Assembly (NCBI GenBank): GCA_025174535.1
Contig: JALBUN010000048.1
Coordinates: 2,046,001-2,110,000 of the forward strand
DNA from: Cantharellus purpuraceus
Taxonomy: Eukaryota > Basidiomycota > Agaricomycetes > Cantharellales > Hydnaceae
Length of the DNA stretch: 64,000 nt
Reading direction: 5' to 3'
A program made the translations under genes and the position numbers. A model generated the notes under the pieces. That model worked only from the letters and a program-made list of their open reading frames with translations, was not told where the DNA came from and ran no database searches. Below are positions 1-64,000 of this stretch, one piece after another. Numbering within the stretch: position 1 is the first letter of the stretch; the number at the start of each line of letters is the position of its first letter.

Positions 1-87
1 CGCAAACACGAAAAGGTCGAACCATCATCGACCGTAGCATCTGTGGGTGATCAAGAAGACGAGATAGAAGTCGAGGAGGGCGACTAA
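1..87 (+). CDS. 3' end of an unidentified gene
   Basis: The first 87 bases read open in frame 1 and end in TAA at 85-87. They encode 28 residues rich in Glu, Asp and Ser with an acidic tail (EIEVEEGD). The protein starts outside the window. The tail is too short and too low in complexity to name. The next gene lies on the other strand and the two are convergent, about 220 bp apart. Confidence 0.5.
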   Translation, partial: RKHEKVEPSSTVASVGDQEDEIEVEEGD

Positions 88-310
88 GATGTGACACTAT
101 ATCATGCAAACACCGATACTGTATCCACAAATGAGTTCTTATAAGAGCACCAGCACAAATAGCCGATATCAAAGAGAGAGGGTTTGTATGTAAGTGATAG
201 CTGGGCAATGACATATGAAGAGGCAACAGGATCACGTTGGGCAACCATTTGCAAGAATGAGTCTGACGCATGTCAGTCTTTTCAAACGTTAGGTGTCCTG
301 AGTCTAACTA

Positions 311-2915
311 TCATCGCCGCCTCCGCATGAGATATGGCTGCATCGCCTCCCCGAGAGCTTTCAAGTCCTGCAAGAGCTGTTGATCATCCAAATTCTGAAC
401 ATCTGCGGTCATCCATGCCATGGTGTTTGTGGCATTTTCTGCTGGTGGGAAAAGAACCTCATTTGTGGGACAAACCAAGTCATTGGGAGGTAGCTCTCCT
501 TTGAAGAAATAGTCTTGAACGACCTTACCCGTACAGACAGAGGCCATGGCACTGGAGCCGTGCTGGGCGAGTCGATACTCAACATTATACTCGTGAAATG
601 AAAGAAAGGAACAATGGGACGCACCCCTGAGCCATCCTGAACGAGCAATCGGGAGTCGTTCTTCAAAAGTCGGTTAACCGCCTTTGCATTAGCAAGAGGG
701 GTAATAGGCTATGGATAAGTGAACTAAGTCGTCAATCTGCACAAAAATCCACAGTTGCATACGTCAGCCTGAGTGCGGCAGTTGCAATCAGTTTGTGATA
801 CGTGGTCAGGGGATGTGACTCACTGTATTCCCGATGATTAGAATCGGATTTGATAGACTAGAGTTGAATGGGCCTGCGGCAACCTGGTGTCAGCCGGTGA
901 TAAAACGCTTTACTACGCCGGAACTTTGTCAGAACCTGTGAATCTCTCTGTCTCGCGCGGCGTCCAGTAATGACACAAATCTGCCTGCAGAGTCGCGAAT
1001 CTCTTTGACGTTAGCTCGTATGTCAGCACAGCTTCATCAATGTTCCTCTGCACAGCGGTTGCTACGTCCACGTTGACGGGATATGGCGGGGTATCGACAC
1101 AGGTGACGGCATGTATCGCTTCTGCAGTCTGGGGTTTCAAGGAGGCGTCGAGCTCGACTTTATTCTGCACATAGTTCATGATAGCCGTTCCGTTACCAAG
1201 GATTGCGGCAGTGAGGTTCGTGGCGAGTTCTGGCCAGGTGCGTGGGGAATACATGCAGCCAAAAATATAATCTATAAGAAATCGCCAGGTTGAATACACC
1301 CTCGCAATTACGAGCTATGGCATGCACAGTACTTTTGACCATGCCTGACGTGAGCACACCGGGGCGATCTGCTTTATCTACCGGTAATGGATATTCATAG
1401 AGATCGCTGAGAAGCTGGTCCACTCGTGCACCTATAGAGCTAGCCGTGGACTTGTCGGATGCCAATGCACAACGATCCGGTCCAGCCTGATAAGGAAGAT
1501 AAGCAAACAAATAGTTGAGATGAGCAACAAGACACCCAAACCGTTTGGCAGGCTTGCAAGAAATTCCCAAATGTCCGATCCGTGTCGATGAAGTCGTCTG
1601 CAATAAGAACCAGTATCAAACAGGGTATTTAGTCGTTATCTGCTTTGCCCACATTTGAACCATTCATTCGAGTACGAGTTTGCCCATGTGACAGGATCCT
1701 GGCTAGCGTTACACAATTTAGAGTTGGCGCGTCTGGAATGATCTCACCACCACCGCGTCGATGATCACGCGACCCACACGTTCTGGAAACCTGGCATGCT
1801 GTCAGCACAGACAAGGAACGAAATACAATATTGCTGTACATGTTCACAAAGTAACTTCCGATAGCCGTACCATACGAAAAACCCCAGAAATTAACGGGCA
1901 CGTCGTCGCCCTCGATAATGCGACTCAGATACTCTAGGTCGCGCACGACGGTGGCTGTACCGACGTGTTTCAGGGTTTCGCCTGATGTCTCGGCACATCG
2001 TTTTGCGAGAGCCGCATTGGCGGCATCTGCTCTACGGATGTTGGCAGTGAACACTGCAAGTTCAATAGGGTCGCTAAGATTCCGGCCTTCGAGGCCCATC
2101 TCAGAATGAGTATGGGCATAATACAGGTCCTGGGCTGTCCGAGAGTAGAAGCACTCCACGCGGGGACTGTCATGTCGTTACAATGTGAAGCAGTGCAGTT
2201 ACAAACGCGCACAGTACGTACGTTGTCCCATTAATACCCCGAGGGTCCCAGCTGACCTATTCATGGCAAGTTATAAAAGATGGAACAGAGTATTGATGCA
2301 GTGACTTGCAATGTCATATCTACCATCGACTATGCCAGAGATACGAGGTCCGGCACGATAGATATAACTGACACCGCTACCATCACAATGAGCTTCTTGT
2401 GAGTTTCGCACAAAAATTGTCCCAGGAATGATGCACGACCGACCTGCCACCTGGCCCGCCGGGGTTTGTGAACAAAGTTCCTAGGCGGGCGGTTGTATTT
2501 GTAGCGCGGTAGCGAGCAACAGCGAGGTTTGCAGTCCCAAGACTCTCATTGTGATAATCCAGAGGAACTCTGAAAACATAATACACAAGCATACATAACA
2601 ATGTAATACCTTCTTCCTAGCAAGACTCACGAGAGATGGCCGCAATCAATGTTGTCACCACAAGGCGTCCAGTTTATGCCAGGTTGGGGGGTCGGAGCTG
2701 AAAGCTTGCGAACGATTCAACATTTTGAACATCAGGTAGGGATTAGTATATACCAGAAAACTCTTGAGTAGGTAACCATTATAGACTACTTGCAACAGTA
2801 GTACAAAGATCACGAACAACTTGGAACGCAAAGGTGCCAACAGCTGCTTTCCACTTGTGGGCTGCCGCAACTTGTTTTCACCTTCGTGGAGGGGAATGCT
2901 TGGAACTTTTCCCAT
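311..2915 (-). CDS. TAP-like alpha/beta hydrolase (putative aminopeptidase), membrane-anchored
   Basis: Fifteen exons can be joined in frame: 2915-2754, 2704-2631, 2569-2444, 2376-2310, 2256-2222, 2166-1840, 1790-1748, 1698-1653, 1597-1542, 1486-1333, 1271-936, 873-824, 768-763, 708-625, 562-311. The result is 605 residues. An N-terminal hydrophobic segment (LFVIFVLLLQVVYNGYLL) suggests a membrane anchor. Family landmarks follow in order: VPLDYHNES, the oxyanion region NPGGPGGSG, WDPRGING, nucleophile GFSYGT, ERFTGPFN, IIGNTADPITPL with the catalytic Asp, and GSGH with the catalytic His, then the TAP C-terminal domain. The family holds secreted or anchored tri/tetrapeptidyl aminopeptidases; substrate is not known here. 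The ATG at 2915 was chosen because the longer frame opens only with TTG. One intron (2309-2257) is GC-AG and one exon is 6 nt. Total coding length is a multiple of three, which supports the model. Confidence 0.87.
763..768 (-). other. 6-nt microexon encoding Ala-Asp
   Basis: On the minus strand, GCTGAC lies between introns of 55 nt (823-769, GTGAGT...CTCAG) and 54 nt (762-709, GTATGC...CATAG). Both introns are phase 0. Including it turns GNT|PITPL into GNTADPITPL, the conserved motif with the catalytic Asp. Skipping it keeps the frame but loses that residue. Confidence 0.78.
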
Positions 2916-4670
2916 GTTCAAGTGAGATGGTCTCCGTGATGTACTCCGTTGGAACAACTGGAACTAGGGCACGTGATCTGCCCATTTGTCCCACGTCAGC
3001 CTTCTTCCTCGGATGTAACACGCGTTCAATTCCTCATACTCTTCACATCTTGTGCCCGATAGCAAGGCAACCATGAAATCGACTTGACTTACAACTTGGA
3101 TCATATACCGGATCAGCGCATGGCATGGCTTGCGGTGGTGCTCTCGGCCCTACCCGAGGCTCACAACGACCAAGGACAAACCTCTGCATTGATATGGAAA
3201 CTTACAGGCAGATGGGTGCATGCCGACGACAGAATGGGTCCGAGTCGGGCTGACGTAACATCCAGTGTACGGCATGAATGTTGGCAAAAGAGAGCAGCAT
3301 CCGGGATAACGAAGGCTCCGGAGTCGTGGGTACTGCAGCAGTGTCAACGCCTACGGTTTAGCTGCAGATCTCCAGCCATGTATGTCCATGATTTCCGTCA
3401 TGCTTTCGTCCACCCCTGGTCCCGAGAAAGACTTCCCATTTTTTCATGACCCTATCCAATCATTCGATTGATCCTTTCTTTAGTGTCTCTGCCTCCATTT
3501 TCCACGACACATGGTCTTGGCATGGGCACAACGGATCCGACGTAGGAGCCAACCGTCCAGGCCTAAATAGCAAGCAAGGGCTGGGTTTTGACCGTACTGC
3601 TCACCCAGTCGTCACCACTTGCAAATCCAGTCCCAGCTCTTTTGTCTCTATAATCCACATTCTACATGAGCATTAGCTCCAGTACAACTCCTCTCCCAGA
3701 ACTTTGATACTTCAGTGACATTCACGCTATTTGATATAATCGATAATCCATGATTGTGGCCAGGGTTGCATATATCAGGGTAGCGGCGGCCTTGTCTCAG
3801 ATCATGCTACTCACCTGACGCCACCAGATGCTATCACAGATCTATATATAAAGATCAACACACAACGCCTGTGGTAATCGGGAGTCGCGAGCCCGGCAAG
3901 GGGTGTGATGCCTTCCGGCAGTGTTAACGGGTTCAAAAATTATGGGCACGGTTCCAACCACCAAATGGCCTTCGTTTTAGGGAGGACAGCTTATAATAGA
4001 GCCGGAGCTGAATGGGAAGACAAACAAAGAATCACGCACACTGGCTGTCGGCTTCCGAAGCTTCTGCAGGACCGAGCTCTTGTCTGCATAACGACGAGGG
4101 GAATGTCTGTGCGAATCCACCACAAGGAAATTGCGGCTATGTACATGATGGTGTCCTGCTTGAATGGAAGAATATACAAAGGATCACGGGCAACATGGCC
4201 GGAAAGACTCCTCATGCCATTGAAACGCTATGCATGGTGCATAATGCCCGATGATGCAGGGTTAGAACTGGGGGGGAAGCTATATATCAAAATGGCTCAA
4301 TCATTCCATGTTAACCCGCGGTTCTCTGTGTCCCCGTGCCAGTGCACAATATTTGCTTCATAGCTCCGGTTCTCTGTTTGATTTAGCTGTTCTGATAAAC
4401 TCACTATCAAGTACAGAAAGCAAATTCGCCGACCTCCCTACATTACTTAGAAAATCTAATATTGTCATCGATAAGATGATATATATGCCTGGCGCGGTCG
4501 CGTCTCTCGTGTGACATAACGCATTGTCACGCAAGCCTCACTGTTGTGCAGTGTCCGCCATAGCCATTGTCTCTAGGTACAGGGTCAGAATGACAGTGAG
4601 CGGCATGTGTTTGGGTACAATTCACTGGTCACCGAGGATTCCCTAGGACCTCGCTTATTGCTACAGCCAT
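2916..4670. other. Intergenic, no gene recognised
   Basis: About 1.75 kb. Short open frames occur on both strands (up to 152 codons around 3905-4363), but none shows a domain, a plausible intron pattern or family motifs. The stretch next to 2915 presumably holds the hydrolase promoter. Confidence 0.5.
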
Positions 4671-5209
4671 ATGGCGGACGAACTTGTCAGCTCTATCGAC
4701 GTGCCTCCCGACACGGGAAATGAACTGCTAGATGAAGGCTAGTCTCATCGTCATATTCTGCAGTTATCATTGTGTCAACTCGGCTACCAGAACTTGATAT
4801 ACCAGCGCATGCAATCCCTCCGAACCCAGACGATTGTGAAGGTTTGTCGTATTCCATTCCGGTGGTTCAGTGGTTCAATTGTGCCCATATACACACATGT
4901 GCAGCTCTGCCATCCCAGGTGCATCCATCATACCCATACGGAGATCCCACAAACATGAATCACCCTGCCTCACTCCCCCATATCGATGGAGACCCTGCAT
5001 CTCGGGCACTTTTTGTAGACAGTATGTACACGGGAACCGTCACACAGATACTGCGCTGGGACGAGCTCGCACTAGACCACTTGTTGCCTGTCAACAAGGG
5101 AAAGGCAGACGCTGAGAGCGCAGTGCTCGCCCGTGAAACTGCAGCGGGCAACCTGCAGGCTCAGAATCCCCGTGAGGAAGAGCCGGGGGAGGACGAAAAT
5201 CAGGGGTAG
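4671..5209 (+). CDS. Small APC13/Swm1-like protein (anaphase-promoting complex subunit), tentative
   Basis: The frame from about 4772 gives RLPELDIPAHAIPPNPDD and later LRWDELALDHLLP, ending in an acidic tail at TAG 5207-5209. This resembles the two conserved blocks of the APC/C subunit APC13/Swm1, a short KLP-x-D-x-x-x-P segment and a W-x-D-L-A-L segment. APC13 is a small non-catalytic subunit of the nuclear ubiquitin ligase. A 63-nt intron (4841-4903) fits between the blocks; its length is a multiple of three, so the frame also reads through. A likely first exon begins at ATG 4671 (MADELVSSIDVPP, ending LLDE), but I could not find a splice pair joining it in frame, so the 5' end is unresolved. 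The gene converges on RRP4 with 16 bp between stops. Confidence 0.42.
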
Positions 5210-5225
5210 AGATACTCTTTTCCAG

Positions 5226-6556
5226 CTAGGCATGCCATATTACGGCTGCAATAAGGGACTCTGCCGCGTCCTCTTGTAACAAGTCTTTCACATCGCAATC
5301 CTGTTCTACAGCCCATTCGTACGCTTCCACGAGAACAGTATCTGTAATCGGGACGAAATGTCGTGCGAGAACGCGGATAACGTTGCTCACACGCGCAATA
5401 GCGACGCGGGTTGCGGTGTCAATGTCCTGCATTGAAAAAGCTCAAGTTCATCAACAATCGCTAGTATCAAGAGACATACATCATTTTTATTTGAGTAGAC
5501 GGCCTCGGCGTCGAAGCCGGCCTCCCCTTCTTGTTCCTGCTCCTTGACGTGCTTGCTGACCCAGATGTACCCGTTCAGGCCAAGTATGAGGTCAACCCCA
5601 CATGGCAAAGCACAGAACTGGGATTTTAATCGTCGGACGAGTATTGGAGGCACTGTAACTAGTTGTCCATTGCGCAGCTTTCATAAGGATCAATGGATTG
5701 CGTCATCGAAATGTCATGGCGCGTCAAACCTTGCCGAATTTCAAAGTACGCGTGTGCAGTTGCATACTGCCGTCGGCTGAGATTCCTTGCACCTCTGCAA
5801 CTAACAGATCGGCCTCTTCAAAAAAGGTACGCATCTGGAGCTCGTCGCTTTCCAGTTTACGTCGCTAGAGGTGGATCAGCAACAATTTTAATTACTCGGT
5901 GTCGGCTTGGCATACTTGCACGCCTCCCGGAAGGTTGACAGACGCGAGATGGAGTACGGCATCTTGGCGAGAATTTGCATCCACTTTCCACTTTCGCGGC
6001 AGGACCTGTCATTGCGAAACGGAGTGATTAGCACGGTAGTGTAGAGACAGAACGAGCTAAGCAACTTCGGTAATCCTCCCTACGACGAGGTCCGCCATCT
6101 CCGGATTGTACCTGAGTAATTCATAAGTGTTGATGAACTGGCCGAGGCACAGCATCGCTGACCGTGTCTTGATAGCGTGCACAGAGACAAGTTTATTGAC
6201 TCGGTCGATAGTGCCCGCGACGGAAGCAATAACCTTTCAAAGGACAAAGCATGAATGATATCTCATATAGCAGTTGCCGAACGTGGGTAGACATAGTTGA
6301 AAACTCCACTGACCTGCTCGTTTTCGACGTAGGTTCCATGACCACTAGAAGCTCATTGTCGTTAGGTATGGATGATACAAGGTGAGGGATGATAGTCTTA
6401 CCGCATGAATGCATGGGAGGAGGTGAGGATCTCCCCAGGAGAGGTGAGTTTGGCAGTGGTGTCGTCTTCCTCGTCGTCCAGGTCCATCAGTGCACCCTCT
6501 TCAACATCTTGAATGCCCATGACGGCAGATTGAGCATAGGAGCCAGCATTATACAT
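5226..6556 (-). CDS. RRP4: Exosome complex RNA-binding subunit RRP4
   Basis: Eight exons join in frame. Landmarks in order: an acidic N-terminus, then SPGEIL, MRGHGTYVENE, the S1 domain region SVAGTIDRVNKL..KTRYNPE, VVGRITEVLPRKWKVD, VNLPGGVQRRK, SDELQMRTFFEEADLLVAEV, LHTRTLKFGKLRNGQL, and the KH domain region LPCGVDLILGLNGYIW. These match RRP4/EXOSC2, one of three S1/KH cap subunits of the RNA exosome, which acts in nuclear and cytoplasmic 3'-5' RNA processing and decay. The cap is non-catalytic and guides RNA into the barrel. The start at 6556 is the first in-frame ATG after a stop; ATG 6520 is an alternative. Introns are 51-60 nt. Confidence 0.92.
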
Positions 6557-6887
6557 CGCGTCTCATAAGCAGTCTAACTAGCGACTAGAACGTCTTGGAA
6601 GATACTAGGGGGTTCGCGCGGCGCACGTGACTTGAGCCTGGATGAACTAATATATGGTGGTAACAGCGGATCTGATCCAGGAGTTAAAACTGACGGTGGG
6701 ATAATGCGGATGTATATAAAGATGATGTAGATACAAGTGGCGTTGACTTTTTCAATTAGTATGGAGGTAAGCACGCGTGAATATGACACGCCACGAACGC
6801 CGAATAACATAGCCGAGAATGAACGGGAAAAATTAACCAGTATACATATCCTGAAACAAACAACCTCTCCAATCGGGCAAGGAACGG

Positions 6888-6935
6888 TGTGGTCGAATAG
6901 GTGGTCGGATAGGTGGTCGGATAGGTGGTCGGATG
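6888..6935. repeat. 12-bp minisatellite, 4 units
   Basis: Four head-to-tail units of the form GGTGGTCGGATA; the first carries two changes. It lies between RRP4 and the MYND gene and is not in a recognised coding sequence. Confidence 0.85.
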
Positions 6936-7020
6936 CGAGTGAGATGCAGTGGCTGGATACATGACTGGACAGCGTATCAGAGGTATATATAATATGGTGA
7001 TAAAAGGTGCCGTGGCTTGA

Positions 7021-7670
7021 TTATTTAAATCCGAGGAAATACGCCGACAGCGCGGGTAGATCGTTGAGGCTAGCTTCGGAATACCCTTGTCGACGTGACC
7101 CCGAAAATTTCAAAACCACTACGGGTCCACTCCAAGCCCGGACAGCCTGTCCTGATGTGATGCGATACACGGAGCGGTTGACAGGTGAACCCCTTGAGAG
7201 TGCATCGCCATCGTACCAGACTTGGAGGGGGAACCGCAGCGGCTCCTGGTTCAGACCTTGGGTCAAAGTAAGATGGGAATATCGGCCGTCGGGAAACCAT
7301 GGCTGGACAAGCGGACTGGGGCATGGCCCAGCGGACAGATCGGACGGTGGCATGCAACTGACGGTGATAAGGCGAGGTTTGTCCTCATTCGCCGGAAAAT
7401 GGATCGCGGTCACGGAAACAACAGAATTCGGGGTGGGTGTCATGGTAAAAGTATGTGACGTGGTCGATTGTGGCGGCCTGCAGGTTTTTTTGTGGCGCGG
7501 CCAGTCCTAGGGGCGCGAATAACGGTCAGCGGCGTGGCATTAGTAAGTGGGTTACTCACGCTTTGCAAGTGCTCTGCACTGCAGTACCATGCCTGTTGGC
7601 AGCGACTGCACCAATAAGAGGTGGGCTGGTAGCAGACAGAACATTGAGGACTTAAGGATGACGAGGGCAT
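7021..7670 (-). CDS. MYND-type zinc finger protein
   Basis: Two exons, 7670-7560 and 7506-7021, are joined over a 53-nt GTGAGT...CCTAG intron in phase 0, giving 198 residues. The N-terminus is a complete MYND finger that spans the intron: CSVC, then CSRC, YCSAEHLQS, and DWPRHKKTC. This is the usual C-x2-C...C-x2-C...Y-C-S...C/H-Q...H-x3-C order. MYND fingers bind proline-rich peptides. The other 150 residues (rich in Pro, Ser, Arg) show no second domain I recognise, so the cellular role is open. ATG 7670 sits directly before the finger and is the first good start. Confidence 0.75.
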
Positions 7671-8397
7671 TGACGGACTCGAGAGGCCTCTGAGTAAGAA
7701 GAATTAAGTTTATAAGGGCCAAAAATAGAAGAGGAACGATCGAACAGGGAAGAAAGCGAGGGTTGAGATGCACGGATGTGGAACCCGCGATGTGGCATAC
7801 CTTATTATATGTTACCACCTGGGGGTAAGCCTGCCAGTTATGTGGGCGCCACGAGCAAAGCTCTTAGTAACCGGAGACGTAGGATTTACGTGCCTCAAAG
7901 ATCCAAGAGAGCGTTGATCCGCCGCGCTTCGCGATCGGTGACGGGGAGCAACGAGTCGTCAACGACTCACCATTTGCTTCCGGTGGATGGCGTCGTCCGC
8001 TGTTCTGCCATAATTAATTGTAACATTTCTGTAAGAAAATAGGCTTAATCAGCCTTTAGTACGTGAGGAGAATATAATTGGTAGCTTGCACAGGTACCCA
8101 GGGCTTGGCATTGCCACCGGGTCGGAGTCAAGCTATGGGATCAATCGCCATTAGAAACATTCCAGAGCAATCTTCTTGCACCACTAGAACTCGGTTCGAA
8201 ATCCATGTGGCGAAGGGCGGCTTGGGCGCATTTTCCGACTGGTAGCAGGTGGTTGTAGAAGGCAGACAGTGGGACTTTGTTGAGCTTAAACTTTAAGAAG
8301 CCGCTTCTCCTATGACAGCTCCGCTGCGCCCGCAGTTCCCCACATCGTCAAACGTCGTCATACAATAAATACGATTGCATTTTTGTCCTTAGCCATC
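7671..8397. other. Divergent intergenic region
   Basis: About 730 bp between the divergent MYND and Y14 genes, with no supported gene. It should contain both promoters; no clear TATA box could be assigned. Confidence 0.5.
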
Positions 8398-9129
8398 ATG
8401 TCTGACAACGATGACATGAACATTGACGAAGGTAGGTATCCGGCATGGCTTTCCCTTGGGTGTTACAACTCATCATTTATCAGGAAGCGGTGTTGTCCGC
8501 CGTCGAGGGAGGGGGTTCAGGAACGCAGCTGGTCAGTATTGAACTGCATCGCAATCCGCAGATCCAAGCAACCTGTGCGCTAGGTGTTAATGATGCCATG
8601 GATATCGCGGAACCCACGTATGACAGGCTCGAGTCTGTCCATGCAGGTGATACAGGCAAAGCCGCGAGATGTGAGCACTGCTGTCAGCTCCTTTTTCGTT
8701 TGGTTTGATCTTTTGTTTGCATCAGCGGTAGAGGGTTGGATTGTTTTGGTAACAAATGTACATGAAGAAGCGACAGAGGAGGACCTCCAAGATCGCTTTG
8801 CCGATTTTGGTGAGATAAAAAACTTGCATCTCAATCTCGACCGCCGCACAGGCTATGTCAAGGTCTGCCTGTGTTCCCAACCGGTTGCGATATACCACAA
8901 TTGCTAATTAGCTGACCCCTTTTGGGGGTGTTTCTAGGGTTACGCGCTTGTTGAATACGAGACCTATGATGAAGCCAAGAATGCCATTGAGAAAACTTCC
9001 GGTACACCTCTTCTGGAGCAGCAATTGCAATGTGACTTTGCATTCGTCCGACCACCGCCATCAGGTCCAAAACGTGGAAGAGGAGGTCGGGAAAATCGCG
9101 GTCGCAGTGCAAGTCCTGGGAGAAGATGA
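8398..9129 (+). CDS. RBM8A: Exon junction complex RNA-binding protein Y14 (RBM8A)
   Basis: Five exons: the start [12 protein letters not shown], an Arg/Gly-rich short exon, an exon with [15 protein letters not shown], then the RRM split over two exons. The RRM contains [39 protein letters not shown] (RNP motifs) and [12 protein letters not shown], followed by CDFAFVRPP and an RGRGGR/SPGRR tail. This is the Y14 signature, including the VEGWI entry to the RRM. Y14 pairs with Mago in the exon junction complex, laid upstream of exon junctions during splicing, and affects mRNA export, decay and localisation. Introns are about 50-75 nt. Stop TGA is at 9127-9129. Confidence 0.92.
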
Positions 9130-9411
9130 TAATATAAATTATCTCAATACAGCTGAAGGGACTGCGAACACGGCGCTGTAGTGTGTCTGATGTATACTAT
9201 TGCATATAGTTCTCATTGCCTTGTTGGTGGGCCGTTTATTGGAGTGCGTTGTGTTGATAACAAAGCCATGTGTTTCATTTCTAAGTCTGTTTGCCGCCGT
9301 CCTTTTGGGTTCCCACGCCCACATTTGTCCCGCGACCGCATCTTCTGGCACCAGCAGAGTGCAAAGTCGACCTATCGTGGCTAGCATACTCATCTGCGTT
9401 TGTAGCTCGAC

Positions 9412-10442
9412 ATGCCAAAGTCCAATGCTGTGACAGAAGTGGTTGATGATAGCGAGGAGGAGCAGCCTGAATCACAAAAGAAAAAGGACGTTGAGGACGC
9501 GACAGACAAGGACAAGGATGAAACCAATGATAAAAGCGCGCCAGAAGACGGAGAGGAAGACGATGAAGAGTACGAGATTGAGGCTATCCTGGATGCTAAG
9601 CATGGAGCGTTCCATGGAGTATGTTTTTTTTTTCTCAACGCGTTGAAGTTGGATGGTCACATTCTCATGTCGTTTTACGCGTCGACAGGGGCACATAGGG
9701 TATCTTGTCAAATGGAAAGGATATGGAGATGAACACAACTCTTGGGTCAACCAAGAGGACGCTGGGTGAGTACAGCACTACGTGTCATTGACGCGTCTTC
9801 ATTGTGTCATCCATCCAGAAATGCCCAACTCCTGATCGACGAGTTCTGGCAAAAGAAAAACAAGGAAAAGAAGGGGAAGCCCAAGTCAACATCCAAATCC
9901 CGAGCACGCAAGTCTGAGCCCGGAGATGACGCCTCAAACAAGCGGAGGAGGAGCAGCACAGGACACAAATCCAAGTCCGCTCAGCTAGATGGTGACAACA
10001 GTGATGATGATGATGATGGGGACGCGAAGCCTAAGACTAAGAAAGCAAGAAAAGTTTCTCATGTGAAAACTAGCGAGGACAGAATGGACTTGGACGGAGA
10101 AGATGACGTTGACTCGCAATACCGACCTATGCAGAAATTCAAGGATCGGAAGTCCTGGGAAAGCTTGGTCGAACGTGTAGATACTATCGAGAAAGTCGAG
10201 GGGACTCTGAAAGTCTTTTTCACATTGTATGTCTCGAGCTTCCTGCGGTTTTATTTGGCTGTGCTGAATTTGCTACAGGAACAACGGCGACAAAGTCGTC
10301 GAGTCTTCACAGGAATGTGCTCGGCATTTTCCACAAAAGGTGAGCATAGAATTGATGTACAAGAGATTGGCCTTTACTTGGCATGCTTTCTCAGCTAATC
10401 CAATTTTACGAGTCAAATCTTCGTTGGAGGGAATCAGAATGA
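9412..10442 (+). CDS. Heterochromatin protein HP1/Swi6-type (chromodomain + chromoshadow domain)
   Basis: Exons start 9412-9618 and 9689-9765, then 9819 onward with two later introns, ending at TGA 10440-10442. An acidic N-terminus leads into a chromodomain with EEYEIEAILDAK, IGYLVKWKGYGDEHNSWV and LLIDEFW; the aromatic residues expected to cage methyl-lysine (Y, W, Y) are present. A Lys/Arg- and Asp-rich hinge follows, then a chromoshadow domain with SWESLVERVDTIEKVEGTL and the terminal LIQFYESNLRWRESE. HP1 proteins bind H3K9me2/3 and dimerise through the shadow domain to form heterochromatin. The long hinge (KSTSKSRARK, DDDDDG) is typical for nucleic-acid contacts. Confidence 0.9.
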
Positions 10443-11259
10443 TAATGCGAGTGTCCGTGTTCCCCACATCATTTCCTATGTTTGTTTGCTGTAAACTTGT
10501 GCATCCATTACGTATTGTCTTGACTTCTCATATCTTCCAAGATTGATCCATCTTACTGGATTAATTATTCTGCCCCTTATGCCATGTTCGCACTCGGTGC
10601 CGGCAGCTCCGTCCTAGGACCTGAACGTTGACCTTTCACTCCATATGCTTGACTAATGAGCAAGAGTAGGGAGACAGTGGGCCGTGGTCCCCGCCAGCCT
10701 GACCAGTCCGTGTTTCATACTCAGGCGATACAGACCGGCGAAGTAACCCTCCGCCGGGACACCCTACTCTAAAATCCCATGTATCAAATGCCCGTCTTGT
10801 CGTTAACATAAGAGGGTATTAAGGACAGCCTCCATCAGCAGGCCCATTGTTCGCCTGCCCTTTCCAAGAGGACAAGCCGAATGTCCTACATGAGCATGGG
10901 AAAAGCCAAGAATGGCCACCGCATGCTGTATCGTTAGGAAGTGAAACTGTTGACCTGGACGTATGCTGCGGTCCTTGATGTATTTATACGGGGCGAGATG
11001 GTGGATACGTAGCCCACGGCTGTAGGGAGGGGTTCAAGGGAGCTAATCTCTGAAACACATGTATTTATTCACCAGTGTTAGGCGGCACGACGCTGTGTCA
11101 GCGGGTGGTTACTGGGAGCGTTTCGCTGGAAGTGATGGACACTGTACATGCGATTCAATGAAAAGATCAATGCAATGGCTCAGTCGTCACGACATCACGT
11201 GACTTAGTGGTTGAACAGTCACTCCACGGCAGAGGGCTCTGGTATCTGATCCTCGAGTG
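10443..11259. other. Intergenic, no gene recognised
   Basis: About 815 bp between the HP1 gene and the next + strand gene. No open frame with family motifs and no RNA gene fold could be supported; presumably terminator and promoter DNA. Confidence 0.5.
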
Positions 11260-14140
11260 ATGGAAGACCCATGGGGTAGTAATGCCTGGTCTACCACTGA
11301 ACCGGTCAAAGTCGAGGACAGCCTCCTGAAGGACCCCCCAAATTGGAATACTTTTGAGAGGGATGCAGACGAGAACACCATAGATGTTGGCGTCCCTAGC
11401 TGGTCTGCAGCTGCTGACTCTGGTTGGGGGGAGGGAACAAATTTGTGGCACGCGGAGTCTTCTACTTTGGATGCTTGGAAACCCAGTTTGAGCATTCACG
11501 AACCAACGGTAGAGCCTGAGTTGGAACCTGAACAAGAAAGTACCAAGGAGGAGGAGGAGGAGGAGGAGGAAAAATCTCCGGAACCAAGGCCTATTTTACC
11601 GACGCCACCTTTATCTCCTCTTCCTGTGCCTTCTGTCACACCCCCTTCAAGCCCTCCTAAGCCTGTGGTTTCCCCACCAAGCCCTGACCCGTTTGGTTCT
11701 TTCGAATCTGCTGAAACTGTGAGCAAACAACCGCACGATGCACCCTCTTGGACACCAAATACTCCGCATTTCCCTCTGGAGGCTGAAAATGAGCCATGGG
11801 GTGGCGCGTGGAGTGGGGGCGAAAAGGAGGACGAGGGGCACGATGGGGAGCCAAAGGATGAATGGGAGTTGGCGCAGGAAGCGAGGCGGAAACGAGACAG
11901 GAAAGTGGTTAGTATTTGATTATAGTCACCAGAAAATGTCTAGCTCACAAATTGCAGCCTCCGGAGTTGTTGGAGTCATTGGTTAGACAATGGGATGAAT
12001 TCGCCACGGATTTTTACCCAAAGTTGAACATAGAAGGAGGTGAATCTCAAAGTTGGCGGAAGGGATTAGACAACGTGGATGGTCTGTGCGTATCATCCAG
12101 CATTGTTTTCAACGTAGTTGTTCATCCTTTGTCTGCAGTGCCGAACTTGTCGACTCCCTCATTCCGGTCACATCCTTTCCACCCCCGATGCCCTTCAATA
12201 AAACTAATGTTTCTAAATCTGTTAAAGAGACGTTGCGTCTCACTCGTTACTTCCCTATGACGCAATCTAGTCCAATGGCTCACCTTCACGCGGCTAAAGG
12301 CTCCACTGACTGGGAAAAGTCAGTCAAAGCACAGAAGATGGCTGCGAATGACGAATGGGGCTGGGATCTCAAACACGAGCCTGAAGAGAACCCTGAGCAT
12401 ACAGACTCCATTAAGGACAAAAAAGGTGGTGGTTTATTGTCTTTTTGGAGCAAAAAGGCCTCTTCCATACCAAGCACTCCTGTTGTCGATTCTTTAACCA
12501 CTAATCCGCCGAAATCACCTACTGTCGTCTCCAAAGCCATATCTCCTGCCACATCTGCCCGTCCTAGTATCGACTCGTCCCGTATTGCATCGCCTACAAC
12601 TACAGTACCTACTTCCCCTCCACCAGCTGCCGATGCATCAGACGCTGCATCATCAGACACCTCCTTAGCTCAGCCATCCGCAGTGTCCCGATTCTTCAAC
12701 CGATTTTCGCGAAAACCGTCTGCTGTCACTACTCCATCATCTATAAAGGAGGGGCACTCATCACTTGCACTGTCCCCTGACGATCTATCTTTCCTTTCAG
12801 ATATGGCGCCCTCGACTTCCGAAAGTTCTTTACAGTCTCAGCGAGAGTCATCTTCTGCGAATTCCCTGGAAGCTATGTTGTCAATGCCAACCACCTATTC
12901 TAGTTCTAGCAAGCTGCCGCCTCCTCTTCCCCCCCCACCACCACTTCATCCATTGCATCCTACTGGCCACAAGCCCTCCGGCAGCCAGGGATCCAATTCC
13001 AGCTTTGATGCGAAAATGGCGGATGCCCAGTACATGGATATCTTGGAAACGGTGATTGGAGGAGGCTCAAGCTCCAGAACAGGATATGCCCCTTTAACCA
13101 TTGCTTCATCCGCGGAGGACACAGCGCCGTTGCCAATGCTGCAGGGTCCGGCGTCCCCGATGCATCTTCCCCCGATAAATAATGTCCCCGCGTTCTCTCA
13201 ATTCCCATTGGCAAAAGAACAGTCACCGGTGAACTCTCCAATACATGTATCGAGATCTGGGATGCCTGCATCTTCGTCAACTTTTCCACTATCAGTGGCT
13301 ATGGTCCCATCAATACACAACACTCGTCATTCCCCCTCACTGTCATCTGTCTCTCCTCCCATTCCTCCGCCTCGCACTCCAGATGGGGTATCAAGGCAGC
13401 AGAGCATTGCGTTGGCTCGGTTTGATAATCCCTTGCCTCCAACCCCAAAACGTGAAATGGACGATGTCACAGACTTTTTATCAGCATCCCCGACTTCACA
13501 TTCACAACTACTGCATGGTTCCTCTCCTTCCTCAACTAGAGCATCTGCTAAGACCTCCCTTATGTCTTCCATCTCAAGCCAGTCCAGTTCTGTTGCAGCT
13601 CCAAGTGTAGATGACTCTGGAGATTTCGGAGATTTTGGAGACTTCATTTCGACTCCTCTTAGGACGCCTTCACCTCCAAAAGTCCCACAGAAGACATTCA
13701 AGACTGCAGACCACAGACCCACTCTCGAACTTGTGGAAAAGGCGGCATCTAGACCGGGCCGATGGCCAGCTTCACCTTTACCTTCACCACTGCCACAACC
13801 TCTCCCGCCGCCCCCTAGTTCATCACCTGCCATTGGAGCTTTCAGCATGACGCAGGCACAGCTGGATTTTTTGACGAGCGATGACTCGCCCTCCAAGGTC
13901 GCGTCTCTCCCTGGCACGTTCTCGATGTCCAGCCAAGTAGAACCACTTCCGCAGCCTCTTTTCGGCGGTCCACCATCACGCACCGCATCGGCACTTTCCA
14001 AGCCCTCAGCGCTAACGATGCCTGACACATCGACGTCTCGGAGTTCAACCCCTTTATTGTCTTCCGGCTCTGAACCCTCAAAGCCTAGTGGGGCATCGGG
14101 ACTCTCTGCGCAAGATCTGTCATTTTTCGAAAGTTTATGA
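11260..14140 (+). CDS. Large disordered protein with FGDF motifs (aftiphilin/Laa2-like AP-1 accessory, tentative)
   Basis: Three exons, 11260-11907, 11958-12085 and 12139-14140, give 925 residues; both introns (50 and 53 nt) keep the frame. The N-terminus is Trp-rich (EDPWGSNAW, DSGWGEG) with an acidic run. A conserved-looking central part around residues 210-330 contains VRQWDEFATDFYPKL, DEWGWDLKHE and GLLSFWSKK. The remainder is Ser/Pro-rich and probably disordered. Residues about 751-760 read GDFGDFGDF, matching the FGDF-type peptides that bind the AP-1 gamma-ear and occur in aftiphilin and related clathrin accessory proteins. Three related C-terminal motifs recur: DDLSFLSDM, AQLDFLTSD and AQDLSFFESL (the last ends the protein). 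A role in clathrin/AP-1 traffic is inference from motifs only. Confidence 0.72.
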
Positions 14141-14931
14141 CCCGCTTGCATCATGTACTTTATGTATATACATATCGTGTCTTCGTTCGTCATCCTCTGC
14201 ATTTAACACACTTGCCAATACATCCCTTTTATAGCTATTGTGCATCCTACATTTGGCAACAAGTAACGTTCGGGAAAACAGCTTACCTGCTCGAAAACCA
14301 GCGAGCTATCGTGATACCTCTGCGAAAGACTCGTCGGATAGTGTGAACTGGACGACAAATTGACCTCTAGATCTGATGGTAACTTGTAAAGACCATCTTA
14401 TTTTCAGAGCGAGGTCCCATGTGTCCGTGTATTGGCTTAATCCTGCCATAATCGGTCGCTTCATATGTCCTCTCCTCTCAACTGAGCCATGACGATTGAT
14501 CAAGAGAACTAGACTGCCGTTATCAAATATGTTTCTTTTTCTTGTGAGAGTATCCTTGACGCTCCCGTATCATCTGTCATCATCAGCGAGCGGTATCGGA
14601 GTTGAGAGATTGTAAACGTCTTGGAAGGATGTGGATACTGGCGAGTCGCTGCCTTGTTGCTTTTGACCAGTATCCTGTGATCAAGGGGTGGCGAGGCAAT
14701 ATGAGCAGGCTGAAGTTGGTTACTCACTACGATGGTCACCGGTGCGTCCAGCCTCCAACTTGTTCCAAATTATCAAAAGAGCTCCAAAGCAGCGTTACAG
14801 GTGAGGTCGGCGGGGCCTTGAAGCTTGAGGCCTGAGCTTGAGGCCTAAGGGGTGACCGCGGGAGTAAATGTGCTAGTGTCGCTTGAGAAGTGGCGCAGAC
14901 AGAATGTTTGGCGGCTCCTGTGCGCCACACC
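14141..14931. other. Intergenic with a weak minus-strand candidate
   Basis: About 790 bp upstream of PNS1. On the minus strand an ATG at 14933 opens a basic, Ala/Ser-rich frame that looks like a mitochondrial presequence and could splice to further short exons near 14750-14600, but the joined protein has no family I recognise. Its ATG overlaps the PNS1 start in the palindrome CCATGG, so I do not call it. Confidence 0.3.
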
Positions 14932-17252
14932 ATGGCATCCCACCCCAACCAGCCCCCTCAGGTTCCTCCACCAGGGGATCAACCACATGGAGATCAACCC
15001 GTGGGTGATGCTCAGCAGCCCTCATACTATCCTGGCCCCTCTTTGCCCTACGCTCCAAGTCAGCCTTCGAAGGAAGCAAATGAAGCTGGGCATACTGCTC
15101 AGTCCTGGGGAGACCGCAAGGAGAATCAAGAGTATGGCGCCCCCATGGAGATCAAGAAGAAGAAGATAAACGATGTCTTCTTCTTGATTTTCTTTATTCT
15201 GCAGGTCAGCAAAGAATCGTTTGTCTTGACAGGCAGACTTAGGCCAGGGCTTTCTACCAGTTTCTGGGCTTCGCCGCTGTCAGTGGAATCGTCCTACATA
15301 GCTGGATAAAAGACGGGGGCCTGGGTGGGGGCGTTGGTGGCGGGACGAATGGCTCCAATACTGGCACACATATCACGCTCAACCGGCATACGGCGTACCT
15401 CCTTCTCTTTGTCACAGCTGCTGGTCTTGTGTTTTCTGCCATATATCTCGCCCTTGTTCGCGCTTTCACCAAGATCATCATGCACATCACTCTCATCATG
15501 TCAGTGCTATTCAACGTATGTCATTATCTATTCTGTGACGAACATTTCTGAAGCTTACTCGTGGTCTAGATCGCAATATGTGTCTACTACTGGATAACGA
15601 GGTATTACTGTACGTATATATGAAAGATAGCAGGACCAAGAGCCCTGCCTCATGTTTTTTTTTGTTTAGCTGGTGCCGTCATCTTCACCGTGATCGCGCT
15701 CTTTTCGGTGCTGGCCTACTTTGGCTATCGCGAGAGAATTCCACTTGCGACTCTCTTCCTACAGATCACAATGGACATTGCTAAGCATCACACTAGCGTG
15801 TACATCGTTGGATTCGGTGCTTTGATTATCCAAGCTGCGCTCAGCGTTTGGTTCACTTTTACTGCCATCGCCACGTACGCGTTCAGCATGCTTTTTCTTG
15901 TACATGACTGATTCGTGCTCATTCTCAGCTATGCCAAGTATACACCTAAAAATCCATGTAAGCTACTCTATGCAGCACTGACTGCGTATCTGACGTCTAT
16001 GACTAGCTTGTTCGACAGGAACGCACTGCTCTAGTGGAACAGTCGCGGGATTGATTTCTTTCGAAGTCTTTAGCTTTCTCTGGACATCTCAGGTTGTTAG
16101 CAACGTTGCCTTGGCTACCCTCGCTGGTGGTCCGTACGGGGGTGTGTGTTACCTGACCATACCTCAACGCTCTCTTCATTTTCTCATATTTTAGCATGGT
16201 ACTACTACGGTCCGAGTTCTCAAGGAAAGATGCCCGCTCACCCGACCGTATCCTCCCTCTTGCGCGCGTCCACGCTTTCTCTTGGATCCATCGCATTTGG
16301 CTCTCTTATTGTCACTATCCTCGAAATTATTCGTCTCGTTCTCAATGCAGCTCGCCAGTATGCGAATGCCGATGGCCATCGTACGTCGCGCTATCACCGT
16401 CTGTGTGCCTAGTTTCTGACCAGACTTCAGCTGTGGAAGTATGTCTCGCATGTTGCGCCGAGTGCTTTATCGGGTGCATCGAGTGGCTAGTGGCATATTT
16501 TAATAGGTGAACCCTTTTCTGGCTCCTCATGCCTGAATAGCTTAACCTTTCTTTTTTTTAGATACGCTTATATTGAAATTGCATTGTATGGCAAGCCGTA
16601 CATTGGAGCAGCCAAGGACACTTGGCGGTTATTTCAAGACCGCGGTATTGATGCGCTTGTCAACGACTCCCTCGTTTCCATGAGTAAGTGCTGCCTTCAG
16701 GCTATCCCCCCCGGCCACACTCAGTCCTGTATTTACAGCTTTGACTTGGGGCGCTTACATTGTTGGTTTGCTGTCGTCATTACTGGGTTATCTTTACTTA
16801 CGTCGTAAGTGCTAGGCAGAGATTCTACGGTGGGATGCTTAGAAAATCGCACGACAGTGACGCATCCGGAATACAACTCCAATGGACAGTATACGGCCCC
16901 TGTGGTGCTATTCGCGTTCTCCATTGGATTACTATGTTGTGAGTGTTGGTGCTCGTGCATTATCCACGTTCTTTGTCCCTGAGAAAGTAATTCGTAGCGT
17001 TGACACTCTCCTCGTCACTTGATGCGGGTGTCTCGACCATGTAAGTGGGTGCCCTGTCGCATTGTGTTTTCTCACAAGATGGTATTTAGATTTGTTGGCC
17101 TTGCGGAGGATCCACAAGTTCTCGCAGTGCGGGCTCCGGAGTTGTTTGAGGTGAGCATTTCACCTACTAAAGTTTTCGCCACAATCATACCCATGGTGCA
17201 TCAGATGATTCGAGAGGAATATCCACAAGTCGTGCGAGGAGTGAATGCGTAA
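14932..17252 (+). CDS. PNS1: PNS1/choline-transporter-like (CTL/SLC44 family) membrane protein
   Basis: A multi-exon gene. The Pro/Gln-rich cytosolic N-terminus (ATG 14932) leads to KINDVFFLIFFILQ, the first membrane segment, then GFAAVSGIVLHSWI, a Gly-rich loop, HTAYLLLFVTAAGLVFS, MSVLFNIAICVYYW, RERIPLATLFLQ, HHTSVYIVGFGALIIQ, SFLWTSQVVSNVALATLAG, the signature YYYGPSS, LGSIAFGSLIVTILE, CCAECFIGCIEWLVAYFNRYAYIEIALYG split by an intron, WGAYIVGLL, and the C-terminal block VGLAEDPQVLAVRAPELF..PQVV. This order matches fungal Pns1. CTL proteins sit in the plasma or organelle membrane; animal members move choline, while the substrate of yeast Pns1 is unsettled. Stop TAA is at 17250-17252. A 71-bp piece of the second exon is copied at 25045-25115. 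Confidence 0.92.
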
Positions 17253-17399
17253 GTATGCTGGAGCTATGAGATTACAGGGATTACCCCATCATGGAGGTAA
17301 TGCAACGACTGCATATGATTTCTTGAAGCTTGATAATGTGTTGTAAAAGTAGAGACAGGAAAATAATGACACACGAATGATCTAAGTGTGCCGGCAGGT

Positions 17400-19320
17400 T
17401 GCATGGATCGTACCTACAGACAGATCTGCAGGTTATCCTGATATCAATGCGTGCACAAGCGGCCCTCTGCACTCCCGCTCTCTGCGAGCTTATCTTCCTG
17501 CTACTAATTCCAAGCTCCATCGACTGTGGCCCTGTTCTTCGGACCACTCAACGGCAAGCCTTTCCTTTCCATTCAACCAGACTCAGTGTAGCAAGGGAGA
17601 GCCATGTGAGCAGCGGTGACAACGGTACGTCGAGTGAGGCTAACCTGTGTGTAGTCTCAGTGATTTTGATATGGGTGGTGATCCATAAGATCATACATGT
17701 GTTTGAGGCTTTCTCGTGAGCTCTACTTATTTCCTTTCCGAAATTTATGTAAACTTGCAACTTCAAGTTGCCAACTTGAAGGGCGCGTGCATGTCACGTT
17801 GAAATTTGTTGGATGTCATATATATACGACATGCTCTACATAATTGCCACTTTTACTAAGACTGGGTGACCTCCTCATTTGGCGACCCTAGCCCATGTAC
17901 AACAGTCGATCGCGTCCTAAGTGCCGCGGAACCAAATTAATCCGCTTCTCATGATCAGCGGCGATCTCAGCTGGAGCTGCTGGAACCCATCCATACCTTC
18001 CGGTAGGAATTAATTGGATGTGATTCGGCTAATGTGTGTGCAAAGAACATATCGTCAATTCATAGCAAAGTACAGTTGACTTCAAATGTGCCGCTCCCTG
18101 CGCCATGTTGTGAATAAATTCCTGGGAATTTCTGATTAACGGATCTTTCAGCATGGGCTTCACATGGATCCAGCAAAAACTCTGGATGCACCTGACGTGA
18201 GTCCAACTCTTAGAACTCCTCCCCAACCTTAGACTGTACTGCCTGAAATTCATTGCCGTACCACAAAGGATAAAGCCATACCTTACTCCGTCACCAAATG
18301 GTATAGCTTCTAGCCCAAGGCTACCATAGCAAGTTTTCTATTATAGATAGCTTTGTTCAAGGACTACTTCTTACTGAGCAAGTCAGGTTGATGCTGACCT
18401 TCAGGCTCTTCGCAGGCCGTTGGTTACCGACTGACTGCCCGGTTAGTGGTTCAATTTGCGTTCCCGATCCATTAGTGCTTAAAATATCTTATACCAGATA
18501 GCCCTTGTGACCATCATCAAGGGAACATGAAGCAAAGCGAAACGAGACCCCTCATGCGATGTTCGAAAAAGGCAATTTATATATATCATTCGACGCCTTT
18601 GAGCTGTCGACAGTAACACAAATTCCAGCCTGATACGCCCTTTGCCTTGTTTTGTTGGATGAACTCCCATTGCTTCCTCGATATACTTGTATTGCAGCAT
18701 TTCAAGAGTTTTTCGCCTGTGCGTAAGTCACTCGAGCGGAAGGTACGTCTATACAAAATGGCTTATTCACGAGGCGTAACCCTTTTGTTTGAGACACCAA
18801 TCCAGTGTTATTGTTATGTTGAAGGATCTCCGAAAAAGCTCAGACGTACTCGATTACTATGCATGCGTGCATGAGGCAGGAGTTGTTGCAAGAGTATGGT
18901 CTTGGGAAAAAAACTATGTCGGGTGAGTGCTTTGTAATTATTTACCTAGAAGGTTCTCTTATTTGCTTACACGGCAATCCCGATAAGTCATTACTTAAGA
19001 ATGCCAAACTCAACCAACGTGGGGTGAGAGGGACCGGAAATCACTTATACTTCGCTATTGATTTTCTGTCCTTCTGGTGGGCTGTGACGAATCCCGGACT
19101 GCATCCGGGTGTTGGGAAGTAGCCCAGGAACCGTCTCTCAATCCATGTAAGGACGGGGTTGCGGAAGGAGCAAGGGTTACCAACTCACCTCTTCTGTCCT
19201 TTTCTCCTCGCTCACTGCGCTCAAACTCAAAAGTCGCTGTTTTCATATGTTTTTTTCTACAGTAAGTAAACATGGATTTGGCACTGAGCCATTCTTGGCT
19301 TGTGTTCTACTTCTTCTACC
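17400..19320. repeat. Ancient diverged duplication, copy 1
   Basis: Short conserved islands recur in the same order at 43.6-47.4 kb: GACAACGGTACGTCGAG near 17620 versus AACAATGGTACATCAAG near 43850; GCGTGCATGTCACGTTGAA near 17787 versus GCGTGCATGCCACGTTGAA near 43982; GTGACCATCATCAA at about 18506 and 44731; GGAAATCACTT near 19036 and 46429. Both copies are broken by stops, so any gene once here is a relic whose function I cannot name. Confidence 0.6.
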
Positions 19321-22300
19321 CCACGCACATTATTGCAGATGGTGTTCTTAAGTGACATCTACTTTCTTATATACAGATAAGCTGCTCCACTTGCATGTAT
19401 ACAGACATTCCTGACTCACATATATCTTTAGATGGCTCTTAGAATAGACGAAATATTTTTCGTAGGGATAGCCCTTATGGTATATTCCAAGGTATCCACA
19501 AACCCCCATATGATCATTGATCCATTTCTCTCAATAATTTATTATTGTCATCAAACTATGCTATCGGTTGGAGTCTGAGTATGGGTACGTCATACATGTA
19601 TGCAGCCTCTCGCTTTTCTCGGCGCTCACCTATATATTTGTCTTTTAGATGGGTTCACTGGTCTGCTACAAGAACTTGGAGAGAATTACAATGCACTAAC
19701 TTCACATCGCTGAATAAACGATACGTTGCCATGCCTTGCCAGGTCTCAATCACCATTCATGCAGTCCTCATAAGACGGTGGTACGCCTTCCTTCTGTCTT
19801 GATTCATATACCATCGTGCAACTTGCAATGCAGGTAACGTGCATTAGCAGTTACACCATCTTGACAGCTGTTGGCGATGCGTTGTTTGGTTGCTCAATAA
19901 CGTAAGCTCGAAGGTTGACTAAACTCGCATTTACAGATACACTAGCAGTTCATAATATGGGATACATTGGATTCGATGACATCTGCCCTGTCGTGTGCTG
20001 ATCTCCCCGTGGGAAACGACAGAAGGATGTGTTGCCCATTCTCCCGCTGTGACCTATGTTTCTATCCTTGATCCTCACGTCTTGTGTGACTGCTCCAGCA
20101 TCAGGCATGGTAATTGAGGTCATCATGAGCATATTGATCTCTCAGGTGAGATTGACTACCCAGATATCTCAGATCAACTCTTACAATTTGGCAGCACTTC
20201 GCGTCCAGTCTGTCTGCGTGGGTGACTTCTTTCGATATTTCTCTTGTCTAAAACATCTTCACTACGCCTTTGATTTTTGTATGTAAAGTTACTTCGCGCT
20301 CGAGCTATACTAATGGGACATGGGCATCGTTACCAGCTCAGGCGGATGAATGCTGGTCTTCCGCATGGGATGGAGTACAGTCGCTGTCGCCCGTGCTTGC
20401 CATACCACTTGAGAGCGGCGCCATCTATTTGAGTGCGCTCTCGTATTACTAGGCACGCATGTGGAAAAGAGCCATGCGCAAGACATTGGTATGGAACGAC
20501 TTGATTTTTGTCTCCTGACGCAATTGTCTTACAATGAGTGGCTTCCTAGCACTTCATATTTTAGTCCCAGTTATTATACATGTTTGTAGGTAATTATTTA
20601 GGGGATCACATTCCTGGTGATTGTTATGGTATGTGCTTTGGACAGGAATCTTAAGGGTTGCACAAAGGATGCTAATGACAAGCACGTTAGACTCCGGTCA
20701 TCGGGGAATGCATCGGGGGATCGTGAGTGATGCCCCGCCGACGATAACTATGAGGAACTCCCCCCAACAATTGAGCGAAAGCACCAGTATCTAATCACAA
20801 TACTGTGAAGTATAGCAATGGCAGAGACCGAAGCCGCTGCTGAGGGCCCATCGAGGGAAGCCGCTGTTTGGACGAGGTCACGGAAGCCAGCAAGATAGTT
20901 TTTCCAATGCCCTTGTTTAAGCCCATGACGCCTGGATTCGGGGTCTTTTCAGGGTCAGTATCCCACTTACATGGCGGATTCCAAGATTCCGCTTTAAAAC
21001 TCGAGTGCCCGACATCAACGCCTCGCGCGTGACCTCATTGTTGGGCATGCCTCTGAGCAGAACCATGATGAGCAGAGCATGGTCCTAAGCAGAGCCATGG
21101 GACAAAACGAAACGATGACGAGGAGACCCGATGGAATTCATGTAAGACGTCGATAGCCGAGGATGAAGCGACATCCTGCATTGGAAGTCTTCGTCGACCT
21201 TTCAATCCTGCTGGCGTGGTTCTTGTGAGTTACACACAGTGGCACCAAAACGAACATGGCTTTACATCGATTGGCTCAACATTTGAATCACTTCAGCTCA
21301 CGACAGAGAACGAAATTCTGACAAAGCAACCACCGAGAAAGAGCGGTTGGATATTGATTGCAAGTTGCATCAGAGACTGCGACAGAACAAGTAGCCTGAC
21401 TCGGACTGGTGCCGAGTGCCAGGCAATACCCGTGGTTCTCTCTGGACTCGGACTCTTGAGGAAGAGTGTTGTGGATATTATGCAAAGATCTGCATGAAGC
21501 GGGAAATGTATGGGGAAGTCATCATTTTGCCAGCTGTTCACCCGACGACCTTCATGCCTGCCACCGCTACATCGTTCACCGGCATGGCCTAGAACACTAC
21601 TCAGTAATAGCTCATGTCGACACCGAAAATAGGCTTATAAGCATGCAACCTAGGACGGATGACACATTGCTGTAAGCAGGAAGCGTAGTTCATCTCCTAG
21701 ACTTCGAGTCTATGTACCTAGAAGCGTGTGAGTACCGACCTCTCAGGCCGGCGTAGGTCTAAAGACAAGCATTGTACACGAACTGGGTCTACCGGACGTA
21801 GTTGCACCATAGATTTGTCTGGTATTTCCACGGTCCACGTCGATCTGACAGGCGAGTCGTATAGCAGGTACAGCAGCGTCAGCGCAGCCACTTGACTCTT
21901 GCTTGAATGAAGCGCCTCCGCTGGTAGATGGCTCCAATGGATTGAGATCTAATGCACTTTGGGAGGGCTCCAAGTCTATCCGAAGTGAGTTTCTTTTCTA
22001 AACTGGATTATTTGGCCAGATGTCACAGTAATGTCAGGCCAGATCAAATTAGTATACTTGCCTCGTGTTGTACCGCCACCATCAGACTAGATTTCAGACT
22101 CACGCCATTCAGCAGGATGCCCATGGACCTCCTCACCACCACCAAAATGCATACCGAGATTTCTTGAGACGTACACATGGTGTACGTCATGTACAGAGAG
22201 TTACACGACACCATACAAAGTAACCTAAAGAGGCGTGTAATTCTTTCCTGCGAAACAGCATGTGACAATGCCATTAGGATTATCTCCAAGCTCTGGCGAC

Positions 22301-22960
22301 CTTCAGAACACACGAATTGGACATTTTAAAACAGGAATGTCTGAACTGGAAGTGGCGTGGCACGCCTGAAAACCATAAAGTAGATGTAGTCAGTAAATAA
22401 GACCTGGCATTAGCTAGACTCCATTCCTCGGATGCATTTACTTTCAGGGCATGCATGCAGGGAATCCCACTGCCATGCATGTCACAGGGTAGGGAACGTG
22501 AGTAAGTTCTGGCTGAACCTTGTCTCTGCGCACTGGCCCTGTGTACATCATGCCAATCGTTGCGAGTCACTCATTTGTCATCTGTGCTTTAGTTGGTATC
22601 GAAGGGTTCACCACTCATTCACGATGTGGATACTATTCCTAACTACTGTATGTGTTTGCATACTTGTATACTTGGATATTGTGCTTACTGGCTCCGACGG
22701 GTTGTTTTAATCAACGTTGTGTTAAGGTGGGTCAGATTCAGGCGTTCATCATTAGCGTATGTGCCTTGAAGACAACTCGGTGTGCAAAAGACATTAATAA
22801 ACGGGGTGGACTCGGGTTATTGGCGAGTCCCTCGGGTGATTGTGAGTGTCTACCGTCAATGATACTCATTACGGAGGAAGTTCCTCTAACGAGACACCAT
22901 CAGTATAGTCAATTTGTTTATGTCGACTGTCGCTATATCCTAGAGTAATGTCTTTTTTGA
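19321..22960. other. Gene-poor region
   Basis: No gene supported. Short frames of 60-95 codons appear on both strands without recognisable domains. Sequence around 19.9-20.45 kb has several plausible splice signals and may be another decayed gene, but no protein family could be read from it. Confidence 0.4.
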
Positions 22961-23531
22961 GACAAGAACCTTCCTGCATCACTACATTGTCACGGTGCAG
23001 TGATGCCGAGACAATAGAAAGGGCTGTTGATTCCACGCTACAGCAAGTAGTGATTGTTTGGATGAGTCAGGAGAGGTAGTGGCACAGCAAACGTACATAC
23101 GTAGATAGATTACGGCAAACTCACTCATGACCATGAAGCATTTTTTGTTGCGTATGCTAGTGGACTGAAGACTGTCTCAGGACGAACTGGCCCAGGACTA
23201 TATAATATAATGTCTGTAGACGTGGAAGTGGTTACTTCACCGGAATAATATGTTAAGACTCTGAGCAAGGTTGGTGGATATTGAATCTCCTTTACTTTAG
23301 ATCAGAAGACTTGCAGCGAAATTCCAACAGCGAGTATGGCGCCATTGCAAGTCAGGCGGAAAGCGCATCAGCTGCACTATTGCTTGATCCTTGGAGCTCA
23401 GACAGGAAGTTGAACAACGGCTTCTATGGCCAGAAACACAGCATTGTCTTCATGATAATGCGAGTACATTCATATATCTGTAGGTTTACACTATCGAGGC
23501 ATGATCCATCTTTAGTTGACATAAACAACAT

Positions 23532-24941
23532 CTACTTGGTCACAGGCATTTCTACAGAAGAAGGGATGACGCCGTGCTTCTTTCGGATAGAGCAATGCTT
23601 CGAGTGGGGACGAAGGTAATCCTTTCTAGCAAATAATTCACCACTGCAAGATCCAGATTGGCCTTACATGAATTTGAGATTAACACAGACCGTTCCAGTG
23701 ACTCACCAATCAGAGCATTGGTGCGTTTTGCCCTCGTTCTTGGTCTTAACGTGACGCTCAGCCTCTGGTTTGCGCTTGAAAGATGTGTTACTAGAGCCCA
23801 TGTGAGTGGGTGAGATAAGCCGGAAAATGTAAAGTTGAAATACGAACCAGGTTGTACAGAGGAAACGTTTTCCGGAAAGATGCTGGGATAGAAAATGCGA
23901 CATGGCTTCACGGCTTGTTCCGAATCCTATAGAGCAATTGCTGGAGTCCCATCTCTGTGTACAACCATATACGGTGTTGCCTTGAGGGAGTTTGAACTCG
24001 TAAATGTATGCTCTGAGAGCGTGGGTGTTGCTGGGATCGAGTGTATCGATGAAGACGTGAGGAAGAGGCCCATTGGTGATTCCTGTCGATCTCAATGGAA
24101 GGTGATGATGGTTATGGGTGTTCGTCTGTTATTGCATTGGGCATGGGTGGTGTACGTCTTTTCATATACTCACCTCGAGAAGTGTAGAAGTGTCGTTTGT
24201 AGAATCATCTATCGCATTGTCATGCATTTCTTCAGACATCATTTAGGCCGGGATCAAACGTGCGGCATGAAATATGTGGGTACTCACCTGTCATGGAATT
24301 ATAGGAATAAGAAGGACCAGATGGAAAAAAGTTCGAAGAAAGAGAGGTACTGTCTACACTGGTCGCTCCATCTGATGTGTCAACATTAGTCGCAATGGAA
24401 GGCCCTTGCATCAAGTATAAGTCATGTAAAGGTGAAAAAAGGCTTTCAAGGAAATTCGCTTACAATGGTCATTCACAAGCTGTTGCCATTGGATATCAGT
24501 GTTTGCCAGGATTTCAGTGGGTGTGAGTGAAATATATCTTTCAATACTCACCTCGGGAAGTGTAGAAAAGTCGTTTGTGGAATCATCTATCGCATTGTCA
24601 TATATTCCTTTCAGACATCTAGGATGGGATCAAACATGAGGCATTGAATATGTGGATACTCACCTGCCACGTAATTATCGGGATAAGGACCAGATAGAAG
24701 AGAGTTCGAAGGAAGAGAGGTGTTGTCTACGCTGGTCGTTCCATCTGATGTATGGACATTGGTCGCGATGGAAGGCCTTGCGTCTAGTGAAAGTCAGGCA
24801 AAGGTGAGAAGAGGGCTTTAAGGAAATTCGCTTACCGTGGTGATTCACGAGAAACTGTCGTTGCAATTGGGTAAAAGCATAGGATGGGTCAGCGATGTTC
24901 TCTTCATCAACGTCAGAGGAGTGAGTCGAAAGTAAGGACAT
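23532..24941 (-). CDS. C2H2 zinc finger protein, paralogue A
   Basis: Starts at ATG 24941 (MSLLSTHSSDVDEEN) and ends at TAG 23532-23534, with nine exons; phases agree throughout. After the first exon a three-exon block occurs twice, encoding LVNHH/LVNDH, PSIATNV-x-TSDG-x-TSVD and DNAIDDSTND-x-STL. Next come THNHHHLPL, GITNGPLPHVFIDTLDPSN and three zinc fingers, all split by introns through a Cys codon. Finger 1 is C-x8-C-x12-H-x4-H, finger 2 is CTTC-x12-H-x9-H, and finger 3 is CSDC-x12-H-x2-H-C. The fingers suggest a nuclear DNA-binding regulator; target unknown. Paralogue B at 29187-30548 has the same exon plan. Some 3' splice sites follow a CTAAAT branch-like motif, which helped fix the frame. 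Confidence 0.7.
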
Positions 24942-24959
24942 GATATTTGGATATTACAT

Positions 24960-26455
24960 TCTAGTCGTTCATAGGGTTCCTTTTAACGCGCTCTGAGCCA
25001 AATAATGCCAGAATCAGCGGGCGAGCGAAATATGAATACGACTCTGGCGGGACGAATGGCTCCAATACTGGCACACATATCACGCTCAACCGGCATACGG
25101 CGTACCTCCTTCTCTCATTTCCCGCGGGTCTTGGTCACTGGCGCGTGACCAAACTATCGGGTCGGTGCAATGCAGCAGTCTCCCACCCCCCCAACCCCTC
25201 CCCCCCACATTGCTGTGCTGGGTGGTTCGTGCAAAAACCATCCAACACAGCAATGTTGTTGTCCCTCAGATTTCTGTCCCTGAGATTGGAGTACCAGTTA
25301 AAAGTCGCGATGCCGTGGACGCGGCATGTCAGGCACCGAAATGCAAAGTGAGGGGACATTATTCATTTTTGCTACAAAAAAGACCGTGTTCTCTGGTGGT
25401 GGGTCTCTCTGGAGATGGCACGTGACTTGTGCTCAAAGCGTACCTGCCACTGTAGCCACTCGTCCAATGCACCCATTGTTCTCATTTCATTCCACCTCGC
25501 GTTTTTTTGCCTCCCGTCTGAGCCTCGCAGCCGTTTTGCAACTATCATATATACCTCTTCCTATCAAGTGTCAAATGCTTCTGATAGCGGGGGGAAGAAG
25601 AAGGATGAGACATACACCTCTTCCTATCAAAGTGTCAGATTACACTGCCACTAGTACTGGTGCCCAATCCGTGCGGCAAGAGCGGGTGAAATGTGCGCAC
25701 GTCATGAGAGGCACAGATTGATTTAACTATGCAATCTGGCTTCGGAGCTTTCGTTGACGGCATCGGGGAGTCAGTGTGGCACTTTTTTTAAAGACTAAAG
25801 ACATTTAGTGGTTGAGTATATGGGGCGTGTACGAAAGACAACCTGGGCTCGCAGCCGTGATGAGGAGCGAACCTCATGAAATACATTAATGTGGCATGAG
25901 GTCCACATAATTGAGAATAATAATGTATTTAGCAATAATTCCAAGCTCTGGCCCACACGGCTTTGCCTGTAGCGAATCTTATGGACAGACTTGAGCTTGC
26001 CGTATGCTGGACATCCCTAGCATCATTAGCACTTGGCACTTGGACCCGCTGCGTCGGATCTAAGAATTGAGATGCCGTTCAAACATTGACCGGTGACCAG
26101 CTGCGCTCCTGAACCCTTCCCTCGACCAGGCGTTATGTACGAAACAAAGGTAATGTAGCATGTCACCATATCCTGCTTAGCGTCTCGACAAGATCTCGCT
26201 AGGCATGTGCGTATATGTTCTCTCATCGGGTTGATAGTCCTGAAGGATGAGACAATACACAGCCCAAGTACGAAAGGGGAATACTGGCACACCGGTGTAT
26301 GATGTGAATGGTGGGACACTGCCACCCCAAAGCAGACATGAGGCAATGCAAAGCCCAAACCAGGAGGATAGGCGCTGGAAACGGATGAATGGCAAATTCA
26401 AAGGCAAGGCGGTGCAAAACCCGAACCCGAAAGGGATACCCAAGTCTATCTGAAG
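24960..26455. other. Unit-1-specific DNA with a 71-bp PNS1 fragment
   Basis: About 1.5 kb present in the first but not the second duplication unit. It contains the exact PNS1 copy (25045-25115), then low-complexity DNA including a near-repeat of CCTCTTCCTATCAA at 25551 and 25617. No gene supported; the open frames near 25.1-25.7 and 26.0-26.45 kb show no family motifs. Confidence 0.5.
25045..25115 (+). repeat. 71-bp exact copy of part of PNS1 exon 2
   Basis: Bases 25045-25115 are identical to 15338-15408 inside PNS1, in the same orientation, with sharp edges on both sides. It has no splice sites or surrounding PNS1 sequence, so it is a DNA fragment and not a gene. Confidence 0.93.
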
Positions 26456-27060
26456 CTACCCATAAGAATGATGTGACGCCAGTAAGGCGGAACCGACGCG
26501 ATCCACCGTGAATCCTATGATGAATGGGAGTGGCACTCCGACAGCATGAACTCTGTGGGATCGCCTTGCGAAAGCCGGCCCCAAACCCATAAATATTCCT
26601 TTGTGAAATTGCTGGCTCTCAAGAGCCATCATCGCAACATACCCCGCAAATGACCAACGTGTAATTACTGAGCCCAGCCCAGCCATTAAGTACCCCAAAT
26701 TCGAGTCGCCTGAGGCAATAGAAGCCAGGTGGTGAGCTACTATTCGACTTGTAGGTGGTGATGTATTCAAAGCTGATGTCGGAGGCCAAGTTTCGACTCG
26801 GAGTATCGCGGCGCTCATAAAACGCTGATGGATAATTGCCAACTTGATTTTTTGAGGGAAAAGTGTTGAGATGAGTCGCTCAGGCATTCCCGGACATTGC
26901 CAAACGTCAATATGTAAAACAAAGTAGCTACATATCTTGTACTCTTAGGCGGTCAAACAAAGTTCATGTGGATTGTACTTATTCCTCACCCGAATGTCCG
27001 CTCATACCAAGGGCCAAACAATCCACATAGCCAGAAAGTCGTAGCATAATCATTAATAAA
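26456..27060. repeat. Duplicated block upstream of the transporter 3' end, unit 1
   Basis: Related to about 30.86-31.54 kb in unit 2. The minus strand is open over 143 codons (26456-26887) in this copy but not in the other, so it is probably not coding. Confidence 0.45.
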
Positions 27061-27357
27061 CTACGTGTACACGTTCCAATGACACCTGCACAGCCAGCCT
27101 GTTACGCCATCATCGCCGCAACCTTGACATCCTCATCCGACCGCGACGGACTCTCCAACTGGCCGGTGGGAGCCCCACTGATGGCTTCAGCCACGTCATT
27201 TTGGCGGGAGCGGCTGAAGAAAGTGAACGAGCGGAGGCGGAGGCGGATGCGGATGCGGGTTTTGAACCCGCCCACCTGTCCGCGTCTGCGCACGTACGCA
27301 GGTGCCTGCGGGTTGAGCTTGCCCTTCTTCCGCTATCAAATGTGTGCGTCAAGGGTG

Positions 27358-28590
27358 TTAGATCTTTTGGTTTTGGTCGAGGAAGGCACGTACGCGTCGC
27401 ATGCCAAAGTATATAACAAGCCCCACAATCACCACCGCAAAAGCCGGAAAGTACAGCCAGAACGGCTGGTAGTGCTATACCCCCGCGCCAACGCCAGGAT
27501 CTGGATCAGTGATCTTGCAAAGGGAGATAGAGGACGATGGGCATGGGTACTCACGAAAAGGAAGAGGCCGAATAGCAGCCCGTAAAAGTCGCTCGTGAGG
27601 AGACTGATGTTATAGTACGCAGAGGAGGCGAGACGATATATCCACGGCGCGACGGTGTACAAGATGAACATGGCCGCCGTGTACGCGAAGAGAAGTCCAA
27701 CTGGTACAAAAAACCCCCATGACGACGACGATCCATCAATAAAAACTGAAATCGATACGCACTGACATGTCCATCCCAATTGGAGGTCATCCAAGACTCG
27801 TGCTCTAATCCTGCCGCTTGGGCACCGTTGATGATCATCCCCCACATCCCGAGCATTCCCACCACCTAAAAGAATCAGGCAAGAGCGTCAGACAACTCCG
27901 CGTCCCACAATTGAGCCAAAGGACTCGCCTCGTAAAGGGGCGATCTTCGAACGAAAAACTCCTCCGTGGCATTGGCTACGCACATCAGCAACACACCCGA
28001 GAGGATAAACACAACCCCCACGCACTGAACCCATACAAACTCGCGCCCACGATCATGAAAATATCGCCCTTGACGAGGCTCGCCGCAGGATAATCTTTCT
28101 GGGTGATCTTGTCCGAAGCCACCAGCATCCCGAGGCCACCGATGCACACGAGTATTCCCTGTGATCGAGGTCATTTTGTGTCATCGCGCGCATTGGGATA
28201 TATGGACGTGGAATATCGCACCAATATTTGTGTCCAGTGGTATCGGGGACGCATGTAGATCCAAGCGAAGAAGAGACAAACGGGGATCGCCCATCTGGGG
28301 CACCGACGTTAATCGTCGTCTTGGCGGGCATACGGAGCATCACGTACGCATCTAGAAGCATGCATGATAGCAGAGTGGTGTATTGATACGCCTAGAAAGG
28401 TGGGTATCGGGCAACACACACACATGTACACGAGCCAGGCGCACCTTGACGACCAAAAAGTTGCCCTCCACATCACATGCTGCCAGGATGAAGTCTGGCA
28501 ATGGGAATAATGTGCTCTAAGGAGAGGGCGACAGCAGCGACACTGCCACTGCAGACGTACATTTCCAGCCGTCTTGAAGGACCATTTGGC
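27358..28590 (-). pseudogene. Truncated SLC35F-type transporter (5' end missing)
   Basis: Exons match the intact copy at 31778-33569 almost base for base: DGWKYFILAACDVEGNFLVV, SCMLLDAY, NATEEFFVRRSPLYE, AYTAAMFILYTVAPWIYR, YYNISLLTSDFYGLLFGLF and HYQPFWLYFPAFAVVIVGL. Homology stops near 28590, inside the exon that holds DGWK; all upstream exons, with the first two or three membrane segments, are gone and the flank of unit 2 follows. Near the C-terminus one T is missing (TTTGGCATG against TTTTGGCATG), which shifts the last residues to YFGMRRVRAF. No start codon or promoter is left, so this is a duplication by-product. Confidence 0.82.
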
Positions 28591-29186
28591 TACATCCCTT
28601 GATACACCATCTCTGCATGGCCACATTGTCATGGTGTAGTGATGTCGAGACAATAGAAAGGGCTGCTGATTTCACGCTGAAGTTAGTCGTTGTCTGGACA
28701 AGGACAGAAGAGGCAGGGGTACAGCAAGCGTACGCACATAGATAGATATATTTCTATAGAACCGCTCACTCTTTTACGCACGCACTACTGCATGGGTCAT
28801 TTTCATCGTGTACGCTAGCAGAAGACTGTCTCAAAACAAATTCGGTCAGGATTATATAATATAATGTCGGTAGACGTGCTGGAGGAAGTGGTTACTTCAC
28901 CGGAGTAATATGTTGAGACACTGATCAGGGCTAGTGAATATTGAGTCGATACCGACAGCAAGAATGGCGCCATTGCAGGTAAGGCAGGGATTCCCAGCAT
29001 CAGCTGCACCATTGCTTGATCTTTCGGACTCAGACAGGGAAGTTAAAAAACGACTTTGATAGCCAGAATCACAGCATCGTCTTCACGATAATACAAGTAC
29101 AGTCGTATATCCTGTAAGTCTACAACTATAGACGCAAGCCTACAATTATAGATGCATGGTCTGTCTTCAGTCGGCATCAACAACAT

Positions 29187-30548
29187 CTACCTGATAACAG
29201 TCATTTCTACAGAAGAAGGGATGACACCATGCTTCTTTCGGACAGGGCAGTGCTTCGAGTGGGAACGAAGGTAATCCTTTCTAGCAAATAATTCACCACT
29301 GCAAGATCCAGATTGGCCTTACATGAATTTGAGATTAACACAGACCGTTCCAGTGACTCACCAATCAGTGCATCGGTGCGTTTTGCCCTCATTCTTGGTC
29401 TTAACATGGCGTTTAGCGTTTGATTTGGACTTGAAAGATGTGTTACTAGAGCCCATGTGAGTGGGTGAGATAAGCCGGAGGATTTAAAGTTAAAATACGA
29501 ACCAGGTTGTACAGAGGAAACGTTTTCCGGAAAGATGCTGGGATAGAAAATGCGACATGGCTTCATGGCTTGTTTCGAATCCCATGGTGCAATTTCTAGA
29601 GTCACATGTCTGTGAACAAATATAAACGGTGTTGCCTTCAGGGAGTTTGAGCTCATAAAGGTACAGATTGAGAGTGTGGGTGTTGCTGGGATCGAGTGTA
29701 TCGATGAAGACGTGAGGAAGAGACCCATTGGTGATTCCTATCGATTTCAATGGAAGGTGATGACAGGTATGGGTGTTCGTCTGTATCGCATTGGGCGCAG
29801 GTGATGTACGTCTTTCATATACTCACCTCGGGAAGTGTAGAAGCATCATTTGTGGAAGCGTCCATCATATTGTCATTTGTTGCTTTAAACATCATATGTC
29901 ATGGGATCAAACGTGCGGGATGAAATATGGGTGCTCACCTGTCACGGAATAAGAAGGACCAGATGGAAAAAGGCTCGATGGAAGAGATGTATTGCCTACA
30001 CTGATTGCTCCATCTGATGTTTCCACATTGGTCGGAATGGAAGGCCCTTGGGTCAAGTATAAGTCAGGCAAAGGTGATAAAAATATTTCAAGGAAAGTTG
30101 CTTACAATAGTCATTCACAAGAAGCTGTTGCAGCCATTGGGTATGAGTATTCCAGTACATCTTTCAAATACTCACCTCTGGAAGTGTAAAAATCTCGTTT
30201 ACGGAAGCATCCATCGCATTGTCACGCGTTCCTTCCGACATCATTTAGGATGGGATCAAACATGCGGCATGAAATGTGTGGGTACTAACCTGTCACAGAA
30301 TCATAGGAATAATATGGAAAAAGCGAAGGGAGAGAGGCATTGTCCACACTGGTCGTTTCATCTGATGCTTCAACATTGGTCGCAATGGAAGACCCTGCGT
30401 CAAGCATAAGTCCGGCAAGGCCCTCCAAGGAAACTCACTTGCCATGGTGATTCATGAGAAACTGCCGCTGCAATCGAGCAAAAGCATAGGATCGGTCACC
30501 GATGTTCTCCTCATCAGCGCCAGAAAAGTGAGTTGAAAGTAAGGGCAT
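29187..30548 (-). CDS. C2H2 zinc finger protein, paralogue B
   Basis: ATG 30548 (MPLLSTHFSGADEEN) to TAG 29187-29189. Exon number and phases equal paralogue A; exon 1 is 106 nt in both. The internal three-exon repeat is present (ATNVEASDETTSVDNASLPS and PTNVETSDGAISVGNTSLPS), then GITNGSLPHVFIDTLDPSN and the three fingers, with all Cys/His ligands kept (C-x8-C..H-x4-H; CTTC-x12-H; CTDC-x12-H). Both genes therefore look functional. They differ mainly in the repeat region and finger 1. The donor of intron 1 is GC (GCAAGT) here but GT in paralogue A; only the GC donor keeps the paralogue's phase. Function is inferred as DNA binding; no target can be read. Confidence 0.7.
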
Positions 30549-30549
30549 G

Positions 30550-31777
30550 ATATTTGGATGTTACATTGGGTCTGCCTTTTATTATACGCCTTTGCCAGGA
30601 AATGCCAGGATGAGTAGGTAGAATCGAAGCGCGCCGGACCAACGCTCTCTTGGATCTTTGAAGCACGTAATGCTACATCTCCGTTTGCTCATGGCGCCCA
30701 CATGATTGGCCGTCTGGCTGTCTGGCCCTCCATCTTCCCCCTAGCAACAATAGGAATATGTATCCGGGTCCCACATCTGGCATCTCAACCCTTGCGTTGT
30801 TCCCTGTTCGATCGCTCCTCTTCTATTTTGGCCCATGTCAGCTTAATTCTTCCAGTGAAGCAACCCACAGGAATGATGTGATGCCAGTAACGCGATATTG
30901 ATGCATTGAATGGGAGTAGAATCCGGGCGGCATGAACACAGTGGGCTCGCCGATGCCGCCCCCAACCTCACATAAATATTAGTTTGTGAAGCCGCCAGCT
31001 CTCAAGCCCCATCATTGCAGCATACCCCTAAATGACTAACGTGTAGTTCCCAAGCCGGGCCCAGCCATTGAGTACTTCAAACCTTCGAGCCGCCCGAGGG
31101 AAGCCAAGCGGTGGCCACTGTTTGACTTGTACGTCGATGTTGATGTATTCAAAGCTGTGTATTTATGTCGGAAGCCGAGTTTCGACTCAGCGTAGTCGAT
31201 GTTGATGATGTATTCAAAACTTTACATAATGTCGGAAGCCGAGTTTCGACCCGGAGTATGGCGGCGTTCATAAAACACTGATGCATAATTCCCAACTCTA
31301 TTTTTTGAGAAAAAGGCACATTGAGATGAGTCGCTCAGGCGTTCCCAGACATGCCAAACCCCAGCAAACATATAAAACAACATAGCTACATGTTTCGTAC
31401 TCTTTAGGCCATCAAATCAACATCACGTGAGATCGTACCTACTCCCCACCCAAATTCCCGCTCAACCCACGGGCCAAACAACCCACATAACCGGAAAGTC
31501 GTAGCATACTCATTCTCCAGTAAACTACACGTACGCGTTCCAATAACACCCGCTGCGCAGCCAGCCTACTACGCCATCATCGCCGCATCCTTGACATCCT
31601 CATCCGACCGCGACGGACTCTCCGACCGGCCGGCGGGAGCCCCACTGGTGACGTTGGGAACGTCCACCTGTCCGCGTCTGCGCACGTACGCAGGTGCCTG
31701 CGGGTTGAGCTTGCCTTGTTCTTCGGCTATAAATATACGTTAGGTGTTAGATCTTTTGGTTGGATTTTTCTTTTTGG
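30550..31777. other. Intergenic part of unit 2
   Basis: About 1.2 kb between the zinc-finger promoter and the 3' end of the transporter. From 30.86 kb on it mirrors 26.46-27.35 kb. A short internal direct duplication is seen near 31.10-31.25 kb (CGGAAGCCGAGTTTCGAC occurs twice). No gene supported. Confidence 0.5.
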
Positions 31778-33569
31778 TCAAGGAAGGCACGTACGCGTCG
31801 CATGCCAAAAGTACATAACAAGCCCCACAATCACCACCGCAAAGGCGGGAAAGTACAGCCAGAACGGCTGGTAGTGCTATACCCCCCACGCCCACGCCAG
31901 AACCTGGATCAGTGATCTTGCAAAGGGAGATAGAGGACGATGGGCATGGGTACTCACGAAAAGGAAGAGGCCAAATAGCAGCCCGTAAAAGTCGCTTGTG
32001 AGGAGACTGATGTTATAGTACGCAGAGGAGGCGAGACGATATATCCACGGCGCGACGGTGTACAAGATGAACATGGCCGCCGTGTACGCGAAGAGAAGTC
32101 CAACTAGTACAAAAAACCCCCATGACGACGACGATCCATCAATAGAAACTGAAATCGATACGCACTGACATGTCCATCCCAATTGGAGGTCATCCAAGAC
32201 TCGTGCTCTAATCCTGCCGCTTGGGCACCGTTGATGATCATCCCCCACATCCCGAGCATTCCCACCACCTAAAAGAATCAGGCCAGAGCGTCAGACAACT
32301 CCGCGTCCCACAATTGAACCAAAGGACTCGCCTCGTAAAGGGGCGATCTTCGAACGAAAAACTCCTCCGTGGCATTGGCTACGCACATCAGCAACACACC
32401 CGAGAGGATAAACACAACCCCCACGCACTGAACCCATACAAACTCGCGCCCACGATCATGAAAATATCGCCCTTGACGAGGCTCGCCGCGGGATAATCTT
32501 TCTGGGTGATCTTGTCCGAAGCCACCAGCATCCCGAGGCCACCGATGCACACGAGTATTCCCTGTGGCCGAGGTCATTTTGTGTCATCGCGCGCATTGGG
32601 ATATATGGACGTGGAATATCGCACCAATATTTGTGTCCAATGGTATCGGGGACGCATGTAGATCCAAGCGAAGAAGAGACAAACGGGGATCGCCCATCTG
32701 GGGCACCGACGTTAATCGTCGTCTTGGCGGGCATACGGAGCATCACGTACGCATCTAGAAGCATGCATGAAAGCAGAGTGGTGTATTGATACGCCTAGAA
32801 AGGTGGGTATCGGGCAACACACACACACATGTACACGAGCCAGGCGCACCTTGACGACCAAAAAGTTGCCCTCCACATCACATGCTGCCAGGATGAAGTC
32901 TGGCAATGGGAACAATATGCGCTAAGGATAGGACGACAGCAGCGACACTGCCACTGCAGACGTACATTTCCAGCCGTCCCGAAGGACCAATTCGCCCCAC
33001 CCCTTGATGCCGTCTACGAATCGCCCCGTCAGACACAGCGCGCGGTATAAGGAAAAACGGCACCGCGAAACGTACATTGATACATGGTATACGGCGTATA
33101 CACCACAAACAGCGTAAAGTACCTACATATGCCCCACCCCCCCCATCATCACCATCAGCCAATAAAGCTCATCGCAGGACTCGTGCTCACAAGAAAAACG
33201 TCTGCGTGGTGGCATTGCTCCAGTTGCGCATCACGAGCTCCGTCGTCGTGACGTTGGTGCACGTGATGCAGAGGGACACGAGCTGCCCCGCCAGCAGCGC
33301 CAGCGTGAAGCGGCGCGTCCAGAGGCTCTTGAAGCGCGTCCACACGCTCTGCGTGAATGCGGCGGGGGACTTGTATGAGATGGGCGGGCGCACTGGGGCG
33401 GCGGCGGGGTTGCTGCCGACGTTGACGTTGACGTTGGCGTTGGCGTTGGCGGGGTCCGAGTGCGTCGCTAGCCAGGGAGCCTGGATACTCTGCGTCTCCG
33501 CCGTCGTTGAAGGTGTATCAGTCAGTGAACGGTGCTCGAGAGAGTGGGACGCACGGGGAGGAAGCCCAT
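31778..33569 (-). CDS. SLC35F-type (DUF914) membrane transporter, intact copy
   Basis: ATG 33569 opens MGFLP, followed by a 65-nt GTGCGT...CGCAG intron; a TATATAAGG box lies about 55 nt upstream. The first membrane exon reads FTLALLAGQLVSLCIT, then VTTTELVMRNWSNATTQTFF and YFTLFVVYTPYTMYQ, DGWKYFILAACDVEGNFLVV, SCMLLDAY, VHRWPRDAGG-region exons, NATEEFFVRRSPLYE, AYTAAMFILYTVAPWIYR, YYNISLLTSDFYGLLFGLF and the final VIVGLVMYFWHATR, with stop TGA at 31778-31780. About ten membrane segments are expected. Fungal members belong to the drug/metabolite transporter clan; substrates of this subfamily are not established. An Asn-Ala/Asn-Val run (33417-33450) precedes the first segment. An upstream in-frame ATG (33660) lies before the TATA box and was rejected as start. 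Confidence 0.82.
33417..33450. repeat. 6-bp coding microsatellite
   Basis: Five units of GACGTT/GGCGTT in the transporter N-terminus, read on the minus strand as alternating Asn with Ala or Val. Confidence 0.8.
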
Positions 33570-33898
33570 GGTGGATGTACACAAAGTATATCCGTCCTTG
33601 TTCCGTCTTCTGGCCGGTAGCCTTATATATGAAGTCTGGTCGTGGCGCACGGCTCTCCATCTTTGGATACGTGCAGTAACTCCAAGTGCGGGTGCCTTGG
33701 CATCACGTGGAATCCATATCTTGACGCGTTGCCTGTTGATATATGATCTAAACCACCATTTATAAAACTAACCACAAAAGGTAAAAGAGTGAATCCTCAA
33801 ACAAAAACAACGACGACATCGGCAGATACACAAGAGACGAGCGAAACAACAACAACGACGCTATAAATCAGTGCAATAATAATCCACGGCCGTCCATT

Positions 33899-36685
33899 TC
33901 ACAGCTCCTCACGGGCACCCCGGGTCCTCGCCTCCTCTGCCCTGCTTACGGCACCCCTCACCTCTTCAGCGCCCCGGCTCAGGACCACAGGGGGGATCTC
34001 CCCGCCCTCTCTCTCTCCCGTAACAGGCTCAATAGGGAGAATCGTCATTTTAGGCTCCGTCCCTTTGGGTGGTGATGGCGGCGGCGGCGGCCCCGTAACA
34101 GGCTCAATAGGCAGAATCGACATTTTAGGCCCCGTCGCTTTTGGTGCTGATGGCGGCGGCGGCGGCCCCGTAACAGGCTGAATAGGCAGAATCGACACCT
34201 CAGGCCCAGAGTTGCCCATCGCCTGTAATGTTGGCGGTGGTGTCCTGCTCGACGTCCTCGTCTCTATACACGCAACAACCAAACGTCATCACACTAGCCA
34301 AAAAAAAAAAACAGAAAAACACCCCGCACCCGTCCCAGAAAACACCTCCAAGGCGGCACTCTTCACCCTGGTCAGGTTAGCATCGAATCCCATGATCATA
34401 TCGTCCACCTCCTCCTGCAGCGCCTCCATGACGTCGGTTAACGGGTTAGGGGGTGCATTAGCGTGAGTCCCGTTCTGCATTGACAGGTACAGATCCGTGA
34501 ACTGCTTGCTTGCTATAGCCGCATTAGGACTGGACTCTGTCACTCTCCACAGACGACTCACTGTCCACCAACTTGTGATACCGCTGAAAAGGGAAACATG
34601 GGCATACATCCCGACATCACGGACGTACACTCACCTGCCAATCCTCATACGTAACATCTAACAGCCACGAATAATCCATCCCCAGATCGGCCTGTGCCTG
34701 CAGGGCCAAACTGCCCACCTCCTCCCCAATAGCCAGGACCTAACAGCACATCAGATCAAAACAAACACCACCCACAGGGGGCCGTGCCCACGCCCACTCA
34801 CCTCCCTAATCTCCTGATCAACATGCTCACTCCACCACTCCCGCACCGCATCCGCCGCCGCATCCACACGCTCCCCAAACTTCTTATCCACCTTCCCCAC
34901 AATACTATCCCACGCCTTCACCTTCTCCTCCTCCGACCTGTCCTCCCCCGCCAGCCTCTTCGAATACGCCTTCAGCGACTTGAGCGACTTTTCCGCCTCC
35001 CTCGCCAACGTCTCAACATGAACACGTATCGCCGCACCCGGCGTCCCCGCCTCCTCCACCGCCGCCTCCCGCAGCCGGCCCAACGTCGCTCTCACCACCT
35101 TCCGCTGCGCCTTGCCCAACGTTTCCAGATCACGCTCCCACTGATCATGCCGCCCCTCGATATCCGCCCGCTTCTCCGCCGTCTCCAGCTCTTGCAACCG
35201 AAGCCGCTCCGCCTTCTCTTCCTCCGTCTCCTCATGCACGGGAGGCGGCGGCGGCGGCTCTTCAGTCGGAACCTCAAGCTCGTCAGCGCCTAACCTACAA
35301 AGAAAATCCTCGAGGTCCACCTCATCCTCGGCGGACGGGGGCACGTCGTCGGTCAATGAGGGCTCGGCATAGGGTGTGGCTGCCTCCTCTGCAGATGTTG
35401 TGGCGGTCGCCTCGCTCTCAAGCGAGGCGCTATCGACAACAATGGAAGAAGCGGACGCTGCCGCTGCGTCGGTAGGCTGGGGTACAGACGCCCCTCCGCC
35501 ACTGGACGACGACACAGCTCCGACACTCGACGTGCCTATAGACGTAGGCGACTCGTTCGACAAAGGGGCAGTAGAAGCAGCACTGGGCGTGCTGGCCACC
35601 ACTGGCGACCCCCCTCCATTGGCCGCGCCCGCCCGCCCGTTCTCCACCACGGCGGCCCATATCTTGGCCACCTGCGGATCGACCCACCGCCGCCTCGCCT
35701 CGCCCAGCGGTGCCCCCACCACACGCGCGAGCACGCCGGGCACCTGCACCGCCCCGCGCCACAGCGGGCCCACAAACGGCCGCGCGCGCTGCCACTTGCG
35801 GCGTGTCTTGAGCGCCGCCGCGCGGAGGTGCGGCGCGGCATGCGCCTGGCACTGCGCGGCGACGTGCGCGAGGCGGTGCACGTGCGGCGCGAGGACGGCG
35901 TCGTACTGGCGCTGTGCGCGGTAGAGGTAGGGGCGTGCGCGGAGCTGGAGGCGGTGGAGGCGCGGGGCGACGCGGGTGTGCCATTCGTGAGTGCCGCGGC
36001 GGATCCACGGGGAGGTGGTTTGTACGGCGCGGGTGTAGTAGGGCTGGGCGCGCTGGATGTGGGGTGCGATGGAGGGGTGGTCGAGGGCGGCGCGGATGGG
36101 GGGGTAGACGTAGGGCTCGAGGATGATGCGGCGGTACTCTGTGAGGGCGCGGCAGACGGGGGAGCGCAGTGCCACGTCGTCTGGACACACGGAGAGGGTG
36201 TAGATAGTCAACCACAGCAGGAACAGACGGGCGAGAATGTCAAATATGCTGATGCCCTTGCTGGGATAATGTCGTCTTTTTGCCTGTGGAACATTTCAGC
36301 GGCAGAGAAAAAGGGGGGGTGGTTCACACTGACTTTTGTGGGTTTTCTGGTTCTAGGTTTTAGTTTGGGTGCTGGAGGCAACAATTTTGGTGGTGGTGGT
36401 AGAGGAATGGATGGACCGTCCTGTATCAACAGAAAAAAAACATGAGCGCTCGACATTGGAAAACGGCGCACACGACCCCCGTACATCGTCCATCGAAGGA
36501 TGCCCCGACTTGTTGGAGGGTGTGCCATTGGGCGCAGAGCCAGCCCCAGACACCCTGGCCGACGATGCAGGCTTATCCACGCCCTTGCCCTTTGACCGCG
36601 ACGCCGGCGACGCAGCGGCAGAGCTCGTGCGACTCGCTGTGTCAGACGACGAGGGCCTCACACTCTGTCCGCGAGTGACGACCAT
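33899..36685 (-). CDS. Conserved fungal membrane-anchored protein of unknown function
   Basis: ATG 36685 (MVVTRGQSVRPSSSD) starts a Ser/Ala-rich exon. Two short introns (63 and 50 nt) lead through a Pro/Lys-rich exon to KRRHYPSKGISIFDIL, a hydrophobic anchor LARLFLLWLTIYTLSVCP and DVALRSPVCRALTEYRRIIL. A His/Arg/Ala-rich stretch, an acidic Ser-rich linker and a long predicted coiled coil (EETEEEKAERLRLQELETAE onward) follow. Then come MDYSWLLDVTYEDWQRYHKL, FTDLYLSMQNGTHANAPPNP and a C-terminal tail with three copies of a PK-x-SILPIEPVTGPPPPPS-like unit. I recognise the anchor and YEDW/YHKL blocks as a family conserved in basidiomycetes, often given an uninformative name; no function is known to me. 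The junction near 34550 (intron 45 nt) is the least certain. Confidence 0.65.
34015..34200. repeat. Coding tandem repeat, about 66 bp per unit, 3 units
   Basis: Three units with CCCCGTAACAGGCT and AGGCAGAATCGAC cores encode the C-terminal ILPIEPVTGPPPPPS-type repeats of the preceding gene on the minus strand. Confidence 0.75.
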
Positions 36686-37749
36686 ATATGTGTAGCAAAA
36701 GGCTGGAGAGAGTAAAAGACTGGGCTACAAGGGGAGGAACCTTTTGGTAAGAGGCAAAATCTAGATTATGCGGTGTTTATCGACGGGCGGTGGCTGGGAA
36801 TTTCAACTCAGCCCTGTGGCACTTTATTTGGCGCGAGGCTTTGTGCACTGTGCTCGATGACTTGAAAGCTTAATCTTGATCACTAGCTGCAATGAGGCCG
36901 CAATGAATCCTTTCTTGCCCCGCTTGGATATCTCTCAACGTCGCCACTTTGATGATGCTTCCATTGCCAGATCAACCTACGCTCAACGCTTGGATATATC
37001 TTCTGCTCAGACTATGGCCACCCTGACGACGACCCCCCATCGCTGTTAGACCACACTCGAACGAACCCTGCGCTCAACGCTTGGATATATCTCAACATCG
37101 CCACCTTTGACGCTGCCAGCGGTTCTCCCATGCTACAAAGGAGCAGCCCCCTGATAGGTGCTGCAAAGGATCACCAGCCGCACCGATTCCTTTCTCGCTC
37201 CCCCATATCTCTCACAGTCGCCACCTTTGATGGGTCCTCCCGTGCCACAAAGGAACGCTCCCCCTCTTGCTTATATAGGGCCTCAGAGCTCACCCTCTCC
37301 CCTGCGCTCCTGGTGCTCTCTGACATCACGGCGACACTTCCTTCGCTCACAAAACGACCTGCTGCTCCAAAGACCCTGCTCTGCTCCTCGCCACCACGAC
37401 CCTTTCCGTTGACTTTGGCTTCGAGTTTCCCATTAGTTGCTGTTGCCGCACGTCTATATACCATTTTGCTTGACTTTAACCCCCCCCCCCTCGCTAACAC
37501 GCAAGTCTAGCCACAGGGGTCAAGTCACCACACCAAAAGTCCAATTCCACCACAGCCCACATCTACACACAGGGTATAATCAACTTTTATCCCAAAAGAA
37601 ACAAACAGAGAGAGAAAAACAGTCCATTCTAGACGATGAATTGATTGAGTTTTATATGCAGATGCGGTTTTGTGTGTGCAGATGCAGATGTCACCCCTCG
37701 TTCACACTCACACGTCACACATGCCCATCATCATCAGCCACCCACAGCC
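36686..37749. other. Intergenic with decayed direct repeats
   Basis: About 1.06 kb. Between 36.92 and 37.23 kb a phrase such as CGCTTGGATATATCTCAAC and a following CGCCAC-TTTGA recur in diverged form at about 36924, 36988, 37078 and 37202. The rest is CT-rich. The minus-strand frame at 37171-37500 has no ATG-supported family and is not called. Confidence 0.5.
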
Positions 37750-39224
37750 TCAGCCCGTCATTTCACCCACAGGCACGCTGCGCTCGCTAGCGACAGACAG
37801 TGCATACTCCTGTTTTTGCGGGTCCCAGCCCTCCGCCCAGCTGGGGACCTGCCGGCGAGGCTGCAACGCGGCAGGCGCAAACGCAGACGGCGGGGGCACA
37901 CTCGGCGAACGCAACGACGGATTACTGCCGCACCAGTCAGAAAACAAAAACAGCTGCAGACATGAAATACCCACTTGGCCTGGAGCGTGGGACCCAACGC
38001 CAGATTGGCAAAGCTCGACGGGAAGAGCGGGTGGCCGGGGCCTCGCTCGCCCACGGCGTCATACGGCACGTGCGGCTCGGCGCAGGACGTGGCGGACGAG
38101 CCGGAGTGGCGGCGGACGGGGGGCTCGGAGGGGGACACGACCAGACGCAGGCCGTGCACGGTGGCGGGGGGCGGGGGCGGGGAGTCGGACACGGGTGCGT
38201 CCTCGGAAATGTCCTCCATGCGCCCTGGGGGCGGGTGGCCCAGCGTGGGCGAGCGTGGGAAGGGCGTCGTGGGCGAGCGGGAGACCGGCGAGGGGCCGGT
38301 GGGCGTGGCGACGATGGGCTCGACCCATGCGTTGCCGAAGGACCCGGACAGATCGCCGTCGTCCTCTGCCGTGTCGGGGCCGGCACCGCTCTGTCTGTCC
38401 GCCGGCTCGTGGGTGCCGTCCAGCTCTGGGGGCACGCCCAGGGCTGCCTTGACACGCTCCCAGATGAGCTCGGACCGTGCGGAGATGCAGAGCTTGGCCT
38501 GTTGCACCCACTCCACGTCGCCCACCTCGTCGCGGCCCGTCCGGGTCAGCCAGTGCTCCAGCTGGGGGTACGTCCACGACGCCGGATCTGCGGCGCTGGC
38601 AGACGGCGTCCGGACGGGGAATGTCTGGGCCAGGAGCGTAAACAGCCTGGACGGGAGCGGCCGCGCGAGGAGATCCGCGACCTCGGAGGGTCTGTCCAGG
38701 AAGGGGAGCAGGTGGGACTCGGGGAGGGGGGTGAAGGTGACGGGGGAGGCGGGGAGCGAGGCGGGGCCGACGGGGGTGGCGGGGCGGGAGAGGGGGTAGT
38801 TGCACTGCTGGGCAAAGTCGTACACCTGGAGGGGCGTGAGCGGGGCGGGGGGGAGCATGGAGAGGTTCGTGAACGAGTTGCTGCGCGGGAAGAGCGGCCG
38901 CGGCCGTGCGCCTGCGGGCGACGCGGAGCGGGTGGGCTCGACGGCGGGGGGCGCGGCGAAGCCTGAGAAGGCAAAGGAGATGCGCGGGCCCGTGATGCCC
39001 CCCGAGTGCGTGCTCGAGCGCATCCGCGTCCGCCGCCCCGTCGTCTGCTCGCCGCCGTCCTGCGCGGCGCTGGAGGGGGCCTTGACAATGTGCAGCGTGC
39101 TCGTCATCGTCCGCTCCGTGTCGGGGAACGTCCCAAACGGGTCCGGCGCCGCCATCGACCCCCGACGGCGCGGCGAGAGCGAGCGCGAGATGGACAGCGG
39201 TGTCAAGTTGGTCGTCGTCGACAT
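37750..39224 (-). CDS. Conserved low-complexity protein of unknown function
   Basis: ATG 39224 (MSTTTNLTPLSISRSLSP) starts a long exon; one 49-nt intron near 37970-37925 joins it to a last exon ending at TGA 37750-37752. The N-terminus is Ser/Arg/Pro-rich (possible phosphorylation sites such as SRSLSPRRRGS and RSNSFTNLS). A compact, probably folded part follows with PLTPLQVYDFAQQCNYPLSR, PLPSRLFTLLAQTFPV, WTYPQLEHWLTRTG, DVEWVQQAKLCISARSELIW and RVKAALGVPPELD. The C-terminal third is Pro/Ser-rich. I do not recognise a named domain. The gene diverges from Sec72 with only about 90 bp between the two start codons. Confidence 0.65.
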
Positions 39225-39315
39225 GAGACTAAGCCATCATCATGGCAGAGCGCATGACTGCCATTTGCTTCCGCGGCGCGTCATTCTTTTTCGGCCAGCG
39301 CACTGACCCACCCCC

Positions 39316-40144
39316 ATGGCGCACGCTCACAGTCACGGCCCACAGCAGCAGCAGCCGCCGCCGCCGCCAGCGGTGCAGCCGACACCAGATCCCCTCGTGC
39401 AGGCCGCCCTCGACGCCCGTTTCCGCCCCGTCCCCCTCAAGCTCGCCCCGCACGTCGTCCCCGCCGACCCGCACTCGCCCCTCGACTTTTCCGCGCTCAA
39501 CACCCTCGCGCACCAGCTCGCCACCATGCTCCCCGCCGGCGAGCCCGTCCCCCCCCGCATCGACCCCCAGACCGTCATGCAGAACCCCCGCTCCTCCGCC
39601 GTCGTCAAGGCCAAAGACGAGGGTAACGTACGTCCACCCGCGCACACACCCCACACCCCTGCTCACCCCCCCCCCCCTTCTTCTCTCCAGAAACTCTACG
39701 GCGCCGGCAAATACGCCCAGGCCATCGAAATGTACACCGCCGCCGCCGAAATCACAATGTCCCGCCCCCAGTGGGAGGCCTCGAACCTCATCAAGGACGA
39801 GCTCGCCATGGTCCTCTCCAACCGCTCCGCCGCCCACGCCATCTCCAACGACTGGGTCGCCGCCCTCGTCGACGCCGACGCCGTCGTCCAGATCAAGCGT
39901 CCCTGGAGCAAGGGCCACTTCCGCAAGGCCAAGGCGCTCCAGGGCCTCGCCAAGTACGCCGACGCCAAGGAGGCCCTCTCCCTCGGTCTGTCGTTCGAGC
40001 CTGCCAACGTCGTCAGTCGCCCCGTCTGTTGATTCCCTCCCTCGACCGACTGACCACCGTGTGTTGCAGGAAATGCGGGCGTTCATGGCAGAGTTGGAGG
40101 AGCAGATAAAGGCGGCGGAACACAGCCATCCGCGACACGCCTGA
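39316..40144 (+). CDS. SEC72: ER translocation complex subunit Sec72 (TPR protein)
   Basis: Three exons; introns begin GTACGT (after KDEGN) and GTCAGT (after FEPANV). The Gln/Pro-rich start (ATG 39316) is followed by TPDPLVQAALDARFRPVPL and PLDFSALNTLAHQLA, then the TPR part: KDEGNKLYGAGKYAQAIEMY, SRPQWEASNLIKDELAMVLS, NRSAAHAISNDWVAAL, RPWSKGHFRKAKALQGL and LGLSFEPAN. The PWSKGHFRKAKAL block is typical of Sec72. In yeast, Sec72 joins Sec62/63/71 on the cytosolic face of the ER for post-translational translocation and binds chaperones through its TPRs. Stop TGA is at 40142-40144. Exon GC content is very high, like its neighbours. Confidence 0.85.
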
Positions 40145-40398
40145 TCCCGCGCGCAGGAGCGCCGTTTCCCGTCCTTGGCAGACGCGTAGAATCAGATCTC
40201 ACGCGTCGTTTCCCTCTTATATCCTGTCTTTGGTACACGCTGCAGGATAGATTGTGCGTCGCAATGCTACGCTCATAATATATTTCCAAAACAACAGCAA
40301 TAAAGATGATAATAAAAACCCGTCAACAGTAGTAAGAGATATCACAAGCACAGCCCAACGCCCTGGGGGTATCATCACCTGCAAAAGCCACTCCCACC

Positions 40399-42953
40399 TC
40401 ACCTCACCTCACCGCCCCCCCCACCAAACCGCTCCAAGATCCACCGCACCTCCCCCGCACACTCGCCCGGCTCGCGAAACACCCTGAACGCAGTCCCGCG
40501 CGGTATAACCGCGCGCGCACGCGCCACGCGCGACTCGAGGTCGTACTGTCGGCGCTCCTCGGGCGTCGTCACCCCGCCACCGCCGCTGCCCAGCGAGCGG
40601 CTGCGCGGGAGTGGGAGTATACGCGCTGGCGGTGGTGGTGGGGCGGACGAGTGTGGCGAGCTTGATGTGGTACTGCTACTAGCAGAGTTCGACGACGACG
40701 ACGCGGCATTGAGAGAGCCCATAAAGGACATGGTAGGAATCGGCTCTGGCTCCTTGTTCACCAGCGGCAGCCCAAAATGGCTTGGTTCCTCCGCCCCACC
40801 GCCTCCCCCATACGCCCACGCCCCCCCGCCCGCAGCTCCCTCCCACACCGCCGCCGCCACATCACGCCCCCCTCCCGTGCTCACATTCCGCACAAACACC
40901 CCCACGACCTGCCGCGGCCGCTCGCGCGCCAGCTCCGCATACAGCTCCATATCCTGCTCCCCCGTGTCCCCCACGAGCATGAAGCGCGCCTCGGGGAACG
41001 CGTCGAGCACGTCCACCACGCCCTGGCGCTTGCGCGACGCCGGCGGAGAGAGCAGCGACTGCAGCAGGGAGCGCGCGGCGTATGATCGGAGTCGGATCGA
41101 GCCTGTGTGTGTGCGTGTGTGTGAGAAACACGGCGCGACGTTGTGATAGCGGGCTTTAGGGACGTACCTTCCGGAAGTGACGATATGTGAAAGTACTCTG
41201 TCAAGACGGGCAACAGCTGGAACGGCGAGTTCGACTGGAAAGGAACATTTCAGACCTGTATGGTTCACTCTGCACTCAAAAAAACTCACCACATAATGAA
41301 AGCGGACACCTACGGCGCCTCAGCAACACGTCCTAAACGCACAAAAACGCGTGCTCGCTCACCCTTTTGCCACAAATCCCTGTACCAGTCCACCATACTA
41401 TGAAGCACGAGCTCATCCAAGTGCCGCACGAACACGTTCTGGAATGCATGTCTGGCGCCCTGGAGGATGCCCGCATGTTTCACCGTATCGTCAATGTCGG
41501 AAATGAGACGCACAGGCACATGCGCGCGGGGCAGCGCCATGCATATGCTGCTCCTTGCCGGAGACGCACCATGCGCCAGCAAAGCCAGCCGCGAAGAAGA
41601 CGGAGACGGGGATGGCGGTGCCGACGGAGAGCCAGGCGGTATATGGAGGCTGTGGCGGGAATACGGCAGGTACGGAACAGAGGCCGCAAGGGCCGAGGAC
41701 GGCGGCCGCGCAGACGGCGCCCACATTTCCGCCTGCACAATGACGGGATACTCCACGTCGCGCTCTCCAAACGCGAGATGCAGCGTCGGCGGGTGGGTGG
41801 CCAGCCGACTCCAGGGCACGTTGAGGAGGGTCTCAAACGAGCCTTCGGCGCTGGTGGTCACGTACGTCGTGGCGAGCGGCTCGATCTCTTGGTCGTGCTC
41901 TTCGCTCGTGCCGTGCACCTCGGACGGATCGGGGGTAAGACCTGGGTAGGGACAGTATACGGAAACACGGATCGTTCGGTTGGGTATAGCGCTGGCCCAG
42001 AAGGGTTGGACGCGGGAGTCCAAGTTGGCATGCAGGCGTGCGAGTGCGTGGTCGGCTAGTTCTGGAAGGCGAGAAGGGAGGGGAAAGGGTGTGTGGGTAG
42101 CAGGGGATATGGGTGTGGAGGGCTCGGACCTCGGGAATGTGGGTTTTGTGTGGTGAGAAATAGCGTCTGGACTCGAGGCAGAGCGATGGGGAACTTCGCG
42201 CTGGTGATGTGAGAGCGTATCCTGCTCCGAGTCGATATCATCGTCGGCCGAGGGAGAAGCGGCGAGTTCCCTGAATTGCGCTTCGAGAGTCTCTAGCTCG
42301 AGTTGCGCGATGGTATCACCAGATGAGAGTGATTTTTTGAGCTCTGGTCGTGACGGCGTGTCAGACCTCTGGAGACCTGCCGGTCCCTGTTGCGGGGGTG
42401 TGCGATGGGACGTTAGCGCAGCTGAGAGCTTTGGGAGGGCTGCATAGCCTGTCGGCAGAGCACTGGATGAGCGCGTGGACCCAGCTAGTAGTGGATAGAA
42501 CGGATAATACCTTTTGCGAGACGATAAAACGCCTTTTGAGAACGCGTGGCAGCCTCTGGCGGGCGCAGGCTCGATGCAAAGCCAGAAACATACACGTCCA
42601 AGTCGAATTCCGCGACTGAGGACTGCTCAGCGTATGCTACACAACAACGGCAACAACATGGACATACTGTCGTCGGTCGCCGCGGCAGGGCGCCGGACGG
42701 CCCAGCCTGGGAACAGCTGCACTTTCTCGACTCCCAGTGCCGCACGTTGGGCGGTGGTGTACGGGCTGCCTGGTGCCTGCCTGGTCCAGGTCTGCTGCGA
42801 GCTGGATTCTCTGGATGCGCCCCGTACGCGCGACGACCACGCCCTGTAGTCCATCTGCGCCACATGGTCTTTGAACGACGCCAGGCGGGAGGACGTCAGA
42901 CCCCTCCATGAAGCAGAGGGCATATTGGAGCCGGATGGGCTATGTGAAGCCAT
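40399..42953 (-). CDS. APP1: APP1-type phosphatidate phosphatase (DUF2183)
   Basis: ATG 42953 (MASHSPSGSNMPSASW). Blocks in order: KVQLFPGWAVRR; EFDLDVYVSGFASSLRPPE; SQKAFYRLAKG|YAALPKL across a 62-nt intron; LADHALARLHANLDSRVQPF; then the phosphatase domain with VRLISDIDDTVKHAGIL (DxDxT nucleophile), FQNVFVRHLDEL, MVDWYRDLW, VRFHYVSNSPFQLLPVL, GSIRLRSYAARSLLQSL, SRKRQGVVDVLDAFPEARFM and LVGDTGEQDMELYAELA. This is the APP1 family: a Mg-dependent phosphatidate phosphatase found in cortical actin patches in yeast, linking lipid turnover and endocytosis. The Ser/Gly/Pro-rich C-terminus is probably disordered. The first junction (near 42650) implies an unusually short intron of about 31 nt and is uncertain. 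Confidence 0.85.
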
Positions 42954-43599
42954 TGCACATCAGTGTCATCAAACAGCCGAGGTATATGTACGTAGGTGGC
43001 TACAAAACACTTGAGCGTACCCGAGTGCCACCCGAGAGCGCCGCGGAGGAATATATACAAAAATATGTCCAAGTCACGTGCCCAACATCCTTTCCTCCCA
43101 AACTTGCCTGTACCATTGGCCCTACTCTCCAAGTGATATAGTAACCTCACTTTGGACATGAGTAAAATAATCAGAATTACTGGAGGAATTCCTTGTACGC
43201 TAACTCGGCATCGGTCTGTTGTGTATTTCATTGCCCGTGTCGAGCTAGCAAGCTTCGCAGCAATGCCTCAAATAGCTGACGGGTACCAGACTGCGGTAAA
43301 TTGGGCATAAATTACAGCTAAATCGGGAGACTTATACACTTTATAGAGCACTCTGTCTGCACATCATATATGACGGGAAGGCCCGGGTCTACCGGTAAGT
43401 CGTCCTTGCGCTTCTCCTCAGAGTTGTGGCGCTGCGTACGACTTTTGTATAATGCAATCAGCAACGATTTACCTTGGCATGGGTACCACAGCATACCATT
43501 TTGAGCATCTCAACCGTGGTCAATATGGATTCGAGCGCTGCCTCTGAAACATTACCTGGGTGAGCCAAGGCCTCCTAATCAGCTGGCTCAGCAATAGAC
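42954..43599. other. Intergenic, no gene recognised
   Basis: About 650 bp upstream of APP1. No supported gene. Confidence 0.5.
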
Positions 43600-44880
43600 A
43601 CGAGAAGACGATCGCATACGGTGTCGGTAGCTTGCGAGCCTATCTGCGCAATTCTCTCGCGCTCCTGCCTTCACATCTTCGCGCGTTCTCTCTCATTGGG
43701 CCCGTCCTCTGCTGCTAAAGCTCCACCAGCTGTGGCGTCGTTCTTCGGGCCAAGCTATGGCACGTCGCCCATTTCTCTGCCCTTCAGCCACAGTGTCGCT
43801 GCAAGGCCTCCAAGGAGGAACCATACGAGGCGTCGCGGACCGCGGTAACAATGGTACATCAAGCAAGATGGACCTGAGTATGGCGGATTTGGACACGGGT
43901 AGTGATGAGGATACATGCACTTTGAGGCTTTTCATGCATTCTACTTAAAATCCTTCCACTGCTGCAGCTTGCCGAGAGGACGCGTGCATGCCACGTTGAA
44001 ACATTTGGACGACAGGTGTATACGGCTCATAACTACAGCTACTGAGGTGTATGTGTCTGACATCTTCGTTCAGCCACCCTTGCGCGTGTCACGACAGTAG
44101 TTGTATCTCGAGTGCCGTGGAGCCAATAGCTACCGCTTACTACCGCACATAGCGGTTCCTCTAGCAGCTGCCTGTCCGCCCCACTCCACGTGAATTAATT
44201 ACTGAGTATAATTCTGCTGGTATGCACGGAGATCTTCTGTCAAATTTATGTGTAGTTATCTTTGCGTGCCATGGGACTCGTTCCTTTGCGCTGAATAAGC
44301 CTGGTATAAACGTTTCATCAACCGATCTTTCAACATGAGCTTTATAGACAGACACATAACAAGCAGGGTCTCTGGCCTCTGGCTGGTACAGTGCTTCACA
44401 TGAGTCACAACCGAGGTCCCTTGCAGAACACTTGGAATGTGTTCTTGAAATGCATCGCTATACCATAAGGATGATACCATAACTTCTATCGAGTGTAATA
44501 GTATCACAGTGATGGAACACTTACAATTCCCGTTGTGGCCACAGCGTGAATTGTAAGCGTTCAACGATGAGTACGGCTTAAGTCAGGCACCGGGTCCCGC
44601 ACTCCCGCAGAAGGATGCTCTTAGTGAATTATCTATCGCCCAGTCAATTGCATTTATCTGGTGGTTCTTTGTAGGTTGTCGGAGAAGTATGAATAATTCT
44701 CAAAAGGTTTAATCCCAGATAGCACACCCGTGACCATCATCAAAGAGTCACAAAGCGAAGTGAAACAGATAACCTCTAATGGGATTCGAAACAGACAATC
44801 TACATGTTATTCGACGCCTTTTAAGTCGACAGCAATTCAAAAGTTTAGGTGCTTTCTAATGTCAGCCTGATGTGGCCTTC

Positions 44881-46203
44881 TGTTTTGGAACCCGCAAAAT
44901 TATGGTGTTAGGGCAAACTCTAAATCACCACAATTCCGTGAATGAACAGCTGAGAAGAATATCAAACCCTGCTGCAGCACAACTCCAGAAACGATCTAAC
45001 GTTTGTACTTTGGTTACAATCCTTTGTATTGGTCAATGCAGACTATACGCAGAAAAGTAATACATTTCTTAGCAGCAAGAAATGAATAAGACTTCCAGAG
45101 TCTAGAGTTCACGGACGCTTAGGGGTCCAGATATTCCAAAAAGAGGGGAATGCACTTAGAGGCTAAAGGAAGTAGGTGGATGAATCCAACCGTCCAACCA
45201 GTGGCACTCAGAACTTAAACAAGAGCACTAATGGCAGGACTATCGACAGACAATCTCACCCTGTAGATTCGTAGTCACGTGAGGCAGATACTACACTCAC
45301 GCCCAAAGCAGGAATATCACTACTTCAAGTGCAATCAAGTACAGTTACACAACTGTAAAAGATCCTTGAACTGGTAATCAACAGTTACTGAGATAGATGA
45401 TGACACTGTATGTCACTCTAGTCACACTGGTGTGCAGAAGATGGGTAGGATATGTTTAATATGTTACTATTTCAGAGGCAGAATGGCCTCCTTATATATT
45501 GTATTTACAGGGGCTGAGCAATGCTTCTGGAATATTCTACCTATTAATAGATGGAAACTACTGGAAGGTTGTGGAAGGTGGAAGAAAGGGGTAGAATATT
45601 CCAAGTCAATCACAGGTTCTGATCACTGAAATAACACTGATCAGGAGCTGAATAATGGTTCTGGAAAGTTCTATCTAATAATAGAAGGAAACAGCTAGAA
45701 TGTTATGGAAAGGGATAGAATATTCCAAGGCAATCACCTGATCTGATCCCTGAACTAGGCACTGATCAGGAAAAAAGAAGGGTGTCCACCCTGTTTTCTG
45801 CACTGGTTTGGACAGCCATGGATAGCCACATCTCAGGTGATGATCTCCACAGAAAATAGTGCCCTGAGAGGCTGTGGTTGTCAAGTTAGAGAATATTTAT
45901 TGATCAGAGACATCTGAGCTTGAATTCAGGCGGAATGCCTGGTCCAAAGGTGGATAGCCGGCTGTGGGAAGGTTTGTGGGCGCCTATGGGTCCACAACTG
46001 TAGCACAGCAGAAATAAATGATTCTGGGCCGAGTTCTGCATGGAATATTCCAGAAAAAATATGAAAAATTAGAGAATATTTGAATAAGTCCATTCCAGGT
46101 ACAAGCATCAAATATATGCTGATATTTAGGAATGGAAAAGCAAAGTATAGCACATTGGTGCTGCATAAATGGAATTTGATAGGGAAAAGGTGGTTCCCAT
46201 ACA
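44881..46203 (-). repeat. Solo LTR-A, reverse orientation
   Basis: 1,323 bp, TGTTTTGGAACC...GGTTCCCATACA, with terminal TG/CA. It is flanked by a perfect 5-bp target duplication CCTTC (44876-44880 and 46204-46208). It is the reverse complement of 47475-48797 with almost no difference; one codon change (Ala/Thr) is visible in a shared open frame. No coding capacity. Confidence 0.9.
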
Positions 46204-46614
46204 CCTTCTCCCGGTTATGCATGCAGGATGAAGCTACCGCATTTTTTTTTTTTTTTTTTTTTTTTTAGCATGTTACTATCATAGGATTGTTCCACATGCG
46301 CAGTAGGATCAGCACTCGGCTTGCTTGTGATTCACATTGATTTTATTTGCTTCTTCATGCACACTAATCCCAGTAAAACACACCTTATCAATGCAAAGCT
46401 CAACTGATGTGAAGTGAGCAGGACTGGAAATCACTTGTGCCTCTCATATAGAATTTTAGTCTTCTAACAGGTATGACAAATCAGGATGGGAGCTAGCCCC
46501 AGGAAACCATCCCTGCAATCCATATCAAGATGGAGTTGCCAAAGGGGCATGGGGCACCAACCACCACTCTGAGTACTCTGTTTTCCCCTTTGACCTTTTC
46601 TCTCTGTTTACTAT

Positions 46615-47180
46615 GACGCTTGTTCGGAATCATGTCAGTATACAATATTCTGATGTATATGAGATATACATCAGAATTTCAATGATACATAAAGCCAGGG
46701 AGTTACAATTTGGATATCTTAAAAGATTTCGGATGTGTGAAATTTTCATAAATATAAACATATATTCTATATTTTAATAAACTTTTAAAGATAAGACATT
46801 TGGTTGAGATGAACATAATTATTTACATGGATATAATAGGAATGTATGTATTAATATAATTGGTATTATATAGGGTATTTAGATATACAAATACCAGGTG
46901 GGGATTAAAGATAGTTCAAATTATGTTATAAGTATTGTATAAGAAAGAATCAATGATATTTGGATGTTCCTTCAAGAGAGTTGCCACCACTAAATCAGGA
47001 AAAAAAGAATTATTTTTGAGAATTATGCCAAAATATCAAAATATGTTTTAATCTAGTATATTGTGTAAAATTTGAGAATCATGTTGAAATATGAAAATAA
47101 GTTTGAATTGAAGTGTATTGTATAAAATTTGAGGAAAATAGGTTGTATATATGTATTTGTTGTATTTCTGAACAAGCGTC
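46615..47180 (-). mobile_element. MITE copy a (566 bp)
   Basis: AT-rich element with inverted ends GACGCTTGTTC / GAACAAGCGTC, flanked by TAT on both sides (46612-46614, 47181-47183). It is the reverse complement of copy b. No open frame of note. Confidence 0.85.
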
Positions 47181-47390
47181 TATGATCAACCTCAAGGTTG
47201 CTGTTGTCATAGGAGTCATCATTCAATCTATCTTGTTTAGTGTCTATCAGGTAAATAGCATTTGGCACCAAGCCATCCATGCCTTGTGTACCATTCATGC
47301 CTTGTGTGTTAAATGGTGGGATGCTATTAGGGTTTCAATGGAGTAACTGGAGTTTGGATGCTAGTGATGAAGGGGATGGGACTTTACTGT

Positions 47391-47474
47391 TCCAGTTCAA
47401 CTGGAGACAGAGTGGGGACAATAACTATTGAGTTGGATCAAGTGGACTTGGCTTCAACTTGTGTGTTGTGCCCC
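47391..47474 (-). repeat. LTR-B-like fragment
   Basis: GGACTTGGCTTCAACTTGTG matches the LTR-B interior (for example 52065-52085). It is cut off by the next LTR-A at 47475. Confidence 0.5.
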
Positions 47475-48797
47475 TGTATGGGAACCACCTTTTCCCTATC
47501 AAATTCCATTTATGCAGCACCAATGTGCTATACTTTGCTTTTCCATTCCTAAATATCAGCATATATTTGATGCTTGTACCTGGAATGGACTTATTCAAAT
47601 ATTCTCTAATTTTTCATATTTTTTCTGGAATATTCCATGCAGAACTCGGCCCAGAATCATTTATTTCTGCTGTGCTACAGTTGTGGACCCATAGGCGCCC
47701 ACAAACCTTCCCACAGCCGGCTATCCACCTTTGGACCAGGCATTCCGCCTGAATTCAAGCTCAGATGTCTCTGATCAATAAATATTCTCTAACTTGACAA
47801 CCACAGCCTCTCAGGGCACTATTTTCTGTGGAGATCATCACCTGAGATGTGGCTATCCATGGCTGTCCAAACCAGTGCAGAAAACAGGGTGGACACCCTT
47901 CTTTTTTCCTGATCAGTGCCTAGTTCAGGGATCAGATCAGGTGATTGCCTTGGAATATTCTATCCCTTTCCATAACATTCTAGCTGTTTCCTTCTATTAT
48001 TAGATAGAACTTTCCAGAACCATTATTCAGCTCCTGATCAGTGTTATTTCAGTGATCAGAACCTGTGATTGACTTGGAATATTCTACCCCTTTCTTCCAC
48101 CTTCCACAACCTTCCAGTAGTTTCCATCTATTAATAGGTAGAATATTCCAGAAGCATTGCTCAGCTCCTGTAAATACAATATATAAGGAGGTCATTCTGC
48201 CTCTGAAATAGTAACATATTAAACATATCCTACCCATCTTCTGCACACCAGTGTGACTAGAGTGACATACAGTGTCATCATCTATCTCAGTAACTGTTGA
48301 TTACCAGTTCAAGGATCTTTTACAGTTGTGTAACTGTACTTGATTGCACTTGAAGTAGTGATATTCCTGCTTTGGGCGTGAGTGTAGTATCTGCCTCACG
48401 TGACTACGAATCTACAGGGTGAGATTGTCTGTCGATAGTCCTGCCATTAGTGCTCTTGTTTAAGTTCTGAGTGCCACTGGTTGGACGGTTGGATTCATCC
48501 ACCTACTTCCTTTAGCCTCTAAGTGCATTCCCCTCTTTTTGGAATATCTGGACCCCTAAGCGTCCGTGAACTCTAGACTCTGGAAGTCTTATTCATTTCT
48601 TGCTGCTAAGAAATGTATTACTTTTCTGCGTATAGTCTGCATTGACCAATACAAAGGATTGTAACCAAAGTACAAACGTTAGATCGTTTCTGGAGTTGTG
48701 CTGCAGCAGGGTTTGATATTCTTCTCAGCTGTTCATTCACGGAATTGTGGTGATTTAGAGTTTGCCCTAACACCATAATTTTGCGGGTTCCAAAACA
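47475..48797 (+). repeat. LTR-A, forward orientation
   Basis: 1,323 bp, TGTATGGGAACC...GGTTCCAAAACA. The flanks do not match (GCCCC left, ATATC right): the left flank is an LTR-B fragment and the right flank is gypsy pol. It therefore looks like a recombinant LTR and not a simple insertion. Confidence 0.85.
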
Positions 48798-49091
48798 ATA
48801 TCAATGCTTGAACCCGCTACTACGAACGAGATCTCTGGTCACACGCAACCTCCACCTCCCCTGATCATCATTGAAGGAGACAATGAATATGAGATATCTG
48901 AGATCCTGGACTTGAAGATTGACCGTCGATACAAGTGCAAGCTCCAGTACTTAGTCAAATGGACTGGATATGAAGGCACCGACGAAGAGTCCTCATGGAT
49001 CTCCATGTCCAAACTCAATCACGCATCTGAATCCATCTCTGACTTTCACTCTGCTTATCCAGACAAACCTGGCCCTCTTATGAATCCTTAA
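48798..49091 (+). pseudogene. 3' end of Ty3/gypsy pol with chromodomain (element 1)
   Basis: The frame ends at TAA 49089-49091. It contains LEPATTNEISGHTQPPPP, then a chromodomain EYEISEILDLKIDRRYKC, LQYLVKWTGYEGTDEESSWI and a short tail SAYPDKPGPLMNP. Chromodomains at the integrase C-terminus steer chromoviruses to marked chromatin. Everything upstream (gag, protease, RT, integrase core) is missing, replaced by LTR-A at the position equivalent to VFHIS in element 2. Kept residues include the W and Y of the aromatic cage. Confidence 0.82.
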
Positions 49092-49241
49092 GTCCCATTA
49101 CTAATGCTAATTCTATTATTTCGCATCGTCATTTTATTACAAGTCACAAAGGAAATCACCAGCCTAAAATACTCCGAAGGAATATCACTCCGAATCATTT
49201 TTCTCCACTCCGAAGTTTATAATCATTCTCATTTTTTACTT

Positions 49242-50996
49242 TTATACATTGCGTTTCCTTTTCCCCTTCCCCTTATCTACCTCAGGCTCCATCTCCGACT
49301 CCTCATCACTCTCTACATCCGACACCCAATCCTTCTCATCTCCCATGTCCAAATCCTCGTCCAAAGGGGCCATGAACTTCTGCAACCGATGTAACTCGGC
49401 CGTCCGCCGACCCTCCAGAACCTCTTTCTGTTTCATCATCCTCACCAAGTCTACTAGCAACCCCTCCATCCGCCGAAGGTGCTCTGACTGCAGGTTAACC
49501 AGCCGGATAAGCTGGCCCACGGTACTATTGGGCACAGAGATGCGCCCCGTACCTGCACCGGTCATTGCCCCTTCCGATCCGACACCACTACCCCCAGCTG
49601 CCACAGCACCCATCTCCGTCCACCTCTTTTTGGTCAGACGACCTTCCGATTCTTTCTCTGCCCCTCCTTGTACCACTAGTCGGGGCTTGAACTTTCCATC
49701 GATCCTACACCCTCCTTTCCGACCCCGACAACGATCGCAGGACCGAAGTTGGCAAGTTGGGCCAGTGGGCCACACGCACTCCACACCCACATCACGACAT
49801 AAGTCGCAAGTTACACCGGGTCTGCCAAATGGCTCCGTTGGAGCCAGAGCCTTGGGTGGTCTGCCCCTTCTCGCTGCGGCCTCCAAGCGTTCCCTCTCCT
49901 CCTCCTTGTCCTGCTGTCCTGCCGCCGCCTTCTCCATCTTGTGCTTGTGAAGCTGGATTGCCGACCTTATGACACGCAGCTCCTTCTTACGGGTCGCCAA
50001 CACGCGACTCTCCACCTTGCACCATATGACCCTCCAATCCGCCTCCCGCTTCTCCATATCAGTACTCGGGTATGCCTTCAATGAAAAAACCGTGATGTCG
50101 AGATTCTTCTTAGTGGTAGCGGCATAGAGCTCTGCTCTTTTGCGAGCCTCAGCTACCCAAGCCATCTCCTTGTAAGAATTCGAAGTGGGATCTGGCTCTG
50201 CATCTGTCCCAACATCCACACCTGCCTCAGGCTCTGCATTTGCATTGAGCTCCATATTGGCATCAGGATCTGTCTCCACCTCCACCCTCTCCGTCTCCGC
50301 CGCATCATCTTCCTCAGCTGCCCCCAACTCAAATAAGGGCCGTGCCCGTGGACGTAACAGCGAGTCCTCTGCAGTGACAGTCTTCGAACGAGTCACCTCC
50401 ATCCGTGTTATGGAGATGATGGCAACTTCAGGGGTCCCTGGCCGTATCGGCACACTCATACTTCCTGGACTGGTTGCCCCTGCCCCGGTCACCTCCTCCT
50501 CTACCTCCATGGCAGCTTCCAGCTTGTGCACCTGCTCCTCCACTTCCTTCAGTCTCGCAGCCTCCATTGCTGCTGCAAGTTCCTTTACCATGTGGGCCCT
50601 CTCGGCCTTTGCTTCCTCCTCTTTCCTTCTCCGTTCTGTCTTCGCCACCTCTTTCTGCCTCTGCTCTTCCTCCTCCTTCCGTCTCCGTTCCGCATCCTCC
50701 TCCTTCCGTCTCCATTCCACCTCCTCCTCCTTCCATCTCTGTTCCGCCTCCTCCTCCTTCCGTCTCTGTTCTGCCTCCTCCTCCTTCCATCTCCATTCTG
50801 CCTCTTCCTCCTCGTTCCATCTCCGTTCCACCTCCTCCTCCTCCTTCCGTCTCCGTTCCGCTTCCTCCTCCTCCTTCCGTTTCTGTTCCGCTTCCTCCTC
50901 CTCTTTCCGTTTCCACTCCTCCTCCTCTTCCTTCCGTCAGGCCAAGAGCAACTGCTCAAGCTCAGCCATGCTCATGCTTGCCAAAGGGTTTGACAT
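49242..50996 (-). CDS. Antisense accessory gene of the gypsy element: coiled coil, AT-hook-like motif, Zn2Cys6 cluster
   Basis: The frame runs from ATG 50996 to stop at 49242, 584 codons, interrupted only by TGA at codon 20 (50939-50937). Residues 1-19 read MSNPLASMSMAELEQLLLA. About residues 20-150 are Glu/Arg/Lys repeats (EEEAEQRRKEEE type), a long charged coiled coil. An acidic middle contains EMAWVAEARKRAELYAATTK, then RRGRPPKAL (AT-hook-like, near residue 375). A cysteine cluster (about 394-430) is spaced C-x2-C-x6-C-x12-C-x2-C-x6-C, the exact Zn2Cys6 pattern of fungal DNA-binding proteins. A Leu-rich helix (LIRLVNLQSEHLRRMEGLL) and an acidic/basic tail end it. It is convergent with the chromodomain frame (150 bp apart) and lies inside the element, upstream of the 3' LTR. 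A second copy occurs at 55672-57202. Function is unknown; chromatin binding or regulation is inference. Confidence 0.7.
50638..50936. repeat. Coding tandem repeat of the accessory gene
   Basis: Diverged units of about 24-27 bp built on TCCTCCTCCTTCC-x-TCTCC-x-TTC, encoding the E/R/K coiled-coil repeats. The unit number differs between the two gypsy copies. Confidence 0.8.
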
Positions 50997-51026
50997 TGTT
51001 GAGGATAAGACCTCAATCATGCCCCT

Positions 51027-51037
51027 CCTTTTATATG
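51027..51037 (-). promoter_or_regulatory. TATA box of the accessory gene
   Basis: CATATAAAAGG on the minus strand, about 31-41 nt upstream of ATG 50996. The same box sits at the same distance in element 2 (55631-55641). Confidence 0.6.
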
Positions 51038-51138
51038 TCTCCAGACCCCCAGTATAACTCCGACCATGCCCAATCGTCTCACCTATTCAATCCACGGACA
51101 TGAGGCCTCAGGGGCTCGGCCTTAAATGGAGAGATACT

Positions 51139-51663
51139 GTTATGACTATATTCATTAACGTCCAGATCCCCGTCCAATCCACTCAGATCCCCGCGCATAT
51201 GAAATCTATACTCCATTTGGAAACCGCCGTCTCCATCTACCTGTCCGATTGTCACCGCCGATTCCACCCATCTGTCTCCGGTTCCAATTGATGCATCAGC
51301 ATCACCATAGGAACCCAGACATCTGTCCCTGTCAGACTCGGACATGCTCATGTAAGGCTGTCAGCCTCGGAGACCCATCACCAGAGTAATTATTATTAGA
51401 TTTCAAATATGTATTTAAGTTGCCTGACTGGGGACTTCATTCCCCAGTTTGAATATTGAATCACGCCTAGTTCCTAAGTCCGATCCTAACTCTCTAAGTC
51501 GTACTCTGTCTCCAAAATCTTGGACACCAGTATCAGTGAGGGTGCAGCACATAAGCTGAAGCCAAGTCTGTTCTGACCCCCACGACATACTCCGCTTCGA
51601 CCCAACCTCGGACCTCGATCTCTGACCCAATCTCCAACCCCCAATCAGACCTAGTGCGTAACA
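51139..51663 (+). repeat. LTR-B copy 1 (3' LTR of element 1)
   Basis: 525 bp, TGTTATGACTATATTC...CTAGTGCGTAACA. A purine-rich tract AAATGGAGAGATAC lies directly before it and TTGGTGGAGTTGAC, a possible primer-binding site, follows it. Confidence 0.8.
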
Positions 51664-51855
51664 GTTGGTGGAGTTGACAGAGATGAAGGAGATGGAGATA
51701 GAGATCTGGAGATCGGACTTGGTGTTACAGGATGTAACATTGTGCACATGTAGGTGCTATTCTCAGGCAGCATGTATTTTATTATATCCTGGTGAGCTAT
51801 TACTCTACTTCCATGTCAACTGCTATCTGACTTACATATGTCTTCAGAGGGTCCA
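51664..51855 (+). other. Possible 5' leader remnant of another gypsy copy
   Basis: 190 bp after LTR-B copy 1, starting with the primer-site-like TGGTGGAGTTGACAGAGATG. No open frame. Confidence 0.35.
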
Positions 51856-52546
51856 TGTCAGGGTTCATATGACTCATTTTCTATTTTTAGTACCTTTCTT
51901 ATTGCCCCTATCAGCATAGCCTGTCAGGGTGCACTCTCCTATCTCTCTCCTATCTTGTTACACACTAGGTCCGATTGGGGGTTGGAGATTGGGTCAGAGG
52001 TTGGGTCAGAGGTTGGGTTGGAGTTGGAGAGGGAGTCAGGGTATGTTGTGAGGGTTGGAACGGACTTGGCTTCAGCTTATGTGCTGCACCCTCACTAATA
52101 CCAGTGTCCAAGATTTCGGAGACAGAGTACAACTTAGATAGTTAGGATTGGACTTAGGAACTAGGTGTGATTTGATATTTGAACTGGGGGTGAAGTCCCC
52201 AGTTGGACAGCTTAAATACATATTTGAAATCTAATAACAATTACTCCAGTGATGGGTCTCCAAGGCCAACGGCCTTACGTGAGTATGTCTGAGTCCGATG
52301 GGGATGGATGTCCAGGTTCCTATGGTGATGCTGATGCATCAATCAGAACCGGAGATGGATGGGCGAGATTCGGCAGTGACAATTGGACAGATAGATGGGG
52401 ATGTGATGGTTTCCAAATGGAGTATAGATTTCATATGCATGGATCTGAGTGGATCAGATGGGGATCTGGGCGTTAATGAATATAGTCATAACATATCTTT
52501 CCCCTATTGTTCCCCTATCTTGGTTCCCCTATTTCTTGCATCATCC
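51856..52546 (+). repeat. LTR-C fragment, split by LTR-B copy 2
   Basis: TGTCAGGGTTCATATGACTC at 51856 and TTCCCCTATCTTGGTTCCCC (52519-52540 area) match 58179-58340 in order. A solo LTR-B sits between the halves. Confidence 0.65.
51956..52493 (-). repeat. Solo LTR-B copy 2
   Basis: 538 bp, TGTTACACACTAGG...GTCATAACA, flanked by the 5-bp target duplication TATCT (51951-51955, 52494-52498). Confidence 0.85.
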
Positions 52547-53534
52547 TGTTATGCACTAGGTGTATGGGTTTTCCTTCAATAACATCTTGTTTCCTGTCCT
52601 GAATCTATGTATTTTCGCTTCATGGCCTTAAAATATCAGCAAATACCTGCTGCTTTCTATTGATTTAGGGTCATTCAAATATTCTCTATTTTTTCATATT
52701 TTTTTCAGGAATTTTCCATGCAGAAATGAGCCCACAACCTTGTTGTTCTGCTGGGCAAAGTTTGGGACCCACATGGACCCACAAACCTTCGCAGATGTCA
52801 GCAGCTTTAAAGTCAGCCGGAGTCACCCAGACAACTGACTCATTTTTGATCACATGACTCATTTCAATCTCCGACTCAATCTGGTCACCACTGCCAGTAA
52901 ATGCTCAATATCTTCACAACCACTGCACCTCCTGACTCCATTTTCAGTGGAGAGTTCAATAGAAGCTGTGCCTACCCATATACCCATAGCCATGCTGATC
53001 AGCCCAGGAAATGAAGTATTGACTGAGTTATTTGAGTAATGGTGACTCATGCAATGACTCCTGCCATGACTCATGCTATGACTCCTGCTCTGAGTCACAC
53101 TATGACTCCATCCATGACTCATGCCATGAGTCAGAGCAGCTCATTGGCTAGAAAACTTCCACCCCCTTCTCACATATTCCACTAGCTTCCAGTAGTTTCC
53201 ATCTATTAATAGGTAGAAGTTTCCAGTAGTATTAGTCAGCTCCTGTAAATACAATATAAAAGGAGGCCATTCTGCCTCTGAAATAATAACCATTTCTACC
53301 CCATCATTTGCACATCAGTGTGACTAGAGTGACATACAGTGTCATCCTCTATATCTCAGTAACTGTTGATTGTCCAGTTCAAGGGTTGCTTACAGTTGTG
53401 TAACTGTATTCAATTGCACTCGAAGTAGTGATTGTCCTGCTTTGGGTGTGAGTGTAGTATCCACCCTGTGTGACTACGAATCTACAGGGTGAGATTGTCT
53501 GTTGATAGTCCTGCCATTAGTGCTCTTTGTTTAA

Positions 53535-54015
53535 GACGCTTGTTCAGAAATACATCAAATATGTATATACAACCCATTTCCTCAAATTTAGATTTAAAAC
53601 ATATTTTGATATTTTGACATGATTCTCAAAAATAATTCTTTTTTTTTTTTCATTTACTGGTGGCTAATCTAATGTACCTTGAATCCTCACCTGGCATTTG
53701 TATATCTAAATATTTTCTATTATACCCATAATATTAGTATATATATTACTGTTATATTCATACAAATAATTATGTTCATCCATAACAAACATCTTATCTT
53801 TTAAAGTTTATTAAAATATGAAATATATATTTATATTTATAAAAATTTAAGATATCCAAAAAAAACTTGGATATCCAAAATCTTTAAAGATATCCAGATT
53901 GTAACTCCCTATTTTTATGATCATTATTAAAATTCTGATGTATATCTCATATATTCTGATGTACATCTTGTATACATCAGAATATTGTATAACAGCATCC
54001 TTCCAAACAAGTGTC
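53535..54015 (+). mobile_element. MITE copy c (481 bp)
   Basis: GACGCTTGTTCAG...CAAACAAGTGTC, flanked by TAA on both sides (53532-53534, 54016-54018). The empty site is seen in LTR-A at about 48460 (GTTTAAGTTCTG). Confidence 0.85.
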
Positions 54016-54166
54016 TAAGTTACTAGTGTGTACTGCCTTTGCAGAGCATTAGAATCTTGAACTTGTGTGAAGCAGTTGCTAGACTACTTCACACCTCGCT
54101 GTTACCTGCTTCAGAGTGTCACTGGTTGGACAGTCGGATTCATCCACTACTTCCTCTAGCCTCTAA

Positions 54167-54732
54167 GACGCTTGTTCAGAAATACAACAAATACGTATAT
54201 ACAACCTATTTTCCTCAAATTTTATACAATACACTTCAATTCAAACTTATTTTCATATTTCAACATGATTCTCAAATTTTACACAATATACTAGATTAAA
54301 ACATATTGTGATATTTTGGCATAATTCTCAAAAATAATTCTTTTTTTCCTGATTTAGTGGTGGCAACTCTCTTGAGGGAACATCCAAATATCATTGATTG
54401 TTTCTTATACAATACTTGTAACATAATTTGAACTATCTTTAATCCCCACCTGGTATTTGTATATCTAAATACCCTATATAATACCAATTATATTAATACA
54501 TACATTCCTATTATATCCATGTAAATGATTATGTTCATCTCAACCAAATATCTTATCTTTTAAAGTTTATTAAAATATAGAATATATGTTTATATTTATG
54601 AAAATTTCACACATCCGAAATCTTTTAAGATATCCAAATTGTAACTCCCTGGCTTTATGTATCATTGAAATCCTGATGTATATCTCCTATACATCAGAAT
54701 ATTGTATACTGACATGATTCCGAACAAGCGTC
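54167..54732 (+). mobile_element. MITE copy b (566 bp)
   Basis: GACGCTTGTTCAG...CGAACAAGCGTC, flanked by TAA (54164-54166, 54733-54735). The empty site CCTCTAAGTGCATT is intact at about 48518. Same length as copy a, opposite orientation. Confidence 0.88.
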
Positions 54733-55630
54733 TAAGTGCATTCCCCTCTTTTTGGAATATCTGGACCCCTAAGCATCCATGAACTCTAGACTCTGGAAGT
54801 CTTATTCATTCCCTGCTGCTAAGAAACATATTACCTTCCTGCATATCGTCTGCATTGACCATTACAACAGATTGTAACCAAAGTACAAACATTAAATCGT
54901 TTCTGGAGTTGTGCTGCAGTAGGATTTGATATTCTTCTCAGCTGTTCATTCATGGAATTGTGGTGATTTAGAGTTTGCCCTAACACCATAATTTTGCGGG
55001 TTCCAAAACACTAGGTCCAAATCAGGGTTGGAGGTTGGGTTGGAGGTTGGGTTGGAGGTTGGAGAGGGAGTCAGGGTATGTTGTGGGGGTTGGAACAGAC
55101 TTGGCTTCAGCTTATGTGCTGCACCCTCACTAATACCAGTGTCTGAGATTTTAGAGACAGAGTATGACTTAGATAGTTAGGATTGGACTTAGGAACTAGG
55201 CGTGATTTGATATTTGAACTGGGGATGAAGTCCCCAGTTGGACAGCTTAAATACATATTTGAATTCTAATAATAATTACTCTGGTGATGGGTCTCCAAGG
55301 CTGATGGCCTTACGTGAGTATGTCCAAGTCTGATGGGGACAGATGTCTGGGTTCCTATGGTGATGCTGATGCATCAATCAGAACCGGAGATGGATGGGCG
55401 AGATTCGGCAGTGACAATCGGACAGATAGATGGGGATGTGATGGTTTCCAAATGGAGTATAGATTTCATATGCATGGGGATCTGAGTGGATCGGACAGGG
55501 ATCTGGGTGTTAATGAATATAGTCATAACAGTATCTCTCCATTTAAGGCCAAGCCCCTGAGGCCTCATGTCCATGGATTGAATAGATGAGACAGTTGGGC
55601 ACAGTCGGAGTTATACTGGGGGTCTGGAGA

Positions 55631-55641
55631 CATATAAAAGG
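55631..55641 (+). promoter_or_regulatory. TATA box of accessory gene copy 2
   Basis: CATATAAAAGG, 31-41 nt before ATG 55672, as in element 1. Confidence 0.55.
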
Positions 55642-55671
55642 AGGGGCATGATTGAGGTCTTATCCTCAACA

Positions 55672-57202
55672 ATGTCAAATCCTTTGGCAAACATGAGTGT
55701 GGCCGAGCTTGAGCAGTTGCTCTTGGCCTGATGGAAGGAAGAGGAAGAGGAGCAGAGATGGAAAGAGGAGGAGGCAGAACAGAGATGGAAGGAGGAGGAG
55801 GAGGCAGAACGGAGATGGAAGGAGGAGGAGGAGGCAGAACAGAGATGGAAGGAGGAGGAGGAGGCAGAATGGAGATGGAAGGAGGAGGAGGAGGCAGAAT
55901 GGACATGGAAGGAGGAGGAGGAGGCAGAACGGACATGGAAGGAGGAGGAGGAGGCAGAATGGAGACAGAAGGAGGAGGCAGAGACAGAATGGAGAAGGAA
56001 GGAGGAAGAAGCAAAAGCCAAGTGAGCCTGCAGGGTCAAGGAACTTGTGGCCACGATGGAGGCCATGAGACTGAAGGAAGTGGAAGAGCAGACACATGAG
56101 CTAGAAGCCACCATGGAGGTAGAGGAGGAGGTGACTGGGGCAGGGGCGACCAGTCACTCAGAGTCCAAGTGTGCCAATACAGGCAGGGACCCCCAAGGTC
56201 GCCATCATCTTGATTATGCGGATGGAATTAACCCGTCTGACAGCTGTCCCTATGGTGGACTCACAATTACATCTGTGGTCATGGCTGTTATTTGTGGTGG
56301 GTGTGGCTGAGGAAGATGATGCCGTGGAGGTGGAGAGGGCGGGTGGATCCTGATGCCAAAATGGAGCTCGACGCAAATGCAGAGCCTGAGGCAGGTGTGG
56401 ATGTTGGGACAGATATGGAGCCAGATCCAACCTCAAATTGCTATGAGGAGATGGCTTTGGGTAGCTCCAGTCAAAGCTTGCAAAAGGGTGGAGCTCTATG
56501 CTGCTGCCACCAAGAAGAACCTTGAGGTCACAGTTTTTTCATTGAAGGCACACCCGAGTGCTGATATGGAGAAGCAGGAGGCGGACCAGAGGGTCATATG
56601 GTGCAAAGCGGAGAATTGCATGTTGGCGACCCATAAGAAGGAGCTGTGTGTCACTAGGTCAGCAATCCAGCTTCACAAGTGCAAGATGGAGAAGGTGGCG
56701 GTGGAACAGCAGGACAAGGAGGAGGAGAGGGGCACTTAGAGGCCACATCGAGAAGGAGTGGACCACCCAAGGCTCTGGCTCCGATGGAGCCATTTGGGGG
56801 GCCTGGTGTAATTTGCAACTTGTGTTGTGACATGGGCGTGGAGTGTGTGTGGCCTACTGGCCCAACTTGCCACCTTTGGTCCTGCAATCATTGTCGGGGT
56901 CAGAAAGGAGGGTGTAGGATCAATGGCAAGTTCAATCCCTGGAGTCAGAGCACCTCTGGCAGATGGAGGGGTTGTTAGTGGACTTGGTGAAGACGATGAA
57001 ATGGAAGGAGGTTCTGGAGGGTTGGCAGACTGCTGAGTTGCATCGGCTGCAGAAGTTCATGGCCCCTTTGGACGAGGATTCAGATATGGGGGATGAGAAA
57101 GATTGGGTGTCAGATGTAGAGAGTGATGATGAGTCAGAGACAGAGCCTGAGGTGGACAAGGGGAAGGGAAAAAGGAAACACAATGTAAAACATAAAAAAT
57201 GA
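55672..57202 (+). pseudogene. Accessory gene copy 2, broken
   Basis: Starts ATG 55672 with MSNPLANMSVAELEQLLLA and has TGA at 55729-55731, the same codon 20 as in copy 1, followed by WKEEEEE. The coiled-coil repeat block (55730-56000) is followed by more stops (for example TGA after KAK near 56024) and frameshifts. The cysteine cluster survives near 56811-56925 (CNLC, GVECVWPTGPTC, CNHCRGQKGGC), and the end MAPLDEDSDMGDEKDWVSDV is open to the stop at 57200-57202. Layout relative to the chromodomain frame and LTR equals copy 1. Confidence 0.78.
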
Positions 57203-57286
57203 AAATGAAAATGAAAATGATTGTAATATTTTGGAGCAGAAGAAAATGGGGCAATATAATTAGCATCAGTAATCAAACTTAAAGAT

Positions 57287-57641
57287 TCATAAGAGGGCCA
57301 GGGTGTCTGGATAAGTGGAGTGAAAATCAGAGACAGATTCAGATGCATGATTGAGTTCGGATGTGGAGATCCATGAGGACTCTTCATCAGTGCCTTCATA
57401 TTCAGTCCATTTGACTAGGTACTGGAGCTTGCACTTGTATCGACGATCAATCTTTGAGTCCAGAATCTCAGATATCTCATATTCGTTATCTTCTTTGATG
57501 ATGATCAGAGGAGGTGGAGGTTGCGTGCGACCGGAGATCTTGTTTGTAGTAGCAGGTCCGAGCATTGATATATGGAAGACCAGGTGAACTGCTTGGAAGT
57601 GGTCAGGGAGGTGGAGGGTGAAGGACCTGCTGCCTGCACAA
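57287..57641 (-). pseudogene. 3' end of Ty3/gypsy pol with chromodomain (element 2)
   Basis: Minus-strand frame with SRSFTLHLPDHFQAVHLVF, HISMLGPATTNK, EYEISEILDSKIDRRYKC, QYLVKWTEYEGTDEESSWI and a tail ending at 57287. G in KWTGY is E here. The upstream pol is cut by LTR-E at 57642. Confidence 0.8.
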
Positions 57642-59090
57642 TGACGAGCCAGGATGCATTGAGGACGTATATCGAACCACTCTGACAGTCCAACTCCGCC
57701 AGCGTCTTTTTGTATCAAACTTTTAAATAGTGCTGCAACTCCCTCTCCACCTCAGTCTCTAATTCTAGCCATCGGTCATCACTCATGTTTCATCGCCATC
57801 GATCATTATCAGCCTCCTATTCACACCGATCCTTTCATCATCATTCACATGGCTTCCAATCCTATTCCCTCTCCAACATCTCTTCTAATAATACATCACA
57901 CTGGTCTCTGGACACAGAGGACTATCAAAAATATGCTGAGCTCCATGGGCATGTTAAGCCACCTCCACGCATCAAAATACTTCCAAAACTCTTTCAATGT
58001 CCAAGGTCCCCACCATGTCTCTCTTATGCGATTGGTGATCCCATATTCTTTCATGATTCTGTTGAACCATATACATTCCTTGGCATTTTGCCTCTATATC
58101 ATAACACAGATAGAAGAGTTGAATGTGAGGTAGAGTTTCACTGACCTATCCTCCCGCTTCAATCTGACTCAGGTTAAATGTCAGGGTTCAAATGAGTCAT
58201 ATTCTATTTTTAGTATTTTCTCTTGATGCCCCTATCAGCACAGCCTGTCAGGGAGTGTCTCTCCTATTTCATTGCCCCCATCACTTCCTATCCTTCCTCC
58301 CTATTATTCCCCTATCTTGGTTCCCCTATCTGTCTCCATCATTTAGTATAAAGACTTGCCTTGGTGCAGTGTGATCCCCTCAGCTTGATCTCTGAGGATA
58401 TCCACTGTACCAGGTAAGTCCCATGTATTTATCAGAAACAGCTGTATAGACTGAGGATATCCGCTGTACCAGCTGGCATTATCTCTTATCGGCTCTCGTT
58501 CTATTGAGTATCTTGTTGTTGTGGCCTCGTCATCAGCATCGCCTTCACAGGCTTCCAATTCTATTCCTCTCTCCAACATCTCTTCTAATAATATGTCACA
58601 CTGGTCTCTGGACACAGAGGATTATCAAAAATACACTGAGCTCCACGGGCATGTTAAGCCACCTCCATGTGTCAAAATACTTCCAAAACTCTTTCAACAT
58701 CCAAGATCCCCACCATGTCTCTCTTATGTGATTGGCGATCCTATATTCTTTCACGATTCCATTGAACCATATACATTCCTCGGTATTTTGCCTCTATATT
58801 GTAACACAGATAGAAGAGTCAAACATGAGGTAGAGTTTCAGTTGCCATCGCCGACCTATCCTCCCACTTCAATCCGACTCAGGTTACATCATGTCAGGCA
58901 AAGGGACCAAATACCCTTGGAACAGGATACCATATGGAGATGGATCACTAAGACAATAAGGAGTATTTGTTGTGGATGCTGACTGAAGTCCTCATGTGAT
59001 CAGGGTCAATTTATCTTCAGAGACACACCGTCTGTTTGTTAGGACTGTTGCACATAGGCTTACAGGATCTATTCCATAAGTGAACCGACA
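57642..59090 (+). repeat. LTR-E copy 1 (rearranged)
   Basis: Starts TGACGAGCCAGGATG and ends CCATAAGTGAACCGACA. It contains the LTR-borne reading frame twice (57.79-58.14 and 58.52-58.98 kb) with an LTR-C-like segment from 58179 between them. Left flank is element 2 pol and right flank is element 3 gag, with no target duplication, so it is a recombinant. Confidence 0.65.
58540..58982 (+). CDS. LTR-E-borne open reading frame, copy 2
   Basis: Open frame of about 145 codons matching 61430-61864 (NSIPLSNISSNN, HWSLDTEDYQKY, PPPCVKILPKLFQ, YAIGDPIFFH-like, CCGC end). There is no ATG at the homologous start: GCTTCCAATTC follows a possible 3' splice site (CTTCACAG). An earlier partial copy at 57785-58144 is frameshifted and cut short. 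Confidence 0.35.
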
Positions 59091-60660
59091 TCGGACCAAG
59101 GTCCGAGAACCAGATACCTTTGATGGATCTGACTCCTGCAAACTCCAGCCTTTCCATATGCAATGTACCCTTGATTTTTGTGACCGTCCTGATGCGTTCT
59201 CCAATAATAGTGCTAAAGTTACTTATGCTCCATCCTATTTGAAGGGAACTGCACTCGACTGGTTTGAACCCACCCTAACCCCCAATTCCAAAGCCTCTTG
59301 GCTAGACGACTACTCTGAGTTCATGTCTGAGTTGAAGACCAACTTCAGACCTCATGACCCAGAGGCTGAAGCCAAGGCTGAACTCGAGAATCTCCAAATG
59401 TGTGATAACCAAAGGTGTTGAAAGAATTTCGCCTTGCTGGGGGTGTGTTGAGAATAGATTTTGAATAGGGACAGAGGGAGTGATGGGAACTGGGTGTATG
59501 CATAATTGAATTGAAGATATACTTGAGTAGTATCTTCCTACGAAGTTTGATGAAATTTGGTGTGATCTTCATCTAGATATTGACAATTTGAGCAGGGATC
59601 AGGAGCAGATGACTCGAACAAGAGTAAATGCTTAATAGAAAATCAACCAGTGGAGCTTAGGATTCACAAACTGGGACTCAAATAATGTTGCAATACTCTG
59701 GAAGAGTATGCAAAAGATTGTAGAAATACGCGTTTGTTCTGGAGTTATTCCAGAAACAAATAGTTCAGATACAGTCAACAAAAACAAGTGAGAGAAAATT
59801 CTCTAGTCCATTGCATATCTAGCTAGGTGTGTTTTATACAAGATATGCATGCTAATAACTCATGATAAAAGTTCTGTGTCATGTGAATAAAGGGAAAGTG
59901 ATTTATGATAAAAACAAAATGGGGGGGTGATGTCAAATAGGGAAAAATGATGAAATAAATCAAAAGAAAGATTAGGGTGATTGTTCAGACCATTGTGGAC
60001 CTTACAGGGGCTCCTCCTTTCCCCTCTCAGTCATTTCCCCTCATCTCCTTATCCCCTCCTAAGCTCCTGAGCCTCCTATATGCTCCTACCCCTCCTATCC
60101 CCTCTGTTCCCCCCTCTCCTTTTTCTCCCTAGAAGTCCGGTCTTCCAAATAACAAAAGGATCACTAAGTATCTAGTTGAATTCAATCAACTAGCTGCTCG
60201 TGTCCAATGAGGAAATGCTGCACTCTGACACCAGTTATACAATGGCCTCCCATCCTGAATTAAGGACGAGGTCACCAGAGTAGACAAACCCATCACCCTA
60301 GCCAAACTCAGGACTCTAGTCCAGTCCATTGATGCTCAGTATTGGGAATGACACTCTGAGGTAGCTCATGAGACCTCCTCAGGCAAGAATCAAGACAAGT
60401 CCAATGACAAGGGCAAGTCCACCTCATCCTCCAACACCCAGGGCAGTGACAACAAGAAGCAGCCCAACTCTGGTAAATCTGGTAACACCTGATCCAACCC
60501 CCTACAGCCTCTACCTCCAGAACTCTGATCTTCTGTGGACAAATAGGTCACATTGCCAAGGATTGTCCAAAGACCACCTCTGCAGCTATGAAAGCTCATG
60601 CTGCTACAATGGATGACAAGTCCAACAAGAGCTCTGAAGCCAAGGCTATGGAGCCAAAAT
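59091..60660 (+). pseudogene. Ty3/gypsy gag (element 3), broken by LTR-D
   Basis: TKVREPDTFDGSDSCKLQPF, AKVTYAPSYLKGTALDWFEP, WLDDYSEFMSELKTNFRPHD and EAEAKAELENLQ belong to the Retrotrans_gag family. The frame stops at the LTR-D insertion (59416), resumes after 60154 with ITKYLVEFNQLAARVQ, then meets TGA codons where Trp is expected. A zinc knuckle remnant at 60525-60572 (FCGQIGHIAKDC) has lost its first Cys. The 5' part of gag and the primer site are missing. Confidence 0.82.
59416..60154 (+). repeat. Solo LTR-D in gag
   Basis: 739 bp, TGTTGAAAGAATTTC...TCCAAATAACA, flanked by the target duplication AAAGG (59411-59415, 60155-60159). Removing it and one AAAGG rejoins gag in frame (DNQR|ITKY). 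CT-rich in its last 150 bp. Confidence 0.9.
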
Positions 60661-60679
60661 AATAATAAGCAACCCTCTG

Positions 60680-61222
60680 GCTCTGGCACCAGACAATGGT
60701 TGCGTTGAACTCATTGGTGCCTTCATGGAGCTATGTCTCAACGCATCCACTCTTTCAGATCCTAATTCCTTGACACTCCGACTCACCTCCAATCTTATCC
60801 CCTTAACTCCAATCCCAACCCTAGTGGACTCTGGTTCCACTCATTGTTTCCTCAACACTTCATTTGTCTCTGGACATCACCTCCAGACTGAAGATGTTAC
60901 TCCAATGCCATTATGGCTTTTTGACAGATCCTCTACCTCTGTTATCAAATCCACAATCAAATTGCCACTCCATTTTCCTATGGGAGAAACCCACTCTGTT
61001 ACTTTTTATGTAACTCTGTTGGATATTATTTGTTTGGCAGTTCTGGGACACAACTGGCTCACCTGCTACAATCCATTGATTGACTGGGTATTGGGCAGTA
61101 TCTCATTCTGAACTCCAATAGAGACTAAATCCTTGGTGCCACCTGAGTTGGTAGCATCAGCTCCACTCAACTCCATAACTCCATCTCTGTTTGTTGCTCC
61201 AAAAATAGCTTTGGTCAACGCG
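60680..61222 (+). pseudogene. Ty3/gypsy aspartic protease region (element 3)
   Basis: Open from ATG 60725 to 61111: LTSNLIPLTPIPTLVDSGST with the D-S-G active site (Asp codon at 60827), then FLNTSFVSGHHL and LAVLGHNWLTCYNPLIDW (the second conserved block). The frame then stops and, 110 bp later, is cut by LTR-E. Confidence 0.8.
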
Positions 61223-62642
61223 GTGAAGAGCCAGGACGGATCAAGGACGTATATCAAACCACTCTGACAGTCCAACTCCGCCAGCATCTTTTCATATCAA
61301 CTTTTAAATAGCACCGCAACTCCCTCTCCACCTCAGTCTCTAATTCTAGCCATCGATCGTCAATCGTGTTTCATCGCCATCAATCATTATCAGCCTCCTA
61401 TTCACACCGATCCTTTCATCATCATTCACATGGCTTCCAATTCTATTCCCCTCTCCAACATCTCTTCTAATAATACGTCACACTGGTCTCTGGACACAGA
61501 GGATTATCAAAAATATGCCAAGCTCCACAGGCATGTTAAGCCACCTCCACGTGTCAAAATACTTCCAAAACTCTTTCAATGTCCAAGATCCCCACCCTGT
61601 CTCTCTTATGCCATTGGTGATCCCATATTCTTTCACAATTCCGTTGAACCATATACATTCCTTGGTATTTCGCCTCTATATCGTAACACGGATAGAAGAG
61701 TCAAACATGAGGTAGAGTTTCAGTTGCCATCGCCGACCTATCCTCCCACTTCAATCCGACTCAGGTTACATCATGTCAGGCAAAGGGACCAAATACCCTT
61801 GGAACAGGATACCATATGGAGATGGATCACTAAGACAATAAGGAGTATTTGTTGTGGATGCTGACTGAAGTCCTCATGTGACTCAGGGTCAATTTACCTT
61901 CGGAGCCGTAGGAAAGATGGTATTGGTGGATGTTTCTATTGTTCTTTTATATGACTTACCCCTGTTTCATCTTTTAATTCATTCATACACAACTTACTCA
62001 TCCTTTTTGGTTCTTTTATTACTCATCACCCCCTATTCTTACAAAGATTACCCCTATCTGTCACTTCATTTCTCCATGATTTCCCCATTAGTAGTTCAAC
62101 TTCACATGCTTTGTCAGCTGGCTTGATCAGCATTTCTTGCATCATATTGCATCATTTGCTCCTCATATTGTGTTGTTGTGCCCTGGGGATTTGTATATAA
62201 AAGGGCGCTAGTTTTTGCCTTTGGAATGAATCAACAAGTTTTCAGCCAACACTCTAAAGTCAAAGTCCACGCTCTAAGTCCACGCTCTACGCTCTACATC
62301 ACAATCCATCATCTCTACACTGAGGTAAAGCACCTTGGTTGAATGATCAGATTTCCCTCCACCACCAAGAGGTCGCTTCTCCTGAAACCAGCTTTCGCAT
62401 GCCTCCCAACCGGGCTATCCATTGTCATCCAGTCACAGAGCACGATCAGCCATCTGGACCAACCTTTTGCTTCCATCCTCATCCAACCACAGAGCACTAT
62501 CTCACTTTCCTGTTACCCAGTGCTGCTCCTACCCCTTGACCTGATTGATCTTTGGAGTGCTGAACAACTGCGTTACACACTGTCTGTTTGTTAGGACCGT
62601 TGCGCACAGGCTTATAGGATCTATTCCATAAGCAAACCGACA
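61223..62642 (+). repeat. LTR-E copy 2, inserted in pol
   Basis: 1,420 bp, TGAAGAGCCAGGACG...CATAAGCAAACCGACA, lying between the protease and RT parts of element 3. The flanks (CGCGG / GTGGC) do not form a clean duplication. It contains an open frame at 61430-61864 and a TTTTAAATAG box about 120 nt before that frame. Confidence 0.7.
61430..61864 (+). CDS. LTR-E-borne ORF of unknown function, 144 residues
   Basis: ATG 61430 to stop 61864. Sequence blocks: MASNSIPLSNISSNNTSHWS, LDTEDYQKYAKLHRHVKPPP, RVKILPKLFQCPRSPPCLS, GDPIFFHNSVEPYTFLGI, RLHHVRQRDQIPLEQDTIWR and the end ICCGC. No domain recognised. Three related copies in the window (57.8, 58.5, 61.4 kb) show that it belongs to the element. 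Many differences between copies keep residues similar, but the sample is too small to prove selection. Confidence 0.45.
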   Translation: MASNSIPLSNISSNNTSHWSLDTEDYQKYAKLHRHVKPPPRVKILPKLFQCPRSPPCLSYAIGDPIFFHNSVEPYTFLGISPLYRNTDRRVKHEVEFQLPSPTYPPTSIRLRLHHVRQRDQIPLEQDTIWRWITKTIRSICCGC

Positions 62643-64000
62643 GTGGCAGCCTTCGCCTGTGACTCTTCCCAAGCTGATGCACAAGCATTCAAGTTGTTCA
62701 TCTCCTCAACAGTTCCAAAGAACTCCAAGGACCCTCTGGTCAACATGAAGAATGTTCCAACTGAATATCATAAATTCATGGATGTTTTTAGCAAAACCCA
62801 TGCCGACACACTCCCCACTCATAAGCTGTATGATTTGAAGATCAAAATGGAAGATGGAACATCTCCTCCTTTCAGTCTGATCTACTCCTTGTCCCAGAGC
62901 AAACTCCAGGCTCTTTGAGAATTCATCAATGAGCATCTATCTTATGGTTTCATCCAGCCAACCTGATCTCTGGGTGGCGCTCCAGTCCTTTTCATTTGAA
63001 AAAAAGACAGATCCCTCAGACTTTGCATCAATTTCAGAGGTCTCAATAAAATCACCAAAAAAGATTGTTATCCAGTATCTCCAATCTCCTTGACAGTCCT
63101 AGAAAGGCTTGATTCTTCACCAAAATCAATCTCCAGCATGCTTACCATCTGGTCCAGATTCATGAAGGTGATGAATGGAAGACTGTGTTTCGCACTTGCT
63201 ATGGTGCATTTGAGTGGTGCATTATGCCCTTTGGACTTACCAATGCTCCAGTAGCATTCCAGCGTCTTATGAACAACATTTTCTCTGACCTCCTGGATAT
63301 GTGTCCTCATGTACTTGGACGATATCCTGATATACTCTGACAACTCCAAAGAACACAGCAACCATGTCCATAAAGTCCTTCTCCGACTCCAGAAGCATAA
63401 GCTGTATGCTTGAGCCAACAAATGTTCTTTCCATGAGAGCACGGTCAAGTACCTTGGATATATATTGTCTCCAAATGGACTTACTATGGACTCCAGCAAA
63501 GTCCAGGTAATACAAGATTGGCCAGAACCCCCGCAAAGTCAAAGATGTGCAATCCTTCCTAGGATTTGCCAATTTCTATAGGTGTTTCATATTCAACTAC
63601 TCCGATCTCACAGTTCCACTGACTCATTTAACTCATAAAGGAACTCCATGGGAGTTCTTGGACTCCTGTTGGACATCCTTTGAAACATGAAAGAGAGCTT
63701 TCATCACAGCTCTGGTCTTATCACAATGGAATCCCAGATCCCCAATCATTGTAGAAGCCAACGCCTCCAACTACGCACTAGCAGCCATTCTATCAACCAT
63801 CTCTCCAACAGACAATGAGGTCCATCTGATAGCTTTCCACTCCTGGACTTTCACTCCAGCAGAACTCAACTATGATGTCCATGATAAAGAACTACTCACA
63901 ATCTTTAAAGCTTTCAAGTCCTGGCAACATTATATCGAAGGATCTCCAACTCCAGTCAATGTCATTACAGACCACAAGAACCTCAAATACCTTTCAACTA
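62643..64000 (+). pseudogene. Ty3/gypsy reverse transcriptase and RNase H (element 3), runs off window
   Basis: After LTR-E, pol continues: AAFACDSSQADAQAFKLF, VPTEYHKFMDVFSKTHADTL, PFSLIYSLSQSKLQAL; stops; [40 protein letters not shown]; a frameshift just before the YLDD catalytic box (codons at 63312-63323); [14 protein letters not shown], then YLGYILSPNGLT. RNase H begins near 63640 with SPIIVEANASNYALAAILS and VHDKELLTIFKAFKSWQHYI and reaches the window end at ITDHKNLKYLST. Several stops and shifts make it inactive. Confidence 0.85.

What the first reader, a model, noticed from the sequence alone, without database searches (positions are those of the whole stretch)
49242..50996. Antisense Zn2Cys6/AT-hook/coiled-coil gene carried inside a Ty3/gypsy element
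Ty3/gypsy elements normally code only on the sense strand. Here a 584-codon frame lies antisense between the chromodomain end of pol and the 3' LTR. Both gypsy copies in the window have it in the same place and orientation. It has its own TATA box, a Zn2Cys6 cluster with exact spacing, an AT-hook-like RGRPP motif and a charged coiled coil. The encoded protein could bind element or host DNA and act as a regulator, anti-silencing factor or targeting partner for the chromodomain. Layout and motifs are seen; the function is inference.
Basis: partly seen in the sequence, partly recalled or inferred. Interest (0 to 1): 0.87.

Follow-up and report, generated by a model that had tools for sequence, protein, structure and literature searches.

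The report
Antisense gene inside a fungal retrotransposon
A common jumping element of a fungus carries, on the strand opposite to its own genes, an extra protein gene that natural selection has kept, probably a nuclear regulator of the element, of a kind so far described in plants and some retroviruses.

Summary
The window copy of the frame (49242-50996, minus) has TGA at codon 20 and the second copy is broken, but both are decayed members of a real gene family. The own genome holds at least 109 copies; 56 of 56 chromodomain/gene pairs show the same antisense layout; TSD-flanked elements carry it. dN/dS is 0.33 against 0.44-0.99 in other frames, and N/S lies below a context-preserving null. 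Relatives at 34-40% identity keep six cysteines at exact spacing. The RGRPP 'AT hook' is not conserved; Pfam Zn2Cys6 stays below its cut-off.

Beyond the finding, a sister gypsy family beside the window has a different antisense gene in the same place (dN/dS 0.18-0.27) with a 58-59 nt antisense-strand intron inside a similar cluster: strong sequence evidence for antisense transcription and splicing.

Best reading: an accessory nuclear regulator with its own promoter, in layout like plant Grande/Retand antisense genes and HTLV HBZ. I found no fungal report. The exact function is inferred.

The parts
49242..50996 (-). Antisense gene, copy A: start ATG at 50994-50996, TGA at codon 20 (50937-50939), then 564 open codons to the stop at 49242
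   Evidence: seven other genomic copies run open from this ATG for more than 540 codons
51027..51037 (-). TATA box (CATATAAAAGG) of the antisense gene; TATA starts 39 nt before the ATG
   Evidence: 26-mer around it found 383 times in the own genome at up to 2 mismatches, reversed control 0
50600..50936 (-). Charged coiled coil of 10-residue (30-nt) repeats; repeat number differs between copies (approximate borders)
49854..49868 (-). RGRPP, the proposed AT hook; not conserved (RGGPP in 21 of 30 copies)
49707..49808 (-). Six-cysteine cluster C-x2-C-x6-C-x12-C-x2-C-x6-C
   Evidence: intact in 29 of 30 copies; six Cys invariant in 14 of 14 aligned sequences, 7 of them distant relatives
49374..49523 (-). 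Conserved C-terminal helix region (TVGQLIRL..QSEHL..)
48795..49091 (+). Chromodomain end of gypsy pol, copy A (pol is cut off at about 48797)
51118..51137 (+). Presumed polypurine tract next to the 3' LTR (AAATGGAGAGATAC)
   Evidence: sequence read; role inferred
51138..51663 (+). 3' LTR of copy A, TGTTATGACT...GTGCGTAACA
   Evidence: paired LTRs, some with TSDs, in genomic copies
51956..52493 (-). Further LTR of the same family, opposite orientation, 84% identical
55009..55530 (-). 3' LTR of copy B
55631..55641 (+). TATA box of the antisense gene, copy B
55672..57169 (+). Antisense gene, copy B: TGA at codon 20 and further stops and frame changes; six-Cys cluster still readable from 56814
57304..57571 (-). 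Chromodomain of copy B
58455..64000 (+). Pieces of a sister gypsy family (approximate, broken, mixed with other repeats); its own antisense gene lies just right of the window, at contig C48 about 2111.8-2112.8 kb (L053)

Best explanation
The frame is a decayed copy of a real accessory gene that belongs to a Ty3/gypsy chromovirus. The gene lies antisense between chromodomain and 3' LTR, has its own TATA promoter just inside the 3' LTR, and makes a protein with a charged coiled coil, a helical hairpin, a six-cysteine (probably zinc) cluster and a C-terminal helix. Shown by sequence: location, promoter conservation, coding constraint, conserved cysteines, and antisense splice sites in a sister family. 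Inferred: the protein multimerises through its helices, enters the nucleus and binds element DNA or chromatin through the zinc cluster, regulating the element's own transcription or silencing, as antisense accessory proteins do in HTLV and as proposed for plant Grande/Retand.
For: At least 109 copies in the own genome, 124 places with those that only one search lists. 56 of 56 chromodomain/gene pairs lie in the same antisense arrangement, 55 of them with gaps of 126-243 nt; 28 of 30 loci have the chromodomain and 28 of 30 the LTR at the expected side. Two-LTR elements with 5-bp TSDs carry it: 4 of 6 checked. The element has gag, CCHC, protease, RT (below its cut-off on a cut piece), RNase H, integrase, SH3_Tf2-1 and chromo domains. 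dN/dS 0.33 against 0.44-0.99 in the five other frames; sites with transversions by codon position 9/8/38; N/S 0.93-1.23 against null means 1.58-1.86 with trinucleotide context kept; the same direction in a segment mostly not used to choose the copies, below every one of 200 shuffles for 6 of 7 references. The constraint is similar to that on the chromodomain itself. Relatives at 34-40% identity keep all six Cys in the 7 aligned. In the sister family exon 2 has dN/dS 0.18-0.27, and the antisense intron's acceptor pattern is found at 34 sites and donor plus acceptor at 9 sites, controls 0.
Against: No transcript, protein, localisation or binding was seen. No Pfam domain reaches its cut-off. The cysteine region is modelled with low confidence and no PDB fold match is significant. 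Of 23 copies with a found start, 16, the window copy among them, have a premature stop. One chromodomain copy (L052) lacks the gene behind its chromodomain. The 30 loci were picked by similarity to this protein, which favours low N/S; answers part of this, and there one of 7 references (L004) is not below all shuffles. One other frame of the same DNA also has a lowish dN/dS of 0.44.
Confidence: 0.62

Rival explanations
1. The protein is an anti-silencing factor: it binds element copies and removes or blocks CpG methylation or heterochromatin, in the way recalled for VANC proteins of plant VANDAL elements.
For: The copies bear heavy CpG decay: 39453 transitions to 3329 transversions in pairwise comparison of 30 copies, 22812 of the transitions at a CpG in one of the pair, so methylation or a like process acts on this family and an antidote would pay. 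Element-specific promoter and family-specific protein.
Against: No enzymatic domain found and no methylation data. The same facts fit a plain transcription regulator.
Confidence: 0.2
2. The protein is a negative, copy-number-limiting factor (restriction of its own element, or a brake on sense transcription), compare Ty1 self-restriction (recalled).
For: The antisense promoter faces the sense genomic RNA; antisense expression would by itself interfere with sense transcription (inference from layout).
Against: Selection on the protein sequence shows that more than the act of antisense transcription matters; no direction of effect was tested.
Confidence: 0.12
3. The region is a captured host transcription-factor gene carried as a passenger without use to the element.
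For: Six-Cys spacing like fungal Zn2Cys6 factors and an intron in the sister family suggest an origin as a host-type gene.
Against: Constraint across many copies and lineages and a fixed place in two gypsy families. Searches show no divergent host homologue, but 15 of the 94 places are not's list and of these only C17:303271 was read (L047); two more lie within 3.5 kb of a listed chromodomain.
Confidence: 0.04
4. The open frame is a by-product of base composition or of a 30-bp GA-rich minisatellite, with no protein made.
For: All frames are fairly open over the GA-rich repeat, including 293 and 227 codons on the plus strand; the window copy has TGA at codon 20.
Against: Over 371 gap-free codons outside the repeat the other five frames hold 5.3 to 19.1 stops per copy on average against 0.4 in this frame; dN/dS, cysteine and relative evidence as above.
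Confidence: 0.02

Closest known systems
Plant Retand/Grande/RIRE2 Ty3-gypsy antisense genes (TRP28 domain, PF04195)
   Same: Antisense frame between pol and 3' LTR in most copies of a family, probably DNA-binding; the Grande gene product is reported nuclear and made from its own promoter (PMC11963269: abstract and passages; Grande title seen in its reference list; that paper is not held).
   Different: Retand elements are non-chromovirus; here it is a chromodomain element in a fungus, the protein has no TRP28 match but a six-Cys cluster, the region between pol and LTR is about 2 kb rather than 2.9-6.6 kb, and a sister gene has an antisense intron.
HTLV-1 HBZ and related antisense proteins of deltaretroviruses
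   Same: Antisense gene at the 3' end of a retroelement, coiled-coil nuclear regulator, spliced antisense RNA (recalled; HBZ nuclear localisation in a passage of PMC11963269).
   Different: HBZ is a bZIP protein transcribed from the 3' LTR (recalled); here the TATA box lies inside the element and the protein has a cysteine cluster. No homology claimed.
Fungal Zn2Cys6 (Gal4-type) transcription factors, Pfam PF00172
   Same: Exact C-x2-C-x6-C-x12-C-x2-C-x6-C spacing; the second half (CDRCRGRKGGC) fits the first 14 profile positions of Zn_clus.
   Different: Below cut-off (14 against 21 bits). The halves look swapped against the recalled Gal4 order: the K/R-rich CxxC half comes second and the CxxC...GxxCxW half first. 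The cluster lies far inside the protein.
Fungal Ty3/gypsy chromoviruses (Tf2-1-like)
   Same: Domain set including SH3_Tf2-1 and chromodomain, 5-bp TSDs in 4 of 6.
   Different: Antisense gene between chromodomain and 3' LTR; the word 'antisense' does not occur in the main text held of the survey 'LTR Retrotransposons in Fungi' (PMC3248453, word search and passages).

Membership tests
Ty3/gypsy chromovirus (the carrier) | gag, protease, RT, RNase H, integrase, then chromodomain | tested here: met
   (pieces of L033 and L041; RVT_1 below its cut-off on a cut piece, RT_RNaseH well above)
Ty3/gypsy chromovirus (the carrier) | Two LTRs with TG...CA ends and short TSD | tested here: met
   TSD of 5 bp in 4 of 6 two-LTR elements; L040 and L032 do not match
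Accessory antisense gene of an LTR retrotransposon | Antisense to pol, fixed place, present in most copies | tested here: met
   56 of 56 pairs; 28 of 30 loci; of 6 chromodomain-selected loci 4 directly and a fifth behind about 1.6 kb of other sequence. The other 88 chromodomain places without a listed gene were not read
Accessory antisense gene of an LTR retrotransposon | Coding constraint | tested here: met
Accessory antisense gene of an LTR retrotransposon | Antisense transcript from its own promoter | tested here: inconclusive
   TATA conserved; splice sites in the sister family; no RNA data
Retand TRP28 antisense family | TRP28 domain PF04195 | tested here: not met
   not among the Pfam matches
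Zn2Cys6 binuclear cluster family PF00172 | Six-Cys spacing | tested here: met
Zn2Cys6 binuclear cluster family PF00172 | Profile match over the curated cut-off | tested here: not met
   E 0.056, 14 of 21 bits; 1 of 10 members at E 6.6
Zn2Cys6 binuclear cluster family PF00172 | Binds two zinc ions and DNA | not testable with these tools
   model confidence too low
AT-hook proteins | Conserved RGRP core | tested here: not met
   8 of 30 copies, none of the 7 distant relatives aligned

The most novel reading that the evidence does not exclude
Antisense regulatory genes are an old, shared and fast-evolving feature of this clade of fungal chromoviruses. Each family carries its own version around a common six-cysteine cluster whose two halves stand in the reverse order of Gal4-type clusters. 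The antisense intron of the sister family works as a strand licence: the sense genomic RNA cannot splice it and so carries it through retrotransposition, while only nuclear antisense RNA gives the protein, which recognises its own family and controls its expression or silencing.
Probability: 0.3. Interest if true: 0.82.

Novelty: new variant of a known kind. Interest (0 to 1): 0.66.

Why it matters
If right, antisense accessory genes arose or persisted in retroelements of three very different settings (deltaretroviruses, plant Tat/Retand elements, fungal chromoviruses), which suggests that a separately transcribed nuclear regulator at the 3' end is a recurrent solution. A fungus with hundreds of marked copies and a spliceable antisense RNA makes the old question of what these proteins do directly testable by RNA-seq, tagging and reporter assays.

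Tried and rejected
Rejected: a chance open frame; a full 584-codon gene in the window copy; an AT hook; a host single-copy gene (with the gap told under the rival). Not shown: homology of the sister antisense gene with this one. BLAST finds none for the gene itself, relatives of the other lineage give only short hits (best E 0.006), and profile comparison finds only the second cysteine half (23 columns, E 0.007-0.008 but probability 5-6%); the shared C-x2-C-x6-C-x-W ... C-x2-C-x6-C order is a suggestion.

Led nowhere: IMG/VR scan with the protein profile (0 confirmed of 361 stretches); AlphaFold2 of the cysteine region (pLDDT 47) and Foldseek against PDB (0 of 792 at E <= 0.001); PDB sequence search (best E 0.17); ten paper searches, of which searches returned nothing and searches returned 3, 2, 5 and 14 papers. 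Of these I read passages of six (PMC11963269 also its abstract; PMC3248453, PMC10799480, PMC5408684, PMC12810828, PMC5389150); the others I know from the listing only, among them PMC7175516, which mentions antisense transcripts three times. A first, narrower intron pattern matched 2 places only. The host species was not identified; 148 DUF6533 matches fit a basidiomycete by the recalled distribution of that family.

Limits of the counts: one search scored 109 of 920 first-look candidates, so the copy number is a lower bound; selection tests used 30 of these 109 places, the best scoring (29); TSDs were checked in 6 of the 16 long stretches fetched; protein searches scored about 8000 candidates each; the sister family was read at only 3 loci, and of these 2 keep the intron.

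Full report
What is there. The minus-strand frame at 49242-50996 begins MSNPLASMSMAELEQLLLA and then meets TGA at codon 20 (50937-50939); the 564 codons after it are open to the stop at 49242. On its left lies, on the plus strand, the chromodomain end of a gypsy pol (48795-49091, Pfam Chromo E 5.7e-8), on its right the 3' LTR (51138-51663). A second gypsy copy in the opposite direction has the same layout (LTR 55530-55009, antisense start 55672, chromodomain 57571-57304), but its frame is broken in several places and also has TGA at codon 20.

Not a chance frame. The own genome is held: 40.15 Mb in 50 contigs. A six-frame search with the C-terminal 378 residues gives 110 rows, 109 of them separate places, all but the window itself at 79-89% identity (one short second piece at 77%); 109 of 920 first-look candidates were scored, so this is a lower bound. 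A search with the distant relative P0003 adds 15 places. 61 of the 110 rows have no stop inside the match; of the 49 with stops, 42 hold a TGA (counted by hand). Of the 30 best loci, 28 have the chromodomain and 28 the LTR at the expected side. Matching the list of 109 gene places with the 150 listed chromodomain places gives 56 pairs within 1 kb, all 56 in the same antisense arrangement, 55 with gaps of 126-243 nt and one of 795. The other 94 chromodomain places have no listed gene place; both lists are capped. I read the stretch behind the first six of them that were tried: four have the gene, a fifth has it behind about 1.6 kb of other sequence (L049, which overlaps L015), and one (L052) has the LTR directly behind the chromodomain, the gene being absent.

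The carrier. Pieces of copies L033 and L041 match Retrotrans_gag, zf-CCHC, RVP_2, RVT_1 (below its cut-off), RT_RNaseH, integrase, SH3_Tf2-1 and Chromo. Six of the 16 long stretches fetched, chosen because they hold two family LTRs in line, were checked: lengths 7.8-9.3 kb, 5-bp TSDs in four (L033, L041, L043, L034), none in L040 and L032; LTR pairs are 91-97% identical and differ by 176 transitions and 3 transversions in sum. The antisense gene is therefore inside TSD-flanked elements.

Promoter. In 21 of the 22 loci listed the stretch from TATAAAAGG to the start codon is almost unchanged; the exception, L009, has another sequence upstream. A 26-mer around it occurs 383 times in the genome at up to two mismatches, the reversed control never. 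Decay here is mostly at CpG and this stretch has few CpGs, so conservation alone is weak proof of function. In three distant relatives with a readable upstream translation (P0004, P0009, P0010) the residues YK stand exactly 13 codons before the corresponding Met, as in this family, where they are read from TATAAA; I infer a TATA at the same 39-nt distance there, but their DNA was not seen.

Selection. Over 435 pairs of 30 copies the antisense frame has dN/dS 0.33; in the five other frames of the same DNA the ratio is 0.44, 0.71, 0.84, 0.89 and 0.99. Over gap-free columns this frame holds 0.4 stops per copy, the others 5.3-19.1. Sites with transversions fall 9, 8 and 38 on codon positions 1, 2 and 3. 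Because transition and CpG bias can lower dN/dS without selection, I moved every difference to random sites of the same trinucleotide: N/S is 0.93-1.23 observed against 1.58-1.86 expected for six reference copies, below all 100 shuffles each. The copies had been chosen by similarity to the C-terminal part, so I repeated this on an 82-codon segment of which all but about 12 codons lie outside that part: 29 copies, no stops, N/S below every one of 200 shuffles for six of seven references (L022 only just, 1.02 against a minimum of 1.04) and not for L004 (1.20 against a minimum of 1.18, mean 1.45). As yardstick, the chromodomain (25 copies) gives observed/expected 0.51-0.93 over six references and the antisense gene 0.64-0.77 over four. 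Of 23 loci with a found start, seven run from the start through more than 540 codons (one of these, L004, with an altered end, and one, L008, with a lost cysteine), ten stop at codon 20 and six stop later; in seven of the 30 loci the start motif was not found.

The protein. Pfam gives nothing over a cut-off: no match at E <= 1 for the window frame, and only chance-level ones, best E 0.018, for ten members at E <= 10. Searches of 5.8 billion proteins gave 3, then 9, then 19 relatives, all with source 'jgi' and on short contigs, 34-40% identical to this family (one search gives identity to another relative). The alignment of 14 sequences, 7 from this genome and 7 relatives, keeps all six cysteines at the same spacing, a Trp two residues after the third, and I-x-G after the sixth; in 30 genomic copies 29 keep the six. 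RGRPP is in 8 of 30 and RGGPP in 21 of 30 copies. The cysteine region alone matches Zn_clus at E 0.056, 14 bits against a cut-off of 21, the second half of the cluster on the first 14 profile positions; I read this as a Zn2Cys6-like cluster with swapped halves, which is a suggestion. The AlphaFold2 model of the C-terminal 378 residues is confident only in a helical hairpin (residues 60-164), less so in a helix at 286-336, and poor in the cluster (a second model of the cluster alone is poor too); no fold match is significant.

A sister family tells more. The plus-strand gypsy pieces at 58455-64000 belong to another family: RNase H to integrase DNA about 70% identical, chromodomain 63% in L053, 59% in L054, and two pieces at 64 and 44% in L055. 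Just right of the window (L053) its chromodomain is followed by a different antisense gene, and the same is seen at the two other loci read, L054 and L055. Its second exon has 86 rows of matches in the genome, several rows being pieces of one place, and dN/dS 0.18-0.27 between the three loci, with 29-46 transversions per pair. In L053 and L055 the reading ends DEESELDLICDMCIKHEDVCEWAM or its like, then follows a 58-59 nt stretch with GTGAGT or GTAAGT at the start and a pyrimidine run with TAG at the end, then TGRSHLCLACQQNWLKC or its like, in phase 0. If spliced, this gives C-x2-C-x6-C-x10-C-x2-C-x6-C with Trp after the third cysteine. The acceptor pattern is found at 34 places at up to two mismatches (control 0), donor and acceptor together exactly at 9 places (control 0), with an inner sequence that varies. 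L054 has lost the first-half cysteines and the donor by a deletion, and the first exon of L053 is out of frame with its start. Such an intron is meaningful only on the antisense RNA; the sense genomic RNA cannot lose it. I take it as strong, though not experimental, evidence that antisense genes of this clade are transcribed and spliced. That the two antisense genes are homologous is suggested by the cluster order but not shown.

How it most likely works. An RNA starts just inside the 3' LTR, runs antisense and ends before the chromodomain; its protein multimerises through coiled coil and hairpin, and the cysteine cluster, probably with zinc, binds DNA or chromatin of the element. It then regulates sense transcription, silencing or integration-site chromatin. 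The first steps rest on sequence, the last on analogy with plant Grande and Retand and with HTLV HBZ (PMC11963269: abstract and passages). I put 0.62 on a nuclear regulator of the element and, as my own estimate, 0.95 on a true protein-coding accessory gene of whatever function.

Novelty. Antisense genes between pol and 3' LTR are known in plant Ty3/gypsy elements and some retroviruses. I found none reported in fungi: paper searches, and passages of PMC3248453, PMC10799480, PMC12810828 and PMC5389150, all within an open-access library only. New here are the host group, the chromovirus carrier, the protein family and the antisense intron: a new variant of a known kind.

Noticed in passing
44881-46203 and 47475-48797: Inverted repeat with arms of 1323 nt at 100% identity and 1271 nt between them, ending where copy A's pol is cut; 100% identity amid decayed repeats means a recent event, a gene conversion or an assembly artefact.
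   Followed up: no
46610-47181 and 54166-54737: AT-rich 572-nt element, 98% identical in inverted orientation, with ends ACGCTTGTTC..GAACAAGCGTCT; looks like a short inverted-repeat transposon.
   Followed up: no
50937-50939; L001, L002, L003, L006, L009, L013, L014, L018, L019, L023: TGA at codon 20 is shared by 10 of 23 copies with a found start (L001 is the window copy) and by copy B. It may be a CpG hot spot or mark a subfamily that starts translation elsewhere.
   Followed up: partly
30 loci L001-L030; LTR pairs of L032, L033, L034, L040, L041, L043: Differences between copies are almost all transitions (39453 to 3329; LTR pairs 176 to 3), 22812 at a CpG: mutational decay of methylation or RIP type.
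   Followed up: partly
L041 2273-2297: Behind the 5' LTR no plain tRNA-complementary primer site was obvious by eye (GTATATTTGAACTACC); self-priming as recalled for Tf1 would be possible but was not tested.
   Followed up: no
L052 320-900: A copy with chromodomain followed within about 40 nt by the LTR, the antisense gene missing: gene-less derivatives exist.
   Followed up: partly
L020 646-807: A neighbouring copy starts with a variant MSNSLANLSVAELEQLLLFGRPDF and then continues differently; possibly a further subfamily of the antisense gene.
   Followed up: no
50600-50936: The coiled coil is coded by a 30-nt minisatellite whose repeat number differs between copies.
   Followed up: partly
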